Positions 1 to 64,000 of a stretch of DNA of 64,000 nucleotides are shown piece after piece. Positions within the stretch are counted from its first letter, which is position 1. Every line of letters begins with the position of its first letter. This DNA comes from Solirubrobacter deserti (GTDB taxonomy: Bacteria; Actinomycetota; Thermoleophilia; Solirubrobacterales; Solirubrobacteraceae): NCBI RefSeq assembly GCF_027587175.1, contig NZ_JAPCID010000002.1:62001-126000 (forward strand). Direction: 5' to 3'. Under the pieces are notes generated by a model. That model made no database searches. It was not told the DNA's origin and worked only from the letters and a program-made list of their open reading frames with translations. The translations under genes were made by a program, and so were the position numbers.

Positions 1-803
1 AAGAAGTGCTGCGACGGATCGTCTGCGTCGGCGATGAACTCGACCGTCCCCGCGCCGACGTAGCCCGCGGCCTGCGCCAGCGCCACCGCCTCGCGGCCGA
101 AGACCTCCCTCAGCGCCGCGTCCACGACCGGCGACGGCGACTCCTCGATCACCTTCTGGTGGCGCCGCTGGAGCGTGCACTCGCGCTCGCCGAGCGAGAT
201 CACGGTGCCGTGCGTGTCGCCGATCACCTGCACCTCGATGTGCCGGGCGCGCGGGAGGAAGCGCTCGAGGAAGACGCGGTCGTCCCCGAAGCCCGCGGCG
301 GCCTCGCGGCTCGCCGCCGCCATCGCGTCCGCCAGGTCCTCCGGACGCTCGACGACCCGCATGCCGCGCCCGCCGCCGCCCGCCGCGGCCTTGACCAGCA
401 CCGGGTACTCCGCCGTCTCCGGGGTGTACGTGGGGACGACCGGCACGCCCGCAACCTCCGCGGCCGCCTTCGCGCGCACCTTGTCCCCCATGAGCTCGAT
501 CGCGTCCGCCGACGGCCCGATGAACACGACGCCCATCTCCTCGCACGCACGCGCGAACGCCGGGTTCTCGCTCAGGAACCCGTAGCCGGGATGGACCGCG
601 TCGCAGCGCGCGGCGACGACCATGATCTCGTCGATGCTCAAGTAGGACGAGACGAGCTCGGCGGCGTCGGCCTCACGCACGTGCGGCGCGTCGCGATCTG
701 CCTCGGTGTAGATCGCCATGGACCGGATGCCGAGCCCGTGCAGCGTCCGCAGGACCCGGCGCGCGATCTCGCCGCGGTTGGCGACGAGCACGGAGTCGAA
801 CAC
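1..803 (-). CDS. Biotin carboxylase subunit of an acyl-CoA carboxylase (partial, runs off the left edge)
   Basis: ATP-dependent carboxylation of biotin for an acetyl-, propionyl- or methylcrotonyl-CoA carboxylase. The first 267 codons are present from a GTG at 803. Visible are the N-terminal motif [29 protein letters not shown], the ATP-grasp glycine loop [20 protein letters not shown], and [20 protein letters not shown]; these are hallmarks of the family. The C-terminal half, and any fused biotin carrier domain, lies outside the window. Its start is only 2 bp after the acyl-CoA dehydrogenase stop, so the two are surely cotranscribed. The pairing suggests degradation of a branched-chain amino acid such as leucine, with this as methylcrotonyl-CoA carboxylase alpha, but substrate cannot be read from this part alone. 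Confidence 0.93.
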
Positions 804-805
804 GG

Positions 806-1939
806 CTAGGCCCCGAGCGCCCGCGCGATCACCATCTGCTGCACCTCGTCGGTGCCCTCGCCGATGGTGAGGATCTTCGCGTCCCGGTACATGCGGCAGA
901 CCGGGTACTCCTCGATGTAGCCGTAGCCACCGTGGATCTGCACGGCCTCCTCGGCGCAGCGTACCGCCAGCCGGCCCGTCTTGAGCTTCGCCTGCGCGGC
1001 CGTGAGCGTGAAGTTGCGGCCCTGGTCCTTGAGCCGCGCGGCCTTGTAGACGAGCAGCCGCGCCGCCTCGATCTCGGTCGCCATGTCGGCGAGCTTGGCC
1101 TGGATGGCCTGGAACTTGGAGATCGGCTTGCCGAACGCGCGCCGCTCCTTCGCGTAGGCCAGCGCCTGGTCGAGCGCGCCCTGCGCGAGGCCGACGCCCA
1201 TCGCCGCCACGCCGATGCGCCCGATGTCCAGCACGTGCAGGAACTGCTTGAAGCCGGCGCCGCGCGGGCCGAGCAGGTTCTCCTCCGGCACCACGCAGTC
1301 CTCGAACGTCAGCGGCCGCGTGTCCGACGCGTTCCAGCCCATCTTGCGGTACGGCTCGCCCTGGAAGTAGCCCGGCGTGCCGTTCGGGACGATCAGGTTG
1401 GAGATCTCGTCCTCGCCGGTGCGCGCCGTGATGCACACCACGCCGGAGATGTCCGTGCCCGCGTTGGTGATGAACTGCTTGGCGCCGTTGATCGTCCAGC
1501 CGTCCTCGTTCAGCGAGGCGCGCGTGCGCACGTTGCCCGCGTCCGACCCCGCTTCGGGCTCGGTCAGCCCGAACGCGCCCAGGACCTCGCCGCTCGTCAG
1601 CTTCGGCAGCCACTCGGCCTTCTGCTCCTCGGAGCCGAACAGGTAGATCGGCTGCGTCCCGAGTGACGTGTGGGCGCAGAGCGTGATCGCCACCGACGAG
1701 TCCACACGCGTGAGCTCCTCGACCGCGATCGCGTAGGCCAGCGAGTCCGCCCCCGCCCCGCCGTACTCCTCCGGGAACGGGATGCCCATCAGCCCGAGCT
1801 CCCCGAGCTGCTTGACGATCGCGTACGGGAACGCCTTCGTGCGGTCGAGCTCCTCCGCCACCGGAGCGACCTCCTGCTCGGCGAAGTCGCGCACCGTGCG
1901 CCGGATCAGCTCGTGGTCGTCGGGGAGATCGAAGTTCAT
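806..1939 (-). CDS. Acyl-CoA dehydrogenase
   Basis: FAD enzyme that introduces the alpha-beta double bond into acyl-CoA thioesters. The 377 residues match the usual family length when started at the ATG at 1939 ([12 protein letters not shown]). Longer upstream reading in frame crosses the divergent TetR gene and is not coding. The FAD/acyl-CoA signature [13 protein letters not shown] is at about residues 123-135. [18 protein letters not shown] begins near 336 and is followed by IGEGTDE with the catalytic-base Glu near 361. It is the first gene of an operon with the biotin carboxylase, so isovaleryl-CoA or a related branched acyl-CoA is a plausible substrate (inference). A TATAAG box sits 6 nt before the ATG, so the mRNA is probably leaderless. 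Confidence 0.93.
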
Positions 1940-1945
1940 GTACAA

Positions 1946-1951
1946 CTTATA
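1946..1951 (-). promoter_or_regulatory. -10 box of the acyl-CoA dehydrogenase operon
   Basis: On the minus strand TATAAG is followed by six bases and then the ATG at 1939. This spacing places the transcription start at the start codon, giving a leaderless mRNA. The box lies within the TetR-type palindrome at 1948-1967. Confidence 0.5.
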
Positions 1952-1967
1952 CCGAACGCTCGTTATA
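1948..1967. promoter_or_regulatory. Candidate TetR operator between divergent genes
   Basis: TATACCGAACGCTCGTTATA matches its own reverse complement at 16 of 20 positions. The ACCGAACGCTCGTT core resembles ACCGACCGnTCGGT-type sites known for TetR regulators of fatty-acid and aromatic catabolism. It overlaps the -10 of both divergent genes, so one bound dimer could repress both. Confidence 0.6.
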
Positions 1968-2008
1968 AAAACGGGCGTCCGGGGGCGGAGCCCCTGGTTC
2001 GTTACAGA

Positions 2009-2560
2009 ATGGCCGCCCGAAGAGAGAAATACGACCGCCGCCAGCGCGAGGTCGTCAGCATCGCCGCCGCGCTGTTCGCGCGCCGCGGCTTCCAGGCGAC
2101 GTCGATGGACGAGCTCAGCGAGGCGACCGGGCTCCGGAGCGGCGGGCTGTACCACTACATCGGCTCCAAGCGGGCGCTGCTGCTGCAGATCTTCAGCGAG
2201 CTCATGGACCCGCTGCTCGAGCAGGCGGCGGCCATCGACAGCGGCACGCCCGAGCAGCAGCTGCGCGAGCTGGTGCGCGTCTGGGTGCGGCACATCGAGG
2301 CCCACCTCGACCACATGGCGGTGTTCGCCCAGGAGCGCCACGCGATCGAGCGCGAGCCCGAGTGGGAGGCCGTGCGCGCGAGCCGCGACGCCTTCGAGGC
2401 GATCCTCGCGAGCAAGCTGCGCGCGAACGGCATCACCGACCGCCTGCAGCACTTCGCGCTGCTCGGCATGGTCAACCACACGGCCACGTGGGTGAATCCG
2501 AACGGCCGCCTGAGCGCCGACCAGATCGCCGACGGCTACTGCGACATGATCCTGAAGTGA
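2009..2560 (+). CDS. TetR/AcrR-family transcriptional regulator
   Basis: A 183-residue DNA-binding repressor. The N-terminal helix-turn-helix reads SMDELSEATGLRSGGLYHYI followed by SKRALL, the classic TetR recognition-helix region, at about residues 31-57. The rest is the helical ligand-binding and dimerisation domain. The start is set at the ATG at 2009 (MAARREKYDRRQRE); an in-frame extension further upstream would run through the palindromic promoter region. Being divergent from the acyl-CoA dehydrogenase/carboxylase operon with a shared palindrome, it most likely represses that operon and itself, with an acyl-CoA as the natural inducer (inference). Confidence 0.92.
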   Translation: MAARREKYDRRQREVVSIAAALFARRGFQATSMDELSEATGLRSGGLYHYIGSKRALLLQIFSELMDPLLEQAAAIDSGTPEQQLRELVRVWVRHIEAHLDHMAVFAQERHAIEREPEWEAVRASRDAFEAILASKLRANGITDRLQHFALLGMVNHTATWVNPNGRLSADQIADGYCDMILK

Positions 2561-2623
2561 TCAGCGCCGCTGTTTTCGGTTCGCGGGCGCGCACGTCGAC
2601 GACGTCCCTGACGTCGCTCGACC

Positions 2624-3412
2624 TCAGTCGCTGATGTCCCAGTAGTCGCTGTCGAGGGGCTCGGCGAGCACCTCCACGACGCCCTTCCACTGCTTGTGGC
2701 TGAGCGTCACCTGGGTCGGCGCCTCGTGCTCGAACCCGAACCCGATCTGCACCTCGGGACGACGCAGCCGGCTGCGGGGCGCGAGCTTGGCGATCTGCGC
2801 CCTCCAGCCGTCGTCGTCCTCCCACGTGACCGGCTCGTCGAGCGCCGCGAGCGTCGCGAGGTCCCACTCCGGGGCCCAGACCGAGATCGTGTCGTCGTCG
2901 GTCTCGATCGAGAGCAGCAGGTCGCTCGTGTGGTTGGTGATGACGAAGTCGCCGCCGTCACCGGTCCAGCGGACCTCCGGCAACTCCTCGTCGTTCTCGT
3001 CGTCCTCATCGTCCTCGCCGGGCAACGGCTCCTCGGGCGGCTGCGCGGCGGCCACCTCCGCCCAGAACTCCCCGCGGGCGGGCTGCAGCAGCGCGTGGAC
3101 GGCCTCGATCCAGTGCTCGCGGTCCAGCAGCACGGACGGCGCGTCGTCGAGGCTGCCGTCGTCGCCTTCGGGGCGGATCGAGATGCGGACCGCGGCGTTG
3201 CCGAGCCCGAACGCCGCCCGGGCGCGGTTGCCGTGCTCGTCTTCCCATTCGAGGGGCTCGTGCAGCCCCAGCTCCGGCCCCTCCCATCCCCAGTCGGCCC
3301 AGATCGAGTACCAGCCGCCGTCGGGCTTGGGCTCGATGCCGATCAGCAGGCGCCCGCCGCTGTTGGAGATCGTGAAGTCGCCGTCGGGATGGCTCCACCG
3401 GATGGTGTCCAT
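2624..3412 (-). CDS. Protein of unknown function with two tandem copies of one domain
   Basis: A 262-residue soluble acidic protein; I do not recognise the family. It is an internal duplication. Residues ~4-115 begin IRWSHPDGDFTISN and continue LLIGIE. Residues ~146-262 begin VRWTGDGGDFVITN and continue LLLSIE. Each copy then has WADW/WAPEW, a WEDE/WEDD segment, a charged strand and a C-terminal HWIEAVHALL / QWKGVVEVLA helix. The halves are joined by a very acidic linker rich in Glu and Asp (~130-143). No signal peptide or membrane segment is seen. It converges on the TetR gene. The repeats look like small beta-rich domains, possibly protein-protein interaction modules, but no function is assigned. 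Confidence 0.8.
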   Translation of the reverse strand: MDTIRWSHPDGDFTISNSGGRLLIGIEPKPDGGWYSIWADWGWEGPELGLHEPLEWEDEHGNRARAAFGLGNAAVRISIRPEGDDGSLDDAPSVLLDREHWIEAVHALLQPARGEFWAEVAAAQPPEEPLPGEDDEDDENDEELPEVRWTGDGGDFVITNHTSDLLLSIETDDDTISVWAPEWDLATLAALDEPVTWEDDDGWRAQIAKLAPRSRLRRPEVQIGFGFEHEAPTQVTLSHKQWKGVVEVLAEPLDSDYWDISD

Positions 3413-3714
3413 GCGCTGAACGTTTGCAGACGGCGGCTGACCAGCGTCGCCCTCCAGCCGGCGTTCACCACCCGCACGCGGTACTCGCCGCGCGCGAACC
3501 GCGTGTCGCAGGTGGCGCGCTCGAGCTGGCCCAGCACGTGGACACGCGGACCGGCCGCGTGACGACGCCCGCCGCGCCGCGGTGCGGTGCCTGGCGGCAC
3601 TGCACCGCGGCGTCGCCTCGGGCGGTGACCCGTGTGTCGAAGACCGAGGTCGAGGCGTGACCGGTGGACGGCGCGGCGCCCGCCGCGATCAGCGCGAGGA
3701 ACGCGGCGAGTCAC
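3413..3714 (-). pseudogene. Frameshifted small secreted-protein gene (remnant)
   Basis: Minus-strand codon quality is excellent here, but the reading frame changes. A start-like GTG at 3714 gives MTRR. The next segment is in another frame and reads LAAFLALIAAGAAPSTGHAS, a good signal peptide, then TSVFDTRVTARGDAAVQCRQ. From about 3550 good coding returns to the first frame with GQLERATCDTRFARGEYRVR and VVNAGWRATLV. No single frame gives the whole protein, and a TGA lies directly before the signal-peptide segment. This fits a short exported protein broken by two small indels; a sequencing error cannot be excluded. No other gene is seen in 3413-3798. Confidence 0.35.
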
Positions 3715-3798
3715 GGCCGCTCAGTCCCCGTGAATGTCACTTGATAAACACGCCGTCAAGCGGTGCATCGACCTCGCCCGCTTCGGGTCCGTTCGAAG

Positions 3799-3804
3799 TA
3801 GGGT
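3799..3804 (+). promoter_or_regulatory. Candidate -10 of the acyl-CoA synthetase gene
   Basis: TAGGGT lies 3 nt before a GTG (3808) and 9 nt before the in-frame ATG (3814). Either way the transcript would have little or no leader. Confidence 0.4.
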
Positions 3805-3813
3805 TGTGTGAAC

Positions 3814-5616
3814 ATGGCCGACACCGCCCAACGCTCATCCGCCGCCGAGGAGCGATCGCTCGGCGGCCTCGCGCTCGCCGCCGCCGACCGCCATTCGGGG
3901 GACGCGATGCGCGCCCCGGGCCGGCCCGCCATCACCTACGCCGAGTTCGGCCGCGCGATCCGTGAGATCGCCGGCGGCCTCGCGGCGCTCGGCGTCGAGC
4001 CCGGGGATCCAGTGGCGATCCTGTGCGGCACGATCCCGGAGTGGACGCTCGCCGACTTCGGCGCGTTCTGCGCCGGCGCGGTCGTCGTGCCCGTCTACCA
4101 CACGAACTCGCCCGAGGAGTGCGAGTACGTCCTCCAGCACAGCGGCGCGAAGGTCGTGCTGCTCGAGGACGCCGAGCAGGCGGCGAAGGTCGCCGCCGTG
4201 CGCCCGAACCTGCCCGAGCTCGAGCACGTCGTCGTCCTCACCGGCGAGGCGCCGGACGCCATCACGCTGGCCGACCTGCGCGGGCGCGGCGTCGAGAACG
4301 GCGAGCAGGTCGCGCGTGAGCGCACGGAAGCGATCACGCCCGACGACACGGCGACGATCGTCTACACGAGCGGCACCACCGGCCCGCCGAAGGGCTGCGT
4401 GCTCTCGCACGGCAACCTCCTCTACACGGCCGGCGCGTACATCGAGCGGCTCGAGCTGCGGGACAAGCCGTCGATTATGTTCCAGTACCTGCCGCTCGCC
4501 CACGTGCTCGCGCGCATGGTCTCGTTCGTCACGATCGAGGTCGGCGGCACGCTCGCGTTCTGGGGCGGGGACACCAAGAACCTCGCCGCCGACATCGCCG
4601 AGGCCCAGCCGACGCACATCCCGACCGTCCCGCGGCTGCTCGAGAAGATCATGACCCGCGTGATCAGCACGGCCGAAGGCGCCGGCGGCGCGAAGGCCGC
4701 GATCTTCAAGCGTGCGCTGTCCACGGGCGAGAAGGTGGCCAAGGCCCAGCGCGAAGGCGGCTCGGTCAACCCGCTGATCAAGATCCAGGCCGCGCTCGGC
4801 CACAAGCTCGCGCTGTCGAAGGTCAAGAACGCGCTCGGGCCCAACGATCCGGTGCTGATCACGGGCGCCGCGCCGATCGGCGCGGAGGTGATCGAGTTCT
4901 TCTACGCCTGCGGCGTGCCCGTGCTCGAGGGCTACGGCATGACGGAGACGTGCGCGGCGGCGACGCTCAACACGCTGTCGGAGATTCAGGTCGGCTCGGT
5001 CGGGCGCCCGCTTCCCGGCACGGAGGTCTCGCTCGGCGACGACGGCGAGATCCTCATGCGCGGCCCGCACGTCTTCAAGGGCTACCACCGCAACCAGGAG
5101 GCCACCGACGCCATCATCGACGACGACGGCTGGCTGCACTCGGGCGACCTGGGTGAGATCATCGACGGCTACGTCCGCATCACGGGCCGCAAGAAGGACC
5201 TGATCATCACCTCCTCGGGCAAGAACGTCTCGCCGGAGATGCTCGAGTCCGCGCTGCGCGAGACGCGCTGGATCTCGCAGGCGATCGCGGCCGGCGACCG
5301 CCGCTCCTACCTCGTCGCGCTCGTGACCATCGACCCTGACGAGGCGCCCAAGCTCGCCGCGGAGCTCGGCGTGCCCGCCGACCCCGAGTCGATGGCGACC
5401 GACGAGAAGGTGCGCGAGCGCATCTGGGAGGACATCGACACCGTCAATCAGCGCTTCGCCAGGATCGAGCAGATCAAGCGGTTCGCGATCCTCCCGCACG
5501 ACCTCTCGCAGGAGACGGGCGAGCTGACGCCGACGCTGAAGGTCAAGCGCTCGGTCGTGTACGAGAAGTACGCCGGGGACGTGGACGCGCTCTACGAGGG
5601 CACGCCTAGCGAGTGA
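3814..5616 (+). CDS. Long-chain fatty-acid--CoA ligase (AMP-dependent synthetase)
   Basis: Activates fatty acids to acyl-CoA through an acyl-adenylate. About 600 residues, as expected for the FAA/FadD15 type. The ATP-binding motif YTSGTTGPPKGCVLSHGN is near residue 185. YGMTETCAA (A5) is near 373, HSGDLGEI (A7) near 444, and GRKKDLIITSSGKNVSPEML (A8, hinge) near 460. No membrane segment. The start is taken at the ATG at 3814; an in-frame GTG two codons earlier at 3808 is equally possible. It converges with the LuxR gene and overlaps its 3' end by 11 bp. Its presence near the acyl-CoA dehydrogenase fits lipid catabolism, though the two are separate transcription units. Confidence 0.95.
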   Translation: MADTAQRSSAAEERSLGGLALAAADRHSGDAMRAPGRPAITYAEFGRAIREIAGGLAALGVEPGDPVAILCGTIPEWTLADFGAFCAGAVVVPVYHTNSPEECEYVLQHSGAKVVLLEDAEQAAKVAAVRPNLPELEHVVVLTGEAPDAITLADLRGRGVENGEQVARERTEAITPDDTATIVYTSGTTGPPKGCVLSHGNLLYTAGAYIERLELRDKPSIMFQYLPLAHVLARMVSFVTIEVGGTLAFWGGDTKNLAADIAEAQPTHIPTVPRLLEKIMTRVISTAEGAGGAKAAIFKRALSTGEKVAKAQREGGSVNPLIKIQAALGHKLALSKVKNALGPNDPVLITGAAPIGAEVIEFFYACGVPVLEGYGMTETCAAATLNTLSEIQVGSVGRPLPGTEVSLGDDGEILMRGPHVFKGYHRNQEATDAIIDDDGWLHSGDLGEIIDGYVRITGRKKDLIITSSGKNVSPEMLESALRETRWISQAIAAGDRRSYLVALVTIDPDEAPKLAAELGVPADPESMATDEKVRERIWEDIDTVNQRFARIEQIKRFAILPHDLSQETGELTPTLKVKRSVVYEKYAGDVDALYEGTPSE

Positions 5617-8416
5617 GCAGCCCGAGCTGGCCGGCGCGGTTGGCGGCCTCGGTCCGCGTCCGGCAGCCGAGCTTGGCCAGGACGTTGCGGACGTGCATGT
5701 CGACGGTGCGCGGGCTCAGGAACAGCTCGCGTGCGATCTCCCGGTTCGTCCGGCCGAGCGCGACGAGCCGGGTGATCTCGACCTCGCGGCGGGTCAGCCC
5801 GGCGGACGCATGCTGGGCGGCGGCGCGCGGCCCGAGCCGGCGCTCCAAGGGCTCGCCCAGCCGCTCGAACGCCTGCGCGGCGGCGGTTGCGAGCGGCTTG
5901 GCCTGCAGGCGCTTGGCCGCGCGGTAGCTCTCCTCCAGCCGCTGCAGCGCCGCTTCCCGCCGGTCGCTCCGCGCGAGCGCGACGCCGGCGCGCAGTGCGA
6001 TCTGCGCGCGCTCGAACGGGATCTCGAGGTCGGCGTGCAGGTCCAGCGCGCGCGTGAGCTTGTCGGCGGCCTGCTGCGTGTCGCCTTCGGCGAGGGCGAT
6101 CTCCCCCAGCGCGTGCGCGAGCGCGGCCAGCGCGTCGGCGTGAGCGGTCTCGGCGGCGATCGTCGACAGGGCGGCGGCCGCGGCGCGGGCCCGCGGCAGG
6201 TCGCCGTGGCGGGCCAGCAGCTCCGCGGCGGTGCGCAGACCCCAGACGGCGTAGTGGTGGTCTTCGGTGCGCTCCCAGCGCTCCAGCACCGCGAGCGCGT
6301 GCTCGACGGCGGCGGACGGGTCCTGCGCGTCCAGGTAGGCGAGCGCGGCGACGCTGTCGACGCCCATCGAGACGACGTCGAGGCGCGCGGCCGTGGCGCG
6401 GCAGCGGAGCAGGAGCGGACGGGCGTGGCGGGTGTCGCCGCGGAACGCGAGGATCGAGCCGAGGATGCCGTCCGCGACGAGCGCGTCGTCAGCGCGCGCC
6501 CGGCCCGCGCCGAGCTCCTTGCACAGCGCCGCGGCCTGATCCCAGTCGCCGAGCTCGCGCAGCACGTACGCCATGCAGCTCAGGCACGTGTGTTCCTGCC
6601 CGCGCTCGCCGGTCGCCTCGCACAGGCCGACCGCCGTCGTCAGCGCCTCCCGCGCGCCGCCGTAGTCTGCGGCGCTCTCCATCGCGGTGGCGAGCCGCTG
6701 GTAGAGCTCGGCCGCCTCGGCGGTGAGCTCGTGCGCAAGCGCGAGCGCCAGGCCGGCCCGGATCGTCTCGACGCCCTCGCCGTACCGCCCGCGCTTGGCC
6801 TGCGCGACCCCTTCGAGCCCGAACGCCCGCGCCCGCAGGTCGCTGCGGTCGGCCGCGAGCGCGTCGGCGGCCGCGGCGCGTGCGAGTTCGACCGCCTCCT
6901 GATGGCGCCCCGCGCTCTGCGCGTACGCGGCGAGCCCGAGCCGCTCACCGGCCGCCTCGGCGCGGCGCCCGCCGAGATCGAAGGCGGCGACCGCGTCGCG
7001 GCGCGCGACCAGCGCACGTTCCCGATCGCCCTGCAGCTCATAGAGCCCGGCCAGCCGCCGCGCGGTGACGCCGCGCTCGGCTCCGTGGCGCAGCGCGGCG
7101 GCCTCCCGCAGCGCGCGGGTCGCCTCGGCGAGGTCGCCGGCGAGCTCGGCGGAACGGGCGTAGACGTCGAGCGCGGCGAGTCGCTCGCCGGAGCGGACGC
7201 CCTCCGGCCACAACTCGAGCGCCTGCAGCGCCGCGGCGGCGGCGTCACGGTGCGCGTGCACGCGCGCGAGGTCGTGGGCCGCCGCCAGGAAGGCGTCGAG
7301 CGCGCGAGCGCGGTCGCCGGCGGCCAGGCGGTGGGCGGCGATCGTGGCGTGCGACGCGCCGCCGAACTCGAGCGCGTCGGCGAAGCCGGCGTGCAGGTCG
7401 CGGCGGCGGCGCCACGGGATGTCCTCGTAGATCGCGCCGCGGACGAGCGCGTGGCGGAACGCGGCGCGGCCGGGACGGATCTCGACGATCAGCCCTGCCT
7501 CGAGCAGCTCGTCCAGCGCGGGCGCCAGGTCGAGCCGGAACTCCGGTCCGACGACCGCGGCGGCTTCGGCGGCGGCGCGGCCCGCGCCGGACAGGCCCAT
7601 CGTGCGCAGCAGCACGGCGTCGCGGATGGTCTCGGGGATCGGGACGTCCGCGTCGTGCTCGAGCTCCAGGCCGTCCGGGCCGGCGCGCAGCCGCTCCCCG
7701 GCCTGCAGGCCGGCGGCGAGCTCCTGGACGAAGAACGGGATGCCCTGGGTGCGGTCGTACAGCGCTTCGGCGAGCGCCGGGGCGGGCGGCGATCCGAGCG
7801 TCCGCGCGGCCAGCTCCCGCGTGCCCGCGGCGTCGAGCGGCCGCACGACGAGCTCGCGGAGCGCTCGCGCCCGGCGCAGATCGGCGCGCAGGCGCCGCAG
7901 CGGGGCGCGGACCTCGTCGGTGCGATACGCACCCACGACGAGCAGCGCCTGTTCCCGCAGCGGCACGGCGAGCGCGGCCAGCAGGTCGAGGGTCGCGCCG
8001 TCCGACCACTGCAGGTCGTCGAGCAGGACGACGGCCGGAGCGACCGCCACGAGCGCGCCATGGACGGCCTCGAAGAGCGTGGCCCGGTCGCCGCTCGGGT
8101 CCGGCTCGCCGAGCTCGGGCAGCAGCAGCGCCAGATGCGGGCGCAGCCGGCCACAGGCGTCGAGCGCGGCCGGGTCCTCGCGCAGGCGTGACCGCAGCGC
8201 CGCGACCACCGGCCCGTAGGGCGCCGCGGCCGGCGCGTGGGCGGCGCCGCGCAGCAGCGGCAGGCCGGCGAACGCGGTCTCGGCCAGATGGCTCTTGCCC
8301 ACGCCCGCCTCACCGGCCAGCAGCACGAGCGCGCCGCGCCCCGCCAGCGCGTCGGCGGCCGCGTCCGCGAGCCACGCGGTCTCCTGTCGGCGGCCGATGA
8401 GCGCCGGGGCCGTCAC
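5606..8416 (-). CDS. LAL-family LuxR transcriptional regulator with N-terminal AAA ATPase
   Basis: A 936-residue MalT-like regulator that couples ATP binding to DNA binding. The N-terminal NTPase has the P-loop GEAGVGKS at residues 35-42 and a Walker B strand VVLLDDLQWSD near 130. The middle ~550 residues are alanine-rich helical repeats of TPR type, expected to sense a ligand or partner. The C-terminus is a LuxR helix-turn-helix, LTRREVEITRLVALGRTNRE then SPRTVDMHVRNVLAKLG. The start is the GTG at 8416. TAGACT ends exactly 6 nt upstream, which suggests a leaderless transcript. The target genes are not evident. Confidence 0.93.
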   Translation of the reverse strand: MTAPALIGRRQETAWLADAAADALAGRGALVLLAGEAGVGKSHLAETAFAGLPLLRGAAHAPAAAPYGPVVAALRSRLREDPAALDACGRLRPHLALLLPELGEPDPSGDRATLFEAVHGALVAVAPAVVLLDDLQWSDGATLDLLAALAVPLREQALLVVGAYRTDEVRAPLRRLRADLRRARALRELVVRPLDAAGTRELAARTLGSPPAPALAEALYDRTQGIPFFVQELAAGLQAGERLRAGPDGLELEHDADVPIPETIRDAVLLRTMGLSGAGRAAAEAAAVVGPEFRLDLAPALDELLEAGLIVEIRPGRAAFRHALVRGAIYEDIPWRRRRDLHAGFADALEFGGASHATIAAHRLAAGDRARALDAFLAAAHDLARVHAHRDAAAAALQALELWPEGVRSGERLAALDVYARSAELAGDLAEATRALREAAALRHGAERGVTARRLAGLYELQGDRERALVARRDAVAAFDLGGRRAEAAGERLGLAAYAQSAGRHQEAVELARAAAADALAADRSDLRARAFGLEGVAQAKRGRYGEGVETIRAGLALALAHELTAEAAELYQRLATAMESAADYGGAREALTTAVGLCEATGERGQEHTCLSCMAYVLRELGDWDQAAALCKELGAGRARADDALVADGILGSILAFRGDTRHARPLLLRCRATAARLDVVSMGVDSVAALAYLDAQDPSAAVEHALAVLERWERTEDHHYAVWGLRTAAELLARHGDLPRARAAAAALSTIAAETAHADALAALAHALGEIALAEGDTQQAADKLTRALDLHADLEIPFERAQIALRAGVALARSDRREAALQRLEESYRAAKRLQAKPLATAAAQAFERLGEPLERRLGPRAAAQHASAGLTRREVEITRLVALGRTNREIARELFLSPRTVDMHVRNVLAKLGCRTRTEAANRAGQLGLLTR

Positions 8417-8422
8417 GGCGCG

Positions 8423-8428
8423 AGTCTA
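8423..8428 (-). promoter_or_regulatory. -10 box of the LAL regulator gene
   Basis: Minus-strand TAGACT, six bases, then the GTG at 8416. A weak -35 (TGGTCA) would fall inside the palindromic repeat next to it, so that repeat could modulate the promoter. Confidence 0.5.
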
Positions 8429-8431
8429 AAG

Positions 8432-8553
8432 CACCTTAAGGGGTCTGACCACTTAGGTGGTGGCGGGGACCGGATCGGGCGTCGACGATCGGCGGCCACC
8501 TGAGGGGTCTGACCCTTCAGGTGGTCGCGGGGACCGGATCCGGGTTGACGATC
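8432..8553. repeat. Tandem imperfect ~58-bp direct repeat carrying GGGGTCTGACC palindromes
   Basis: Copy 1 (8432-8490) and copy 2 (8497-8553) align along their length: CACCT, a GGGGTCTGACC palindrome, AGGTGGT, GCGGGGACCGGATC and a closing GACGATC. Copy 2 includes the last codons and stop of the DUF4242-like gene, so copy 1 is a duplicated stub of that gene's 3' end. In copy 2 the arms ACCTGAGGGGTC and GACCCTTCAGGT pair around one T with a single mismatch, a strong hairpin that could end transcription. Confidence 0.7.
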
Positions 8554-8810
8554 ACGGTGTCGGCGACGAGGGTGATCTCGTCGGCGGGCATGCCGGTGCG
8601 CTCGGCCTGCTCGCGGACCTTCTCGGCACTGGTGCCCTCGTAGAGGCAGACCGTGCCGAGCTTGCCAGACTCCTCCTGCACGACGTAGGTGCGGATCCAG
8701 CGGACGTCGTCGGACATCTCGGCCCCGACCTCGGCGGATCGGGCGGCGGTCTGCTGAAGCTCCTCGGGCGTACCCCAGAAGTCACGGCGGCGGATGGCGT
8801 AGAGGTTCAT
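8517..8810 (-). CDS. Small DUF4242-like protein
   Basis: A 97-residue soluble protein from the ATG at 8810 (MNLYAIRRRDFWGTPEEL); an in-frame start at 8831 would add seven residues. Features include an N-terminal helix AARSAEVGAEMSDDVRWIR, then YVVQEESGKLGTVCLYEG, EKVREQAERTGMPADEI and a final strand TVIVNP. This alpha-beta arrangement matches my memory of DUF4242 (nickel-binding-like, ferredoxin-like fold) proteins of actinobacteria, but the substrate or metal is not shown. The last 11 codons lie in a tandemly duplicated segment. No partner gene is obvious; the LAL regulator lies downstream. Confidence 0.7.
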   Translation of the reverse strand: MNLYAIRRRDFWGTPEELQQTAARSAEVGAEMSDDVRWIRTYVVQEESGKLGTVCLYEGTSAEKVREQAERTGMPADEITLVADTVIVNPDPVPATT

Positions 8811-8863
8811 GGCGCCAACGATCTCCGACACGCGCCGTCACAGCATCCGCGCGACTGCCGTAG

Positions 8864-9274
8864 TTGCGCGCGGCCTATGCCGTATTCGCGGCGGCCTCTA
8901 CCGCGGCCTTACCGCCACATGGCCGCCGGACCCGAGCAAGCTGGCCATGCACCCGGCCCGTCCCTTCTTCGCCGCGCATCTCCAGAGCGCTGCTGCCGGC
9001 GATCGTCGCGCCGGAGGAGCTCGCGCGCGCGAACGGGCGCTTCGGCGCCGTCCGCGAGATCGGTCAGCTCGCCGGGCCCGCGGCCGCGGCCGGCCTGCTG
9101 CTGGTGGCCGACCCGTCCACGCTGCTGGCGTTCAACGCGCTCACGTTCGCGCTGTCCGCGCTGCTGCTCACCCGCCTGCGCGGGAAGCTGAACCCGCCCG
9201 CGCCCGCGGAGGACGAGCGAACCACGTCCCTGCGTCCAAGGGAGGTGAGGGCATGGGCCGCAAGTGGTAGTTGA
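8864..9274 (+). pseudogene. Remnant of an MFS transporter
   Basis: Only the middle of the frame (about 8975-9235) is recognisable: ALLPAIVAPEELARANGRFG, then GQLAGPAAAAGLLLVADPS and AFNALTFALSALLLTRLRGK. This is the cytoplasmic-loop to TM5/TM6 region of drug-efflux type MFS proteins. The preceding ~110 nt encode no membrane segments and the following part ends after RTTSLRPREVRAW in unrelated sequence. A complete MFS protein would need ~400 residues, so this is a truncated relic. The 530-bp stretch 8811-9340 otherwise holds only a pair of short direct repeats. Confidence 0.6.
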
Positions 9275-9289
9275 GCGTGCGCGCGCCCG

Positions 9290-9319
9290 AAAGTTCCCGG
9301 GCACGCCACAAAGTTCCCG
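9290..9319 (+). repeat. Two direct repeats AAAGTTCCCG, 20 bp apart
   Basis: AAAGTTCCCG occurs at 9290-9299 and 9310-9319. The 20-bp period is about two helical turns, and the pair lies just upstream of the EAL gene. It could be a regulator binding site (inference). Confidence 0.4.
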
Positions 9320-9340
9320 ACCGCTCCGGAAACCGGACGC

Positions 9341-11080
9341 GTGGCCGATTTCTTCGGAGGTATGGGCTTCCCGCGCCTTGACCCCCGCGCCGCGCTTCCC
9401 GCCGCCGGCGCCGTGCTCGCCACTTACTGGGTGGCGCTGGTGGTCGGCGTGGACACGCTCCTGCTCACGCACTGGGCGTCCCTGGCGCTGCTGACGGTGC
9501 CGACGGTCGCGGTCGTGACCCGCGCGGTCCTGGTTGGCCAGGACCGGGTCGCTTGGACCGTCCTCTCGGTTGGCATGACGCTCTGGACGCTCGGCTTTGT
9601 CGTCCAGGTCATCGGCGACATGCACGGCGTCGTCCCGGACTTCCCGAGCATCTCCGACGGCTTCTGGTTGGGCTCGTACCCGTTCGCGTTCACCACCTTC
9701 GCGATCTTCGCCTGGCCGTGGCTGCGCCGCGCGCCCAAGGCGCTCACGCTCGAGACGCTCGCGGTCGGGTTCGGGTTGACCGCACTGGTCACGGCGGCGG
9801 TCGTCCCGCTGATGACGGCGAACGCCGGTGGGCTGAGCACGCTCGCGCGGATCGTCAACCTCACATACCCCGTCGCGGACTGCGCGCTGCTCTCGGTCGC
9901 GCTGATCGGCGCCGCGGTCGCCGGCCGGCGCGGCGGGCGCACCTGGATGCTGCTCGCGCTCGGCGCGCTCGCCCTCACCAGCGCGGACGCCGTGTGGGCG
10001 CTGCAGGCCTACGCCGGGACGTGGGAGCCGGTCATGCCGTCCAACGCGCTATATCCGCTCTGGCCGAGCTTCGTCGCCGTGGCCGCCTGGCTGCCGGCCA
10101 AGCCGCGCCGCGCGCGCGGCCGTGGCGGCCTCGGCACGCACGCCGCGGCGCTCGTCGCCGCCGTCGCGTCGGTCGCGCTGCTGGTCGCGAACGAGTGGCT
10201 GTCGATCCCCGCCGTCTCGGTCGTGCTGGCCGCGCTCACGCTGCTGGTGGCCGTCCACGGCACGGGCCGCGCGTTCGCCACCGGGCTGCGCGCCTCGCTC
10301 GCCGCCGCCCGTGACCGCGAGCTGGTCGAAGACGTCCGCGAGGCAATGCGCAATGGCGAGCTCGACCTCTACTTCCAGCCGCTGGTGGACGTCGCCGACG
10401 GTCACGTCCACGGCGCGGAGGCGCTGTTGCGCTGGCGCCGTCCCGACGGCGTCTTCGTCCCGCCGGACGCGTTCCTGCCCGCGGTCGAGCGCAGCGACCT
10501 GATGGGCCCGCTGACCGACTGGGTTCTCGACCGCGCGCTCGCGGCGGCCGCCGGCTGGCACCGCTCGGGGCACACGCTGGGCGTCAGCGTCAACCTCGCG
10601 ACCGGCAACCTGTCGGAGGCCGACCTGCCCGGCCGCGTGCTCGCGGCGCTGCGCCGCAACGAGTTCCCGGCGGCCAAGCTCACGCTCGAGATCACCGAGA
10701 CCGCAGCGGTCGAGGACAACGCGCTCACCGCGCACGTGCTGACGGCGCTGCGCGAGCTCGGGGCCGAGCTCGCCGTCGACGACTTCGGCACGGGCCACTC
10801 CTCGCTCGTGCGTCTGTCGGAGTTCCCGATCTCCGAGCTCAAGGTCGACCGCTCGTTCGTGGCCGACATGCACGACGCCGACCGGCCGATCGTCGCGACC
10901 TCGATCCAGCTCGCGCGCATGCTCGGCCTGCGCGTCGTGGCCGAGGGCGTCGAGGACCAGCGCACGCTGGACGCGCTGGCCGCCCTCGGCTGCGACCTGG
11001 CGCAGGGCTACTTCGTCTCGCGGCCGCTGCCGGCCCTTGAGTTCGCGGGCTGGCTCAACCACCCCGTGCTCGTTCCTTAA
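9341..11080 (+). CDS. Membrane-bound EAL-domain c-di-GMP phosphodiesterase
   Basis: Predicted to hydrolyse cyclic di-GMP. The N-terminal ~300 residues contain about ten hydrophobic helices, forming an integral membrane sensor of unrecognised type. A short linker leads straight to the EAL domain (about residues 325-575); there is no GGDEF domain. The catalytic set looks complete: EALLRW, SVNLATGN, LEITE, VDDFGTGHSS, LKVDRSF, VAEGVED and the terminal AQGYFVSRP. The protein is therefore likely active. The GTG at 9341 gives 579 residues; an in-frame ATG at 9362 has GGAGG too close to act normally. It ends just before a bidirectional terminator. Confidence 0.9.
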   Translation: MADFFGGMGFPRLDPRAALPAAGAVLATYWVALVVGVDTLLLTHWASLALLTVPTVAVVTRAVLVGQDRVAWTVLSVGMTLWTLGFVVQVIGDMHGVVPDFPSISDGFWLGSYPFAFTTFAIFAWPWLRRAPKALTLETLAVGFGLTALVTAAVVPLMTANAGGLSTLARIVNLTYPVADCALLSVALIGAAVAGRRGGRTWMLLALGALALTSADAVWALQAYAGTWEPVMPSNALYPLWPSFVAVAAWLPAKPRRARGRGGLGTHAAALVAAVASVALLVANEWLSIPAVSVVLAALTLLVAVHGTGRAFATGLRASLAAARDRELVEDVREAMRNGELDLYFQPLVDVADGHVHGAEALLRWRRPDGVFVPPDAFLPAVERSDLMGPLTDWVLDRALAAAAGWHRSGHTLGVSVNLATGNLSEADLPGRVLAALRRNEFPAAKLTLEITETAAVEDNALTAHVLTALRELGAELAVDDFGTGHSSLVRLSEFPISELKVDRSFVADMHDADRPIVATSIQLARMLGLRVVAEGVEDQRTLDALAALGCDLAQGYFVSRPLPALEFAGWLNHPVLVP

Positions 11081-11085
11081 CCGCC

Positions 11086-11112
11086 GAGGGCCGCCCCGAC
11101 GGGACGGCCCTC
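11086..11112. terminator. Bidirectional hairpin terminator
   Basis: GAGGGCCGCCCC and GGGACGGCCCTC pair over 12 bp (one mismatch) around GAC. It sits between the convergent EAL gene and the first LVIVD gene and can serve both. Confidence 0.7.
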
Positions 11113-11131
11113 GAACCGCACTTCGCTGCGA

Positions 11132-13366
11132 CTACGGGTTCGTCGTGCTCAACGTGAACGTCAGCGTCTTGCTGTACGTGCCCGTGCGGAGCGCGTCGTT
11201 GGCGCCGATCGCCTGCTTGAAGGTGATCGTCGGCTTGTCGTTGGACACCGGGCCGGTGTAGGTCTTCACGGTGCCGAGGCCCTGGAGGGGCTGCGGCAGC
11301 ACGAAGGAGCCGTTGACCAGATGCCCCTTGTTGGTCGTGCTCGGGTCGGTGACCGAGAGGGTCGCGTCGCCGGCGGTGGAGGTCACGGTCGGCGTCGTGG
11401 TCGCCGTGTACTCCTGCGCCACGCCCGGGACGAACGGCGCGAACGACGCCGCCGTGCCCATCTCGAGCGACAGCGTCGCCCCGACGGAACCGCCCACGGT
11501 GCCCGTCGTCTCGGCCGTCACGGTGTAGTTGACGGTCTTGGTCGACGTATTGCCGGCCTTGTCGGTCGCGGTCACCGTGTACGACGCCGGCCCGAAGGTC
11601 GACGTGTTGAGGTTGGTCACGCTCGCGATGCAGGACTCGACGCCCGAGTCGGCGTCCGTGCACGTGAACTGCGGCGCTTGCGTGGAGCCCTGCTTGTAAC
11701 CCTTGCCCTCATCGGTCGACGTGATCGTCGGGCCCTGGAGGTCCTGGGCGACGCCGCCGATCTGCGTCTGCGGGTTCGACAGGTCCGGCGTGCGGACCCG
11801 GCGCATCGAGTCGTGGTCGAGGTTCCAGATCAACAGACCGCGACGGATGTCGGACTCGTAGATGCGGCCGTTGTAGTAGTGCGTGGACCAGTTGCCGGAC
11901 GTCGGCCAGGTGTTGGTCGCCTCAGGCGTGTACTCGCTCGGGTCGGCGTACGCGATCTGCTGCGGGGCCTGCACGTTCGTGAAGTCGAACACCGAGATGC
12001 CCATCTCGTAGTTGCCCGAGACCGCGTAGTAGCCCTTGTACGTCGGCACGACGTTGAAGTTGTGCCACGTGCAGTTCTCGGTCGCGGACTGCGGGCGCGG
12101 CTGGACGAACGTGCCCAGCGTCTCGCCGTTGGCCGAGTTCAGGAAGAACAGCGAGCGGTCGACGACGCTGTCCGTCGCCTCGCACGCGGCGCCGGTGCCG
12201 CCGCCCGGCTCATGGCCGAAGATCAGCACCTTGCCGTCGTAGGTGAACGAGCCGGAGTGGCCGATGCCGACGCCGGTGATGACCTTCGTCCACGCCACGG
12301 TCGGGTTCGCCACGCCGCCCGGGCTCTCGACCGTGCCGGCCGCGTCCGGGGCCTTGCTCATGTCGAACTTGTACATCGTCAGGCCGTTGCCGCCGGCGCA
12401 CATCGCGTAGCCGATGCTCGAGCCGTCGACGCCCATCAGCACGTTGTTGTCGTGGCAGGACTGGCCGTTGCCGGTCGTCGGGTTCCGGCCGCGCTCGTTG
12501 TACGCGTGGTTGACGAACTTCGCGTCCATCAGGTCGTTCTGGTTGATGCGGACGATGTCGATGCCCGGGCACGCAGCGCCCGAGCCGCCGACGTACAGCC
12601 ACAGGACGCCACGCGCGTCATCCGGCACGCCCGTCGCGGTGTGGGCGCCGCAGCCGATCGCCGGCGCGCCCTCCTCGTTGCCGGTGGCCGCCATCCGAAC
12701 CTGACGCCTGAACTGCGGGTTCTTCGGGTCCGAGATGTCCCAGATGTGGATGCCCTCGAAGCCGGCGCCGACCGCGCGGCCCTCGCACGTCGCGTTCGCG
12801 TTCGCGTTCGTGGAGTTCGGGGAGTCCCACGTGCGCACGAGGATGTTGCCGTGCACGACCACGTCGCCCTGGCCGGACGTGTGGCGGCAGTTTTCGGTGT
12901 TCCACACCTGCTCGGGCTTGGTGGGATCGGTGATGTCGATCACGCGGAACCCGCTCCAGTGGCCCTGGAACGCGTAGTTGCCCTTGAAGGCGATGTCCGA
13001 GTTGATGTCCGGGAGGCTCGTCATGGGGTGCCGCGGGGGCACGCGCGCCGAGTAGCCCAGCGGCGTCAGGTTCTCGCTCTTGGCGTAGGTCGCCGTCTCG
13101 GCGACCGGGTCGCCCGGCGCGACGGCGCTGCGCGCCTTGGCCGCGCTCAGCGACTCCGTGATCGGTGCGCAGTCGGCGTCGTTGCTCTGCGGCGGGATCG
13201 AGCCGGCCCAGGCCGTCCCGGTGTTGTTCGCCGTCAGGAAGGTGGCGTTGGACAGCGTCCACGCTTCCGTGCACGGGTGCGCGAGCGCGGACGACGGGGC
13301 CAGCGCCCCTACCGCGAGCGTCGCGCCTACTCCCGCTAAACCGGCGAGGCTCCTCTTCAAACGCAT
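11132..13366 (-). CDS. Secreted LVIVD-repeat protein with C-terminal WxL-like module
   Basis: 744 residues from the ATG at 13366. A signal peptide (MRLKRSLAGLAGVGATLAVG to SALA-HP) is followed by a beta-propeller of LVIVD repeats: GFRVIDITDPTKPEQV, GIHIWDISDPKNP and GISVFDFTNVQAPQQI. Conserved CHDNN, CAGGNG, GHSGSFTYDGK and CTWHNFNVV segments are shared with its neighbour. About residues 530-600 form an Ig-like domain (YTVTATDKAGN). The last ~123 residues are a module shared with three other secreted proteins here, ending LRTGTYSKTLTFTLSTTNP. Role unknown; surface or cell-wall location is likely. An SD (GAGGGG) precedes the ATG. Confidence 0.88.
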   Translation of the reverse strand: MRLKRSLAGLAGVGATLAVGALAPSSALAHPCTEAWTLSNATFLTANNTGTAWAGSIPPQSNDADCAPITESLSAAKARSAVAPGDPVAETATYAKSENLTPLGYSARVPPRHPMTSLPDINSDIAFKGNYAFQGHWSGFRVIDITDPTKPEQVWNTENCRHTSGQGDVVVHGNILVRTWDSPNSTNANANATCEGRAVGAGFEGIHIWDISDPKNPQFRRQVRMAATGNEEGAPAIGCGAHTATGVPDDARGVLWLYVGGSGAACPGIDIVRINQNDLMDAKFVNHAYNERGRNPTTGNGQSCHDNNVLMGVDGSSIGYAMCAGGNGLTMYKFDMSKAPDAAGTVESPGGVANPTVAWTKVITGVGIGHSGSFTYDGKVLIFGHEPGGGTGAACEATDSVVDRSLFFLNSANGETLGTFVQPRPQSATENCTWHNFNVVPTYKGYYAVSGNYEMGISVFDFTNVQAPQQIAYADPSEYTPEATNTWPTSGNWSTHYYNGRIYESDIRRGLLIWNLDHDSMRRVRTPDLSNPQTQIGGVAQDLQGPTITSTDEGKGYKQGSTQAPQFTCTDADSGVESCIASVTNLNTSTFGPASYTVTATDKAGNTSTKTVNYTVTAETTGTVGGSVGATLSLEMGTAASFAPFVPGVAQEYTATTTPTVTSTAGDATLSVTDPSTTNKGHLVNGSFVLPQPLQGLGTVKTYTGPVSNDKPTITFKQAIGANDALRTGTYSKTLTFTLSTTNP

Positions 13367-13385
13367 TGCACCCCTCTCGTCAAGC

Positions 13386-13401
13386 GGTCCCCTCATGGAC
13401 C
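13386..13401. promoter_or_regulatory. 16-bp inverted repeat in the leader of LVIVD gene 1
   Basis: GGTCCCCTCATGGACC (arms GGTCC/GGACC) lies about 20 bp before the start codon. The identical 16 bp occurs at the same place before the second LVIVD gene (15832-15847). It could be an operator or an mRNA hairpin. Confidence 0.5.
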
Positions 13402-13440
13402 ATGCGAGAAAGCTATCCGCGTTATGAGCGTGAGATGAAG

Positions 13441-13474
13441 GAGCGGGGCGTGGAGGTTTCTCCACGCCCCGCTC
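13441..13474 (-). terminator. Strong hairpin terminator of LVIVD gene 2
   Basis: GAGCGGGGCGTGGAG and CTCCACGCCCCGCTC form a perfect 15-bp stem with a GTTT loop, 7 bp after the stop codon of the second LVIVD gene. Confidence 0.8.
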
Positions 13475-13480
13475 ACATCG

Positions 13481-15814
13481 TTACGGCGTGGTGGTGCTCA
13501 GGTTGAACGTGAGCGTCTTGCCGTAGGTGCCGGCCTGCAGCGCGTCGTTGTTGGCGGAGATCGCCTGCTTGAAGTGCAGGTTGGCCGAGCGGTTCGCCAC
13601 CGGCGTCGCGTAGGACAGGATCGGCGTCGGGTTGCTCGCGCCACCGACGTTGCCGCCCGCGAGGGCGGTCGCGCCGTTGCTGCCGCTGGTAGTGAGGAAG
13701 ACCTGCAGCGGCGAGGACAGCGCGCGCGTGCCGTTCATCAGACGGCCGGTGGCCGTCGTCGCGGCGTCATAGATGCTCAGCGTCATGTCGGACCCCGTCG
13801 AGGTGATCGTCGCGTTGACGTTCGCCTCGTAGGTCTTGGTGAGACCCGGCGTGAGCGGGCCGAACAGCACCGAGCCCGGCAGCGACAGGCTCATGATCGA
13901 CTCGACCGTGCCGCCGTTGACCTGCACGGGGACGTCGATGCTGTTGACCTTGTAGGCCACCGACTTGGTGAAGATGTTGCCCGACTTGTCGGTGGCCGTG
14001 ACGGTGAACGTCTTGGTCCCGAGCTTGGTGTCGATCGCGGCGCCGTCGTCGACGGTGCCGACGCAGGACTCGATGCCCGTCGCGTCCGCGCAGTCGAAGT
14101 CGGCCATCATCGCCGTGCCGGCCTTGTAGGCGGCGCCCTCGCCCGGGGTGCGGACGTTGATCGTCGGCATCTCCGCGTCAGGCGCGTACGAACCGATCTG
14201 CGTCTGCGGGTTCGACTGGGCGAACGTGTTGAACTGCTTCAGGTGCGCGTTGGCCTGCGTGGCCGTGGCGTCGCTGCCCAGGTTGAGCTGCCAGGACAGG
14301 ACACCGCGCTTGATGTCGGACTGGTAGATCGTCCCGTTGTGCCAGTAGGTCGACCAGTCGCCGCCGAGGATGATCTCGGTGGTGGGTGGCGTGGTCTGCA
14401 GGACCGGCGGGTCGGCGTAGGCGAGCTCCTTCGGGGCGGCCGGGTTCGAGAAGTCGAACACGGAGATGCCGGACTGGTAGGAGCCGACGGTCGCGTAGTA
14501 ACCGGCCTTGGTCGGCACGACGTTGAAGTTGTGCCAGGTGCAGTTCTCACGCGAGCCCTGCGGGCGCGGGTGCAGCATCTCGCCCGTCGTCTTGCCCGTG
14601 AGCGGATCCAGGAAGTACAGGGTGCGCTCGACCGGCAGGCTCGTGGCCTGGCAGCGCGCCGCCGAGCCGCCGCCCGGCTCGTGGCCGTAGATCAGGTGCT
14701 TGCCGTCGTAGGTGAACGAGCCGGAGTGGCCCGTCGTGACACCCGGCATCTGCTGCGTCCAGAGCTGGATCGGCTTCTCGACCGAGCCCTCCTCCTCGAC
14801 CGGCTTGGTGAGGTCGAACTTGAACATGGCGAGGCCGTTGCCGCCCGCGCACATGGCGTAGGAGGTCGTGGTGCCGCCGACGTTCAGGAGCACGTTGTTG
14901 TCGTGGCAGGAGTTGTTGCCCACGCGCTCGACGCCCGTCTTGGCGTCGATGCCCTCGTTGGAGGCGCGACCGATGATGTCGATCTGCTTCGGGTCCGAGA
15001 TCTTGATCTTGAAGATGTCGATGCCCTCGCAGCTGCCGCTCGAGCCACCGTTGTAGATGTAGAGCGCGTCACGCGTCGGATCCGGAACGGCCGTCGCGGT
15101 GTGCGAGCCGCAGCCCTGGTTGCGCAGCACGCTGCCCTCGGGCATGCCGGTCCCCGCGAAGCGCAGCGAGCGAACGTACTCCGGCTTGGTCGGATCCTTG
15201 ATGTTGAAGACGTGGATGCCCTCGAAGTTCGCGCCCACGGCCTCGCCGCCGCACATCGGGTTCGAGTGGTTCGGCGAGTCCCACGAGCGGACCAGGATGT
15301 CGCCGTAGACGACGACGTCGCCCTGGCCGACGGGGCAGCCGTCGTAGTTGACGAGCTCGACCGGGTTCTTCTTGTCGGTGAAGTCGAGGATGCGGAAGCC
15401 CGCGTACGTGCCGGCGATGACCAGGTTGTCCTTGAACGCCAGATCCGAGTTGTAGACACCGGCGCTGGTACCGGTGTACGGGACGTCGCGGCGGCTGTAG
15501 CCGAGCGGCGACAGGTTCTTGATGGCCCAGTTGGAGACGATCGGCCCGGGATCCTCGCCCACCGCCGACGTCGCGACGGCCGAGGTCTCATACAGGTAGG
15601 AGTTCAGGTCCTCGGCGCACTCGTGGTCGAGGTTCTCGAACGCCGGCAGCGCCCCGGCCCAGTTCCCGCCGGTGTGGAGCGAAAGCGACTTGCCCATGGC
15701 CGCTTCGGTCTCGGAAATACACGGATGCGCCATCGCTGCCGACGGCGCCAGAGCACCGACCAACAGCATCGCGCCTACCCCCGCCGCGCTGGCGAGGCCC
15801 CTCTTAAAACGCAT
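13481..15814 (-). CDS. Secreted LVIVD-repeat protein, paralogue of the previous gene
   Basis: 777 residues. The signal peptide (MRFKRGLASAAGVGAMLLVG to AAMA-HPC) is followed by LVIVD propeller repeats such as GFRILDFTDKKNPVEL, GIHVFNIKDPTKPEYV and GISVFDFSNPAAPKEL. It shares the SCHDNNVL, CAGGNGL, HSGSFTYDGK and CTWHNFNVV landmarks with its neighbour. An Ig-like part with FTVTATDKSGN comes near residue 605, then the C-terminal module ending LQAGTYGKTLTFNLSTTTP. This copy has a longer loop inside the module. The upstream region is also conserved between the two genes, so both arose by duplication of a whole transcription unit. Function unknown. Confidence 0.88.
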   Translation of the reverse strand: MRFKRGLASAAGVGAMLLVGALAPSAAMAHPCISETEAAMGKSLSLHTGGNWAGALPAFENLDHECAEDLNSYLYETSAVATSAVGEDPGPIVSNWAIKNLSPLGYSRRDVPYTGTSAGVYNSDLAFKDNLVIAGTYAGFRILDFTDKKNPVELVNYDGCPVGQGDVVVYGDILVRSWDSPNHSNPMCGGEAVGANFEGIHVFNIKDPTKPEYVRSLRFAGTGMPEGSVLRNQGCGSHTATAVPDPTRDALYIYNGGSSGSCEGIDIFKIKISDPKQIDIIGRASNEGIDAKTGVERVGNNSCHDNNVLLNVGGTTTSYAMCAGGNGLAMFKFDLTKPVEEEGSVEKPIQLWTQQMPGVTTGHSGSFTYDGKHLIYGHEPGGGSAARCQATSLPVERTLYFLDPLTGKTTGEMLHPRPQGSRENCTWHNFNVVPTKAGYYATVGSYQSGISVFDFSNPAAPKELAYADPPVLQTTPPTTEIILGGDWSTYWHNGTIYQSDIKRGVLSWQLNLGSDATATQANAHLKQFNTFAQSNPQTQIGSYAPDAEMPTINVRTPGEGAAYKAGTAMMADFDCADATGIESCVGTVDDGAAIDTKLGTKTFTVTATDKSGNIFTKSVAYKVNSIDVPVQVNGGTVESIMSLSLPGSVLFGPLTPGLTKTYEANVNATITSTGSDMTLSIYDAATTATGRLMNGTRALSSPLQVFLTTSGSNGATALAGGNVGGASNPTPILSYATPVANRSANLHFKQAISANNDALQAGTYGKTLTFNLSTTTP

Positions 15815-15831
15815 TGCACCCCTCTCGTAAC

Positions 15832-15847
15832 GGTCCCCTCATGGACC
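15832..15847. promoter_or_regulatory. 16-bp inverted repeat in the leader of LVIVD gene 2
   Basis: Second exact copy of GGTCCCCTCATGGACC, again followed by the SD-containing CGAGAGGGGTGCAATG. Further upstream, both genes share CATAAC-nCG-nATAGC, a possible -10 region. Confidence 0.5.
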
Positions 15848-15938
15848 CTCCTCGGGACGCTATACGGGTTATGAGGTCTTAAAGAAGCGGGCGAGCGTGG
15901 ACTTCCCTCAACATCCCGCCCGCCATACTCCGCGCGAG

Positions 15939-17357
15939 ATGACCCGATCTGACGGCGCTACCACACCCGACGACCACGTGATCGTGCTGTTCGGCGCGCT
16001 CGGCGACCTCTCTCGCCGCAAGCTGCTGCCGGGCCTGTTCCACCTCGACCGCGCCGGGTTGATGCCGGAGCGCTACCGGATCATCGGGACCTCGCGCAAG
16101 GGCGGGTCCGTGGAGGACTTCCGCAAGGTCGCGCAGACGGCGATCGGCAAGGCCGCGACCGGCGAGGTGTGGGACCGCTTCTCCTCCCGCCTAGCTTTCA
16201 GCGCCTTCAACGCGGACGATCCGAAGCCGCTCGTGGAGGCGGTCGCCGAAGCCGAGAAGGACCTCGACGAGCCGCGCCGGCTGCACTACCTGTCGGTGCC
16301 CCCGGGCGCGTTCGGCGCCACGGTCAAGGCGCTCGGCGACGCCGGCCTCGATACGCGCGCGCGGGTCGTGCTCGAGAAGCCGTTCGGCGTCGACCTGGAC
16401 ACCGCGGTCGAGCTCAACGGGCTCGTGCACTCCGTCTTTCCCGAGCACCGGGTGTTCCGGATCGACCACTTCCTCGGCCGCGAGGCCGTGCAGAACCTGC
16501 TGGCGCTGCGGTTCGCGAACGGGATGTTCGAGCCGATCTGGAACCGCGACCACATCGACCACGTGCAGATCGACGTGCCGGAGACGCTGTCGATCGAGGA
16601 CCGGGCCGGGTTCTACGAGGGCACCGGTGCGTACCGGGACATGGTGGTCACCCACCTCTTCCACGTGCTGGGCTTCGTCGCGATGGAGCCGCCGACCGCG
16701 CTGGACGGCCGCTCGATCATCGAGGAGAGCGGCAAGGTGTTCCGCTCGATGCGGCCGATCGATCCCGCCAGCGTGATCCGCGGGCAGTACGCCGGCTACC
16801 GCGACGCGGAGGGCGTGGACCCGAACTCGCAGACCGAGACGTTCATCGCCATGCGGGCGGAGATCGACAACTGGCGCTGGACGGGCGTGCCGTTCTTCCT
16901 GCGCACCGGCAAGTCGATGGGCGAGTCCAAGCGGCTGATCACGATCGCGTTCCGCGAGCCGCCGCGCAAGATGTTCCGCGACGTGAAGGCGTTCGTGGAG
17001 GACTACGGGCCCGACCACATCTCGTTCGACTTCGGCGACCCGGGCGGCATCACGACCTCGTTCCTGGCCAAGGTCCCGGGCCCGCGCATGCGGCTCGGCC
17101 AGGCGCAGATGAAGTTCTCCTACGAGGGCTCCTTCAACACGGCCGGGCTCGAGGCTTACGAGCGCCTGCTCTACGACGCCATGCTCGGCGACCGCACGCT
17201 GTTCACCGACTCGGACGGCATCGAGGACCTGTGGGCGGCGTCCTCGGCGCTGCTCGAGGACCCGCCGCCGCTGCACCGCTACGCGCCGGGCAGCTACGGC
17301 CCGCAGAAGATGCACGAGCTGATCGCGCCGCGGCGCTGGTGGCTGCCCGTCACCTGA
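15939..17357 (+). CDS. zwf: Glucose-6-phosphate 1-dehydrogenase
   Basis: Oxidises glucose-6-phosphate to 6-phosphogluconolactone with NADP(+), the entry to the oxidative pentose phosphate pathway. 472 residues from the ATG at 15939; an in-frame GTG at 15897 would add 14 residues. The nucleotide-binding motif FGALGDLSRRKL starts near residue 18. EKPFG follows near 145, and the substrate-binding and catalytic segment RIDHFLGREAVQN is near 178. The usual Tyr of RIDHYLG is Phe here, while the Asp-His pair is kept. No gnd, opcA or pgl gene is adjacent. It is divergent from the second LVIVD gene and stands alone. Confidence 0.95.
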   Translation: MTRSDGATTPDDHVIVLFGALGDLSRRKLLPGLFHLDRAGLMPERYRIIGTSRKGGSVEDFRKVAQTAIGKAATGEVWDRFSSRLAFSAFNADDPKPLVEAVAEAEKDLDEPRRLHYLSVPPGAFGATVKALGDAGLDTRARVVLEKPFGVDLDTAVELNGLVHSVFPEHRVFRIDHFLGREAVQNLLALRFANGMFEPIWNRDHIDHVQIDVPETLSIEDRAGFYEGTGAYRDMVVTHLFHVLGFVAMEPPTALDGRSIIEESGKVFRSMRPIDPASVIRGQYAGYRDAEGVDPNSQTETFIAMRAEIDNWRWTGVPFFLRTGKSMGESKRLITIAFREPPRKMFRDVKAFVEDYGPDHISFDFGDPGGITTSFLAKVPGPRMRLGQAQMKFSYEGSFNTAGLEAYERLLYDAMLGDRTLFTDSDGIEDLWAASSALLEDPPPLHRYAPGSYGPQKMHELIAPRRWWLPVT

Positions 17358-17365
17358 CGTCCGGC

Positions 17366-17395
17366 TCGACAGGCAAGTAGCGACTTGCCTATAGT
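17366..17395 (+). promoter_or_regulatory. ArsR promoter with operator between -35 and -10
   Basis: TCGACA (17366-17371), an 18-bp spacer and TATAGT (17390-17395) form a good promoter. The spacer is filled by AGGCAAGTAGCGACTTGCCT (17371-17390), whose 8-bp arms are perfect inverted repeats. A dimeric ArsR repressor bound there would block transcription, so autorepression is likely. The box ends 6 nt before the ATC that appears to start the gene. Confidence 0.65.
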
Positions 17396-17401
17396 GGGCG
17401 C

Positions 17402-17674
17402 ATCACGGACGTCTTCCATGCGCTGTCCGCGCCGGCCCGCCGGGCGATCCTCGACGCGCTGACCGATCGCGACGGTCAGACGCTGTTCGAGCTGTGCTCG
17501 CGGCTGGTCGCGGACGGGCACAGCATGTCCCGCCAGGCCGTCTCCCAGCACCTCGACGTGCTCGAGCGGGCCGGCCTGGTCAAGACGCGCAGGGACGGCC
17601 GGTTCAAGTTCCACCACCTCGACACCGCACCGCTGGACGAGATCGTCCGGCGCTGGAAGGAGCCGCCCCGATGA
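17402..17674 (+). CDS. ArsR-family winged-helix repressor (apparent ATC start)
   Basis: About 90 residues: ITDVFHALSAPARRAILDAL at the N-terminus, then a winged helix with SMSRQAVSQHLDVLERAGLV and RRDGRFKFHHLDTAPLDEI. This is the ArsR subgroup commonly paired with small VOC or START-domain genes. No ATG, GTG or TTG exists in frame between a TAG at 17378 and the first helix. The expected Met position is occupied by ATC (17402), directly at the predicted transcription start. It overlaps the next gene by ATGA, so translation is coupled. Either ATC initiates a leaderless mRNA or the start has been mutated. Confidence 0.75.
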   Translation: MTDVFHALSAPARRAILDALTDRDGQTLFELCSRLVADGHSMSRQAVSQHLDVLERAGLVKTRRDGRFKFHHLDTAPLDEIVRRWKEPPR

Positions 17675-18063
17675 GGATCGCCGTCACGAGCATCTTTGTG
17701 GACGACCAGGAGAAGGCGCTGGCGTTCTACACCGAGACGCTGGGCTTCGTGAAGAAGACCGAGTTCCCGGCCGGCGAGTTCCGCTGGCTGACCGTCGTGT
17801 CGTCCGAGGCGCCGGACGGCGTTCAGCTCTCGCTCGAGCCGGACGAGCACCCGGCGGCGAAGACGTTCAAGACCGCGTTGCTCGAGGACGGCATCCCGTA
17901 CCTGAGCTTCGCGGTCGACGACGTGCACGCCGAGCACGAACGGCTGTCCGCGCTCGGCGTCACCTTCACCCAGCCCCCGACCGAGATGGGTCCCGTCACG
18001 ACCGCCGTCCTGGACGACACGTGCGGGAACCTCATCCAGATCGCGAGCCTGCCTACGGGTTAG
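17671..18063 (+). CDS. VOC-family (glyoxalase/bleomycin-resistance-like) protein
   Basis: 130 residues with the paired beta-alpha-beta-beta-beta units of the vicinal oxygen chelate fold: VTSIFVDDQEKALAFYTETL in the first half, and YLSFAVDDVHAEHERLSALG then TAVLDDTCGNLIQI in the second. It may act as a lyase, dioxygenase or binding protein; the ligand is unknown. The ATG overlaps the ArsR stop (ATGA), so the two form an operon and the ArsR protein probably controls this gene. Its 3' end overlaps that of the convergent M14 peptidase by 11 bp. Confidence 0.88.
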   Translation: MRIAVTSIFVDDQEKALAFYTETLGFVKKTEFPAGEFRWLTVVSSEAPDGVQLSLEPDEHPAAKTFKTALLEDGIPYLSFAVDDVHAEHERLSALGVTFTQPPTEMGPVTTAVLDDTCGNLIQIASLPTG

Positions 18064-20956
18064 TGGTACTCAGGGTGAACGTCAGGGTCTTGCTGTAGGT
18101 GCCGGTGCGCAGCGCGTCGTTGGCCTTGATCGCCTGCTTGAAGGTGATCGTCGGCTTCGCGTTGCTCACCGGGGCGTCGTAGGTCAGCACGTTGGTCGGC
18201 GCGGCGGCGCCGCCGACGTTCGCGAAGGCCGGACCGCCCGTGGCCATCACCTGCAGCGGCTCGGGCAGCGCGAACGCGCCGTTGACGAGCTTGCCGGTGT
18301 GGGTCGAGCTCGGGTCGGCCACCGACAGCGTGGCGTTCCCGGCGGTGGAGATGACGTTGGTGTTCACCGACGCCTCGTAGTCCTCCGCCACGCCCGGGAC
18401 GAACGGGTCGAACGTGGCCGTGCCGGCGAGCGACAGCGAGAGCGTGGCCGGGACGGTGCCGCCGACGGTGCCGCCCTCCCCGATGTTGATCGTCTCGGAG
18501 CGGTAGCTGTTCGCCGTCGCCGGGTTGTTCGGGTCATAGCCGGCCGGCTCGACGTTGCCCGCCGCGTCGACCGAGAACCACTTGAACGTCGTGGTCTTGT
18601 CCACCCACAGCTCCTCGCCCGGCTCGCGGAACTCGGTTTGCTTGTAGCGGGTGGACTGCAGGGTCGGCGCCGTGCCGTCGGTCGTGTAGTAGATGGTCGC
18701 GGGCTCGTTGGTGTCGAACCGGACCGCGGTGGGCGAGTCGAACTGCCGCGCGCTCGGCGTGAGCGTGGACGTCGCCGGCGCCTTGTCCCGGCCCCAGTCG
18801 GCGGCGACGCGGAACATCTCCATGATGCCGTTCGCGTACTCGAGCGTCTCGCCGTGCCCGCTGATCAGCGGTGAATCCGGCCATGGCGGCTGGAACGAGC
18901 CGTCGACGAAGCGCTTGGTGTTCGGGTCGTACACCGAGCCGCCGACCTCCCAGCCGAACGAGAAGATCCCGTAGTTGAAGTACATGTCCTCGCGGACGTT
19001 GCCGGCCGAGGAGTACAGGACGTCGGAGGAGCCGCCGACGTCCTCGGTCTGCACGACGGTCTGCCGCGGCGTAGCGCGCACGTGCGACAGGATCCGCTCC
19101 GCCGACTGCCAGTAGAACGACTCGTGCCCGAGCGGCGGGCGCGGCGTGGTGATGCGCCCCTCGGCGATGTAGGCGCCTGGTTGCCAGAACAGCTGACCGC
19201 CGTTGGAGTGCACCGACATCATGAACTTGATGTTGCGGTATTGCTCGACGAGCCAGACCGAGTTCTTGCTCTCGGGCTCGGACAGCTCGGCCGGGCCCAT
19301 GTAGTTGCCGCTGGTGCAGCTGTCCGACGCGCCGTCGTAGCCGTCGAAGCCCGACCCGACGCGGTAGTTGCGGTTGAGGTCGACGCCCCAGGCGTTGCGG
19401 TTGCCCGGGTCGGCCGCGGCGTCCGGGCAGTGGTTGGTCATGTTCTTGCGCTGGGACGCGAAGTTGTAGAACGAGTAGTTCGCGCCGTCCGGGTTGTTGA
19501 CCGGGATCAGGAAGATGTCGGTGTTGTCGATGATGTCGCGCGTGGCGGGGTCGGTCGCGTAGTTGCGCACGAGCCGCTCGGCCGCCTCCAGCGTGATCGT
19601 CATCGGCACCCACTCACGGGCGTGGTCGGACGCCTGGATCAGCACGCCCGGCTTGGAGCCGTCGCGGTGCTTGCCGATCCGCAGCGCGCGGATGGTGTAC
19701 GGGCCGCGCGGGACCTCGCCCGCGGGCGCACCGTTGCGCTTCTGGCTCAGGAAGTCGGTGAGGACGATCGGGACCGTCGTCGCCGGCACGATCCCCGTGC
19801 CCTCGTTGGCGCGGTACGGGTGGGCCCGGTCGATCAGGCCCTGCGAGCCCGCCTCGATCGCGTCCGCGACCTGCTTCGCCGTGCTCGCAAGCGCGCCGCC
19901 TGAGTCCTTCGCGAGGTGCACCTTGACGGCCTTGCCCTCGACGGTCACCGACAGCGGCAGGTTCGCCCCGGGCCGCTCGACCATCTCGACCGAGATGCCG
20001 TTGCCACCCTCGTGGCCCCAGGCCGCCGAGCTCACGACGACCGTGGACTGCGCGGGCGTCATGGGGTTGGTGGGCGCCGGGCCGATCGTGGCCTGCGCCT
20101 TGCGCTGGTAGCCGTTGGTCTGGTTGGGCATCCGCACGATCTCGGCGATCTCCGGGTACTGCTGCGCCATCTCCTCGAAGCGCGCGTACAGCTGCTGCGG
20201 GTGCTTATAGCCGTCGACGAAGTCGTACTTGTAGCCCGGCGCGGCGGTGAGCGGCGTGACCTCGTCGAGCCAGTCCGAGACCTTCCCGACGGCCTGGCCG
20301 TCGGTGACCGTCGTGCCGCCCGGACCGGGCAGCGTCGCGGTCACGCGGATCTGGTCCGGGCGCTTGTCCACGGGAATCCGGTTGCGGTGGAACATGTACT
20401 CGCCGGAGTCCATGAAGCGGTTCATGGCGCGCGGCGTCGCGAACGCGGTTCCCGGCCCGCTGTCGCTCTCGAGCGTCATCGTCACGAGCGGTTGCGGATT
20501 CTCGGGATCCCCGCCGGGCAGGTTCTCCTTGCCCTTGGTGGTCCGCGCCTCGACGTACAGGAAGCCCTGACCCTTGGTCGAGAAGTAGTCCGCGCGCACG
20601 ATCCGCACGGTCGGCGCGGCCGGGCGCGGCAACGCGTCCGCCGCGACGATCCGGGCCTTGGAGAGACCCCACTGGAACTCCTCGCCGGGTTCGAGGATCT
20701 CGCCGCCCATCGCGAGCAGCTCGAGCTCCTGCGCCTTGCTCAGGTGCATCTTGGCCTCGATGCCGTCGGGCACCCGCTCGAGCCCGTGATCGAGATCGAA
20801 GCCTCGCTCCTGGGCCTCGGCCAGCATCGCGGCGCCGGTGAGCTTCACCCGCACCGTCCCGTCGTCGGTGCCGCTGGCGAACGCCGGAGCGCTCGCGGTC
20901 AACACGCCCGCCGACACCGCGGCAAGCACCAGCAAACGGCCACGCGTACGCGCCAT
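18053..20956 (-). CDS. Secreted M14 zinc carboxypeptidase with chitobiase-type and WxL-like C-terminal domains
   Basis: 967 residues from the ATG at 20956, with a signal peptide ending APAFA-SG. The peptidase domain has SDHAREW (first His and Glu ligands), NPDG, VDLNRNY, MSVHSNGG (third His ligand) and FGWEVGG (catalytic Glu), so it should be active. It is followed by a CHB_HEX-type domain: EPATIYYTTDGTAPTLQSTR and FKWFSVDAAGNVE. The last ~140 residues are the module found in three other proteins here, from GTVGGTVPATLSLSLAGTAT to RTGTYSKTLTFTLSTTNP. Likely a cell-surface carboxypeptidase. ORF sequence upstream of the ATG is not needed for the signal peptide. Confidence 0.93.
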   Translation of the reverse strand: MARTRGRLLVLAAVSAGVLTASAPAFASGTDDGTVRVKLTGAAMLAEAQERGFDLDHGLERVPDGIEAKMHLSKAQELELLAMGGEILEPGEEFQWGLSKARIVAADALPRPAAPTVRIVRADYFSTKGQGFLYVEARTTKGKENLPGGDPENPQPLVTMTLESDSGPGTAFATPRAMNRFMDSGEYMFHRNRIPVDKRPDQIRVTATLPGPGGTTVTDGQAVGKVSDWLDEVTPLTAAPGYKYDFVDGYKHPQQLYARFEEMAQQYPEIAEIVRMPNQTNGYQRKAQATIGPAPTNPMTPAQSTVVVSSAAWGHEGGNGISVEMVERPGANLPLSVTVEGKAVKVHLAKDSGGALASTAKQVADAIEAGSQGLIDRAHPYRANEGTGIVPATTVPIVLTDFLSQKRNGAPAGEVPRGPYTIRALRIGKHRDGSKPGVLIQASDHAREWVPMTITLEAAERLVRNYATDPATRDIIDNTDIFLIPVNNPDGANYSFYNFASQRKNMTNHCPDAAADPGNRNAWGVDLNRNYRVGSGFDGYDGASDSCTSGNYMGPAELSEPESKNSVWLVEQYRNIKFMMSVHSNGGQLFWQPGAYIAEGRITTPRPPLGHESFYWQSAERILSHVRATPRQTVVQTEDVGGSSDVLYSSAGNVREDMYFNYGIFSFGWEVGGSVYDPNTKRFVDGSFQPPWPDSPLISGHGETLEYANGIMEMFRVAADWGRDKAPATSTLTPSARQFDSPTAVRFDTNEPATIYYTTDGTAPTLQSTRYKQTEFREPGEELWVDKTTTFKWFSVDAAGNVEPAGYDPNNPATANSYRSETINIGEGGTVGGTVPATLSLSLAGTATFDPFVPGVAEDYEASVNTNVISTAGNATLSVADPSSTHTGKLVNGAFALPEPLQVMATGGPAFANVGGAAAPTNVLTYDAPVSNAKPTITFKQAIKANDALRTGTYSKTLTFTLSTTNP

Positions 20957-21038
20957 GTACTGCCCCCCATCCCTCTGTAGCCCCCAGTGCGCGAGCCCGC
21001 TCCCCTCCGTCCTGCCGGGGCTCACGCGGCGATCATAA

Positions 21039-21068
21039 AGCGGACCTCACCTTTCGGTCAGGTCCGCT
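21039..21068 (-). terminator. Hairpin terminator of the proline-catabolic genes
   Basis: AGCGGACCTCACC and GGTCAGGTCCGCT pair over 13 bp with one mismatch and a TTTC loop, about 30 bp after the P5C dehydrogenase stop. Confidence 0.7.
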
Positions 21069-21099
21069 GTCCGAGTCGGGACCGTTCGGGGGATCGGGA

Positions 21100-22647
21100 C
21101 TACACGACCAGGCCGTGGCGGACGGTGTTCTCCGTCACCGCGCGGGCCTCGACGAACTGCAGCAGGTAGTCGGGGCCGCCCGCCTTCGGGCCGGTGCCGG
21201 AGAGGCGCCCGCCGCCGAACGGCTGGCGGCCGACCATCGCGCCCGTGATCTCGCGGTTGATGTAGAGGTTGCCGACCGGCGTGCGCTCGGAGACGTGCTC
21301 GATGGTGCGCGGGGAGCGGGAGAACAGGCCGCCGGTGAGCGCGAAGCCGCCCGCGTCGACGAGCTCGCACGCGTGCTCGACGCTGTCGACCGTCTCGAGC
21401 GACAGGACCGGGCCGAAGATTTCCTCCTGGATGATCTTGTGGTCGGTCGGGAGGCCGGCGAACAGCGTCGGCGGAACGTAGAAGCCATCGTCGCGCGTGT
21501 CGCCCTGGGCCAGCGGCGCCGCCGAGTCGATGTAGCCCTCGATGCGCTGCTGGGCGGCGATGTCGATCACGGGCGGCACGTCGGTGCCGAAATCCGCGGC
21601 GGGGCCGACGCGCAGCGTGCTCAGCGCTCCCGCCAGGCGCTCGGTGAGCTCGTCGGCGACGGCGCGGTGGATGAGCGCGCGCGACGCCGCGGAGCACTTC
21701 TGGCCGGCGAAGCCGAACGCGGACTTCAGCAGGCCGGGGACGACGTCGTCGAGGTCGGCGTCGGAGTCGACGATGATCGCGTTCTTGCCGCCCATCTCGG
21801 CGATGACCTTCTTCACGTGGCGCTGGCCCGGGACCATGGTGTGGGCGGTCTGCAGGATGTTCAGGCCGGCCGCGACCGAGCCGGTGAAGACGATCGTGTG
21901 GATGCGCGGGTCGGCCACCAGCGCCTTGCCGGGCTCGTCACCGCCGGGCAGCAGCGCGAGCGCGTCGTGCGGGACGCCGGCGGCGTGCAGCGCGTCGACG
22001 ACGGCCTTCGCGCACGCGGGCGCCTGCTCGGCCGGCTTGAGGACGACGGCGTTGCCGGTCGCCAGCGCGGCGCTGACCATGCCGGCGGCGATCGCGAGCG
22101 GGAAGTTCCACGGCGCGATCACGCCCGTGACGCCGCGCGGGACGTAGCGCATGGAGTTGCGCTCGCCCGGCATCTGGACCAACGGCCGTCCGGCGTCGAG
22201 AACCAGCGCATTCTGCGCGTAGTACTCGAGGAAGTCGATCGCCTCGGCGACATCGCCGTCGGCCTCCGCCCACGGCTTGCCCGCCTCGCGGACGGCCAGC
22301 GCGGCGAGCTCGAAGCGACGGCTGCGCAGGATGCCGGCGGCGCGCGAGAGCGCGGCGGCACGCTCGGTCGTGGGGCGCTTGGACCAGACCTGCTGCCCGC
22401 GCTCGGCGGCCGTGATCGCGTCGTGCACGTGTGCGGCGGTGGCAGCGTGCGCGTTGGCGACGACCGTCGTCGGGTTGCTCGGGTCCACGCTCGCGAACAC
22501 CTGGCCCGTGACGACGTCGTCGCCGATCAGCATCGGCACTTCGAGCGGGAGCCTGGCGTCGAGCGCGGCGAGGGCCTGCAGCGCCTCGTTGCGGACCGGG
22601 CCGCGGCGCAGCTCGAGCAGCGGCTCGTTGCGGAACGTCGTGTTCAC
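21100..22647 (-). CDS. pruA: L-glutamate gamma-semialdehyde (1-pyrroline-5-carboxylate) dehydrogenase
   Basis: Oxidises P5C/glutamate semialdehyde to glutamate with NAD(+), the second step of proline use. 515 residues from a GTG at 22647. The aldehyde-dehydrogenase landmarks are PWNFPLAIAAGM near residue 165, VFTGSVAAG, EMGGKNAIIV (general-base Glu) and GFAGQKCSAASR (catalytic Cys). The substrate loop is GGLFSRSPRTIEHV and the C-terminus has PFGGGRLSGTGPKAGGPDYL, typical of P5C dehydrogenases. The GTG start overlaps the proline dehydrogenase stop (GTGA), so the two are translationally coupled. Confidence 0.95.
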   Translation of the reverse strand: MNTTFRNEPLLELRRGPVRNEALQALAALDARLPLEVPMLIGDDVVTGQVFASVDPSNPTTVVANAHAATAAHVHDAITAAERGQQVWSKRPTTERAAALSRAAGILRSRRFELAALAVREAGKPWAEADGDVAEAIDFLEYYAQNALVLDAGRPLVQMPGERNSMRYVPRGVTGVIAPWNFPLAIAAGMVSAALATGNAVVLKPAEQAPACAKAVVDALHAAGVPHDALALLPGGDEPGKALVADPRIHTIVFTGSVAAGLNILQTAHTMVPGQRHVKKVIAEMGGKNAIIVDSDADLDDVVPGLLKSAFGFAGQKCSAASRALIHRAVADELTERLAGALSTLRVGPAADFGTDVPPVIDIAAQQRIEGYIDSAAPLAQGDTRDDGFYVPPTLFAGLPTDHKIIQEEIFGPVLSLETVDSVEHACELVDAGGFALTGGLFSRSPRTIEHVSERTPVGNLYINREITGAMVGRQPFGGGRLSGTGPKAGGPDYLLQFVEARAVTENTVRHGLVV

Positions 22648-23981
22648 GGTGCCTCCAGGAGCTCGGCGGTGTCGGTGCCGCTCGCGGCGGCGGCGAGGAA
22701 GGAGTCGTTGGCGGTGTTCTCGAGCAGGCGGCGCACCAGGTAGGCCATGCCCGCGACGAGGTCGCCGACCGGGCAGTACGCGCGGACCTGCCGGCCGGTG
22801 GCCGCGATCGCGGCCTGCGTGTCGTCGCCCAGGCCGCGCAGGATCTGGAACTCGAGGTCCTCGTTGCCGACGCCGCGGGCGTCTGCGTAGGCCGCGGCGT
22901 GCGAGATCGAGCGCAGGTTGTGGGAGGCGATCGCGACCTTGACCGTCGGCGTGGCGTCGATCAGGCGCTTGGTCAGCGCCTCGAAGTTGCGGTCGCACTC
23001 ATGGCGGTCGGTGAACACCGGCGGCGCCCAGCCCATCTGCGCGGCCTGGACCACCTCGTGGTCCCAGTAGGCGCCCTTGACCAGGCGGATCACGAACGGG
23101 TGCGTGCGCGGCGTGCTCTGCGCCCAGTGCAGCAGCTCGTCCAGGTGCTCGGGCGAGTCGACCAGGTACGCCTGCAGGACGATGCCGGCACTCGGGCCGT
23201 CTGCGAACTCGGGCTTGGAGAGCAGGTCGAGCGTGAGCGCGGTGATCGCCTCGCGCGTGTCGAAGGACTCCATGTCGACGTGCAGGTGCGCGCCGACCTC
23301 CTTCGCGACCCGCAGCAGGCGTTCCAGGCGCGGGCGAGCGCCCTCGATGCCGCGCTCCGGCGCGGTCGGGCGCAGCAGCGGGGTGAGCGCGGAGACCTTG
23401 ACGGACAGATTCACCTGGCCGGGCTTGGTGGCCGCGGACGCCAGCGCGCGCAGCGTCTCCTCGCAGCGGCGCATGTAGGTGTCGGCCTCGGTCTCGGAGA
23501 CGGTCGCCTCGCCGAGCAGGTCGACGGTCGTCTCGACGCCGTTGCGCCACAGCTTGGTGATCTCCGGCAGCGCGTCCCGGGCGTCCTCGCCGATGATGAA
23601 CTGCTGCGCCATGCGCTTGACGCCGGCCGCGGCGGCCACCGCGATCGGCCGCTGCGCGAGCGGGCGGCCCGTGATGCCGGTCGCGCGGCGCGCCGTCTTT
23701 GACTCGGCGTCGACCAGGAACTCGTGCAGGTGGCGGGTGACGTCGGCCGGCGAGGAGCACGCCGGGCGCACGTCGACGAAGCGGAACAGCGCCGCGCGCA
23801 GCGCGGGGTCTTTCATCAGCAGCTCGGTCATTCGCCGCTCGACCCGCGCGGTCGAGACGGCGCGCGGACGCGGCATCCGCGCGGCGAGATCGGTCCCGAT
23901 CTCCCTGATGGGGCGCTCCAGGTCCAGCGGGCGCTCTTGGGTCGGTGCGGCCATGCCCGGAATCCTCGCGTTCGGCGCCAT
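22644..23981 (-). CDS. pruB: Proline dehydrogenase
   Basis: FAD enzyme that oxidises proline to 1-pyrroline-5-carboxylate. 445 residues. The barrel shows NLSVKVSALTP, HVDMESFDTREAI, IVLQAYLVDS, IRLVKGAYWDHE and, at the C-terminus, YCPVGDLVAGMAYLVRRLLE followed by TANDSFL, where the two Arg bind proline. In-frame alternatives for the start are the ATG at 23981 and another nine codons later. It forms an operon with pruA; the PucR regulator lies upstream on the same strand, as in the mycobacterial pru locus. Confidence 0.95.
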   Translation of the reverse strand: MAPNARIPGMAAPTQERPLDLERPIREIGTDLAARMPRPRAVSTARVERRMTELLMKDPALRAALFRFVDVRPACSSPADVTRHLHEFLVDAESKTARRATGITGRPLAQRPIAVAAAAGVKRMAQQFIIGEDARDALPEITKLWRNGVETTVDLLGEATVSETEADTYMRRCEETLRALASAATKPGQVNLSVKVSALTPLLRPTAPERGIEGARPRLERLLRVAKEVGAHLHVDMESFDTREAITALTLDLLSKPEFADGPSAGIVLQAYLVDSPEHLDELLHWAQSTPRTHPFVIRLVKGAYWDHEVVQAAQMGWAPPVFTDRHECDRNFEALTKRLIDATPTVKVAIASHNLRSISHAAAYADARGVGNEDLEFQILRGLGDDTQAAIAATGRQVRAYCPVGDLVAGMAYLVRRLLENTANDSFLAAAASGTDTAELLEAP

Positions 23982-24032
23982 GCACTACGAGGTACCCGCC
24001 GTCGCGTCTCCACCGATCCACACGCGACACCT

Positions 24033-24098
24033 GTCGCGTTAAGGGGACTGTCCCCTTCGCGCGACAATTGTCGCTAAAGAGGGACTGTCCCTCTTTAG
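24033..24098. repeat. Cluster of three interlocking palindromes (REP-like)
   Basis: Palindrome 1 has outer arms TGTCGCG (24033-24039) and CGCGACA (24060-24066) around AAGGGGACTGTCCCCTT (24041-24057). Palindrome 2 is GCGACAATTGTCGC (24061-24074). Palindrome 3 has arms CTAAAGAGGGAC and GTCCCTCTTTAG around T (24074-24098) and includes the PucR stop codon. The GGGACTGTCCC core is like the GGGGTCTGACC core at 8440-8515. They may end PucR transcription and separate it from pruB. Confidence 0.75.
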
Positions 24099-25192
24099 GA
24101 AAACGCGTCGTGGAGGCGAAGCAGGCGGAGGCCGAGGTGGGCGAGCAGGCGGTCGTCGCCGCGGCTGAGGTCGAGGCCGGTGATCTGCTCGACCCGCTCG
24201 ATGCGGCGGTACAGCGAGGCCCGGTGCAGGTGCAGCGTCTTGGCGGCCGCGGCCGCGTCTCCCCCGGACTCGAGAAACACGGTCAGCGCTTCCAACAACT
24301 GATCGCGCCGGCGATGCATGGTCAGCTCGAGCAGGGGCGAGATCGGGAGCGGCCGGCCTGCGGAGACCCACAGGTCGGCGACCAGGCCCCAGCTGCCCAG
24401 CTCGCCCCACACCGCCACCGGCCCGAGATCGGGCGCCGCGCGGGCGCACAGCGCGGCGAGCTCCGCGTGATGCAGCGCCTCGGGGATGTCGGCCAGGCCG
24501 GGGAAGCGGGCGAGGCCGCCGCGGGCGCCGGCCGTGGCCAGCTCGTCGGGCAGGGCGGCCGTGGGGTCACGGGCCACGATCACGACGCGCTCCTGAAGCG
24601 CCAGCCAGGCGTAGTCGGCGGCGCCGCGGCGGCGGCGCAGACGCTCGGGGATCTCGTCTCCCCCGCTCGACACCACGACCGCGAAGGAGCCGGTGGCGGG
24701 CCAGCGCAGCGTCGCGGCGAGCTCGGCACCGACGGCCTCGCCGCCGAACGCGCGGGCCAGCAGCGCGTTGATGCGCCCACGGCGCTCGTCGGCCTCGCGC
24801 AGGCGCCCCCACAGGTTGTCGGCGACCTCGGCGCCGCCGCGCGCGATCGCGGCACGGTCGGCTTCGGTCAGCGGCCGCTCGCCGACGATCACCCACAGGA
24901 AGCCGAGCAGGACGTCGCCGTGACGGATCGGCAGCACGACGCGCTGGGTCATCCCGAGCGCCTCGTTCTCCGGCAGGTCGACGAGATCACGCGCCCGCTG
25001 CAGGCCGAGGCCCTCCAGCCACGCGGCGACGGCCGGCGCCGTCTCGCGCGTGAGGATCGAGCTGCGCCGCACCGCGTCGGTCTCGTCGGGCTGCGCGGAG
25101 TGCGCGAGCAGGCGCCAGCGGCGGTCCTCGACCGAGATCGGCCGCAGCAGCTCCGCCTCGAGGTCGTCGACGATGTCCTGGAGGTCCGCGAT
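24095..25192 (-). CDS. PucR-family regulator of proline catabolism (apparent ATC start)
   Basis: About 365 residues if started at the ATC at 25192. The N-terminus reads IADLQDIVDDLEAELLRPIS followed by VEDRRWRLLAHS, the usual start of this family. The middle is a GAF-like and GGDEF-related region. The C-terminal PucR helix-turn-helix is LLEALTVFLESGGDAAAAAK, then LHLHRASLYRRIERVEQITG. The first conventional start codon is a GTG at 25072, which would delete 40 well-coded residues. TAGGCT ends 6 nt before the ATC. In mycobacteria a PucR protein (PruC) activates pruBA; the same role is inferred here. It is divergent from the FAD oxidase. Confidence 0.85.
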   Translation of the reverse strand: MADLQDIVDDLEAELLRPISVEDRRWRLLAHSAQPDETDAVRRSSILTRETAPAVAAWLEGLGLQRARDLVDLPENEALGMTQRVVLPIRHGDVLLGFLWVIVGERPLTEADRAAIARGGAEVADNLWGRLREADERRGRINALLARAFGGEAVGAELAATLRWPATGSFAVVVSSGGDEIPERLRRRRGAADYAWLALQERVVIVARDPTAALPDELATAGARGGLARFPGLADIPEALHHAELAALCARAAPDLGPVAVWGELGSWGLVADLWVSAGRPLPISPLLELTMHRRRDQLLEALTVFLESGGDAAAAAKTLHLHRASLYRRIERVEQITGLDLSRGDDRLLAHLGLRLLRLHDAFS

Positions 25193-25198
25193 CCCGAC

Positions 25199-25204
25199 AG
25201 CCTA
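25199..25204 (-). promoter_or_regulatory. -10 box of the PucR gene
   Basis: Minus-strand TAGGCT, six bases, then ATC. The TAG is also the in-frame stop that prevents any longer reading frame. Confidence 0.5.
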
Positions 25205-25223
25205 TGCGTGCGAAGCTAGGCGC

Positions 25224-26135
25224 TTGCACTGGGACGCCATCGTCGTGGGCGCCGGGATCTGCGGGCTCGCGACCGCCTACGAGCTCGCGCGGCGCGAGCG
25301 GCGCGTGCTGGTGATCGAGGCCGTGGGCGTCGGCGCGGAGCAGTCGGCCGGGCTTGCGCGCATCTTCCGGATCGCCCATCGGGACGCCCGGCTGCGCGAA
25401 CTGGCGCTCACCGCCCGGGAAGGTTGGCGGCGCTGGGAGCGCGAGCTCGGCGTGCACCTGCTCGGGGAGGAAGGCCTGGTTCTGGTCGGCGGCATGGACG
25501 GCTTCGAGGGCGAGCCGCTGGACGCGGAGGCGATCCGCGCGCGGCTGCCGATCCTCGCGCCCGACGTCTGGCACGAAGCGCAACTCGATCCGCTGGCCGG
25601 CGCGATCCGCGTCCGCCGCACGCTCGACGCGCTGGCCGCGCGCCTGCCGGTGCGGCTCGGGACCGTGACCGCGATCGACCCGGACGGGTTCGTGTGGGTC
25701 GTTGACGAGCGACTGTCGGCGAGCGTCGTGGTCGTGTGCGCCGGGCTGGGCACACAGCCGCTCATCACGCCGCTCGGCCTTGACCTCCAGCTGCGCACCG
25801 AGCCGCACACGCGCTTCACCTACGAGCCGGCCGGCCCCTCCGCGTGCTTCATCTCGCCGGAGACCTACGGGGTGCCGCTCGGCCGCACCGGCCGCTACGC
25901 GATCGGGATGCACGAGCCTGGCGCGGAGGGCTGGGTCGCAACCGCGTTCCCGCAGCTGCGCGCGGTCGGCCGGATCGACTGCGTGTCGCTGTTCGCGCCC
26001 TGGCTCGAGCACGGGGACGGGTTCGTCGAGCTGCGGGCCGGGCGGGTGATCGCGTCCGGAGCGAGCAACGCGATGAAGTTCGCGCCCGTGATCGGCGAAC
26101 GGCTGGCGGGACTCGCCCTCGGCATCGAACACTAG
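25224..26135 (+). CDS. FAD-dependent oxidoreductase of the DAO family
   Basis: 303 residues from a TTG at 25224. The dinucleotide-binding motif DAIVVGAGICGLATAYELAR is at the very N-terminus, with EA ending the second strand, as in glycine, sarcosine and D-amino-acid oxidases. The C-terminal FAD-contact segment is ASGASNAMKFAPVIGERLAG. The protein is shorter than the usual 370-390 residues. It oxidises a secondary amine or amino acid by family; the substrate is unknown. Divergent placement next to the PucR regulator and the proline genes suggests a related amino-acid role (inference). No ATG lies near the first beta strand, so TTG is the best start. Confidence 0.83.
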   Translation: MHWDAIVVGAGICGLATAYELARRERRVLVIEAVGVGAEQSAGLARIFRIAHRDARLRELALTAREGWRRWERELGVHLLGEEGLVLVGGMDGFEGEPLDAEAIRARLPILAPDVWHEAQLDPLAGAIRVRRTLDALAARLPVRLGTVTAIDPDGFVWVVDERLSASVVVVCAGLGTQPLITPLGLDLQLRTEPHTRFTYEPAGPSACFISPETYGVPLGRTGRYAIGMHEPGAEGWVATAFPQLRAVGRIDCVSLFAPWLEHGDGFVELRAGRVIASGASNAMKFAPVIGERLAGLALGIEH

Positions 26136-26174
26136 GCCAGGTCGTTGCGGTTCGGCGGGCCAGCTGCCGAATCA

Positions 26175-27803
26175 ATGGGTGTGCGGCGCACCGCCTCCAT
26201 CAGCCTCCTCTTCGGCCTCCTCGTCTTTCCGGGCGTCGCGCGGGCCGACGACGCGATCGTCGTCAAGCGCGTCGCCGGCCTCGATCGCGCCGAGCGCGCG
26301 GACGTGCGCCAGGACGCGGGCGTCAAGCTCGTCGACACGCTGACGCTGCCCGACACCGAGGTGGTCGTCCCGCGTGACGGTGACGTCGGCGCCGCGCTGA
26401 CCGAGCTCAACGCCGACCCCGACGTCGAGTACGCCGAGCCTGACCTGCCGGTGGAGCTCGCGTCCAACGACCCCCATTCGTTCCGGCTGTGGGCGCTGCC
26501 GCAGATCCGCGCGATCGACGCCTGGGCGCGCACGCGCGGCGCGGGCGCCGCGGTCGCGGTCGTGGACACCGGCGTCGAGACCGCGCACCCGGATCTCGCC
26601 GCCCAGTTCACCGGCAACGTGGGCGAGCGCGGCAACGGGCGCGAGACCAACGGTGTCGACGACGACGGCAACGGCTTCGTCGACGACTGGCAGGGCTGGG
26701 ACTTCGCGCGGGGCGACAACACGGTCGACACCGAGTCCCAGACGCACGGGACGCACGTCGCGGGCACGATCGCGGCGGTCGCCGACAATGCGATCGGCGT
26801 GGCGGGCGTCGCGCCCGCGGCCCGCATCCTGCCGTTGAAGGTCTTCGGCGCGTCCGGCTCGGCCACGAACAGCGCGATCGCGAGCGCGTTCGACTACGCC
26901 GGCGATCTCGGCGTGCCCGTCGTCAACGCGTCGCTCGGCGGCCTTGGCACGTCCACGACGATCACCAATGTCATCAAGGCGCACCCGAACACGCTGTACG
27001 TCATCGCGGCGGGCAACGACGACACGGACGCGGCCGCCTACTTCCCGTGCAACGCCAACGCCGCGAACGTCGTGTGCGTGGGTGCGAGCGACGACTATGA
27101 CGAGCGCGCGTACTTCTCCAACTTCAGCGCAACCGCCGTCGACCTGTTCGCGCCCGGCGTCAGCATCTACTCGACGATCCCGAACGGCTACGGGTACATG
27201 GACGGCACGTCGATGGCGACGCCGCACGTCGCGGGGGCCGCGGCCCTGCTCGCGTCGGCCCAGCCCGCCGCGGGCAGCGCCGAGCTCAAGAGCGCGCTGC
27301 TGGGCTCGGTGGAGGTCACCGGCACGCTGACCGGCCTCTCGCTCACGGGCGGCCGCCTGGACGCGAACGCCGCGCTCGAGGTGGTCGCGCCCGCCCCGCC
27401 GGCGCCGGTCGAGACGCCGACGCCCACGCCGACCCCGGTGGCGCCGACGCCCACGCCCGCGCCACCTCCGGTCGCGCCGCCGCCGATCGTCACCCCGACC
27501 CCCACGCCGCCCGCCGCGACGCCGGTCGTCTCCTCCCTCAAGGTCTCCGGGACCGTCACCCAGCGCCGCCCGGCCCGGGTCACGTTCTCGATCTCCCGCA
27601 CGGGCAAGGTCGCCCTGACGGTCCGTCGTACGGGTACCGGCTCCGCAAGTGCGACCAGCCGGTGGTCTCTGACTGCCGAGGCCGGCAAGCGCTCCTTCAC
27701 GCTCGGCCGCCGTGTCGCCGGGCGCACGCTCAAGCCCGGGACCTACACGCTGACTGTGGCGACGGGCGCCGGTTCGCGCTCGGTCACCTTCAAGGTGCGC
27801 TAA
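26175..27803 (+). CDS. Secreted S8 subtilisin-like serine protease
   Basis: 542 residues from the ATG at 26175: a signal peptide (MGVRRTASISLLFGLLVFPG-VARA), an I9-type propeptide to about residue 95, then the catalytic domain with Asp131 (VAVVDTGVE), His191 (THGTHVAG) and Ser346 (GTSMATPHVAG). After about residue 400 comes a Pro/Thr-rich linker and a ~85-residue C-terminal beta domain (SRTGKVALTV ... TLTVATGAGSRSVTFKVR). All catalytic residues are present. An in-frame TTG at 26145, 6 nt after TAGGCC, is an alternative leaderless start. It follows the oxidase closely but has an unrelated role. Confidence 0.93.
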   Translation: MGVRRTASISLLFGLLVFPGVARADDAIVVKRVAGLDRAERADVRQDAGVKLVDTLTLPDTEVVVPRDGDVGAALTELNADPDVEYAEPDLPVELASNDPHSFRLWALPQIRAIDAWARTRGAGAAVAVVDTGVETAHPDLAAQFTGNVGERGNGRETNGVDDDGNGFVDDWQGWDFARGDNTVDTESQTHGTHVAGTIAAVADNAIGVAGVAPAARILPLKVFGASGSATNSAIASAFDYAGDLGVPVVNASLGGLGTSTTITNVIKAHPNTLYVIAAGNDDTDAAAYFPCNANAANVVCVGASDDYDERAYFSNFSATAVDLFAPGVSIYSTIPNGYGYMDGTSMATPHVAGAAALLASAQPAAGSAELKSALLGSVEVTGTLTGLSLTGGRLDANAALEVVAPAPPAPVETPTPTPTPVAPTPTPAPPPVAPPPIVTPTPTPPAATPVVSSLKVSGTVTQRRPARVTFSISRTGKVALTVRRTGTGSASATSRWSLTAEAGKRSFTLGRRVAGRTLKPGTYTLTVATGAGSRSVTFKVR

Positions 27804-27809
27804 CGGGAG

Positions 27810-27827
27810 GCGGCTCGTCGCCGCTTT
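27810..27827 (+). terminator. Possible short terminator after the subtilase gene
   Basis: GCGGC-TCGTC-GCCGC followed by TTT, seven bases after the stop codon. The stem is only 5 bp, so this is weak. Confidence 0.35.
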
Positions 27828-27905
27828 CACGTCCGCCGCGGTGGTTGTGGGGTGTGCGTTGCATCTTGCCCTATAGACGACGGCCGCACGGGGAACTCAT
27901 CGCTC

Positions 27906-28445
27906 ATGGAGAGAAATTTCTCCGGCCTCTTCAACCGCCGGGTCGGGCCGCTCGGCGCGCTGGTGATCGTGGCCGTCGGGATCGCGCTCACGGTCGCGGT
28001 CGCGCAGCTGCTCCCCGAGCGTGACGAACCGGAGACCGCCGCCACGCCCACGCCCACCGCCACGCCGTGCAAGGCGCTCGACCCGCCGTACGGTAAGCCG
28101 CCGCAGGACCTCACCTACGATCCGGTGGACGCCGCGACGCGCGCGCAGACCGTCGAGGCGCTGCACCCGGAGGAGGGTGGCGGGAAGGTGGACGTGCGCG
28201 AGGTGCGCCAGGGCGGCGTCGTGGTCGGGCGCATCGTCGGGGTGACCAGCCGGGACCCGACGAAGTACGCCGCCCGGCTGATCGCGAGCGCGGACGGCGA
28301 GCTCGAGCGCGGGACGGGCTACGCGATCCTGCCGCTCGAGAGCGGCGCGCGCGTCGCGATCGGCGTGAAGGGGTGCCGCACGGTCCTGGTCAATGCCCGG
28401 GACACGGACGGCACCCGCCTCCTCGCTGCTGCGATCTTCGGTTAG
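27906..28445 (+). CDS. Small membrane-anchored protein of unknown function
   Basis: 179 residues from the ATG at 27906 (MERNFSGLFNRRVGP). One transmembrane helix, LGALVIVAVGIALTVAVAQL (about residues 15-34), is followed by a short Thr/Pro linker (ATPTPTATP) and a ~130-residue exported or cytosolic domain with TRAQTVEALHPEEGGGKVDV and GYAILPLESGARVAIGVKGC. I do not recognise the family. A TATAGA box at 27872-27877 could be its -10. Its stop overlaps the stop of the convergent phosphatase gene by 4 bp. Confidence 0.75.
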   Translation: MERNFSGLFNRRVGPLGALVIVAVGIALTVAVAQLLPERDEPETAATPTPTATPCKALDPPYGKPPQDLTYDPVDAATRAQTVEALHPEEGGGKVDVREVRQGGVVVGRIVGVTSRDPTKYAARLIASADGELERGTGYAILPLESGARVAIGVKGCRTVLVNARDTDGTRLLAAAIFG

Positions 28446-29866
28446 AGCGCCTTCTCGTCGCGGCCGTCGAAGCCGCCCCAGATGGCGAACGTCAAGCCCG
28501 CCTTGCTGTCCGGCTGCGAAGTCTCGGTCTCGCCCAGCGCCAGGCGGTCGCCCTGCTGGTTGAGGAAGAACGTCTTGCCGTCCGGGCTGAAGCAGCCACC
28601 GCAGAACTCGGTGGTGTTGAGCACGGCTTTGGCGAAGTCGTAGATCAGGCCGTTCTTCGTGACGCCGCGGACGTACTGCTCGTTGCTGGAGTCCTCCTGC
28701 AGGAAGACGTCACCAGTGTCCGGGACGATCACCAGGTTGTCCGGGTTCTCGAGGTCCTGCAGGTCGGTCGATTCGTAGATGAGCTTGAGCTCGCCGCCCC
28801 ACTGGCCCTTGGGCGTGTACTGCCACAGCTGGCCGAGGCGGGCGTCGCCGCCGGTGGTGCAGTCGAAGTAGACGCTGTTGCCGGCGGTCCAGATGCCCTC
28901 GGTGCGATCGAAGACCATCGCGCCCTTGCTCTGGGCCTCCTTGCGGACCGTGTCGTCGAGCGGGTTGGGCTCCTCGATGCGGACCCACTCGACCGGGTAG
29001 GTCTCGCCCGGGTTGGCGGTGTTGCCGTTGAGGTTCGGACGACCCTTGACGGCGAGTGCCCACAGCGTGCCGCCGAACGTCGCCAGGTCGCCGGCCTCCT
29101 TCGGCTCACGCTCCGGGATGAAGCGGTAGAAGCACGCGTCGCCGCGGTCCTCGGTCTCGTACAGCGAGCCCTTCAGCCACGCGACCGCCTCGTGCGAGAA
29201 GCGGCCGGCGTCGAGGATCGGCTGCGGCGTGACGGGGCCGTTGGCAGCCGCGTCGATTTCGAAGCAGTACCCGTGCGGGACGCCCGTGCCCGGCGCGACG
29301 TTGTTCTCGGCCGAGCCGTAGTTGAAGATCTCCTCGCACGTGATCCACGTGCCCCAGGGCGTCTCGCCGCCGGCGCAGTTGGTGTGCGTGCCGCCGAGGA
29401 CCGGGAACACCGACTCGAGCCGGCGGTCCTTGCTCACGACGAGCTTGGTGTTGCCGCCGCGGACAGCGACGTCCGGGTCGTAGCGCTTGCCGGTGGGCAC
29501 CGGGACGGTGACCTCGCCGGTGCGCGAGCGGTTCTCGTGGTTGCGGATGAGCACGGTCGTGCCGCCCGGGCCCGCGTAGGCGCCCATGCCGTCGAAGATG
29601 CCCGGCGTCGGCAGGCCGTTGCGCATCGGCGCGCCCGCGCGGTTGATCAGGCGGTACTTGAAGCCGACGGGTAGCTGCAGGTAGACCTTGCCGCTGTCCT
29701 GCTCGGGCGTCGGCCGCAGCGGGCCGTAGCCGGCGGCCTTGGGCCGCTTCTTGTCCTGCTTGGTCTTCGCGGCAAACGCCGTGATCGGCCCACCCAGCGC
29801 GTACGCGGTAGCTGCCGCTCCTGCGGTCCCGGCCACAAATGTGCGCCGGTTGACGTCCGTTGCCAT
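28442..29866 (-). CDS. PhoX-like (DUF839) phosphatase with Tat-type signal
   Basis: 474 residues. The N-terminus NRRTFVAGTAGAAATAYALG has the paired Arg and hydrophobic stretch of a Tat signal. The body has DUF839/PhoX landmarks: VLIRNHENRS, CAGGETPWGTWITCEE, GRFSHEAVAW, YFDCTTGGDARLGQLWQYTP, NLVIVPDTGDVFLQEDS and CFSPDGKTFFLNQQGDR. PhoX enzymes are calcium- and iron-dependent alkaline phosphatases acting outside the membrane; many DUF839 proteins have not been tested. An SD (GGAGGG) precedes the ATG at 29866. No phosphate-regulation site was recognised. Confidence 0.88.
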   Translation of the reverse strand: MATDVNRRTFVAGTAGAAATAYALGGPITAFAAKTKQDKKRPKAAGYGPLRPTPEQDSGKVYLQLPVGFKYRLINRAGAPMRNGLPTPGIFDGMGAYAGPGGTTVLIRNHENRSRTGEVTVPVPTGKRYDPDVAVRGGNTKLVVSKDRRLESVFPVLGGTHTNCAGGETPWGTWITCEEIFNYGSAENNVAPGTGVPHGYCFEIDAAANGPVTPQPILDAGRFSHEAVAWLKGSLYETEDRGDACFYRFIPEREPKEAGDLATFGGTLWALAVKGRPNLNGNTANPGETYPVEWVRIEEPNPLDDTVRKEAQSKGAMVFDRTEGIWTAGNSVYFDCTTGGDARLGQLWQYTPKGQWGGELKLIYESTDLQDLENPDNLVIVPDTGDVFLQEDSSNEQYVRGVTKNGLIYDFAKAVLNTTEFCGGCFSPDGKTFFLNQQGDRLALGETETSQPDSKAGLTFAIWGGFDGRDEKAL

Positions 29867-29994
29867 GGTGCTTCCCTCCGGTTGGTGGCTGGCAATCGGA
29901 CGTCTATCGGTCCAATGACCCTCGAGTTGTCAACGAGTTGTGAGACTACGGTCAGTAGTAGTTGATCGAGGCCGTATCTTCCCGCTTCGTGAAC

Positions 29995-30819
29995 ATGCGG
30001 GACGGGTACGCACATCTGCCGCAGTCGACGCCTCGGGTCTCGCGGCGGGACCTGCTCCGGCTCGGCCGTGGGCCGTTGTTCCGGGATGACATCGACTACG
30101 ACGGCGCCGCGCTGCGCGTGCTGCAGGAGTGGTCGAGCAGCGACCGCGCGGCGCTGCTGCGCGCGCTGGAACCCGTCGCGTCGGCGCTTGTCGAGTGCGC
30201 GGGCGTCCAGCCCGGTTGGCGGGTGCTGGACGCGGCCGCCGGCGACGGCAACGTCGCGCTGGCCGCGGTCGCCGCGGGCGCGGAGGTGGAGGCGTGCGAC
30301 GTGTCGCCCGAGATGGTCGCGCGCGGTCGGGCGCGCGTCGCCGGCGCGGCGCGCTTCTCGCTCGCCGACGTGCAGGCGCTCACGTACCCCGACGGGTCCT
30401 TCGACGCGGTCATCTCGGCGTTCGGGTTCGCGCTGGCGCCACGCGCGCTGCGGACGGCGCGCGAGCTCGTGCGCGTGTGCAAGCCGGGCGGCGTGGTGGC
30501 GCTGGCCGCCTGGTGCCCGCGCGGGCTTCCCGGCGAGTTGTTCGAGCATCTGCCGCGCCCGACCGGCGTCGTCTCCCCCGGGATGTGGGGCGTCGAGGAC
30601 CGCGTGCGCACGCGGCTCGAGCCGCTGCTCGACGACCTCGTGATCCGCACGCGCGCCGTGTCGCTCGAGTTCGACACGGCGGACGCGCTGTTCGCGCAGC
30701 TGACCGACGACGAGCACGCGCGGCCCGCGTTCGACCGCTTGCTCGCGTCGTGCAACGACCGCCCGCCGTCCGCGGTGGTCAGCGGGCGCTACGTGCTCGT
30801 CACCGGGGTGCGAGCCTGA
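29995..30819 (+). CDS. Class I SAM-dependent methyltransferase
   Basis: 274 residues from the ATG at 29995; an in-frame GTG at 29989 lies 8 nt after TATCTT (29975-29980) and is an alternative. The SAM-binding motif I is VLDAAAGDGNVALAAVAAG, followed by EACDVSPEMVARGRARV, DVQALTYPDGSFDAVISAFG (motif II/III region) and LVRVCKPGGVVALAAWCP. It is a UbiE/methyltransferase-11 type protein; the substrate is unknown. An N-terminal basic segment SRRDLLRLGRGPLF precedes the fold. The 3' end overlaps that of the convergent bpX6-like gene by 20 bp. Confidence 0.87.
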   Translation: MRDGYAHLPQSTPRVSRRDLLRLGRGPLFRDDIDYDGAALRVLQEWSSSDRAALLRALEPVASALVECAGVQPGWRVLDAAAGDGNVALAAVAAGAEVEACDVSPEMVARGRARVAGAARFSLADVQALTYPDGSFDAVISAFGFALAPRALRTARELVRVCKPGGVVALAAWCPRGLPGELFEHLPRPTGVVSPGMWGVEDRVRTRLEPLLDDLVIRTRAVSLEFDTADALFAQLTDDEHARPAFDRLLASCNDRPPSAVVSGRYVLVTGVRA

Positions 30820-33199
30820 GGCGGGCGAGCAGCTCGTCGTTGGTCAGGTCGACGGCGAGCACGCGGCCGTCCGTGCTGAACGCGGTCGCGACGTCCCCGA
30901 AGACGCGCAAGCGCACGCCGTCGGCTTCGGGGAACTCGAGCGTGGCGCGGGCGACCTCGACCCGTCCGCCCGTGATCAGCGCGTAGCGATCGCCGCTGAC
31001 GGCGACCGCGCTCGGGCCGTCGAGCGGCCGGCCGTCACGCGGGCCGGGGTCGGTGCGCAGGTGGTCGCCCTCGATCCAGACGACGCGCCCACCCGCGGTC
31101 GTCTGCGCGTCCGGCGCCCACTCGTCGCTCTGCAGGTCCCGCTGCTCCAACGCGCGCGCCGGCATCCGCCACGTCCAGCGCTCGATGCTGCGCTCTCCGG
31201 GGCGCCCCTCGAGCGGGGTGTCGACGATCGCCGACAGCGACGTGGCCGTGCGCGCGAGGTGCCTGACCTCGGTGCGCTGGTCGAGCTCGGACCACGCCGT
31301 GCGCGGCGGCGCGTGCGTGAGGTCGACGCCCTCGATGCCCTCGTGCGCGGCGATCACGATCGCGCCGTCGAACGTGTCCAGGAAGCGGTAGCCGGCCAGT
31401 GCGGCGACGTGCGACAGGCGCCGCGTCGTCAGATCGAGGTGACGGACCTGCGCGACCGACTCGCCGTGCGCGACGACGAGCGCCGACGTCCCGTGGTCGG
31501 CGGGGATCAGCTGGTCGGCGGGCGTGTCCGCCCAGCGCGCGAGCTCGCGCCCGTCGGGGCGCAGCAGCCGGACCCCGAGCGCGCCGTGGGCGACCAGCAC
31601 GCCCGCGGGCAGCAGCACGGCGTCGCGCAGCTCGAGCGCGCCGCGGTCCGCCGGCGCCTCGAAGTGCACGTTCCCGCCAGGCTGGCGGCCGGCCCGGAAG
31701 ACGGGCAGGTCGGCGCGCAGCAGCGGGTCGGCCCGTTCGCGCAGCGCCTCGAACAGCGCCCGGCCGGAGTGGGTCGTGCGCAGCTCGCCGGTGGCGCCCT
31801 CGCGCAACACGGCGCGCAGCGCGGCGCTCGCGAGCCGCCGGTCCGCGAGCGGGTCGGCCGCGGGATGGTCGGCGAGGCCTTCGAGGAGCGCAAGCCGCAC
31901 GGCGGCGCCGGACGGGCGCGGCGCCAGCAGCGCGAGCGCCTCCTCCGTCGTGGGCGTGTCGGGCCTCCAGGCCAGCGCGAGCGCGAGCGCGGTCGCTCCG
32001 GGCGCGCCGCCGAGCTCGCGCAGCGCAGCCAGGTCCGGGCCGATCTGCTCGCGCAGGAGCGGGTCGGGCCAGGCGGCGTCGATGGCGGCGCGGTGGTCGC
32101 CGCGTTCGCGCTCGGCTTCGACCCAGGCCTCCCGGAGGTCGCGGGCGAGGTTCGCGTTCTCGACGCGTTGCAGCGCCGAGTACCAGGCGCCGCGCTCGCG
32201 CGCGAGGGCGATGGCGCGTTCGCGGCGGCCGGCGCGCCACCAGAGCGAGACCGCGAGCGCGGGCACGAGGTCGCGGGCCTCGGCCAGGCGCGCCGCGAGC
32301 GCGAAGCGGCGGTGGCGCTCGAGCAGCGCGACGGCGTCGTAGGGCGCGTGCAGCAGGTCGGAGTGCACGAAGGCGGCGCGCTCGATCTGGTCCGCGTACT
32401 CGAGCTCCTTGGCGGCCTTCAGGTACAGCTGGCGCAGCAGGTCGCCGATCGAGTCGGGCCACGGGACCGCGCCGCCGCCTCCGCCGAGGTGGTCGCTCGG
32501 CCGCAGCTCGCCCTCGCGGCGGCCGGGGAGGCGGAGCGAGAGCCACTCGGCCCCGGCGCCGCCGAGCGCGATCGCGTCGCGCAGCGCGTTCTCGTAGTCG
32601 CCCGTCTCGAACGCGCGCGTGAGCTTGTCCAGGTACTCCTTGTGACGGCGCCCGACTACGCCCGCCGCGGGCGAGCGCAGGACGAGCCGCGCGAACCAGC
32701 CCCGCCTGCGCGTTCCAGCCTTGGCGGCTTCGAACAGGCGCTCGGTCTGCTCCCCCGCGCTGGCGAGCGTCGCGACCCCGCGCAGGTCGAGCTCCTCCGG
32801 CGGCTCCGGCCGGACGACGGTCACCGGCACGGGCGGCGCGTCGAGCGGGCGCAGCGCCACGACGGGCGGCAGCTCCAGCCACGCCGACGGGTCCAGCCGC
32901 GGCAGCGCGTCGACGTCGTGGTGCTGCGTGCGGCCGTGGCGAAGCTCGACGAGCCCGCTTCCCGGCTCGTCCGAGCCGGCGCGCAAGGTCGTGCCTTCGC
33001 GCAGCACGGGCAGCCCGGGCGCGCGCTCGGCGCGGACCGTCACCGGCGCCGCGAGCAGGACCAGCCAGCGGCCGTCCGGCAGCGCGCGCAGCGACGCGCC
33101 CGCCGCCCACGCGGCCAGCACGCGTGCGCGCGCCGCGGGCTCGCCGATGACCGGCACGTCGAGGATGTAGCCGGCCGCCTCGACCGTCCCGCGCATCAT
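30800..33199 (-). CDS. Large bpX6-like beta-propeller protein of a MoxR-vWA ternary system
   Basis: 799 residues from the ATG at 33199, which overlaps the vWA gene stop. The N-terminal ~170 residues look like the bpX6 domain of MoxR-vWA systems (MMRGTVEAAGYILDVPVIGE). About residues 170-520 are alanine-rich helical repeats with conserved Trp, such as LVPALAVSLWWRAGRRERAI. The last ~280 residues form beta-propeller blades: LLPAGVLVAHGALGVRLLRP, GYRFLDTFDGAIVIAAHEG and SAVAVSGDRYALITGGRVEV. No signal peptide or catalytic motif is visible. In the described ternary systems such a protein is the variable, possibly target-recognising part. The bpX6 assignment is from memory, not a search. Confidence 0.7.
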   Translation of the reverse strand: MMRGTVEAAGYILDVPVIGEPAARARVLAAWAAGASLRALPDGRWLVLLAAPVTVRAERAPGLPVLREGTTLRAGSDEPGSGLVELRHGRTQHHDVDALPRLDPSAWLELPPVVALRPLDAPPVPVTVVRPEPPEELDLRGVATLASAGEQTERLFEAAKAGTRRRGWFARLVLRSPAAGVVGRRHKEYLDKLTRAFETGDYENALRDAIALGGAGAEWLSLRLPGRREGELRPSDHLGGGGGAVPWPDSIGDLLRQLYLKAAKELEYADQIERAAFVHSDLLHAPYDAVALLERHRRFALAARLAEARDLVPALAVSLWWRAGRRERAIALARERGAWYSALQRVENANLARDLREAWVEAERERGDHRAAIDAAWPDPLLREQIGPDLAALRELGGAPGATALALALAWRPDTPTTEEALALLAPRPSGAAVRLALLEGLADHPAADPLADRRLASAALRAVLREGATGELRTTHSGRALFEALRERADPLLRADLPVFRAGRQPGGNVHFEAPADRGALELRDAVLLPAGVLVAHGALGVRLLRPDGRELARWADTPADQLIPADHGTSALVVAHGESVAQVRHLDLTTRRLSHVAALAGYRFLDTFDGAIVIAAHEGIEGVDLTHAPPRTAWSELDQRTEVRHLARTATSLSAIVDTPLEGRPGERSIERWTWRMPARALEQRDLQSDEWAPDAQTTAGGRVVWIEGDHLRTDPGPRDGRPLDGPSAVAVSGDRYALITGGRVEVARATLEFPEADGVRLRVFGDVATAFSTDGRVLAVDLTNDELLARLRLAPR

Positions 33200-34851
33200 C
33201 CGGCGCGGACCTCGACCGGCGGGTCGCTGGAGCCGTACTCGATGACCTCGACCAGTTCGGGCGAGCGCTGCACCGCCAGCAGCGGCAGGCGCGGGTGCAG
33301 CGCCCAGTCGAGCCCCGGACCGGACCAGCCGCCGACCGGCGTGGCGGACGTGGGCGTGCGCAGCCAGACGGTGTCGGACGCGTCGAGCGTGACCAGGCCC
33401 TGCGCCGCGGCGATGTAGAGCCGGCCCAGCACGGTGTCGTCCGCCGGCACCGGAATCGCCTCCGTCCGGAACCGGTAGTCGGCGAGCTGCCAGACGCCCC
33501 CGTCCTCCCACGCGCTCCAGCTCTCCCCGGCCAGTACGGCGCCGGTCGACCTGCCGAGATCCCGGCCGCCGTAGAGCAGGAGGCGCTCGCTTACGCGGTG
33601 GAAGGTGTACGGCGAGTCGAGCGCCGGGCCCGGGCCGACCGCGACCACGTCGTCCTCGCGGCTCGCCCGCGCGTGCGTGCTCAGCCGCCACCATGCGTCG
33701 CCGATCCGGCACAGCACGCTGCCGCTGTCGAAGAACAGCGGCGGCAGCACGTCGAGATCCACTGTCCCGGCGTCGAGGTCGAGATCCTCGAGCGGGACCT
33801 CGATCTGCTCCACGCGCGCGAGCCGCTTGCCGACGACCTCGCAGCGCAGCCGGTCCCCGTCCAGCAGCAGCACGACGAGGCGGCGGCTGTAGAAGGTGGC
33901 GGACACGACCGGATGCGCGAAGCGGTGCAGCCGCGGCCGGGCCTCGCCGCCGGTGGCGGTAGTCGGCATCGGCAGCACCAGGAGCTCCTCCGGTTCCTCG
34001 CCACGGAGCAGCAGGCGCCGCTCCGACGCCGGGAACGTCGGGCAGCGCAGCGCGCCCATCGCCACCGATCTCCGCTCGCGCGGGACCCGGCGCAGCGCCG
34101 CGCCGCGCAGCGCGGCCACCGACACCGGGCCGCCCGGGAGCGCCAGCGTCGTCGCGCGGCCCTCGAACCGGACCTCGACCGCGGTCACGCCCTCCGCGTC
34201 CCACGCCGACTCGCGCGTGTGCAGCAGCAGCGGGAGCTTGCGCCCGGCTTCGGCGAGCGCGTCGCCGGCGAGCACCCACAGCTCGTCGGCCGCGTCGAGC
34301 GTGCTGAGCCGCTCCTCCAGTTCGGCCGCCGTCGGCGCGAGCGGCTCACGCGCGGCGCGCCACGCCGCGTACAGCTCGGGCAGCCCGCCCGCGTGCCAGC
34401 CCGTGCCGCCGGAGACGCCGACGACGAGCTCGGTGCCGCGCGTGCGCGCCCGCCGGTGCAGGACGATCAGCGCCGCCAGCTGCACCAGCCGAGCCGCGCC
34501 GAGCTGGTCCGGGCCGACGTCGCAGAACACCGCGACGCGCCCTTCCGGCGCCGACGCGCGGAACGCGGGCGCGACGTACAGCAGCTCGTTGTTCGCCGCG
34601 CGGCGGATGAACTCGAGTGGCAGCTCCTCCGCCAGCAACCACTCGGACAGCAGCAACCGCTCGGGATGGCCGCGCAGCGAGAGCCCGCCGTAGCCATCGG
34701 GGACGCCGGTGCGCGCGTCGGCCGCGTCGTGGCGGCGCACGAGCGCGTCCAGGCGCCGCACGAGCGGCCCGATGTGCAGCGCCGCATCGACCGTGAGAAA
34801 GCCGAGCGACTCCGCCCAGGGCCGCAGCGCGGGTGGCAGCTCCGTCGTCAC
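33196..34851 (-). CDS. vWA-like/beta-propeller component of a MoxR ternary system
   Basis: 551 residues from a GTG at 34851. The N-terminal third carries a vWA-like Rossmann region: EGRVAVFCDVGPDQLGAARL, then a helix VQLAALIVLHRRA and TELVVGVSGGTGW. The MIDAS-type DxSxS appears as DVGPD, so metal binding may be lost. The rest is beta-propeller-like: GALRCPTFPASERRLLLRGE, FYSRRLVVLLLDGDRLRCEV, LGRLYIAAAQGLVTLDAS and HPRLPLLAVQRSPELVEVIE. The start overlaps the bpX5-like gene (GTGA) and the end overlaps the bpX6-like gene (ATGA), so all are translated together. Confidence 0.68.
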   Translation of the reverse strand: MTTELPPALRPWAESLGFLTVDAALHIGPLVRRLDALVRRHDAADARTGVPDGYGGLSLRGHPERLLLSEWLLAEELPLEFIRRAANNELLYVAPAFRASAPEGRVAVFCDVGPDQLGAARLVQLAALIVLHRRARTRGTELVVGVSGGTGWHAGGLPELYAAWRAAREPLAPTAAELEERLSTLDAADELWVLAGDALAEAGRKLPLLLHTRESAWDAEGVTAVEVRFEGRATTLALPGGPVSVAALRGAALRRVPRERRSVAMGALRCPTFPASERRLLLRGEEPEELLVLPMPTTATGGEARPRLHRFAHPVVSATFYSRRLVVLLLDGDRLRCEVVGKRLARVEQIEVPLEDLDLDAGTVDLDVLPPLFFDSGSVLCRIGDAWWRLSTHARASREDDVVAVGPGPALDSPYTFHRVSERLLLYGGRDLGRSTGAVLAGESWSAWEDGGVWQLADYRFRTEAIPVPADDTVLGRLYIAAAQGLVTLDASDTVWLRTPTSATPVGGWSGPGLDWALHPRLPLLAVQRSPELVEVIEYGSSDPPVEVRAG

Positions 34852-35228
34852 AGCGCGGCGGTGTTCATCGGCCGCGGGCCACGCAGCACGACCTCGTCGA
34901 GCACGACGATCAGCCCGTCGCCGAGCGCGCCGGCGACGAGCTCGACCGCGGCGCCGCCGCCCACCCCCTCGATGTCCAGCGCGCGCGTGGTCGGGAGCAA
35001 CAGCGGCCCGTCCGCGCCCACGTAGACGCAGCCGTCGGCCCACGGAAGGTCGTTGTACCCGCCGAGCACGACGAGCCAGCCGTCGCCCTGCGCCGCGCGC
35101 AGCCGCACGCCGGCCTCGAGCGCGCGACGGGCGGCCCCCGTCAGCCCGCGCAGTGCGGGGCCGGTCGCGACCACGCCGACCGCGGGTAGCGGGGGCTCAC
35201 GCGGCCGGAGCCTGATCGTCCAGGACAT
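34848..35228 (-). CDS. Small bpX5-like protein of a MoxR ternary system
   Basis: 126 residues from the ATG at 35228, which overlaps the 3' end of the MoxR gene by 32 bp. A beta-alpha pattern is seen: VGVVATGPALRGLTGAARRA, WLVVLGGYNDLPWADGCVYV and LIVVLDEVVLRGPRPMN. Size and position match the bpX5 family that accompanies MoxR and vWA proteins in ternary systems; I cannot verify this by search. No catalytic residues are evident. It ends in a GTGA overlap with the vWA-like gene, so the stoichiometry of the three proteins is probably linked. Confidence 0.62.
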   Translation of the reverse strand: MSWTIRLRPREPPLPAVGVVATGPALRGLTGAARRALEAGVRLRAAQGDGWLVVLGGYNDLPWADGCVYVGADGPLLLPTTRALDIEGVGGGAAVELVAGALGDGLIVVLDEVVLRGPRPMNTAAL

Positions 35229-36321
35229 GGGTCAGGCGGGCGCGGACGAGCGCGAGGTCCTCGGGCATCTCGCTGTGGGCGAAGCCGGCGTCGATCTCGC
35301 GCAGCACGGCCTCGACGCGCAGCCGGTCGTCGGGCGTGTCGCCGACGGCCTCCAGCAGCTCACGGCCGGTCGCGGTCAGGCGCGCGGCCCGGGCGGTACG
35401 ACCGCGGGAGAACTGCTCGGCGGCGTGCACGAGCGCCTCGCTGCGCGCATCGGCGATCAGGTCGGCCAGGACTTCCTGGGCGGTCGCCTGGTCGTCGGCG
35501 GTCGGGGCGATCATCGGCAGCACCCAGAGGTCGGCGGGCGTGGCGGCGGACCGGCCGTCGAGCGCGGCGGCGGCCGCGATCAGGCGCTGGGAACGGACCG
35601 CGCGGCGGTCGCTGAGCTCGATCCCCGCGCCGCGCAGGCGCCGCACGGCCTGGCCGACCACCGGCTGGACGGCGCGCAGGTCACACGCGCGGGCGGCTTC
35701 GGCCAGTGCGTCGAGCGCGTCCAGCGGGCGCTCAGTAGCCGGCTTCGGCCGCTCGCCCGCCCAGCCGACCTCCAGCAGCTCCTCGAGCCGCATGTCCGCG
35801 ACGCCGTCGAGGAAGACACGAGCCAGGAAGCGGTCCGCGAACGCGGCCAGCGCGGGATCGTCCGGCAGCGCGTTGCTCGCCCCTACGCACACGCGCAGCG
35901 CAACCGGCAGCGCGGTGCGCCCGCGCCGGAACACGCGCTCGTTGAGCATCCCGAGCAGCGTGTTGAGGATCGCGGTCGAGCCGAGGAAGACCTCGTCGAG
36001 GAACGCGACCTCGGCCTCGGGCAGCATCCCGGCCGTCTCGACCTCCACGACGCCCTCGCGCAGGCGGCGCAGGTCGATCGGGCCGAACAGCTCGTTGGGC
36101 TCGGTGAAGCGCCCGACCAGGTACTCGAAGTAGCGCCCGCCGAGCTGTTCGGCGACGCGCCGGACCGCCTCGGACTTGCCCGTTCCCGGTGGCCCGATGA
36201 CGAGCAGGTGCTCGCCGGCGACCGCGCACAGCACGACCGCCTCCGCGATCGACTCACGATCGACGAGACCCTTCTGCGCCCGCCCGATCGCGGTTCGAAC
36301 CCGTTTGACCTCAACTTCGAT
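35197..36321 (-). CDS. MoxR-type AAA+ ATPase (apparent ATC start)
   Basis: About 374 residues if started at the ATC at 36321. The Walker A is LLVIGPPGTGKSEAVRRVAE, followed by EPNELFGPIDL, the Walker B AEVAFLDEVFLGSTAILNTL, and GASNALPDDPALAAFADRFL with the sensor and Arg-finger region. A helical lid and a C-terminal extension rich in Ala and Arg follow. Before the first conventional start (GTG at 36234) there are 29 codons of normal MoxR N-terminus (VRTAIGRAQKGLVDRESIAE), so the true start is further upstream; no ATG, GTG or TTG occurs there. MoxR ATPases remodel vWA partners, and the three following genes supply such partners. Confidence 0.88.
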   Translation of the reverse strand: MEVEVKRVRTAIGRAQKGLVDRESIAEAVVLCAVAGEHLLVIGPPGTGKSEAVRRVAEQLGGRYFEYLVGRFTEPNELFGPIDLRRLREGVVEVETAGMLPEAEVAFLDEVFLGSTAILNTLLGMLNERVFRRGRTALPVALRVCVGASNALPDDPALAAFADRFLARVFLDGVADMRLEELLEVGWAGERPKPATERPLDALDALAEAARACDLRAVQPVVGQAVRRLRGAGIELSDRRAVRSQRLIAAAAALDGRSAATPADLWVLPMIAPTADDQATAQEVLADLIADARSEALVHAAEQFSRGRTARAARLTATGRELLEAVGDTPDDRLRVEAVLREIDAGFAHSEMPEDLALVRARLTHVLDDQAPAA

Positions 36322-36328
36322 GCCCGCG

Positions 36329-36334
36329 ACCTTA
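36329..36334 (-). promoter_or_regulatory. TAAGGT before the MoxR ATC: -10 box or Shine-Dalgarno
   Basis: TAAGGT ends 7 nt before ATC and overlaps the TAA stop of plsC. It can be read as a -10 for a leaderless transcript, or its AAGG as a ribosome-binding site in a plsC-moxR operon. Confidence 0.35.
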
Positions 36335-37306
36335 GCGACGAGCCGCGACCCACGCGTCCAATTCGGCCCACCACTGGAACAGCCAGTCGATGCGCGCGTC
36401 GGTGCCCGCGGGGATCTCGTCCGCGCGCACCAACCACAGCTCGACCTCGATCGTCTTACGGTCGGGCAGCGTCCGCCACGTGTCGCGCAGCCCTTCCGGG
36501 AAGCCGGCGTGCGCGAAGAAGACGACGTCCGCGTCGGGCGCGCCCTCGAGCGCCGCCAGCGCCCCGCCGGGCCGGGGCGCGCCGAGGTGACCCATCGCCG
36601 CCGCGCGCTTGGCCTCGCGGTGGTGGCCGCGGTGCAGGAGCCGCTCGATCGCGCGCTTGCGCCGCTCGGCGGTGACGTTGCCGCCCTCGGGGAAGATCAG
36701 GACCGCGTCCTCGGCGCCCAGCCCGTGGCTCATCACCTTGATCTCCTGCTCGATGTCCCCGCCGCGCGGGTCCACGAAGCGGTTCGGCAGCCGCCGGCCG
36801 ATGATGTCGATCAGCGGGTCCAGCGAGAGCAGCTGGTGCATGACGATCCGCGGCCGCCGCCGGTGGCGCCGCAGCAGGTGGTCGAGCACGAGCAGCGAGT
36901 CGCCCTCGCCCGAGTGGATGCTGAGCACGACCAACGGCCGCTGGCGCGCGGACAGCGCGGCCTCGGCCGCCGCCGACCCGTGCATGACGAGCTTCACGCG
37001 CGCGACCCGCAGCGCCGCCCGCGCGATCCCGCCGACGAACCAGCGCATCACGGCGTAGTGCGGCCCGCGCGCGCCGCCGCGCCCGGTCGCCCACAGCAGC
37101 AGGCAGGCGGCGACGGCCGTGACGTGCCCGACGGCGTAGGCGAGCACGATCGTGAGCAGCCGCAGCGGCCGCCGCCCGCCCAGCAGCGGGGAGAGCAGCG
37201 CCGCGAGCGCGGTCAGGACGGGCGACGCGGCGATCAGCGCCAGCTCGACGGCGAGCACGAGCGGCGCGACCGTGACGCGGCGCACGCGCGGCGGCGGGAC
37301 GCGCAT
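36332..37306 (-). CDS. PlsC-family 1-acyl-glycerol-phosphate acyltransferase
   Basis: 324 residues from the ATG at 37306 (MRVPPPRVRRVTVAPLVLAV). Two or three N-terminal hydrophobic helices anchor it in the membrane. The acyltransferase motif I is SIHSGEGDSLLVLDHLL, an HX4D active site. Motif III is IFPEGGNVTAERR, and a VDPRGGDIEQEI segment lies between them. It should acylate lysophosphatidate or a similar acceptor. Its TAA stop is 10 bp before the MoxR start on the same strand, so cotranscription with the ternary cassette is possible. A strong hairpin separates it from the patatin gene upstream. Confidence 0.85.
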   Translation of the reverse strand: MRVPPPRVRRVTVAPLVLAVELALIAASPVLTALAALLSPLLGGRRPLRLLTIVLAYAVGHVTAVAACLLLWATGRGGARGPHYAVMRWFVGGIARAALRVARVKLVMHGSAAAEAALSARQRPLVVLSIHSGEGDSLLVLDHLLRRHRRRPRIVMHQLLSLDPLIDIIGRRLPNRFVDPRGGDIEQEIKVMSHGLGAEDAVLIFPEGGNVTAERRKRAIERLLHRGHHREAKRAAAMGHLGAPRPGGALAALEGAPDADVVFFAHAGFPEGLRDTWRTLPDRKTIEVELWLVRADEIPAGTDARIDWLFQWWAELDAWVAARR

Positions 37307-37337
37307 CAGACCCGCCCGCCGATCGCCGGTACGAGCT

Positions 37338-37366
37338 GGGTTTTCGACCGTGGCGGTGGAAAACCC
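37338..37366. terminator. 29-bp near-perfect palindrome between patatin and plsC
   Basis: GGGTTTTCGACCG and CGGTGGAAAACCC form a 13-bp stem with one mismatch around TGG. It may terminate transcription after the patatin gene or be a dispersed palindrome; the 82-bp gap holds nothing else. Confidence 0.5.
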
Positions 37367-37388
37367 GCCACGCAGGTGCGCGGCGCGG

Positions 37389-38219
37389 TCACAGGCCGCG
37401 CTCCTCGAGGTACGCCGCCGAGGCGGCGTGCGCGCGCTCGATGCTCGCGGCCAGATCCAGGCCGCCGCGGTAGCGCAACGCCGAGAGGTCGTTGTACTTG
37501 GGCGGCTCGGCCTGGCCGGTGGGCATGACGTGGACCTCGAGATCGTCGGGGAGCGCGGCGAGGTCGCCGACGAAGCGGTGCCGGCGCGCAACCTCGAACG
37601 CCACCACCGCGACCTCCCACGGCCGGCGCGGCGGCTCCAGCGGCCGGTCCACCCGGCCGACGTGCATGACGAAGATCCGCGTGGCGCCCAGCGAAACGGC
37701 GCGGCCGACCGGGATCGAGTTCACGATCCCGCCGTCGATGAAGTGCTCGCCCGCGATCTCGACCGGCGGGAGCAGCCCCGGCACGGCCGCGCTCGCCAGC
37801 ACCGCGTCCACCAGCGGCCCGCTCGTGAACCAGTGCTCGGCGGCGTTCTGGATCGACGCCGCCACGCACTGGAAGCGCACCGGCAGGTCCTCGATCAGCG
37901 GAATCTCCAGCGCCTCGTCCAGAACCGCGCGCAGCGCCGTGTTGTCGTGCAGGTGCGTGCCGGTCCGGGCCAGCGTGGCCAGGCGGTTGAACAGCGAGCC
38001 GGCGAAGACGTCGCTGCGCTCGATGTCCAGCCACGTCGAGGCGAGCTGCCGGGCGGCGTCCACGGACGGGTCCGACGCGACGGCGGCGCCGTTGATCGCG
38101 CCGACCGACGTGCCGACCACGACGTCGGGCACGATCCCGCGCTCGAGCAGCGCGCGCAGCATCCCGGCCTCGTGCGCGCCGAGCTGACCACCGCCGCCGA
38201 GCACGAACGCCGTCGTCAT
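37389..38219 (-). CDS. Patatin-like phospholipase
   Basis: 276 residues, the size of a single RssA-like patatin domain. The oxyanion hole is LGGGGQLGAHEAGMLRAL at the N-terminus, the nucleophile elbow is VVGTSVGAING, and the second catalytic residue is in IDGGIVNSIPVG. The Ser-Asp dyad is complete. It is expected to hydrolyse acyl esters of lipids. No signal peptide is present, so it acts in the cytosol or at the inner membrane face. It starts 11 bp after the GH5 stop, so both share a transcript, and the ternary cassette follows beyond plsC. Confidence 0.9.
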   Translation of the reverse strand: MTTAFVLGGGGQLGAHEAGMLRALLERGIVPDVVVGTSVGAINGAAVASDPSVDAARQLASTWLDIERSDVFAGSLFNRLATLARTGTHLHDNTALRAVLDEALEIPLIEDLPVRFQCVAASIQNAAEHWFTSGPLVDAVLASAAVPGLLPPVEIAGEHFIDGGIVNSIPVGRAVSLGATRIFVMHVGRVDRPLEPPRRPWEVAVVAFEVARRHRFVGDLAALPDDLEVHVMPTGQAEPPKYNDLSALRYRGGLDLAASIERAHAASAAYLEERGL

Positions 38220-38230
38220 CCGCCCCGACG

Positions 38231-39607
38231 CTAACTCATGGCGAACGCCGCCGTCGTCACGATCTCGCACAGCCGGTCGCGCCGCACGCACGCACGCAGC
38301 GCGAACGAGTCGGCCAGCGCGTCCAGGCCGGCGTCGTCGAGCCCGCGGAAGTAGGCCGCGTACTCGGGCACCATGGCCTGCGCGAACAGCAGGTGGCGCA
38401 CCAGGTCGTCGGTGGTCGAGCGCGCGTCCCACGGGTACGGCTCCCAGGCGGGGAACTCGCGCGCGATCAGCGCGTGCAGCGGTTCCATGACCTCCGCCTG
38501 CTCGCGGTCCGTCGAGCCCCACGAGTCGACGCCGAGCCGCGCCTTCTTGGACACGAACTCCCCGAACAGCCGCAGGTAGAACGACGACGGCGACGCATAC
38601 ACCAACCCCTGGAGCCCGATGTCCTTGTAGGTCCACAGCGACCAGCCCGCGCCGTGCTCGGCGTACAGCGCCAGCTGGTCCTCGAGCAGCGCGTAGCGGG
38701 GCTCGTCGAGCTCCGGCACGCCGGTGTACACCGGCCCGAACTCCCCCACCCAGATCGGCGTCCCGGTCTGCCGCTGGTAGGCCGTGCGCTTGAGGAACGT
38801 CGTCTCCAGCCGCCCGCGGTCGCCGGCGTAGGGACCGCCGAAGGCCATGCCGTCGCGCGCGTAGTCGTGGCACGCGTAGACCGCGTTCTCCACCGGCTCG
38901 CCGAACGACGAGAAGTCCGTCGAGTAGGTGTTGCCGTCCAGAAAGACGATGTGGTCGGGGTCGACCTCGCGCACGGCGCGCACCGTGCGCTCGTGCCACG
39001 GCCCGACGACCGCGCCGGTCGGGTCGGCCGGCTCGTTGAGCAGGTTGTAGCCCGCGACCCACGGGTTGCCCGCGAAGCGCGAGGCCAGCTGCACCCACAG
39101 CGCCGTCGCCCGGTCCATGAAGTGCGGGTGCTTCCAGAACGCGGCCACGTGGGTGGCGTTGTCGGAGTGCCAGTGCTGGTTCTGCGAGCCGGGCACGGCG
39201 TGCAGGTCGATCACCGAGTAGATCCCGCACGACCCCAGCAGGTCCACCGCCGCCGAAAGCCGCTCGAAACCTCTCGAAAGCCATTTGAACGGCTCGGCGT
39301 CACTTTCGTAGTGCCGTTGATTGATCGGGAGACGTACGCAGTTGACGCCGAGCCCGGCCAGGAACTCCGCGTCGTCTTCCTCGAAGAAGCGATCCAGGAG
39401 CCGCTCGAAAAACGCGTCCGCGCGCTCGAGGCCCAGCACCCCGCCGACCGCCTCGCGCATCGCGCTCTCGTTGGCGGGATAGCCGGTGATGAAGTTCTCC
39501 ATGTTCATCCAGCCGCCGAGGCCGACGCCGCGCAACACCACGGGGACGCCCGACGAGTCGACGATCGCGTCCCCGCGAACGCTTAGACCCTGAAAGTTTC
39601 GCGCCAT
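38231..39607 (-). CDS. Glycoside hydrolase family 5-like enzyme
   Basis: 458 residues from the ATG at 39607 (MARNFQGLSVRGDAIVDSSG). Barrel landmarks include LRGVGLGGWMNMENF, NCVRLPINQRHYE, YSVIDLHAVPGSQNQHWHSD, the acid/base Glu in GYNLLNEPADPTG and the nucleophile Glu in TPIWVGEFGPVYTG. It resembles exo-glucosidases/endoglucanases of GH5. No signal peptide is visible, so it probably acts inside on sugars brought in by the nearby ABC importer. It is divergent from lacI; TATGTT ends 6 nt before its ATG, within the LacI operator. Confidence 0.87.
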   Translation of the reverse strand: MARNFQGLSVRGDAIVDSSGVPVVLRGVGLGGWMNMENFITGYPANESAMREAVGGVLGLERADAFFERLLDRFFEEDDAEFLAGLGVNCVRLPINQRHYESDAEPFKWLSRGFERLSAAVDLLGSCGIYSVIDLHAVPGSQNQHWHSDNATHVAAFWKHPHFMDRATALWVQLASRFAGNPWVAGYNLLNEPADPTGAVVGPWHERTVRAVREVDPDHIVFLDGNTYSTDFSSFGEPVENAVYACHDYARDGMAFGGPYAGDRGRLETTFLKRTAYQRQTGTPIWVGEFGPVYTGVPELDEPRYALLEDQLALYAEHGAGWSLWTYKDIGLQGLVYASPSSFYLRLFGEFVSKKARLGVDSWGSTDREQAEVMEPLHALIAREFPAWEPYPWDARSTTDDLVRHLLFAQAMVPEYAAYFRGLDDAGLDALADSFALRACVRRDRLCEIVTTAAFAMS

Positions 39608-39610
39608 TGT

Positions 39611-39633
39611 CGAAACATATCTGATACGTTCCG
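39611..39633. promoter_or_regulatory. LacI operator covering the -10 boxes of two divergent leaderless genes
   Basis: Arms CGAAACATATC and GATACGTTCCG surround a central T and match as an inverted repeat at 9 of 11 positions. The GH5 -10 (TATGTT, minus strand, 39614-39619) and the lacI -10 (TACGTT, 39625-39630) both lie inside. Each is exactly 6 nt from its ATG. One bound dimer would block both directions. Confidence 0.7.
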
Positions 39634-39636
39634 GCC

Positions 39637-40620
39637 ATGGCACAGCGCGTCACGATCGCCCACATCGCTGACGCCGCGGGCGTCTCGGTCCCGACGGTCT
39701 CCAAGGTCGTCAACGGCCGTGCCGACGTGGCCCCGGAGACCAGGGAGCGGGTCGAACGGATGCTGCGCGAGCACGGCTACAAGCGGCCGCAGGCGCCCAA
39801 CCACGCCGAGCTGCTGGACGTCGTGTTCAACGAGCTCGAGAGCCCGTGGGCGATGGAGATCATCCAGGGCGTCGAGGAGGTCGCGCGAGAGAACCACCTC
39901 GGCGTCGTCCTGTCCGCGCAGGAGGGTCCGGGAGCGATCGGGCGCTCGTGGGTGGACGCGGTGGCGAGCCGGCGCAGCGCGGGGCTCATCCTCGTGGTGA
40001 GCGAGCTCACCCCCGAGCAGATCGGGCGCCTGACCGCCCGCAGCATCCCGTTCGTGGTCGTCGACCCCGCCGGGGAGCCGGCGGCCGGCGTCCCGTCCGT
40101 GGGCGCGACCAACTGGAACGGTGGGCTGTCGGCCACCCGCCACCTGCTCGAGCTCGGCCACACCCGCATTGGCATGATCGGCGGTCCGTCGCGCATGCTC
40201 TGCAGCCGCGCCCGCGTGGACGGCTACCGCGCCGCGCTCGAGACCGCCGGCCAGCAGGTCGACCCGGACCTGATCCGGTGGGGGACGTTCCACGTCGAGG
40301 CCGGCTTCGAGCACGGCACGGCGCTGCTCGACCTCGACGATCCGCCGACCGCGATCTTCGCGGGATCGGATCTGCAGGCGTTCGGCGTCTACGAGGCCGC
40401 GCGCGTGAAGGGGATCGAGATCCCCACGCAACTCAGCGTCGTCGGCTTCGACGACCTGCCGATGGCCCGCTGGGTCGGGCCACCGCTGACCACGATCCGC
40501 CAGCCGCTGACCGAGATGGCGGCCACGGCGGCTCGCCTCGTCCTCGGCCAGGGCGAGGACCGTCGCGTCGAGCTCGCGACGACGCTCGTGGTGCGTCAGA
40601 GCACCACGAACCCCCGATGA
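39637..40620 (+). CDS. LacI-family transcriptional regulator
   Basis: 327 residues. The N-terminal helix-turn-helix reads VTIAHIADAAGVSVPTVSKV followed by VNGRADVAPETRERV; the sugar-binding core has GLILVVSELTPEQIGRL, VVVDPAGEP, LGHTRIGMIGGPSRMLCSRA, AIFAGSDLQAFGVYEAA and SVVGFDDLPMARWVGPPLTT. It precedes the ABC importer by 15 bp and is divergent from GH5, so it most likely represses both until an oligosaccharide is bound. CebR-like control of cello-oligosaccharide use is a reasonable comparison, not a proven one. Confidence 0.93.
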   Translation: MAQRVTIAHIADAAGVSVPTVSKVVNGRADVAPETRERVERMLREHGYKRPQAPNHAELLDVVFNELESPWAMEIIQGVEEVARENHLGVVLSAQEGPGAIGRSWVDAVASRRSAGLILVVSELTPEQIGRLTARSIPFVVVDPAGEPAAGVPSVGATNWNGGLSATRHLLELGHTRIGMIGGPSRMLCSRARVDGYRAALETAGQQVDPDLIRWGTFHVEAGFEHGTALLDLDDPPTAIFAGSDLQAFGVYEAARVKGIEIPTQLSVVGFDDLPMARWVGPPLTTIRQPLTEMAATAARLVLGQGEDRRVELATTLVVRQSTTNPR

Positions 40621-40635
40621 CAGGAGGAGAGGGAG

Positions 40636-41931
40636 ATGATCCAACCGGTTCGCAGCGCGCTGGTCCTCGCGGCCACGGCGCTGCTCGTCGCGTGCGGCGG
40701 TGGCGGCGATGACGACGGCTCCGGCTCGGCCAGCAAGAGCACCGGGCCGGTGACGATCGAGTGGTGGCATATCCAGAACAACGACCCCATGAAGTCGGTC
40801 TGGGCGGACGCCGTCAAGCAGTATGAGGCCGCCAACCCGAACGTCAAGATCAACGTCACGGTGCTCGAGAACGAGGCCTTCAAGGCCAAGCTCACGACCA
40901 CCATGCAGGGCGGCAAGGTGCCTGACATCTTCCAGTCCTGGGGCGGCGGCACGCTCAAGGAGCAGGTGGAGGCCGGCCTTGTCCAGGACGTCACCGAGCC
41001 CACCAAGGCGTGGATCGGTGACCTCAACTCCGCCGCCACCGGCCTCTACCAGATCGACGGCAAGCAGTACGGCGTCCCGTTCAACCTCGGCATGGTCGGC
41101 GTCTGGTACCGCAAGTCGCTGTTCGAGCAGGCCGGCATCGACGCGCCCCCGGCCACGTGGGACGAGTTCCTGACCACGGTCCAGGCGCTCAAGCAGAAGG
41201 GCGTCACGCCGCTGGCCGTCGGCGAGAAGGACAAGTGGCCCGGGATGTTCTGGTGGGCGAACCTGAGCCTGCGGATCGCGGGCAAGGACGCGCTCGCGCA
41301 GGCGGGCGAGGACGGCTCCTTCGACTCCCCCGGCTTCGTGAAGGCGGGCGCGGAGCTCAAGCGCCTGATCGACCTGCAGCCCTTCCAGAAGGGCTTCCTG
41401 GCCGCGCCGTGGGACGGCGCCGGAGGCGAGGCCGCGCAGATCGGCAACGGCAAGGCCGCGATGAGCCTGATGGGCCAGTGGGCGCCGTCGACGTACGCCG
41501 CCAACACCAAGGAGTCCGAGGAAGTGCTGGCCGATCTCGGCTGGTTCCCGTTCCCGACCGTCGACGGGGGCGCCGGCGGCCCGACCGAGCAGTTCGGCGG
41601 CGGCGACGGCTTCGCGATCGGCAAGGACGCCCCGCCGGAGGCCGTCGACTTCATCAAGTTCCTCGTGACCAGCGACGTCGCCAACAAGGCCGGCGCCAGC
41701 GGCGGCATCCTGCCGGTCAAGAAGGGCACGGAGTCCTCCGTGACCGACCCGAACATGAAATCCGTGCTCGACGCCCGCGCGCAGGCCGACTTCGTCCAGC
41801 TCTACCTCGATCAGGCCTACGCGCCCGCCGTCGGCCAGGCGGTCAACGACGCGGTGCAGGAGCTGTTCGCGGGCAAGGCCTCCCCCCAGGACGTCGCCGG
41901 CAAGATCGCGGATGCCGCCAAGGCCGGATAG
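40636..41931 (+). CDS. Sugar ABC transporter substrate-binding lipoprotein
   Basis: 431 residues with a lipoprotein signal (MIQPVRSALVLAATALLVAC, lipobox LLVA-C) and a Gly/Ser linker. The family-1 solute-binding features are VTIEWWHIQNNDPMKSVWAD, VPDIFQSWGGGTLKEQVEAG, YGVPFNLGMVGVWYRKSLFE, PPATWDEFLTTVQALKQKGV and GNGKAAMSLMGQW. A strong SD (AGGAGG) lies before the ATG. It should bind an oligosaccharide and deliver it to the two permeases encoded next. Confidence 0.94.
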   Translation: MIQPVRSALVLAATALLVACGGGGDDDGSGSASKSTGPVTIEWWHIQNNDPMKSVWADAVKQYEAANPNVKINVTVLENEAFKAKLTTTMQGGKVPDIFQSWGGGTLKEQVEAGLVQDVTEPTKAWIGDLNSAATGLYQIDGKQYGVPFNLGMVGVWYRKSLFEQAGIDAPPATWDEFLTTVQALKQKGVTPLAVGEKDKWPGMFWWANLSLRIAGKDALAQAGEDGSFDSPGFVKAGAELKRLIDLQPFQKGFLAAPWDGAGGEAAQIGNGKAAMSLMGQWAPSTYAANTKESEEVLADLGWFPFPTVDGGAGGPTEQFGGGDGFAIGKDAPPEAVDFIKFLVTSDVANKAGASGGILPVKKGTESSVTDPNMKSVLDARAQADFVQLYLDQAYAPAVGQAVNDAVQELFAGKASPQDVAGKIADAAKAG

Positions 41932-42862
41932 CGCCGCCGTCACCGGGCTCCTCCCCACCCACGTCCGCCGGGCACGCCGCGCGCGTGCCCGGCGGCGTTG
42001 GACCACGATTGCCATCTTCATCGCCCCGGCGCTCGTGCTCTACGGGCTGCTGGTCATCGCGCCCGTGCTGCAGGCGATGTACTACAGCGGCTTCAAGTGG
42101 AACGGGCTTGGGGACCTCGACGACTTCGTCGGGCTCGAGAACTTCCGGCGGGCCTTCGCCGACGACGTGTTCACCGGCGCGCTGTGGCACAACGGCGTGT
42201 TCGTCGTCCTCTCGCTGCTGGCGCAGCTGCCGTTCGCGCTCAGCGTCGCGCTGATGCTCAACGCGCGGATCAGGGGCCGCGCGCTGCTGCGCGTGTTGTA
42301 CTTCGCGCCGTTCGTGCTCTCGGAGGTGGTCACGGGCGTCGTCTTCACGCTGATGCTGCAGCCGGGCGGGCTCGCGGACGGCGTGTCGCCGGTCGACCGC
42401 GAGTGGCTCGCCGACCCGAGCATCGTCCTCTACACGCTGTTCGTCGCGATCTCGTGGAAGTACTTCGGCTTCCACATGATCCTCTACCTCGCCGGGCTCC
42501 AGCAGATCCCGCGCGAGCTGGAGGAGGCCGCGATCGTCGACGGCGCGAGCGGCTGGCAGGTGTTCCGGCACGTGACGCTGCCGTTGCTCGGCCCCACCAT
42601 CCGGATCTCCGCGTTCCTGAGCATCATCGGCGCCCTGCAGCTCTTCGACCTCGTGTGGGTCATGACGGGCGGCGGGCCGGTGAACGCGTCGAACACGATG
42701 GCGATCTACATGGTCGACTGGGGCTTCAAGCGCTTCCAGTTCGGCTACGCCAGCGCGGTCGCGGTGATCATGCTCGTGATCTCGCTCGCGTTCGCGCTGC
42801 TCTATCAGCGCTACGTCCTGCGCCGCGACATCGAGGGCGCCCTGACCAGCATGGGCCGATGA
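41912..42862 (+). CDS. Sugar ABC transporter permease (MalF type)
   Basis: 316 residues, about six transmembrane helices, beginning with IFIAPALVLYGLLVIAPVLQ. The cytoplasmic EAA loop ELEEAAIVDGASGWQVFRHV contacts an ATPase. The ATG overlaps the binding-protein gene by 20 bp, and the stop overlaps the next permease by ATGA. Operon partner of both. Confidence 0.93.
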   Translation: MPPRPDSAAVTGLLPTHVRRARRARARRRWTTIAIFIAPALVLYGLLVIAPVLQAMYYSGFKWNGLGDLDDFVGLENFRRAFADDVFTGALWHNGVFVVLSLLAQLPFALSVALMLNARIRGRALLRVLYFAPFVLSEVVTGVVFTLMLQPGGLADGVSPVDREWLADPSIVLYTLFVAISWKYFGFHMILYLAGLQQIPRELEEAAIVDGASGWQVFRHVTLPLLGPTIRISAFLSIIGALQLFDLVWVMTGGGPVNASNTMAIYMVDWGFKRFQFGYASAVAVIMLVISLAFALLYQRYVLRRDIEGALTSMGR

Positions 42863-43671
42863 AGCGGATCGCGCTGTACGCCTTCGCGCTGCTGGTCGCG
42901 CTCGCGATCCTGGTCCCGATCGCGTACGCCGTGCTCGGCGGCTTCCGCACCACCCCCCAGCTCGCCGCCGACCCGGTCGGGCTGCCCGATCCGTGGGTGT
43001 TCTCCAACTACGGCGAGATCCTCGGCTCCGGCACGTTCTGGCGCCAGGTGTGGAACTCGACGCTGATCGCGGTGGTGAGCACGCTGCTGACCGTCCCGCT
43101 CGCCGCGCTGGCCGCGTTCGTGTTTGCGCGCTTCGCCTTCCCGGGCCGCGAGGTGCTCTACGCGGTCTTCACGCTCGGCCTGCTGTTCCCGGTCGCGGTC
43201 GCGATCCTGCCGATCTTCATCATGGTCCGCAACCTCGGGCTGCTCGACCACCCGCTCGGCGTCGCGCTGCCCCAGGCCGCATTCGGGCTGCCGCTGACGA
43301 TCGTGATCCTGCGCCCGTTCTTCGCCAGCTTCCCGAACGAGCTCCAGGACGCGGCCGCGATCGACGGCTGCGGCCCGCTGCGCTTCTTCTGGCAGATCCT
43401 GCTGCCGCTGTCGCGGCCCGTGCTGGCAACGGTGGCCGTGCTGGCGCTGGTCGGCTCCTGGAACGCGTTCCTGCTCCCGCTGGTCGTGCTGACCGAGGCC
43501 GACAACTGGACGCTGCCGCTGGGCGTGACGAACTACTCCACGCAGTACACGGCCGACATTGCGCGCATCCTCGCGTTCACGACGCTCTCGATCGTTCCCG
43601 CGCTCGCGTTCTACGCGTTCGCCGAGCGCCACCTGGTGCGCGGGCTCACGAGCGGCGCGGTCAAGGGCTGA
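42859..43671 (+). CDS. Sugar ABC transporter permease (MalG type)
   Basis: 270 residues with about six membrane helices and the EAA motif ELQDAAAIDGCGPLRFFWQI. It starts in an ATGA overlap with the first permease. No ATP-binding subunit gene follows; the next gene is a metalloprotease on the other strand, so a shared ATPase of MsiK type encoded elsewhere is needed (inference from actinobacterial carbohydrate importers). Confidence 0.93.
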   Translation: MKRIALYAFALLVALAILVPIAYAVLGGFRTTPQLAADPVGLPDPWVFSNYGEILGSGTFWRQVWNSTLIAVVSTLLTVPLAALAAFVFARFAFPGREVLYAVFTLGLLFPVAVAILPIFIMVRNLGLLDHPLGVALPQAAFGLPLTIVILRPFFASFPNELQDAAAIDGCGPLRFFWQILLPLSRPVLATVAVLALVGSWNAFLLPLVVLTEADNWTLPLGVTNYSTQYTADIARILAFTTLSIVPALAFYAFAERHLVRGLTSGAVKG

Positions 43672-43690
43672 CCGCGCCGCTCGCCCTCTC

Positions 43691-46600
43691 CTACGGGTTG
43701 GTCGTGCTCAGGGTGAACGTCAGCGTCTTGCTGTACGTGCCCGTGCGCAGCGGGTCGGTGCGCTTGATGAGCTGGTTGTAGGTGATGTCCACGGTGTCGT
43801 TGGAGACCGGGCCGGTCCACTCGGACTTCGAGAACGCCACGCGCAGCGGCTCAGCCAGGCTGAACGCGCCGTTGGTCAGGTGGCCGGGCTCGGAGACGGT
43901 CAGCTTGGCGTCGCCCGCCGTCGAGATGACCTTGGCCTTCGAGCTCGACGCGTAGTCACGCTCGACGCCCGGCACGAACGGCCCCAGCGGCGTCGCCGGC
44001 TCCAGGGCCAGCGACAGCGTGGCCGGGACCGTGCCGCCGACGGGCAGGGTCGGCGCCGCCGCCAGCGCGAGGTCGGCGTGGTTGACGTCGAAGAACACGT
44101 TGCCGATCGCCTCGACCTTGATGCGCGCCTTCGCCGCCGTCACCGACGGGAACATCACCTCGTGCGAGCCGTCGTTCGGCGTGCTCTCGGCGAGGACGGT
44201 CGGGTAGGTCAGGCCGCCGTCGGTCGAGAGCGTGATCTTGACGTCGGTCACGCCGATCGGCGCGACGTCGGTACCCGCCACGTCCCAGGTGACGGCCTGC
44301 TTGGTGGTGCCGAACACGACCTGCTGCGTGTTCTGCGACGTGACGCGGAACGCGCCCGCCGCCGGGGCGACGGTCACCTTCGTCTGCGCGTAGCCGAGCC
44401 CGCCGCCGCCCGCCTTGCCGTCGCGCGCGGTCAGGCGGAAGTTCATCGTGCGGTCGCTGAAGAAGCCGACGTACTCCGAGGTCGGCAGCCACTCCGCGAA
44501 GCACTCGCGCGCCGCCGTCGGGATCGGCGTGTTGCCGCCCGGCAGCGTGCCCGTCTCGCAGCGCCCGGTGCGGGCGTTGGTGTTGTCGGCCAGGATCTGC
44601 AGCATGTCCGGGAACGTCCGGGTCGGGTTGGTCCCGGCCAGGTTCAGGCCCGGCGAGTTGTACTTGAGCGTGTCCTCGGCCGAGATGTCCGTGCCGACGC
44701 CGAGCTGGCGGAACAGCGGGCCGTTCGTCTTGGTCTGGTTGACCAGTGCTGTGCCCGCGTTGCTGACGTTCTGCAGCCCGCCCGGGTCGTTCTGCTCCCA
44801 CATGTAGGTGAGCGCGTCGCCGTCGGGGTCGACCGCGCTGCCCGTGAGGGCGAACGGCGTGCGCGGCGGGATCGTGTAGCTCGTCGGCACGGTCACGTCC
44901 GGCGCGCGGTTGCCGGTCGGCGTGACCGTCGAGCCGCCGTTCTGGATCGCGCCGCCGCGGGCCGTCTCGCCCACGAAGCCGGTGCCGCCCTCGACGACGA
45001 GGCCGACCGCCGGCTGATCCGCGGCGCCCAGCGTGCCCGTGTAGGTGATCTGGAAGCCGGTCGTGTCGAACGCGCCGCCGCCGAAGCCGGTCACGGCCAC
45101 GGTCTGGCCGGCGGCGAGGATGCCGGCGCCGCCCTTGTTGGTCTCCACGACCGTGCCGTCGGCGCCCGTCGCGCTCGTGACGGTGAGCGGGTCGACGTCC
45201 TGGCCGGCGAGCGTCCCGCCGAACAGCAGCGTGTAACCGGTGTCGCTGAGGTTGCTGACGCCGACCGTCGCCCCCTCCGGGAGGATGCGGGCGCCGCCCT
45301 TGGCGATCTCGCGCACCGTCGCGGTGGCCGCCGCCGCGCTCGGGGTAACCGAGATCGACGGGACGTCGGTGCCGGCCAGGCCACCGGCGAACGTCACCGT
45401 GAAGCCGGTGTTGCCCGCGCCGGTGACCGTGGCCGTGCCCGTCGAGCCGAGGATGGCGTTGATCGCGGTGGCGATGTTGAGGTTCGTATTCGTCGCGCCG
45501 CCGAGGCCGAACGCGCCGGTGCTCTGGCCGTTGACCTGGATCGTGTACGAGCTCTGCAGCGCGTTGAAGCCGGTGAGGATCACCTGCTGCTGCTCGTTGC
45601 CGCCGAGCAGCGCGTTCGCGATGCCGGCCGCGGTGTTGTTCTGGCCGCGCACGATCGCGTGGCTCTCGACGCCCTTGTAGCTGAGCTTGTAGCTGTCGCC
45701 GTTGGCGTCGTAGCCCGTCAGGCGGACGGCCTGGACCTCCTGGCCGTTGAACGCGCCCTGGATGTCGGCGGCGGTGAAGTTCACGCCGTTGACGAACGGG
45801 CCGGCGGTCTTGCCGCCGAACGTCAGCGACACCGAGTCGGTGCCGGCGAAGTCGCGCAGCGCGATGTTCTGGACCTCGTTGATCGCCGGGCGGTCCGAGC
45901 TCACGTAGTTGAGGATCGTGTGGTAGCTGGCCGGAACCCAGTACGGATCCGAGTGCGGCTGCAGGTTGTCCTGGCCGCAGATGCCGGCGTAGGCCATGAT
46001 CGACGAGCCGGAACCCGGCTCGTAGCCGTTGGCGGCGCTGCGGTTGCCGCCGCAGTTGACCTGCGTGCCGTTGAACGAGTGCGGCGCCGAGAACTGGTGG
46101 CCGATCTCGTGCGCGACGTAGTCGACGGCGAAGTAGTCGCCGACCGGCGTCGAGAGCCCGGTGCAGCCGCGCGCCTTCTGGTCGCCGCCGACGCCCTGGC
46201 CGGCGACACCGCCGCCCGAGTTGCCCATCGCGATGTGGCCGACGTCATACGCGCCCGCGCCGACGATCTGGCCCGCGACGATCCGGTTGCGGTCGAGCAC
46301 CGCGCCGCAGGAGTTCGTGCCCGACGGGTAGCACGGCGCCGAGCCGCACGGCCCGTTGGCCTGCGAGGCCAGCGCGGCCGTGTTGAGGTTGAGCTTGTCC
46401 GTGTCGTTGATCAGCACCATGCGGATCGCGGACTCGGTCTCGTAGATCTGGTTGACGCGGTTGATCAGCGCCACCTTGGCCGCGGTCACGTTGGCGGCGC
46501 CGTGGTAGGTCGCGTAGCTCGGGTCGGTGATCAGCGCGAGCCGGTACGTGCGCAGCTGGACCTCCGGCCCGAGCAGTTCGGACGCGGTCGCCGACGACTC

Positions 46601-47140
46601 GTCCTCGACGAGCGCCGCGCCCTCCTTGAACTCCTCGGCGTGGTCGTGCTCGAGATCGCGCGTGAAGTAGCTGACGTAGACGTCCTCGGACTTGTCCTTG
46701 TAGTACGGATCGACGTACCAGTTGCCCGAGCCCGTGCGGACCGCGGCGTGGAAGCCGATCGGGCTGAGGTCGGCGACGACCGACGCGCGCGGGTCGTCGA
46801 TGCCGTGGCCAGCGTAGGTCTTGATCTCGGGGTGCTTGGCCGCGAGGCCGGGCTCCATGATCGACGACTCGTGCACGCGGAAGCGCTGCAGCTTCCCATC
46901 CGGCCCGGGGAGCTCGAGCACGGTCGCGCTCGGGGCGGCACCGCGGCTCTTGGCGGCCACCTGCAGGCCCGCCTTCAGGTCACGCTCGTCGAGCGTGAAC
47001 GCCTTGAAGCGCTCGGGCTTCACCTCGCCGCCCCGCGCCGGCGCAGGCGCGGGTTCCCACGTGTCCGCCTGCGCCACCGCAGGCGCAGCGGCGACGAACG
47101 CCGCCGTCAACAGCCCAGCCGTGAGCCGTCCCACTCTCAT
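43691..47140 (-). CDS. Secreted metzincin (reprolysin-like) metalloprotease with repeats and WxL-like C-terminus
   Basis: 1149 residues from the ATG at 47140, with a signal peptide ending AVAQA-DT. The zinc site is HEIGHQFSAPH (residues 344-354, ligands His344, His348, His354; Glu345 catalytic) with the Met-turn SSIMAYA near 380. A propeptide-like region precedes it. From about 430 to 770 come repeated beta segments: QEVQAVRLTGYDANGDSYKL, QQQVILTGFNALQSSYTIQV, TVGVSNLSDTGYTLLFGG and TVAVTGFGGG. An Ig-like domain follows (FALTGSAVDPDGDALTYMWE). The final ~120 residues are the shared module ending RTGTYSKTLTFTLSTTNP. Probably a cell-surface protease. Confidence 0.92.
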   Translation of the reverse strand: MRVGRLTAGLLTAAFVAAAPAVAQADTWEPAPAPARGGEVKPERFKAFTLDERDLKAGLQVAAKSRGAAPSATVLELPGPDGKLQRFRVHESSIMEPGLAAKHPEIKTYAGHGIDDPRASVVADLSPIGFHAAVRTGSGNWYVDPYYKDKSEDVYVSYFTRDLEHDHAEEFKEGAALVEDESSATASELLGPEVQLRTYRLALITDPSYATYHGAANVTAAKVALINRVNQIYETESAIRMVLINDTDKLNLNTAALASQANGPCGSAPCYPSGTNSCGAVLDRNRIVAGQIVGAGAYDVGHIAMGNSGGGVAGQGVGGDQKARGCTGLSTPVGDYFAVDYVAHEIGHQFSAPHSFNGTQVNCGGNRSAANGYEPGSGSSIMAYAGICGQDNLQPHSDPYWVPASYHTILNYVSSDRPAINEVQNIALRDFAGTDSVSLTFGGKTAGPFVNGVNFTAADIQGAFNGQEVQAVRLTGYDANGDSYKLSYKGVESHAIVRGQNNTAAGIANALLGGNEQQQVILTGFNALQSSYTIQVNGQSTGAFGLGGATNTNLNIATAINAILGSTGTATVTGAGNTGFTVTFAGGLAGTDVPSISVTPSAAAATATVREIAKGGARILPEGATVGVSNLSDTGYTLLFGGTLAGQDVDPLTVTSATGADGTVVETNKGGAGILAAGQTVAVTGFGGGAFDTTGFQITYTGTLGAADQPAVGLVVEGGTGFVGETARGGAIQNGGSTVTPTGNRAPDVTVPTSYTIPPRTPFALTGSAVDPDGDALTYMWEQNDPGGLQNVSNAGTALVNQTKTNGPLFRQLGVGTDISAEDTLKYNSPGLNLAGTNPTRTFPDMLQILADNTNARTGRCETGTLPGGNTPIPTAARECFAEWLPTSEYVGFFSDRTMNFRLTARDGKAGGGGLGYAQTKVTVAPAAGAFRVTSQNTQQVVFGTTKQAVTWDVAGTDVAPIGVTDVKITLSTDGGLTYPTVLAESTPNDGSHEVMFPSVTAAKARIKVEAIGNVFFDVNHADLALAAAPTLPVGGTVPATLSLALEPATPLGPFVPGVERDYASSSKAKVISTAGDAKLTVSEPGHLTNGAFSLAEPLRVAFSKSEWTGPVSNDTVDITYNQLIKRTDPLRTGTYSKTLTFTLSTTNP

Positions 47141-47210
47141 CCCTCGACCCCTCTCGGTCTTCCGCGATTCCCCTCCGAGTGCGGCAGTGTGGCCGCCGCC
47201 GCAGAGGAAA

Positions 47211-49289
47211 TCAACCACCCTTGACCGGTTGGTCTATGGCCAGCACGGCGGTGTCGTCAGCCTGCGCACCGCGCTGGAAGGCGTTCAGCGCCCGGTCGAT
47301 GGCCGCGACGGCGCTGGTCGCGTCCCTCACGCCGCGCAACGCTTCGACCAGGCGCTCGTCCCCGAAGCGCTCGTGCTCGCCCTCGGCGTCCGTGACGCCG
47401 TCCGTGTAGAGGACCAGCACGTCGCCGGGTTCGAACGCGAGCGAGTCGGGCTTCCAGCGGCTGTCGCTCCAGGCGCCGAGCATCGGGCCGAAGTGGCCGA
47501 CCGGCCGGGGCTCGCCGTCCCGGATCAACAGCGGCCGAGGATGACCCGCGCACAGCACGTCCGTGGTCTGCGCGGTGACATGCACGACCGCGACCGTGCA
47601 CGGCGTGAGCTCCTTGCGGTCCGCGAGCGTGTGGTTGAGCTGCTGCAGCGCGGCCGCCGGATCCGACAGCAAGCGGCCCGCCGTGCGCAGCGTGTGCCGG
47701 GCCTGGCCGGTCTGCGCGGCGGCCGCCGCGCCGCGGCCGGTGACGTCGCCGACGAGCAGCATCCAACCCGCGTCGGTGGGGAACGCGTCGTAGAAGTCGC
47801 CGCCGACGAGGTTCTCGAGGCCGGCCGGGCGGTACAGGCTCGACAGGCGCAGGCCGGGGATGGTCGGGAGCGCGTCGGGCAGCAGCCCGCGCTGGAGCGT
47901 GGTCGCGATCTCGGAGCGCTCGCGGTACAGGCGCGCGTTCTCGACCGCGATCCCGGCGCGCCGGCCCAGGTCCTCGGCCAGCCGCAGGTCGTCCTCGCTG
48001 AACGTGCGCCCGGATTCCGCGCTCGCGAACGTGATCGAGCCGATCGGACCGCCGGAGCCGAGCATCGGCACGGCCATGAACGCCCGCAGGCCGAGCCGGC
48101 GCGCGGCCACGCGCTGCTCGGGGTCGGAGACGATCTCCTTCAGCACCTCGTCGGTGATGTCGTTCACGCGCAGCGACGTCCCGTTCAGCACGGCCACGGC
48201 GCCGGGCGCGTCGAGCCGCGCCGGGTAGCGCTCCTGGTACTCGTGGGCGAGCTCGAGCATCTCCGGGTCCACGTGCACGAGCGCGACGCTGCGCAGGTGC
48301 TCGCCGCTGGGCATCGTCACGTTGCACCAGTCCGCCAGGCGGGGCACGGCGAGCCGGGCGATCCGGTTGAGCGTCTGCTCGTAGTCCAGGCTGGACGCGA
48401 GCAGCGCACCGGCCTGGGCCAGGAAGCGCTGCGCGTGCTCGGCGCGCTTGACCTCGGTGACGTCCTCGATGACGTTGACGGCGTAGCCGCCCGGCGCCGC
48501 CGTCGCCTTCAGGATCCGCCAGTACTCGGCCCCGATGTCGCGGCGCACCGTGCGGATCAGCAGCGGCTCCGGCGTCTCGCCGCGGACCAGGCGGTGCCCC
48601 GGCAGCCGTTCGAGCGGGACCGGCGTACCGGCCTCCGTGTAGGTGTCCCAATTCTCGGCGACCTGCTCCAACGGGGTCGCCAGGAACGCCTCGGGCGTGT
48701 CAAAGCCGACCGCGAGCGCCGCCGCCTGGTTGGCGTAGATCAGCCGTCCGGACGGGTCCTGGATCGTGACCGCCTCGGCGAGCGTGTCGAGGGCCGCCGT
48801 GAGCCGGGTCTCGACGCGCTGGAGCTGGGCGTTCTCGAGCGCGAGCGCGACGCGACCGGCGAGCAGCTGGGCGAACTCCAGCTCCTCCGGCGCGTACGTG
48901 CGCTCGGTCGCTGTGAGGCGCAGCGTGCCGATGTCGCGGCCGCGCGCGACCAGCGGAACGGTGAGCGCCTGCGGGCGGTGACGCGGCGGCTCGGTGGTCT
49001 CGAGGTCGACCTCGCACCTGGTCGCATAGCCCGGCGTCAGCAGCGCCGTCAACCGCTCGATGACCTCCGCGACCGTGAGGTCGGAATCGGCGATCACCGC
49101 GGCGCCGCGGATGAGCGCGTACCGCTCGTGGTCGCCCGCCAGCGCCCGCCGCTCGCCGGCGGCCAAGTGCAGCAGGGCCGCAAGCACGGCCAGCGCGACC
49201 GCCACATTCACCAGCGGCGGGACGCCGATGACCGTCAGAGCTGCGACCAGCGCCACGCCGAGCGCCGCCACCAGCGTCGACCCGCGCAT
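47211..49289 (-). CDS. Membrane SpoIIE/PP2C serine phosphatase with GAF-PAS-GAF sensor
   Basis: 692 residues: two N-terminal membrane helices, a GAF-like domain (~50-150), a PAS domain (~155-285, with AVTIQDPSGRLIYANQAAAL), a second GAF (~295-445) and a C-terminal SpoIIE-type PP2C domain with GGDFYDAF, VGDVTGRGAAAAA and DDTAVLAI, whose Asp residues bind the metals. It should dephosphorylate a STAS anti-anti-sigma factor; the gene for one is immediately upstream, its stop codon touching this start. RsbU-like output with membrane or redox/ligand sensing is likely. Confidence 0.92.
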   Translation of the reverse strand: MRGSTLVAALGVALVAALTVIGVPPLVNVAVALAVLAALLHLAAGERRALAGDHERYALIRGAAVIADSDLTVAEVIERLTALLTPGYATRCEVDLETTEPPRHRPQALTVPLVARGRDIGTLRLTATERTYAPEELEFAQLLAGRVALALENAQLQRVETRLTAALDTLAEAVTIQDPSGRLIYANQAAALAVGFDTPEAFLATPLEQVAENWDTYTEAGTPVPLERLPGHRLVRGETPEPLLIRTVRRDIGAEYWRILKATAAPGGYAVNVIEDVTEVKRAEHAQRFLAQAGALLASSLDYEQTLNRIARLAVPRLADWCNVTMPSGEHLRSVALVHVDPEMLELAHEYQERYPARLDAPGAVAVLNGTSLRVNDITDEVLKEIVSDPEQRVAARRLGLRAFMAVPMLGSGGPIGSITFASAESGRTFSEDDLRLAEDLGRRAGIAVENARLYRERSEIATTLQRGLLPDALPTIPGLRLSSLYRPAGLENLVGGDFYDAFPTDAGWMLLVGDVTGRGAAAAAQTGQARHTLRTAGRLLSDPAAALQQLNHTLADRKELTPCTVAVVHVTAQTTDVLCAGHPRPLLIRDGEPRPVGHFGPMLGAWSDSRWKPDSLAFEPGDVLVLYTDGVTDAEGEHERFGDERLVEALRGVRDATSAVAAIDRALNAFQRGAQADDTAVLAIDQPVKGG

Positions 49290-49619
49290 CTACTCCCCGG
49301 GTGCGAGGTCGAGCATCCGCACGCGGCCGTCGAGACCGACGAGGCCGAACACGCGATCCACCTCGCCCGTGCCGCGCACGACTGCGAACGCCGGCCCGTG
49401 GTCGCGCGCGAGCTCGACCACGAGGCGGATCCCGGTCGAGTCCAGAAAGCTGACCGCCCGCAGGTCGAGCACCAGCTCGCGGTGCGGCTCGGCGAGGCCC
49501 TGCTCGATCTCGGCCTCCACCGCGTCGACCGTGCCGAGGTCGATCTCGCCGACGGGGGCGACGACGATGGTTTCGCCCACGCGCCGACGCGTCACCGAGA
49601 ACTCCGGACCAACCTCCAT
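49290..49619 (-). CDS. STAS-domain anti-sigma factor antagonist
   Basis: 109 residues with the SpoIIAA pattern EFSVTRRRVGETIVVAPVGE, a phosphoacceptor region LRAVSFLDSTGIRLVVELAR (Ser in DST) and a final strand RVRMLDLAPGE. It switches between a phosphorylated inactive form and a form that binds an anti-sigma kinase. Zero-gap operon with the phosphatase that follows, so the pair is a partner-switching unit. No sigma factor gene is nearby. Confidence 0.92.
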   Translation of the reverse strand: MEVGPEFSVTRRRVGETIVVAPVGEIDLGTVDAVEAEIEQGLAEPHRELVLDLRAVSFLDSTGIRLVVELARDHGPAFAVVRGTGEVDRVFGLVGLDGRVRMLDLAPGE

Positions 49620-49706
49620 GCCCGCGATCCTTTCAGGACCTGAAGCGCTGCACCAGTCCAGTTGAGTTCAGTTGACGACTTCCGGGCCCCGGTCGATGCC
49701 CGCGAA

Positions 49707-49712
49707 TAGGCT
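49707..49712 (+). promoter_or_regulatory. -10 box of the LigD polymerase gene
   Basis: TAGGCT lies 8 nt before the ATG at 49721, another near-leaderless arrangement. The divergent region also holds TCAGGACCTGA and two CAGTTGA repeats 10 bp apart. Confidence 0.4.
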
Positions 49713-49720
49713 CTCTCGAC

Positions 49721-50860
49721 ATGGCCAAGAGCGAGTACACGGTGCTCGAGGTCGCCGGGCGCGAGGTCCGGCTCTCGAACCCCGGCAAGGTCTACTTCCC
49801 GAAGCCCGGCTGGACGAAGCTCGACCTCGCGCAGTACTACATCGAGGTCGGCGAGGCCGCGCTGCGCCACGTCCGCGAGCGCCCGACGATGATGAAGCGC
49901 TTCGTCAACGGGATCCTGGAGGACCCGATCTGGCAGAAGCGCGTGCCCCAGAAGGTGCCGGACTGGCTGCAGACCGCGACGGTCGCCTTCCCGTCCGGGC
50001 GCACCGCCGAGGAGCTCGTGGCCAACGACGAGGCGCACCTGGTGTGGGCCGTCAACCTCGGCGTGATCGACTTCAACCCGTGGCCGTGCCGGCGCGCCGA
50101 CCTGGACCGGCCGGACGAGCTGCGCGTCGACCTGGACCCAGGGCCCGGCGTCGGGTGGGACGATGTGCGCCGCGTCGCGCTGGTGGCGGACGAGGTGCTG
50201 CGCGAGCACGGGCTGCGCGGCTATCCGAAGACGTCAGGGTCCAAGGGCATCCACGTGCTGGTGCGGATCGAGCCGTTGTGGGAGTTCCTCGAGGTGCGGC
50301 GCGCGGCGCTCGCGCTGGCGCGCGAGATCGCCCGCCGCGCGCCCGACTTGGCCACCGCCAAGTGGTGGAAGGAGGAGCGCCACGGCGTGTTCGTCGACTA
50401 TAACCAGAACGCGCGCGACCGCACCGTGGCCTCCGGCTACAGCGTTCGTCCGACTCCGGACGCGCGCGTGTCCTGCGCGCTGGAGTGGTCGGAGGTGGCG
50501 GCCGTCGAGCCCGGTGACCTGCGTCTGGACACGGTGCCCGCTCGGCTGAAGGCGATCGGCGATCCCGCGGAGTCGATCGACGACGTCCCGGGTTCGCTCG
50601 ACGGACTGCTCGACCTCGCTCGGCGTGACGAGGAGGGCGGGCTCGGCGACGCGCCCTGGCCACCGCACTTCCCGAAGGCCGCACGCGAGCCCAAGCGCGT
50701 CCAACCCTCACGCGACGCGGACCGCCCGTCCCAGCGCGGGCGTGCCGGCGATCCCCAGCCCGGCGGCCCTCCCCCCGGCTTCTCGCTGCAGAACCAGCGC
50801 GGGTTCGGCGCCAAGCCCCGGACCGGCCAGGGCCACGAGCACGAGTTCGACGAGTCCTAG
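49721..50860 (+). CDS. ligD: Stand-alone LigD-type polymerase (archaeo-eukaryotic primase superfamily)
   Basis: 379 residues. The POL domain of non-homologous end joining is complete: LSNPGKVYFPKPGWTKLDLA, RPTMMKRFVNG, VWAVNLGVIDFNPWPCRRAD, the metal-binding LRVDLDPGPGVGW, YPKTSGSKGIHVLV and HGVFVDYNQNARDRT. It fills gaps and adds ribo- or deoxyribonucleotides at broken ends in LigD enzymes. A basic, Pro/Gly-rich tail of ~75 residues replaces ligase and nuclease domains. No ku or ligase gene is in the window. Confidence 0.93.
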   Translation: MAKSEYTVLEVAGREVRLSNPGKVYFPKPGWTKLDLAQYYIEVGEAALRHVRERPTMMKRFVNGILEDPIWQKRVPQKVPDWLQTATVAFPSGRTAEELVANDEAHLVWAVNLGVIDFNPWPCRRADLDRPDELRVDLDPGPGVGWDDVRRVALVADEVLREHGLRGYPKTSGSKGIHVLVRIEPLWEFLEVRRAALALAREIARRAPDLATAKWWKEERHGVFVDYNQNARDRTVASGYSVRPTPDARVSCALEWSEVAAVEPGDLRLDTVPARLKAIGDPAESIDDVPGSLDGLLDLARRDEEGGLGDAPWPPHFPKAAREPKRVQPSRDADRPSQRGRAGDPQPGGPPPGFSLQNQRGFGAKPRTGQGHEHEFDES

Positions 50861-50871
50861 CCGGATGCGCG

Positions 50872-51204
50872 TTACGAACGCGCGGAGCTCGCCGCGAACG
50901 GCAGGGCCTGATCGAGCCCGGAGAGCACGAACGCGCGATGGACCTGCGGCGGGCCGGCGATCACGGAGTACTCATAGCCCGCGGCCGTCGCGGCGTTGTT
51001 GAAGCGCACCAGCGCGCCCAGGCCCGAGGAGTCGATGAACTCCAGCTCGCTCAGGTCCAGCGTCAGGGCGCGGCCGCCGGACTGCGCCTCGTTGAGCGCC
51101 GCGGTCAGCTCCGGCGCGCCCGCCAGGTCCAGCTCGCCCGACAGCGCGAGCACCAGGCCGCCGGCTTGCTCGCGCGTCTCGATCTTGAACACCGGCAGCT
51201 TCAT
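50872..51204 (-). CDS. STAS-domain anti-sigma factor antagonist
   Basis: 110 residues from the ATG at 51204 (MKLPVFKIETREQAGGLVLA). The phosphoacceptor segment is LDLSELEFIDSSGLGALVRF, with Ser at the conserved position. It is the last gene of the stressosome-like operon, 11 bp after the receiver-phosphatase stop, and is the natural substrate of that phosphatase (inference). It converges with ligD, with only 11 bp between stops. Confidence 0.92.
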   Translation of the reverse strand: MKLPVFKIETREQAGGLVLALSGELDLAGAPELTAALNEAQSGGRALTLDLSELEFIDSSGLGALVRFNNAATAAGYEYSVIAGPPQVHRAFVLSGLDQALPFAASSARS

Positions 51205-51215
51205 CTGCGACCACC

Positions 51216-52622
51216 TTAGAGGACGCAGCGCTGGGCGAGCAGCAGGGCCACATCGTCGCGCGGATGCGTGTCCCCGACCAGCCGCTCCACCACGTGCGCG
51301 CGCAGCGCCTCCAGCCCGTCCACGGTCGCGCACTCGGTCACCAGCCGGTCGATCGCGTCGTCGATCAGCTCCCCCGGCCGCTCCACGAGCCCATCCGTGT
51401 AGAGCATCAACCGGTCCCCCGCCTCGAACGCGAACGTCGACTCCGCGTAGCTCGCGCCGACCACGCCGAGCACGACCCCGTGCCCCTCCACGGCGAGCCG
51501 CGGCGGCCCGGCCGCCGGGACCAGCACGGGCGGCGGGTGCCCCGCGGACACCACCCGCACCTCGTCATCGTCGTGCGTGATGGCCACGATGCACATCGTC
51601 GCCATGTCGGTGAGCTCGGTGTCCGTGACCAGCTCGTTCAGCCGCCGCACGGACTCCGCGAGCCCGAAGCCCTCGTGCGCGTACACGCGCAGCGAGTGGC
51701 GCAGCTGTCCGGCCTGCGCCGCGGCGGCCACGCCGTGCCCGGCCACGTCGCCGATCACGAGCCAGACGCCGTTGCGCGTCTCGATCACGTCGTACCAGTC
51801 CCCGCCGACGATCAGCTCCTGCTCGGCGGCCAGGTGCCACGCGTGTACGGCCAGCCGCTCGTCCGACGGGAGGCGCTCGGGCAGCAGCGTCTGCTGCAAG
51901 GTGCGCGAGATCGTCTGCTCGCGCGCCAGCGCCGCCGCGCGCTCGCGCTCGGTGCGCCGCGCCGCGGTGACGTCGCTGAGCGTCACCACCAGCCGCTGCG
52001 AGCCGGGCACGACGTCCACGCGCACACTGTGCGTCCGGTTCTCGAGCTCGAGCTCGCCGCTGGAGCGCCCCACCTCGAGCGCCTCCACGCGCGTGCCGAC
52101 CGCGTCAGAGCCGAACACCGCCTCGAACGCCGGGTTCGCCCGCACCACCACGCCGTCGGGATCGAGGACGGCGACGGCATCGGAGATCGCGTCGAACGTC
52201 GTGCGCCACTCGGTCGCGGCGCTGCGCACCTCGGCCTCCAGGGAACGCGCCCGCAGCATCGACCGGATCGTCGCGGCCAGCACCGGCGCCTCGACGGGTT
52301 GTGTCAAATACGCATCGGCGCCGGTCTCCAGCCCTTCGACCTTCGCCTCGGTCTCCATGAACGTCGCCGACAGCATCAGCACCGGGATGTGCCGCGTGTC
52401 CTCGTGGGACTTGATGCGCCGGCACGCCTCGAACCCGTCGAGCCCCGGCATCTTGACGTCCAGCACCGCGATGTCGGGCGGATCCGCCAGCACGGCGGCG
52501 ACGGCCGAGAGCCCGTCCGCGACCTCCCGCACCGTGAAGCCCGACCGTCGCAGCATCGTCGCTATCACGTAGCGGCCGACATCGTCGTCGTCCGCGAGCA
52601 GGATCGACGGCTCGCGGGTCAT
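51216..52622 (-). CDS. Response regulator with PAS and SpoIIE/PP2C phosphatase output
   Basis: 468 residues. An N-terminal receiver (ILLADDDDVGRYV, phospho-Asp in AVLDVKMPGLDGF, Lys region YLTQPVE altered) leads to a PAS domain (AISDAVAVLDPDGVVVRANP) and a C-terminal PP2C phosphatase with GGDWYDVIE, IGDVAGHGVAAAA and RDDVALLL. The usual receiver Lys is replaced by Gln in this segment, which may change phosphorelay behaviour. Its ATG overlaps the hybrid-kinase stop, so they are translated together and probably signal to each other. Confidence 0.9.
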   Translation of the reverse strand: MTREPSILLADDDDVGRYVIATMLRRSGFTVREVADGLSAVAAVLADPPDIAVLDVKMPGLDGFEACRRIKSHEDTRHIPVLMLSATFMETEAKVEGLETGADAYLTQPVEAPVLAATIRSMLRARSLEAEVRSAATEWRTTFDAISDAVAVLDPDGVVVRANPAFEAVFGSDAVGTRVEALEVGRSSGELELENRTHSVRVDVVPGSQRLVVTLSDVTAARRTERERAAALAREQTISRTLQQTLLPERLPSDERLAVHAWHLAAEQELIVGGDWYDVIETRNGVWLVIGDVAGHGVAAAAQAGQLRHSLRVYAHEGFGLAESVRRLNELVTDTELTDMATMCIVAITHDDDEVRVVSAGHPPPVLVPAAGPPRLAVEGHGVVLGVVGASYAESTFAFEAGDRLMLYTDGLVERPGELIDDAIDRLVTECATVDGLEALRAHVVERLVGDTHPRDDVALLLAQRCVL

Positions 52623-54319
52623 CGCGTCGCCACCGACAACACCTCCAGCAGCTGCGAACGCGACGTCCGGGACTTGTCGAGCACGTGCGCGCCAAGCCCT
52701 TCGAGCCGCTCGACCTCCCAGCGCTCGAGCAGACGCGAGGTGTGGATGATCACGGGCACGGCGGCCATCCTGGCATCGGCGCGCATCCGGCGCAGGACCT
52801 CCACGCCGTCCAGATCAGGCATCGACAGGTCGAGGATGACGGCGGCCGGGAGCGCCTCCGCCAGGGCGGCCAGGGCGGGCTCGCCGCCGGCGACCGCGAC
52901 CGTGCGCCAGGCCGTGTCGCGCAGGTGCGCCTCGACCACGTAGCGCGAGGTCTCGTCGTCGTCGACCACCAGCACGGCGCCCGTGACGTCCGGCACCGAC
53001 GAGTCGACGTCGTGCCGCAGCGGCAGCTCGATCGTGAACGCCGTCCCCACGCCGACCGTCGAGCGGACCGTCATCTCCCCGCCCAGCAGCCCCACGAGCG
53101 TCTTGGCCAGCGGCAGCCCGAGCCCGGTCCCCTGCCGCGCCTTCTGCCGCTCCCCCGGGATCTGCACGAACTCCTCGAAGATCCGCGGCAGGTCGTCGGC
53201 GGCGATCCCGATGCCGGTGTCGGCGACCGTGAACCGCACGCGCGGCCCGAGCACCTCCGCGCTCACGAGGACCTCGCCTTGCGGCGTGAACTTGACCGCG
53301 TTGGAGATCAGGTTGCGCAGCACCTGGATGAGTTTGGCCTCGTCGGTGCGCAGCGTCGCCTCCGCCGGCGGGAAGTCGAAGCGTAGCTGCACGCCGGCGT
53401 CCTTGAGCAGGGGGCGCAGCTGCCCGCGCAGCAAGACCAGCAGCTCGGACAGCGCCACGTCCTCGAGCTCGAGCTCCAGCCGCCCGGCCTCGATCTTGGC
53501 GATGTCGAGCAGGTCGCCGACCAGGGTCAGCTGGTCCTGCGCGACGCGCCGAATGAACGACACCTGCGTCGCCTGCTCGCTCGCGAGCGGCGGCTTCCCG
53601 CTCAGCAGCAGCTCCGCGAGCGCGATGATCGAGTTCAGCGGCGTGCGCAGCTCGTGCGACATGTCCGCCAAGAAGCGCGACTTGCGCTCGTCGGCGTCGC
53701 GCAGCCGCTGCGCGCGCTCGTCGAGCTCGGCGTAGAGCGCGACCACGCCGGTGTTGGTCTCCTCCAGCTCGCGGTTGAGTGCGAGCATCGCCTTCTGGCG
53801 CGCCCGCACCTCGCCGAGCGCCTGCAGCAGCTCCTCGTTCTGGCGCGAGACCTCGTCGAACGGGTTGACGGCGCCGCGCCGGGCCAGCTCGGCGCGTACC
53901 TCGCGCGCGTCGGGCGCCGGCCCGGGCAGCCGCTTGGCCACGCGCACGCGGGTGCCGCGCGCCGCCTCGATCTCGAACTCGTCCATCAGCTGACGCACGC
54001 CCACCAGGCCGCGGCCGAGCCCGGTGGCCGACGTGTAGTCGCCACGCAGGACCTCCTCCAGGTTCGGGATCCCGGGGCCCGCGTCGACCACCTCGACGCG
54101 CATCGCGTTCGCGCCGCAGCTGATGCGCACCTCGCCGCCGCCGGCGTAGCGGTGCGCGTTGCGCGCGAGCTCGGACACCGCGGTGGCGATCCGCGTCTGC
54201 TCGAGCCGGTCGAACCCGAGCAGCTCGGCGACGTCGCGCGCGCGCTGGCGCGCCGTGACCACGCCCTCGTCGTGGCGCAGGTCAACGCGCGCGACCTCGT
54301 CGCCGATCGGCGCGTTCAT
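52619..54319 (-). CDS. Hybrid histidine kinase with an N-terminal RsbW/RsbT-like ATPase domain and C-terminal receiver
   Basis: 566 residues from the ATG at 54319. Residues ~1-125 are a GHKL domain of the RsbW/RsbT type: ATAVSELARNAHRYAGGGEV, VVDAGPGIPN and GLGRGLVGVRQLMDEF. A coiled-coil then leads to a HisKA domain (FLADMSHELRTPLNSIIALA, phospho-His), a second HATPase_c (VLRNLISNAVKFTPQGEVLV, DTGIGI, GTGLGLPLAK) and a receiver with AVILDLSMPDLDG. Both kinases look intact. Fusion of a Ser/Thr switch kinase to a two-component kinase is unusual and links the stressosome genes to phosphorelay. Confidence 0.9.
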   Translation of the reverse strand: MNAPIGDEVARVDLRHDEGVVTARQRARDVAELLGFDRLEQTRIATAVSELARNAHRYAGGGEVRISCGANAMRVEVVDAGPGIPNLEEVLRGDYTSATGLGRGLVGVRQLMDEFEIEAARGTRVRVAKRLPGPAPDAREVRAELARRGAVNPFDEVSRQNEELLQALGEVRARQKAMLALNRELEETNTGVVALYAELDERAQRLRDADERKSRFLADMSHELRTPLNSIIALAELLLSGKPPLASEQATQVSFIRRVAQDQLTLVGDLLDIAKIEAGRLELELEDVALSELLVLLRGQLRPLLKDAGVQLRFDFPPAEATLRTDEAKLIQVLRNLISNAVKFTPQGEVLVSAEVLGPRVRFTVADTGIGIAADDLPRIFEEFVQIPGERQKARQGTGLGLPLAKTLVGLLGGEMTVRSTVGVGTAFTIELPLRHDVDSSVPDVTGAVLVVDDDETSRYVVEAHLRDTAWRTVAVAGGEPALAALAEALPAAVILDLSMPDLDGVEVLRRMRADARMAAVPVIIHTSRLLERWEVERLEGLGAHVLDKSRTSRSQLLEVLSVATR

Positions 54320-55281
54320 CCGCGCGCCACCACCACGCTCACGTCGTCGCGGCCGCGCTCGAAGTCCCGGATCAGCACCGCCGCGGTCACGAGCGGGTCG
54401 CGGCGCGGCAGGCCCGGATACGCGTTCAGGTCCCAGCCGGACCGCAATCCGTCGGAGTGCATGACGAGCAGCGCGCCGGGCGGGAACCCGTAGTCGAACG
54501 CGCGCGGGCGCTGGACGCCGTGCCCGAGGATGCCGGGCATCGACACGAGCGAGCGCGTCTCGCCCTCGATGACGATCGTCGCCGCGATGTTGCCGATGCC
54601 GGCGTACTGAAGCGCGCCCGTGCGGCGGTTCCAGCGCGCGACCGCGCCCGCGGCCCCGCGCGTGGGCAGCAGCGCGCCGTGGATGCGGGTGAGCGCGGCC
54701 GTGGCGTCCAGCCCGGGACTGAGCTCGCGCACGGCGGTGTTGGCCGCCGCGGCGGCGGCGTCGCCGTGGCCGAGCCCGTCCGCGAGCAGGATCGTCGTGA
54801 ACTCGCCGTCGGTGACCGAGCCCCACGCGTCACCGCTCGCGCTCTCCCCCGCCATCGCCAGCGCGAGCCCATCCAGCGGCGGCACCTCGCCGCCGAGGCG
54901 CGCGAGCACGACCGCGCCGCCCGGCCCGGACTGGAGGTCCATCGTGGACATGCGGCCGATCGCGCCGAGGCCGTTGCCGGGGCCGCCGCCGGTCGAGTAG
55001 CCGTCGTCGCGGGCGCGCGCGAGGTTGGAGATCCCCGGGCCGCGGTCGCACGCGATCGCGTCGATCGTCGCGCCCCGCGTGCGGTTCACGCGTAGGATGA
55101 TCTCGCCGCCGCCGGCGTGGCGCACGAGGTTCGTGGCCAGCTCGGTGACGACGATCGCGGCCTCGCCCTTGCGCTGCTCGTCGAAGCCGAGGTCGTCCGC
55201 GAGCTGCTCCACCGCACGGCGCGCGGGTGCCACTCCGGAGGGATCGTCGACGCGCAGGCGGGCCGGGGCGCTCAGCGCCAT
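54316..55281 (-). CDS. RsbW-like ATPase fused to a SpoIIE/RsbX-type phosphatase
   Basis: 321 residues. The N-terminal half is a GHKL domain (AAIVVTELATNLVRHAGGGE, CDRGPGISNLARARDDGYST, GNGLGAIGRMS). The C-terminal half is an RsbX-like PP2C phosphatase: GESASGDAWGS, LLADGLGHGDAAAAA and GRDDVSVVVARG. It overlaps rsbT by 10 bp and the hybrid kinase by 4 bp. RsbX resets stressosomes by removing phosphates from RsbR and RsbS; this fusion probably has that role plus a kinase-like interaction domain (inference). Confidence 0.88.
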   Translation of the reverse strand: MALSAPARLRVDDPSGVAPARRAVEQLADDLGFDEQRKGEAAIVVTELATNLVRHAGGGEIILRVNRTRGATIDAIACDRGPGISNLARARDDGYSTGGGPGNGLGAIGRMSTMDLQSGPGGAVVLARLGGEVPPLDGLALAMAGESASGDAWGSVTDGEFTTILLADGLGHGDAAAAAANTAVRELSPGLDATAALTRIHGALLPTRGAAGAVARWNRRTGALQYAGIGNIAATIVIEGETRSLVSMPGILGHGVQRPRAFDYGFPPGALLVMHSDGLRSGWDLNAYPGLPRRDPLVTAAVLIRDFERGRDDVSVVVARG

Positions 55282-55670
55282 GTGGCCACGCGCACGATCG
55301 TGCCGCCGGTCGGGTTGTCCCGCACGTCGAAGTCGTTCACGAGCCGGCGCGCCCCGCCGAACCCCAGGCCGAGCCCGGTGCCGGTGCTGAACCCGTCGGT
55401 GAGCGCCATCTGCACGTCCGGGATCCCGGGTCCGTCGTCCTCGAAGGTCGCGTAGACGCCCTGGCGGGCGCCGTCGAGCAGCAGCCCGGCGCGCAGCCGG
55501 CCGCCGCCGCCGTGGATGATCGTGTTGCGCGCCAGCTCGGAGACGGCGGTCACGAACTTCGTCTGGTCGACGAGCCGCAGGCCGGCCTGCTGGGCCAGCT
55601 CCCGCACGCGGTGACGCGCGCGCACGACGTCCTCGTCCGTGCGCAGCGGGAGCGGTTCGTCAAGGGCCAG
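55272..55670 (-). CDS. rsbT: RsbT-like serine/threonine switch kinase (apparent CTG start)
   Basis: 132 residues if read from the CTG at 55670 (ALDEPLPLRTDEDVVRARHR after the initiator), which matches RsbT length and N-terminus. N, G1 and G2 boxes are TAVSELARNTIIHGGGGRL, FEDDGPGIPD and STGTGLGLGFGGARRLVNDF. The first conventional start, a GTG at 55625, would cut 15 conserved residues. A strong SD (GGAGGCGGAG) lies just before the CTG and within the end of rsbS, so CTG initiation by coupling is plausible. RsbT is held by the RsbR-RsbS complex and released on stress. Confidence 0.88.
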   Translation of the reverse strand: MALDEPLPLRTDEDVVRARHRVRELAQQAGLRLVDQTKFVTAVSELARNTIIHGGGGRLRAGLLLDGARQGVYATFEDDGPGIPDVQMALTDGFSTGTGLGLGFGGARRLVNDFDVRDNPTGGTIVRVATWR

Positions 55671-56067
55671 CGGTCTCCGCCTCCTCGTCGCCCGGATCCT
55701 CGTCGACGGTCGGTGCGGGGAGCATCGCCATGCCGCGCTCGACCGTGAGCGCCGTGCGCACGCCCGGCAGCGTGAGGCCGAGATCCACGAGCGTGATCGC
55801 CACCACGGGCCGCATGCCGACGACCACCGTATCGGCGTCCAGCACGCGCGCGATCCCGGCGATGTCGGACAGCATGCGCCCGATGAAGGAGTCGATGAAC
55901 TCCAGGCCGGAGATGTCGATCAGCACGCCGCGGGCGCCCGTCTCCGCGATCCGCTCGGCCAGGTCCTCCTGCAGCGCGAGCGCCATCCGGTCGTGCATGT
56001 CGACCTGGATGCTCACCAGCAGCAGGTGGCCGAGCTTGAGGATCGGGATCCGGTTCACGCGGTCCAT
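55660..56067 (-). CDS. rsbS: RsbS-like STAS protein of the stressosome
   Basis: 135 residues, single STAS domain: IPILKLGHLLLVSIQVDMHD at the N-terminus and IDISGLEFIDSFIGRMLSDI with the Ser that RsbT phosphorylates, then DADTVVVGMRPVVAITLVDL. A C-terminal acidic tail (DEDPGDEEAETAGP) follows. It is the scaffold subunit that binds RsbT. The gene sits 5 bp after rsbR and overlaps rsbT by 11 bp. Confidence 0.93.
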   Translation of the reverse strand: MDRVNRIPILKLGHLLLVSIQVDMHDRMALALQEDLAERIAETGARGVLIDISGLEFIDSFIGRMLSDIAGIARVLDADTVVVGMRPVVAITLVDLGLTLPGVRTALTVERGMAMLPAPTVDEDPGDEEAETAGP

Positions 56068-56072
56068 CCCGG

Positions 56073-56924
56073 CTACTCCGCCGTCGCGACCGGCGCCTTG
56101 CGGCGCACGATCTGATGGCCCGTGCGCTCGAGTGCGACGGTCACCGCGTCCGCCAGGCTCGACTTGGTCGTGACCTCGGACAGGTCCAGCCCGAGGTGCA
56201 CGATCGTCTGGGCGATCAGCGGGCGGATGCCGGAGATGATGCAGTCAGCACCCATCAGGCGCGCGGCGGTGACCGCCTTGAGCAGGTGCTGGGCGACCAT
56301 CGTGTCCACGGTCGGGACGCCGGTGATGTCGATGATCGCGATCGCTGAGTCGGTCTCGACGATCTTCTGCAGCAGGCTCTCCATCACGACCTGCGTGCGA
56401 GCCGAGTCCAGCGTGCCGATCAGCGGCAGCGCGACGACGCCCTGCCAGAGCTTGACGACCGGCGTCGAGAGCTCGATCAGCTCGTCCTGCTGGCGCCGGA
56501 TGACGTCCTCGCGCGTGCGCAGGTAGGCCTCGGCGGTGAACAGGCCGAGGTTGTCGATCAGCTGCGTCGCGGCCCATATCGCCGCGCCATCGGGCAGCTT
56601 GCCGAACAGGGGCTCCTTGAACGAGAACACGAACGTCGCCGTCTCGGTCGGCGTGAACCCGCGCGTCGCGCGCGTGCGGCTGAGGTTCGTGAGCTGCTCG
56701 CGGATCGCGTCCCAGGCCGGGCCGGAGGTGTCAGCCGTCGATGACTCGGTGACGGCGATCGCGAGCGCGGTCAGGAAGCGGTCGCTCTCGACCCGGAGCT
56801 CGCTCTCGGAGATCAGGTCCGTGCGTACGCCGGGCGCCGCCAACTGCGCCTGTACCCAGGCGTCCAGCAGCTCCGTCCGCTGTTCACGCAGCACCGCTTG
56901 GATGACCGACAGTCCCTCACTCAT
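56073..56924 (-). CDS. rsbR: RsbR-like stressosome sensor protein
   Basis: 283 residues from the ATG at 56924 (MSEGLSVIQAVLREQR). A helical N-terminal sensor domain of ~150 residues (TETATFVFSFKEPLFGKL, RTREDVIRRQQDELIELSTP) precedes a STAS domain with LPLIGTLDSARTQVVMESLL, DITGVPTVDTMVAQHLLKAV (phospho-Thr region) and ISGIRPLIAQTIVHLGLDL. It is the head of the operon rsbR-rsbS-rsbT-phosphatase-hybrid kinase-phosphatase-STAS. TAGGGT ends 7 nt before the ATG, suggesting a leaderless transcript. The stress signal is unknown. Confidence 0.93.
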   Translation of the reverse strand: MSEGLSVIQAVLREQRTELLDAWVQAQLAAPGVRTDLISESELRVESDRFLTALAIAVTESSTADTSGPAWDAIREQLTNLSRTRATRGFTPTETATFVFSFKEPLFGKLPDGAAIWAATQLIDNLGLFTAEAYLRTREDVIRRQQDELIELSTPVVKLWQGVVALPLIGTLDSARTQVVMESLLQKIVETDSAIAIIDITGVPTVDTMVAQHLLKAVTAARLMGADCIISGIRPLIAQTIVHLGLDLSEVTTKSSLADAVTVALERTGHQIVRRKAPVATAE

Positions 56925-56931
56925 TGCGAGG

Positions 56932-56937
56932 ACCCTA
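56932..56937 (-). promoter_or_regulatory. -10 box of the stressosome operon
   Basis: Minus-strand TAGGGT, seven bases, then the rsbR ATG. It is the only promoter-like site seen before the seven-gene operon. Confidence 0.45.
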
Positions 56938-56960
56938 TCCAAGGTGGGTAGGAGAACGGC

Positions 56961-57110
56961 ATGGACGGTGACGAGAAGGACCGCACGGACAACTCCCCCG
57001 GGGCCGAGGGCGGCGAGTCCTCAGAGAACAAGGACACGCCACCCGCGGCGCCCGCGGACGACGACTCGCCGCTGGGCGACACCGATCAGCACTCCAATGC
57101 TGACGCCTAG
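56961..57110 (+). CDS. Small acidic protein of unknown function (49 residues)
   Basis: The start ATG at 56961 is preceded by AGGAG at good spacing. The product is hydrophilic, disordered and Asp/Glu-rich, beginning MDGDEKDRTDNSPGAEGGES and ending SPLGDTDQHSNADA. The GDTDQHS tail is one I associate with small actinobacterial proteins of unknown role. It is divergent from rsbR, and its stop overlaps the stop of the giant secreted gene by 4 bp. Confidence 0.6.
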   Translation: MDGDEKDRTDNSPGAEGGESSENKDTPPAAPADDDSPLGDTDQHSNADA

Positions 57111-60100
57111 CGCTTCCCCTTCCTGAAGGTCACGGTGCGCGTCTGGCGGGACAGCAGCTTGCCGCTGCCCGTCGCGCGCACCTCGAGCTTGAGCCGGACC
57201 TTCAGCGGGGCCCGCTTGAGGCGCTTCACCGCGCCCGGCGTCAGCCGCATCTTGAGCCTGGCCGTCGTGCCCGCGGGGACGCGCAGCTTGACCGGCTTGA
57301 CGAGCTTCGCGCGTCTCGGCGCCTTCGCCGCGGACGCGCCGCCCGCGACCTCGCTCAGGCTCATCGTGCAGTTGCTGATGTCGCCGCCGGGCGCGCACGG
57401 AATCGAGATGAAGCACTGGTTCGTCCGCGGGTCGACGTTGCAGCTCGGCGGGAGGCTGCCGCCGGGCGGCGCGGGATCGTCCTGGCCGTGCGACGGGCCG
57501 CCGCCACCGGCCCCGCCGCCGCCACCGACGGCACCGCCGACGTGCGGCGGGGGCGGCGGGGGCGGCGGAGGCGGAGCCGCCTGGACGGTCAGGTTCACCG
57601 TCGCCGGCGAGGCATCGTTGTCTCCGTCGGAGGCCGCGTACGTGAACGTGTCGGCACCCGCGTAGCCGGCGGACGGCGTGTAGACGACGGTGTGGTCGTC
57701 CTCGACCGCCCCGAGCGTGCCGTGCGCCGGCGGCGTGAGCACGCGGACGCTGAGCGGATCGCCGTTCGGGTCCCCGCACATGAGCTTGATCCGCAGGCGG
57801 CCGTCGTGCGGGACGGTCGCGGTCAGCTCGTCGCACTCGGGCGGCGTCGGGTCCTGCAGGTACGGCAGTGCGCGCCAGCTCGGCCGCTCGCGCCAGGCGA
57901 CGCCGCTGGTGAGCTTGCGCTTGCCGCCCCCATCGGGCCGCATCGTCCACACGTGGAACGATCGCTCGACGGTCTCGCCGCGCTCGGACGTGTAGGCGAT
58001 CCGGCGCCCGTCCGGGGACCACACGGGGTTCTCGTCGCTGTCGAAGAGCGGACAGTCGTCGTCGCACTCGGGGTCGCGGGTGAGGTTGCTCAGGCCCGTG
58101 CCGTCAGGCTCGACGGTGAAGATCTCCGCGTCGATGTAGTGCTGGTCGTCGCGCCGGTACTGGTCGAAACCGCTGAACGCGATCCGGTAGCCGTCCGGTG
58201 ACCACGCGGGCGAGGTCGCGATCGCCATGCCGCGCGTGATCGCGGCGCGGGCGCCGCCGTCCACGTCGATGACGTAGATGTCTCGGCCGTCCGCGAGCGC
58301 GCCCGTGAACGCGAGCCGCTCGCCGTCCGGCGACCAGGTGGGCTCCTTGGCGTCGACGTCCTGCGTGTTCGGGACGACCGTGCGCGTGTTGGCCTCGAGG
58401 TCGTGGATGACGATCCCGCAGCGCGCGAGCTCCTGGCACTCCGAGTACGCGACGCGACGGCCGTCATGCGCCCACGCGAGCCCGCTGCGCTGGTGCGCGG
58501 GCGGCAGCGGCAGCGTGCGCTCCTCGCTGCCGTCGGCGTTCGCGATCGTCACGCCGGCGACGCTGACGTGCCCGATGCGCGTCCCGTCGGGCGAGTGCGC
58601 GGCCCGCTGGACGAACGGCGACAGCGGCGGCGGGTCGACCGGCTGGCCGGACGGCTTGACCGCCCCCCACGAGCGCTGCGTGCCGATCAGCTGGTTGAAC
58701 ACGAGCTCGCCGTTGCGGCCCGCGCGGGCCGGGCAGGCCGGCGCAGCGCCGTCGCCGGCGCGCACCTCCATCCACGCCTCGCGCAGGCGCAGCTGGCCGA
58801 GCGCCTGCGCGCGCAGCGTGGCGACGGCCGCGCCCGCCTCCAGCTGGACCGCGCCGCGATAGCAGCCCGTGCCGGCCTCGTCGAGCAGCGTCACCGTGAC
58901 CGGCGCGCGCCCCTCGCGCTTGACGGACACGTCGACGGTCGCGCCCGGGACGCGCCGGTCGTCGCGCTCGACGATCGCGAGCAGCGGTGTGGGTCCGCCA
59001 CCGGGCGCGCGCCCGTACCGCAGGTCGAGCTCCCACCGGTCCTCTTCGAGCTGCGCGGCGACCTGCGCCTGCTCGGCGGCCTGCGCCGTCGACTGCAGCC
59101 GCACGAGCCAGCGCCCGCGATCCGGGTCGTCGGCGACGAGCGACCGCACCGGCGCCCGGCCCTCGCCCTGCCCGGCCACGATGCGCTGCACGACGGTCCC
59201 GTTCGGGGCCACCAGCTCGGCGGTGACCCGCGGCGAGGCGAGCACCTGCACGGCGATCCGCGAGCCGCCGTCGACCGTGAGCGGCGTGTCGACCGTCGCG
59301 CCCGGCGCGAGCGCCACCAGCTCCCGCGCGAGCAGGTCGTGGGTGCGCCCGAGCACGCGCGGGGCGTCCTCGCCCACGTCCGCGGCCGCGGCCCGAGCGC
59401 GCGGCGCCGCGGCGCCCTCGTCGTCCGCCGCCGCGCGCTTCTCGCCGGCGGGCGCGCCCGGGCCCTCGGGCAGGCCGGCCACGTGCGGGACGATGAATGA
59501 GCGCAGCACGAGGCCGGAGTCGATCATCTCGCCGTGGAGCACCGGGGCCTCGCGGACGTCCTCGAGCGTCCAGCGCTGGCTCGTCACGCCGGACACGCCG
59601 TCGCCCGGCTCGGCCGTGCCGCAGGTACCGGCGGCCGCCGAGCCCGAGAAGGCCGCGAACTGCACGCCGCGACGCTCGGTCACGCGCGTGTTGAACGCGG
59701 CAACCAGCTCGCGCCGGAGCTGGTAGACGGCGGGCACGTGCGCGAGCTCGGCGCACGGGGTGCCGAGGTTCGGCGTGCCGAGCATCAGCAGATGCTCGAC
59801 CGGGGTCGCGAGGTCGGACAGGGTGTGCACGTATTGGCGCGCGATCAGGCCGCCGAGGCCGTGGGCGACGACGTCCACGCGCGCGGCGTCCTCGTCCATG
59901 CGCACGGTGCGGACCGCTTCGGCCAGGACCGCCGCGTTGCGCTCGACGCCGGGCGTCTCGCGGTCCAGCGCGGTCCAGTTGCCCGTGTCCATGCCGCCCA
60001 CCGGGACGGCACGCCAGTCCGGGTGCACGCGCCGGACCTGTTCGGCCATCGCGTCCCACGCGCCCGCGGTCGCGAACTCGCCGTGCACGAGCACCAGCGG

Positions 60101-63100
60101 CTTCGGGCGGATCTTCAGCACCGCGCCGCGGCTGTTGTAGGTCGTGCGACCGCGGCTCGCGAGGAAGCGGATCACGTGGTCGGAGTCGGGACCGCCGGCG
60201 GCGTTCCAGGCCAGGCCCTCGGTGTCGTATTCGAGCGTGACCGTGCGCTCCTGTCCGGGCTCGAGCGAGACCGGGTCGACGGGCGCGGCGAAGAACGCGC
60301 CGACGTTCTCGTCATGGGCGTTCACGCGCGCGACGTGGTGGCGCGTGTCACGGTTGGCGACCTTCACCAGCGCGCGCACGCGGTTTCCGTCCACGGTTCC
60401 GTCGGCGCCGACCGGCGCCCACTCACCGCTGGCGACGTCGCGCTCCTGCAGGGTCACCTGCTCCACGCACACTCGGCACGGGCCGAGCGAGAGCTGGTAC
60501 GCGCGGCGCACGCCGTCGACCAGGCCGGTACCGACGATCTCGTCGCGGTCGTTGATGCCCTCCGCGCTGACCAGCGACCAGCGCGTGCCGCGGACGTAGC
60601 GGTTGAGGTCCTCCATCGGGCGCCCGCGCCGCCAGCGGAAGGCGATCGTGCGCCCGAGCTGGTCTCCGGCGTGGCCGACGATCGTCCCCGCCTCGTTGAT
60701 CGTCCGCGCGACGGACGGACCGCCGAGGTCGTCCATGCGCTCGAGCGTGCCCGCCGCGCTCCAGCGCGCGGCCTGGTGGCCGTGGAGCGCATGGTCGGAC
60801 ACCCAGCCCGCGATCTCCCCCGACTCGTTGATGCTGAGGGCCGCGCCGCTGGCCAGGCTCGGGAGCCGCGTCAGCGTCCCGCCGCTGAAGCGGATCGGCT
60901 GGCCGCAGCGGTCCGGCTCGGGCATGCCGACACAGCCGACCACGACGCCGCTGTCGCTGACGTCCGTCGCCGAGGCGTTCGTGCGCTCGCGCTCGGGCAC
61001 GCCGGCCAGCACCTGGATGTCCTCCATCGGCGCGCCCAGCGGCTTGACGAACGCGCGCCAGCGGTCGCGGTCGAGCGCGGACTCGCCGACGACCGTGCCC
61101 CCGCTGTTCATGCCCTGCCCGAGCGCCCAGGTGCCGCCGAGCGTGCCCAGGTCGGTCGGGACGTCGCCGTTCCACAGCACCGCCCGCGTGTTGGCGGTGC
61201 TCGTGTCGTCGTCGGAGACGCCGACGGTCTGGCCGAGATCGTTCGCGTCCCACGCGATCGTGCGCGTCGCGCCGGGCAGGCCGGCCAGCGCCGCGGGCTG
61301 GCCGTCGCGGTAGCGCAGCGCGTGCGTCGTGCCCGTCCACGGGTCCTCCGGGCGGCCGATCTGACCCGTCATGCCGACGACGTCGCCGCGGGGCGTGATC
61401 GCGACCGCCCGCCCCTGGTGGTCCTCCGGGGCGGCCGTGCCGAGGTCGAAGATCTCGACGCCGAGCCCGACCGCCACCGCCGCCCGGAACTCGTCCGTCT
61501 CGCCGTCCTGCGCGGTCACCTGCAACCGCACGGTGTGCGTGCCGCTCTCGTCGAACGCGTGCTTGACGGTCGGTGTCGTGCCCGTGTCCCGCTCGTAGGT
61601 GCCGTCGCCGTCGAGGTCCCAGCGGTAGCCGACGATCGCCGCCGAGCCCGCCTTGGAGCCGCGCGCGTCGAACGTGACCTCCTCGTCGACGTCGGGCGCG
61701 TCCGGCGTCGCGGCGAACACGGCCCGCGGCGGGTGCACCGGCGTCGCGAAGACCATGAACTCGGCGATCGAGAGGTCCTTCGCGGCCGGGTCGAGCGGGT
61801 CCGAGAGGGTCAGCCGCACGCGGCGCACGCCTTCGATCGCCCCGGACGTGGGCCGCTGGAGGAACTTGTGGCGGTGGCCCGCCGCGAGCTGGATCGTCCC
61901 GACGGAAGCCCAGGCGCGGCCCGCCTTGTCCGAGGTCTCGATGACCGCGGTCTGCGGCATCATCCCGTCCGCGGCGCGGCAGCGCGGCGTCGGGTTCAGG
62001 GCGAAGCCGCTCACGCGCACGTCGGCCGGGAGCTTGATCTCGATCGTGCGCGGGCCGCTGTTCTCCGTGCGCCAGCCGGACTTCGCGCTGCCGTCGAGCA
62101 CGGCCTGCGCGCGGCAGGAGTGCGGCGGCGGCTCGTTCTCCTGCGGCTCGCTGACGAGCTCGGCGCCCATCCGCGCGTCCGCCCAGTTGCGCCGGGCGGT
62201 GAGGTCGGCCTGAGTCGCCGGCCCGCCGACGGCCAGGTTCGGGCGCTGTGCACGCTCGTAGCCGACCGCGTCCACGGTCAGCTTGCCGTAGGTCCCGACC
62301 GGCACGTTGGCGATCGCGTACTCACCCTGCGCGTTGGTGCGGGCGGTCAGGTCCGGCGTCAGGCGCCGGCCGGCGCTGAAGCGGACCTGCGCGTTGGCGA
62401 GCGGCGCGCCGCTGTCGCGGTCGCGCACGACGCCGTGCACCACGGCGCGCTGCGCGGCCGTGTTCGGCTTGGTGTGGTCGGCCTTCGGGTCGGCGTCGTC
62501 GGCGTCCGTCGCGGCCGCGTACCAGCCCATCCCGCGCGCGGCGAACACCGTCCAGATGCGGTCCTTCTCCGCCCCGGCGAGGACGTTCTCGTCCACCAGC
62601 AGCAGCGCGTTGCGGAAGTCCAGGAACGTCGGCTCGGCCGGGACCTCGCGCAGCGCCTCGGTCACGAGCAGGCGGACCCGGTGCAGCCCGTCCTGCTGAC
62701 CGTACGCGGCGATCAGCGCGTCACGCAGGTCCCACAGCGTCTGGGCGATGATCTCGCCGTCGGCGTGCGGCTCGGGCCCGTCGGCGTCGATCATGCCGTA
62801 GTGGTCGTAGGTGAAGCCGCCCTCGTCCACGGGCGTGTCGATCCCCTGATGGCGGTAGACGAGGCTCTGCGGGTCGGCGAAGCGCGCGAAGCGCACGTCC
62901 CCGCTCGCGGGCCCGTCGGCGATCGCGTCCGTGTCGACGAGCCAGTCGAGCGCGTAGAAATCGGCCAGGCCCTCGTCGAGCGCGTCGGCCTGCAGCTGCG
63001 TGAGCGCCTCCCAGCCCTCGCCGTCGGTCACCAGCCGCCCGGCGAGCCCGTGCGCGAGCTCGTGCGCGATCGTCGCCGGCTCCTCCGCGGAGCTCACCGC

Positions 63101-64000
63101 CGGCAGCGGCGGGCGGTGGTTGAGGACCAGCGAGAGCCGCATCACGGGGCTCGTGCCCTCCGGGTAGACGACGATGCCGCTGTCGTTGATCGTCAGGCCG
63201 TCGGAACCGGCGTTGACGAGCACCTTCACCGGGTCGTCGTCGCGGAACGCGTCGAAGCTGATCGGCGCGGCGCGGTAGTGGTCCTGGACGCGGCTGAGCG
63301 TGACGAACGCCTGCGTGGCGGCCTGGTAGCGGTTGATCCGGGTCGTGGCGGGCCGGGCCGGGTCCCACGAGCAGCCGACCGTCGGGCAGTCCTGGCCGGG
63401 GAACGCCATGCGCGTGTAGCTCCAGTTGCCGGGCGAGCTGGCGAGCGTGCGGTCCTCGGGGTCGTTCTCGCGGTCGCCGTCGAGGTCGAGCCAGACGTCG
63501 GCACGGCGGCCGAACAGCGTGGCGGCACCGGACGAGAGCCAGCCGTCGAGGCTGACCGGCTGCTGCTTGCCGCCGATGGGCGCGCCCGGCCAGTTCTCGA
63601 ACGCGAGCGCGGTGGCGCGCTGGGCGCGGTTGACCCGGCGCAGCTCGGCGCCGGTGTGGGCGTCCACGAGCTGGTCGTAGAGCGCGTCGCCCTGCTCACG
63701 GATCACGCGCCAGGCGAGCTTGACGTCGCCGGTGTGCGCGGTCAGCACGAGGTGGGCGCGGTCGCCGTTGGCGAACGTGGTGGCGCGCTTGCCGGCTGTC
63801 CCGGCGCGCTTGACCGTGGCCGTCGCCGGTCCCTTCGTCCGCTTCGCGGCGGCGGCACGGGCGGCGCTCGCCGTGATCGACGGCGTCGTGTCCGCGTCCG
63901 CGATACCGGGCCGCACCTCGCCGCCGACGCTCACAATCCGGCCGTCGCGCGTGACCGTCGCCCGCAGGTCCCCGTCGATCAGCGTCACGCCGTCGCGCTG
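57107..64000 (-). CDS. Giant secreted multidomain protein with M36-like protease, hydrolase-like and beta-propeller domains (partial)
   Basis: About 2,300 residues are in the window and the frame is still open at the right edge, where a propeptide-like region is visible. In order: an M36-type metalloprotease with HELAHGLAGR and EGLADFYALDW; a carboxypeptidase-regulatory-like domain; a discoidin-like region; a PKD domain; HAF-type repeats (GRAVAITPRGDVVG); an alpha/beta-hydrolase domain with VHGEFATAGAWDAM and VVAHGLGGLIARQ; four TolB-like blades (WSPDGERLAF, WSPDGYRIAFSG); a cadherin-like domain; a poly-Pro then Gly-rich linker; and a basic C-terminal beta domain. In the hydrolase elbow, Gly replaces the nucleophile Ser. 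Probably secreted; the signal peptide lies beyond the edge. Confidence 0.88.
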   Translation of the reverse strand, partial: QRDGVTLIDGDLRATVTRDGRIVSVGGEVRPGIADADTTPSITASAARAAAAKRTKGPATATVKRAGTAGKRATTFANGDRAHLVLTAHTGDVKLAWRVIREQGDALYDQLVDAHTGAELRRVNRAQRATALAFENWPGAPIGGKQQPVSLDGWLSSGAATLFGRRADVWLDLDGDRENDPEDRTLASSPGNWSYTRMAFPGQDCPTVGCSWDPARPATTRINRYQAATQAFVTLSRVQDHYRAAPISFDAFRDDDPVKVLVNAGSDGLTINDSGIVVYPEGTSPVMRLSLVLNHRPPLPAVSSAEEPATIAHELAHGLAGRLVTDGEGWEALTQLQADALDEGLADFYALDWLVDTDAIADGPASGDVRFARFADPQSLVYRHQGIDTPVDEGGFTYDHYGMIDADGPEPHADGEIIAQTLWDLRDALIAAYGQQDGLHRVRLLVTEALREVPAEPTFLDFRNALLLVDENVLAGAEKDRIWTVFAARGMGWYAAATDADDADPKADHTKPNTAAQRAVVHGVVRDRDSGAPLANAQVRFSAGRRLTPDLTARTNAQGEYAIANVPVGTYGKLTVDAVGYERAQRPNLAVGGPATQADLTARRNWADARMGAELVSEPQENEPPPHSCRAQAVLDGSAKSGWRTENSGPRTIEIKLPADVRVSGFALNPTPRCRAADGMMPQTAVIETSDKAGRAWASVGTIQLAAGHRHKFLQRPTSGAIEGVRRVRLTLSDPLDPAAKDLSIAEFMVFATPVHPPRAVFAATPDAPDVDEEVTFDARGSKAGSAAIVGYRWDLDGDGTYERDTGTTPTVKHAFDESGTHTVRLQVTAQDGETDEFRAAVAVGLGVEIFDLGTAAPEDHQGRAVAITPRGDVVGMTGQIGRPEDPWTGTTHALRYRDGQPAALAGLPGATRTIAWDANDLGQTVGVSDDDTSTANTRAVLWNGDVPTDLGTLGGTWALGQGMNSGGTVVGESALDRDRWRAFVKPLGAPMEDIQVLAGVPERERTNASATDVSDSGVVVGCVGMPEPDRCGQPIRFSGGTLTRLPSLASGAALSINESGEIAGWVSDHALHGHQAARWSAAGTLERMDDLGGPSVARTINEAGTIVGHAGDQLGRTIAFRWRRGRPMEDLNRYVRGTRWSLVSAEGINDRDEIVGTGLVDGVRRAYQLSLGPCRVCVEQVTLQERDVASGEWAPVGADGTVDGNRVRALVKVANRDTRHHVARVNAHDENVGAFFAAPVDPVSLEPGQERTVTLEYDTEGLAWNAAGGPDSDHVIRFLASRGRTTYNSRGAVLKIRPKPLVLVHGEFATAGAWDAMAEQVRRVHPDWRAVPVGGMDTGNWTALDRETPGVERNAAVLAEAVRTVRMDEDAARVDVVAHGLGGLIARQYVHTLSDLATPVEHLLMLGTPNLGTPCAELAHVPAVYQLRRELVAAFNTRVTERRGVQFAAFSGSAAAGTCGTAEPGDGVSGVTSQRWTLEDVREAPVLHGEMIDSGLVLRSFIVPHVAGLPEGPGAPAGEKRAAADDEGAAAPRARAAAADVGEDAPRVLGRTHDLLARELVALAPGATVDTPLTVDGGSRIAVQVLASPRVTAELVAPNGTVVQRIVAGQGEGRAPVRSLVADDPDRGRWLVRLQSTAQAAEQAQVAAQLEEDRWELDLRYGRAPGGGPTPLLAIVERDDRRVPGATVDVSVKREGRAPVTVTLLDEAGTGCYRGAVQLEAGAAVATLRAQALGQLRLREAWMEVRAGDGAAPACPARAGRNGELVFNQLIGTQRSWGAVKPSGQPVDPPPLSPFVQRAAHSPDGTRIGHVSVAGVTIANADGSEERTLPLPPAHQRSGLAWAHDGRRVAYSECQELARCGIVIHDLEANTRTVVPNTQDVDAKEPTWSPDGERLAFTGALADGRDIYVIDVDGGARAAITRGMAIATSPAWSPDGYRIAFSGFDQYRRDDQHYIDAEIFTVEPDGTGLSNLTRDPECDDDCPLFDSDENPVWSPDGRRIAYTSERGETVERSFHVWTMRPDGGGKRKLTSGVAWRERPSWRALPYLQDPTPPECDELTATVPHDGRLRIKLMCGDPNGDPLSVRVLTPPAHGTLGAVEDDHTVVYTPSAGYAGADTFTYAASDGDNDASPATVNLTVQAAPPPPPPPPPPHVGGAVGGGGGAGGGGPSHGQDDPAPPGGSLPPSCNVDPRTNQCFISIPCAPGGDISNCTMSLSEVAGGASAAKAPRRAKLVKPVKLRVPAGTTARLKMRLTPGAVKRLKRAPLKVRLKLEVRATGSGKLLSRQTRTVTFRKGKR

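Follow-up and report, generated by a model that had tools for sequence, protein, structure and literature searches.

Four adjacent genes in the window (the whole stretch of 64,000 nucleotides from Solirubrobacter deserti that was analysed) form a beta-propeller-containing MoxR-vWA ternary system, as described by Kaur et al. 2020 (eLife 9:e52696), of the bpX5/bpX6 subtype. The genes are predicted to encode an ATP-driven protein-remodelling machine, one of a family that has been predicted in bacteria. What is new here is that the ATPase is conserved, whereas the propeller of the vWA-like partner protein varies fast. At the level of sequence, this pattern suggests that the motor is kept and that the putative target-recognition module is swappable. 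The best explanation, to which a probability of about 0.5 is given, is that of a horizontally acquired bpX5/bpX6-subtype machine in which a MoxR ring would remodel a target caught by the propeller of its partner.

Table 1. Features of the cassette and of the insertion that carries it.
Feature	Position in the window	Strand	Basis and remarks
bpMoxR AAA+ ATPase	35197..36321	-	374 aa from the non-canonical ATC at 36321; PF20030, 2.2e-81
bpX5 small protein	34848..35228	-	126 aa; PF19921, 7.2e-9; 32 bp overlap with MoxR
vWA-like/propeller protein	33196..34851	-	551 aa; AF model and motif conservation
bpX6 protein	30800..33199	-	799 aa; PF19922, 7.1e-14, residues 2-144
Insertion, 7.9 kb	28443..36330		DNA comparison with congeners G157, G309 and G400
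PhoX-like gene	28442-29866	-	within the insertion
SAM methyltransferase	29962-30819	+	within the insertion

Cassette layout and family assignment

The cassette consists of four minus-strand open reading frames that together span 30800-36321 and overlap by 32 bp (35197-35228), 4 bp (34848-34851) and 4 bp (33196-33199). An earlier sequence-only reading of this DNA had proposed the same frames, positions and overlaps and the 799-aa length of the last protein, all of which are borne out, with the MoxR start codon corrected. That reading was also right in naming a MoxR, a bpX5, a vWA-propeller and a bpX6 protein; bpMoxR, bpX5 and bpX6 were matched in Pfam. Its "small beta-alpha protein" can be placed by profile match in the bpX5 family (PF19921), its "helical-repeat/propeller" description of the 799-residue protein agrees with the AF model, and the absence of a classic toxin that it had noted in the four genes holds family-wide. 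The 551-aa protein gave no Pfam match even at E 10. Membership of the ternary systems is assigned because of the three Pfam matches, together with the propeller and the conserved motif in this fourth protein. With Pfam E-values to 2e-81 and a gene order that is kept across several phyla, the cassette lies far above chance.

The MoxR protein contains Walker A (GPPGTGKS), Walker B (FLDE), a sensor-1 Asn and a DR-finger, and its catalytic residues are invariant in 57 alignment rows. The P-loop reads GTGKS in the window and GTAKS in 54 of the 57 rows; a GXXXTAKS P-loop has been described as frequent but not universal in these systems (Kaur et al. 2020, eLife 9:e52696), and the deviation does not decide membership. 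The PF20030 score of the window MoxR is 272 bits, to be read against a loose cut-off of 27 bits that E. coli proteins also pass. RavA is the nearest solved structure (2.9e-39), and in NCBIfam the protein gave only a sub-threshold RavA-like match, its 145 bits not reaching the equivalog cut-off of 681. PADLOC returned weak ATPase matches for MoxR only (best mad8, 6.6e-7) and none for the other three proteins.

The vWA-like/propeller, bpX6 and bpX5 proteins

In the AF model of the vWA-like/propeller protein (pLDDT 90.4), a helical N domain (residues 1-90) is followed by a Rossmann-like domain (91-250) and a beta-propeller (263-551). The best VIA matches of the propeller are Hsv2/Atg18 propellers (4v16, Z 15.2, rmsd 4.1, 254 residues). 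The model supports the propeller that had been proposed for this protein, whereas the vWA fold proposed with it was not confirmed by sequence profiles: a Pfam match to a vWA domain was found in 0 of 57 members, and the PDB sequence profile was also empty. Alignment of the middle domain to VWA_2 and CoxE with hhalign gave no match, but a vWA-vWA control reached only 72%. Fold searches with this protein were filled by propeller matches, and the strand/helix order of the middle domain in the AF model is compatible with vWA.

The Rossmann-like domain carries the motif D111-x-G-P-x-Q-x-G-x-x-R121. Its residues are nearly or fully invariant in the alignment: G113, G118 and R121 occur in 57/57 rows, D111 and Q116 in 54/57 and P114 in 53/57. 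The DVGPD stretch had been taken for a degenerate MIDAS that had lost metal dependence. This is only partly correct: the stretch belongs to a motif that is nearly invariant in the family and does not reflect decay of the window copy. The vWA domains of these systems have been described as divergent, with the metal-binding Asp sometimes missing (Kaur et al. 2020, eLife 9:e52696).

The AF model of bpX6 (pLDDT 89.2) shows an alpha/beta N domain (residues 1-110), helical repeats (139-497) and a second beta-propeller (505-797), which matches WD40 proteins with Z 17.1 and rmsd 3.8 over 256 residues. A hydropathy scan predicted a hydrophobic segment or hairpin in 36 of 74 bpX6 relatives. In the window copy, the same kind of scan found no membrane hairpin; its one weak peak, at residue 528, falls within the propeller. 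A membrane segment is typical of the third component but not universal (Kaur et al. 2020, eLife 9:e52696). About half of the relatives likewise have none in the linker, so its absence from the window copy does not decide membership. The bpX5 family was matched in 57 of 58 rows (the window and its syntenic relatives). Two relationships inside the cassette were considered and rejected: the eye-catching idea that bpX5 is a separately encoded version of the N domain of bpX6 (hhalign probability 0.8%) and homology between the two propellers, which is unsupported (hhalign 9%).

A four-gene unit across relatives

The scan for relatives, with one genome per species, yielded at least 80 relatives, and those listed come from Actinomycetota, Myxococcota, Pseudomonadota, Acidobacteriota and other groups. 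The four genes are conserved together in a fixed order: of the 80 relatives listed, 76 have bpX5, 75 the vWA protein and 73 bpX6, with order and strand unchanged, and absent genes lie beyond a contig end except at one locus. At this locus (L040:9839-11416, Planosporangium thailandense), MoxR matches to residue 269 only and bpX5, the vWA protein and bpX6 are absent though the contig continues, so this MoxR is likely a broken copy. Two records carry titles at odds with their sequences and are probably mislabelled: L033 (Klebsiella pneumoniae MAG), whose MoxR clusters near Actinomycetota sequences, and L083 (Comamonas), which is placed among Myxococcus and has flanks in common with them.

Apart from Myxococcaceae synteny, no flanking family recurs near the cassette among the relatives listed. 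Among 108 flanking or inserted proteins, called with a simple codon-model gene caller, no family exceeds three members, and about 10 of the 108 genes gave PADLOC matches, which are mixed and repeat no specific system. The unit is four genes with no known effector, because the flanks hold no recurring family. Inserts of about 1.6-5 kb separate MoxR from bpX5 at loci of Corallococcus, Myxococcus and Archangium (L027, L059, L062, L065, L069, L084 and L085), and two of these inserts hold a gene that is weakly globin-like. The idea that the cassette carries recurrent cargo was considered and rejected, as the genes inserted in Corallococcus (weak globin-like), in Archangium and in Minicystis (PIG-L deacetylase) are each confined to their lineage.

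Conservation gradient and tandem arrays

Mean pairwise identity falls from 67.5% in the MoxR AAA part to 46% in the N domain of the vWA protein and 38.5% in the bpX6 helical repeats. It is 34.7% in the vWA-like domain, 34.2% in bpX5, 31.6% in the bpX6 N domain, 26.8% in the bpX6 propeller and 21.7% in the gappy bpX6 linker. The least conserved domain is the vWA-protein propeller, at 19.1%. In 17 close pairs, the highest dN belongs in nearly all cases to one of the propellers; dN was used and not omega, as dS is rough in GC-rich pairs. The contrast can be seen within single pairs: in Pyxidicoccus/Myxococcus (L035/L036), MoxR is 97% identical and the vWA propeller 53%, and in L069/L071 the upstream flank DNA is 91% identical and the propeller 75%. 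The fast change of the propellers could also reflect relaxed constraint.

Between bpX5 and bpX6, Massilia rubra carries five tandem vWA/propeller genes (L093:11511-19714) and M. mucilaginosa two (L092:11526-14938). In M. rubra, copy b consists of a propeller only and the N domain of copy a is incomplete. DNA identity between copies d and e is 92-100% over the first 360 bp and mostly 50-75% beyond that. One tentative and rather doubtful interpretation of these arrays is that the vWA-like protein acts as a constant-variable receptor, with a fixed N-terminal part that docks to the motor and an exchangeable propeller; the copies of an array would then share one MoxR ATPase, and those of M. rubra would have homogenised constant ends and diversified propellers.

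Origin in this genome and distribution

Junction alignments place the window positions ~28.44 kb and ~36.33 kb next to each other in three congeners, to within about 35 bp, at a site between two convergent genes. The flanks of the insertion share 73-86% DNA identity with the congeners, and the cassette is therefore not contamination. At the insertion ends, no direct repeat of at least 8 bp was found, only two inverted 8-mers, and there is no mobility gene inside. The methyltransferase that lies within the insertion has matches in the genus at only ~40-44% identity, and there is a 20 bp overlap between its end and the bpX6 stop. A MoxR of the bpMoxR type was found in 0 of 5 congeners, and among 398 genomes of the host class a single one has bpX6. 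In the MoxR tree, the window sequence is sister to 13 Actinomycetes sequences, in a clade with support 100/100. By comparative sequence criteria, the cassette was probably acquired horizontally; it lies within a clean insertion, which may have arrived as one piece.

Elsewhere, bpX6 was found in 15 of 199 Pseudomonas species, in 24 of 70 genomes of the genus of locus L025 and in 60 of 96 genomes of the family of the Myxococcus locus. All 100 positive genomes have one bpX6 match each. In the Myxococcus family, where the system is common and single-copy with flanks in common, it has more the character of a stable accessory trait than of a mobile gene for defence.

Proposed mechanism and alternatives

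In the proposed mechanism, MoxR would assemble into a ring powered by ATP and dock onto the conserved part of its partner, made up of the helical N-terminal and the vWA-like domain, and the propeller of this partner would catch a target protein. The bpX6 protein would serve as a scaffold, its helical repeats and second propeller holding the complex, and bpX5 would be a small coupling subunit. Hydrolysis of ATP would then lead to remodelling or release of the captured target. As the cassette is not accompanied by an effector gene, its output is probably this remodelling step. The least certain step is the nature of the target: rapid propeller change would fit recognition of changing, possibly foreign, proteins. 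The notion that the propellers bind a target which MoxR remodels had already been put forward in the sequence-only reading; it fits the conservation pattern and is kept here as a proposal.

An anti-phage or inter-bacterial conflict system, in which a sensor-switch would stop an invader with no need of a classic toxin, overlaps with this mechanism and names its target. Such a role was proposed by Kaur et al. 2020 (eLife 9:e52696), and the patchy spread, the horizontal gain in this genome, and the fast-evolving propellers with their tandem duplicates agree with it. However, the flanks are not consistently associated with known defence genes, every positive genome has a single bpX6 match, and this class shows one of the weakest of the reported associations with multicellularity (44/118, p=0.0094; Kaur et al. 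2020, eLife 9:e52696). In addition, the literature searched gave no paper reporting an experimental test of these systems. On balance, a conflict role is conceivable but stands at clearly less than even odds.

The main alternative would be an endogenous role like that of RavA-ViaA, in which the system serves as an assembly or stress chaperone for a membrane or respiratory complex; this seems possible but rather unlikely. RavA is the nearest solved structure, and two reports (PMC9489729, PMC10585395) describe RavA-ViaA as acting on respiratory complexes and at the inner membrane. The hydrophobic segments predicted in about half of the bpX6 relatives and the stable presence in the Myxococcus family also favour a chaperone. 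Against this, a linked respiratory or membrane gene is never recurrent, nearly all relatives of the host are without the system, and the membrane hairpin is missing in the window bpX6. Moreover, the variability of the partner propeller is too great for a single conserved client.

It is improbable that the cassette is decaying in this genome, with expression impaired because the insertion took the MoxR start codon. From the stop that precedes it at 36697 down to GTG 36234, the MoxR frame has no ATG, GTG or TTG; this GTG is the sole canonical start ahead of Walker A and would cost the protein 29 aa immediately before this motif. In most relatives, MoxR starts about four residues further upstream than 36321, and the equivalent site here is the insertion junction. 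Nevertheless, all four frames are open, their overlaps and motifs are intact, and an AAGG lies 8 nt upstream of the codon at 36321, an ATC that may be used as the MoxR start. ATC is a rare start in table 11. That the patatin and acyltransferase encoded upstream serve the system as effectors is barely credible: they lie on the same strand and MoxR starts 11 bp past the acyltransferase stop, but both are outside the insertion, the acyltransferase is present in 6/6 genomes of the genus, neither recurs beside the relatives, and the empty site in the congeners largely ruled the pair out.

The proposed remodelling machine is directly testable, since the conservation gradient, the four-gene unit and the Massilia arrays single out one domain and one ATPase residue. 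If the propeller is indeed a diversifying recognition module, this would represent a receptor-like design driven by a MoxR ring.

Comparison with known systems

The RavA-ViaA pair of E. coli is also a MoxR-type ATPase with a vWA partner, but the MoxR described here scores far under the RavA equivalog cut-off. Neither bpX proteins nor propellers are known to be part of that pair. The VMAP and iSTAND ternary systems share the MoxR plus vWA core and differ in their third component and effectors, and none of their families was matched here.

The closest counterparts are the systems of Kaur et al. 2020 (eLife 9:e52696; Pfam bpMoxR, bpX0-bpX6). The shared features are bpMoxR, bpX5 and bpX6, a vWA-like protein with a C-terminal propeller, a third component built from an N domain, helical repeats and a propeller, and the absence of a conventional effector. 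In contrast, the host here groups with Actinomycetota, outside the main phyla of 2020, the P-loop is GTGKS and not GTAKS, and bpX6 is without a membrane segment. The N-terminal region of the third component was stressed as variable in that work, whereas here the vWA propeller is more variable. The Bacteroidota subtype, bpMoxR-bpX2-(bpX0/vWA/bpX1)-bpX3, has the same order and positional roles (MoxR, small protein, vWA-propeller protein and third component), with bpX2 replacing bpX5, bpX3 replacing bpX6 and additional bpX0 and bpX1 domains. A Hymenobacter plasmid carries this subtype as bpMoxR-bpX2-bpX0/bpX1-bpX3 (L013:9968-17171), in parallel order, and the two subtypes therefore share one layout.
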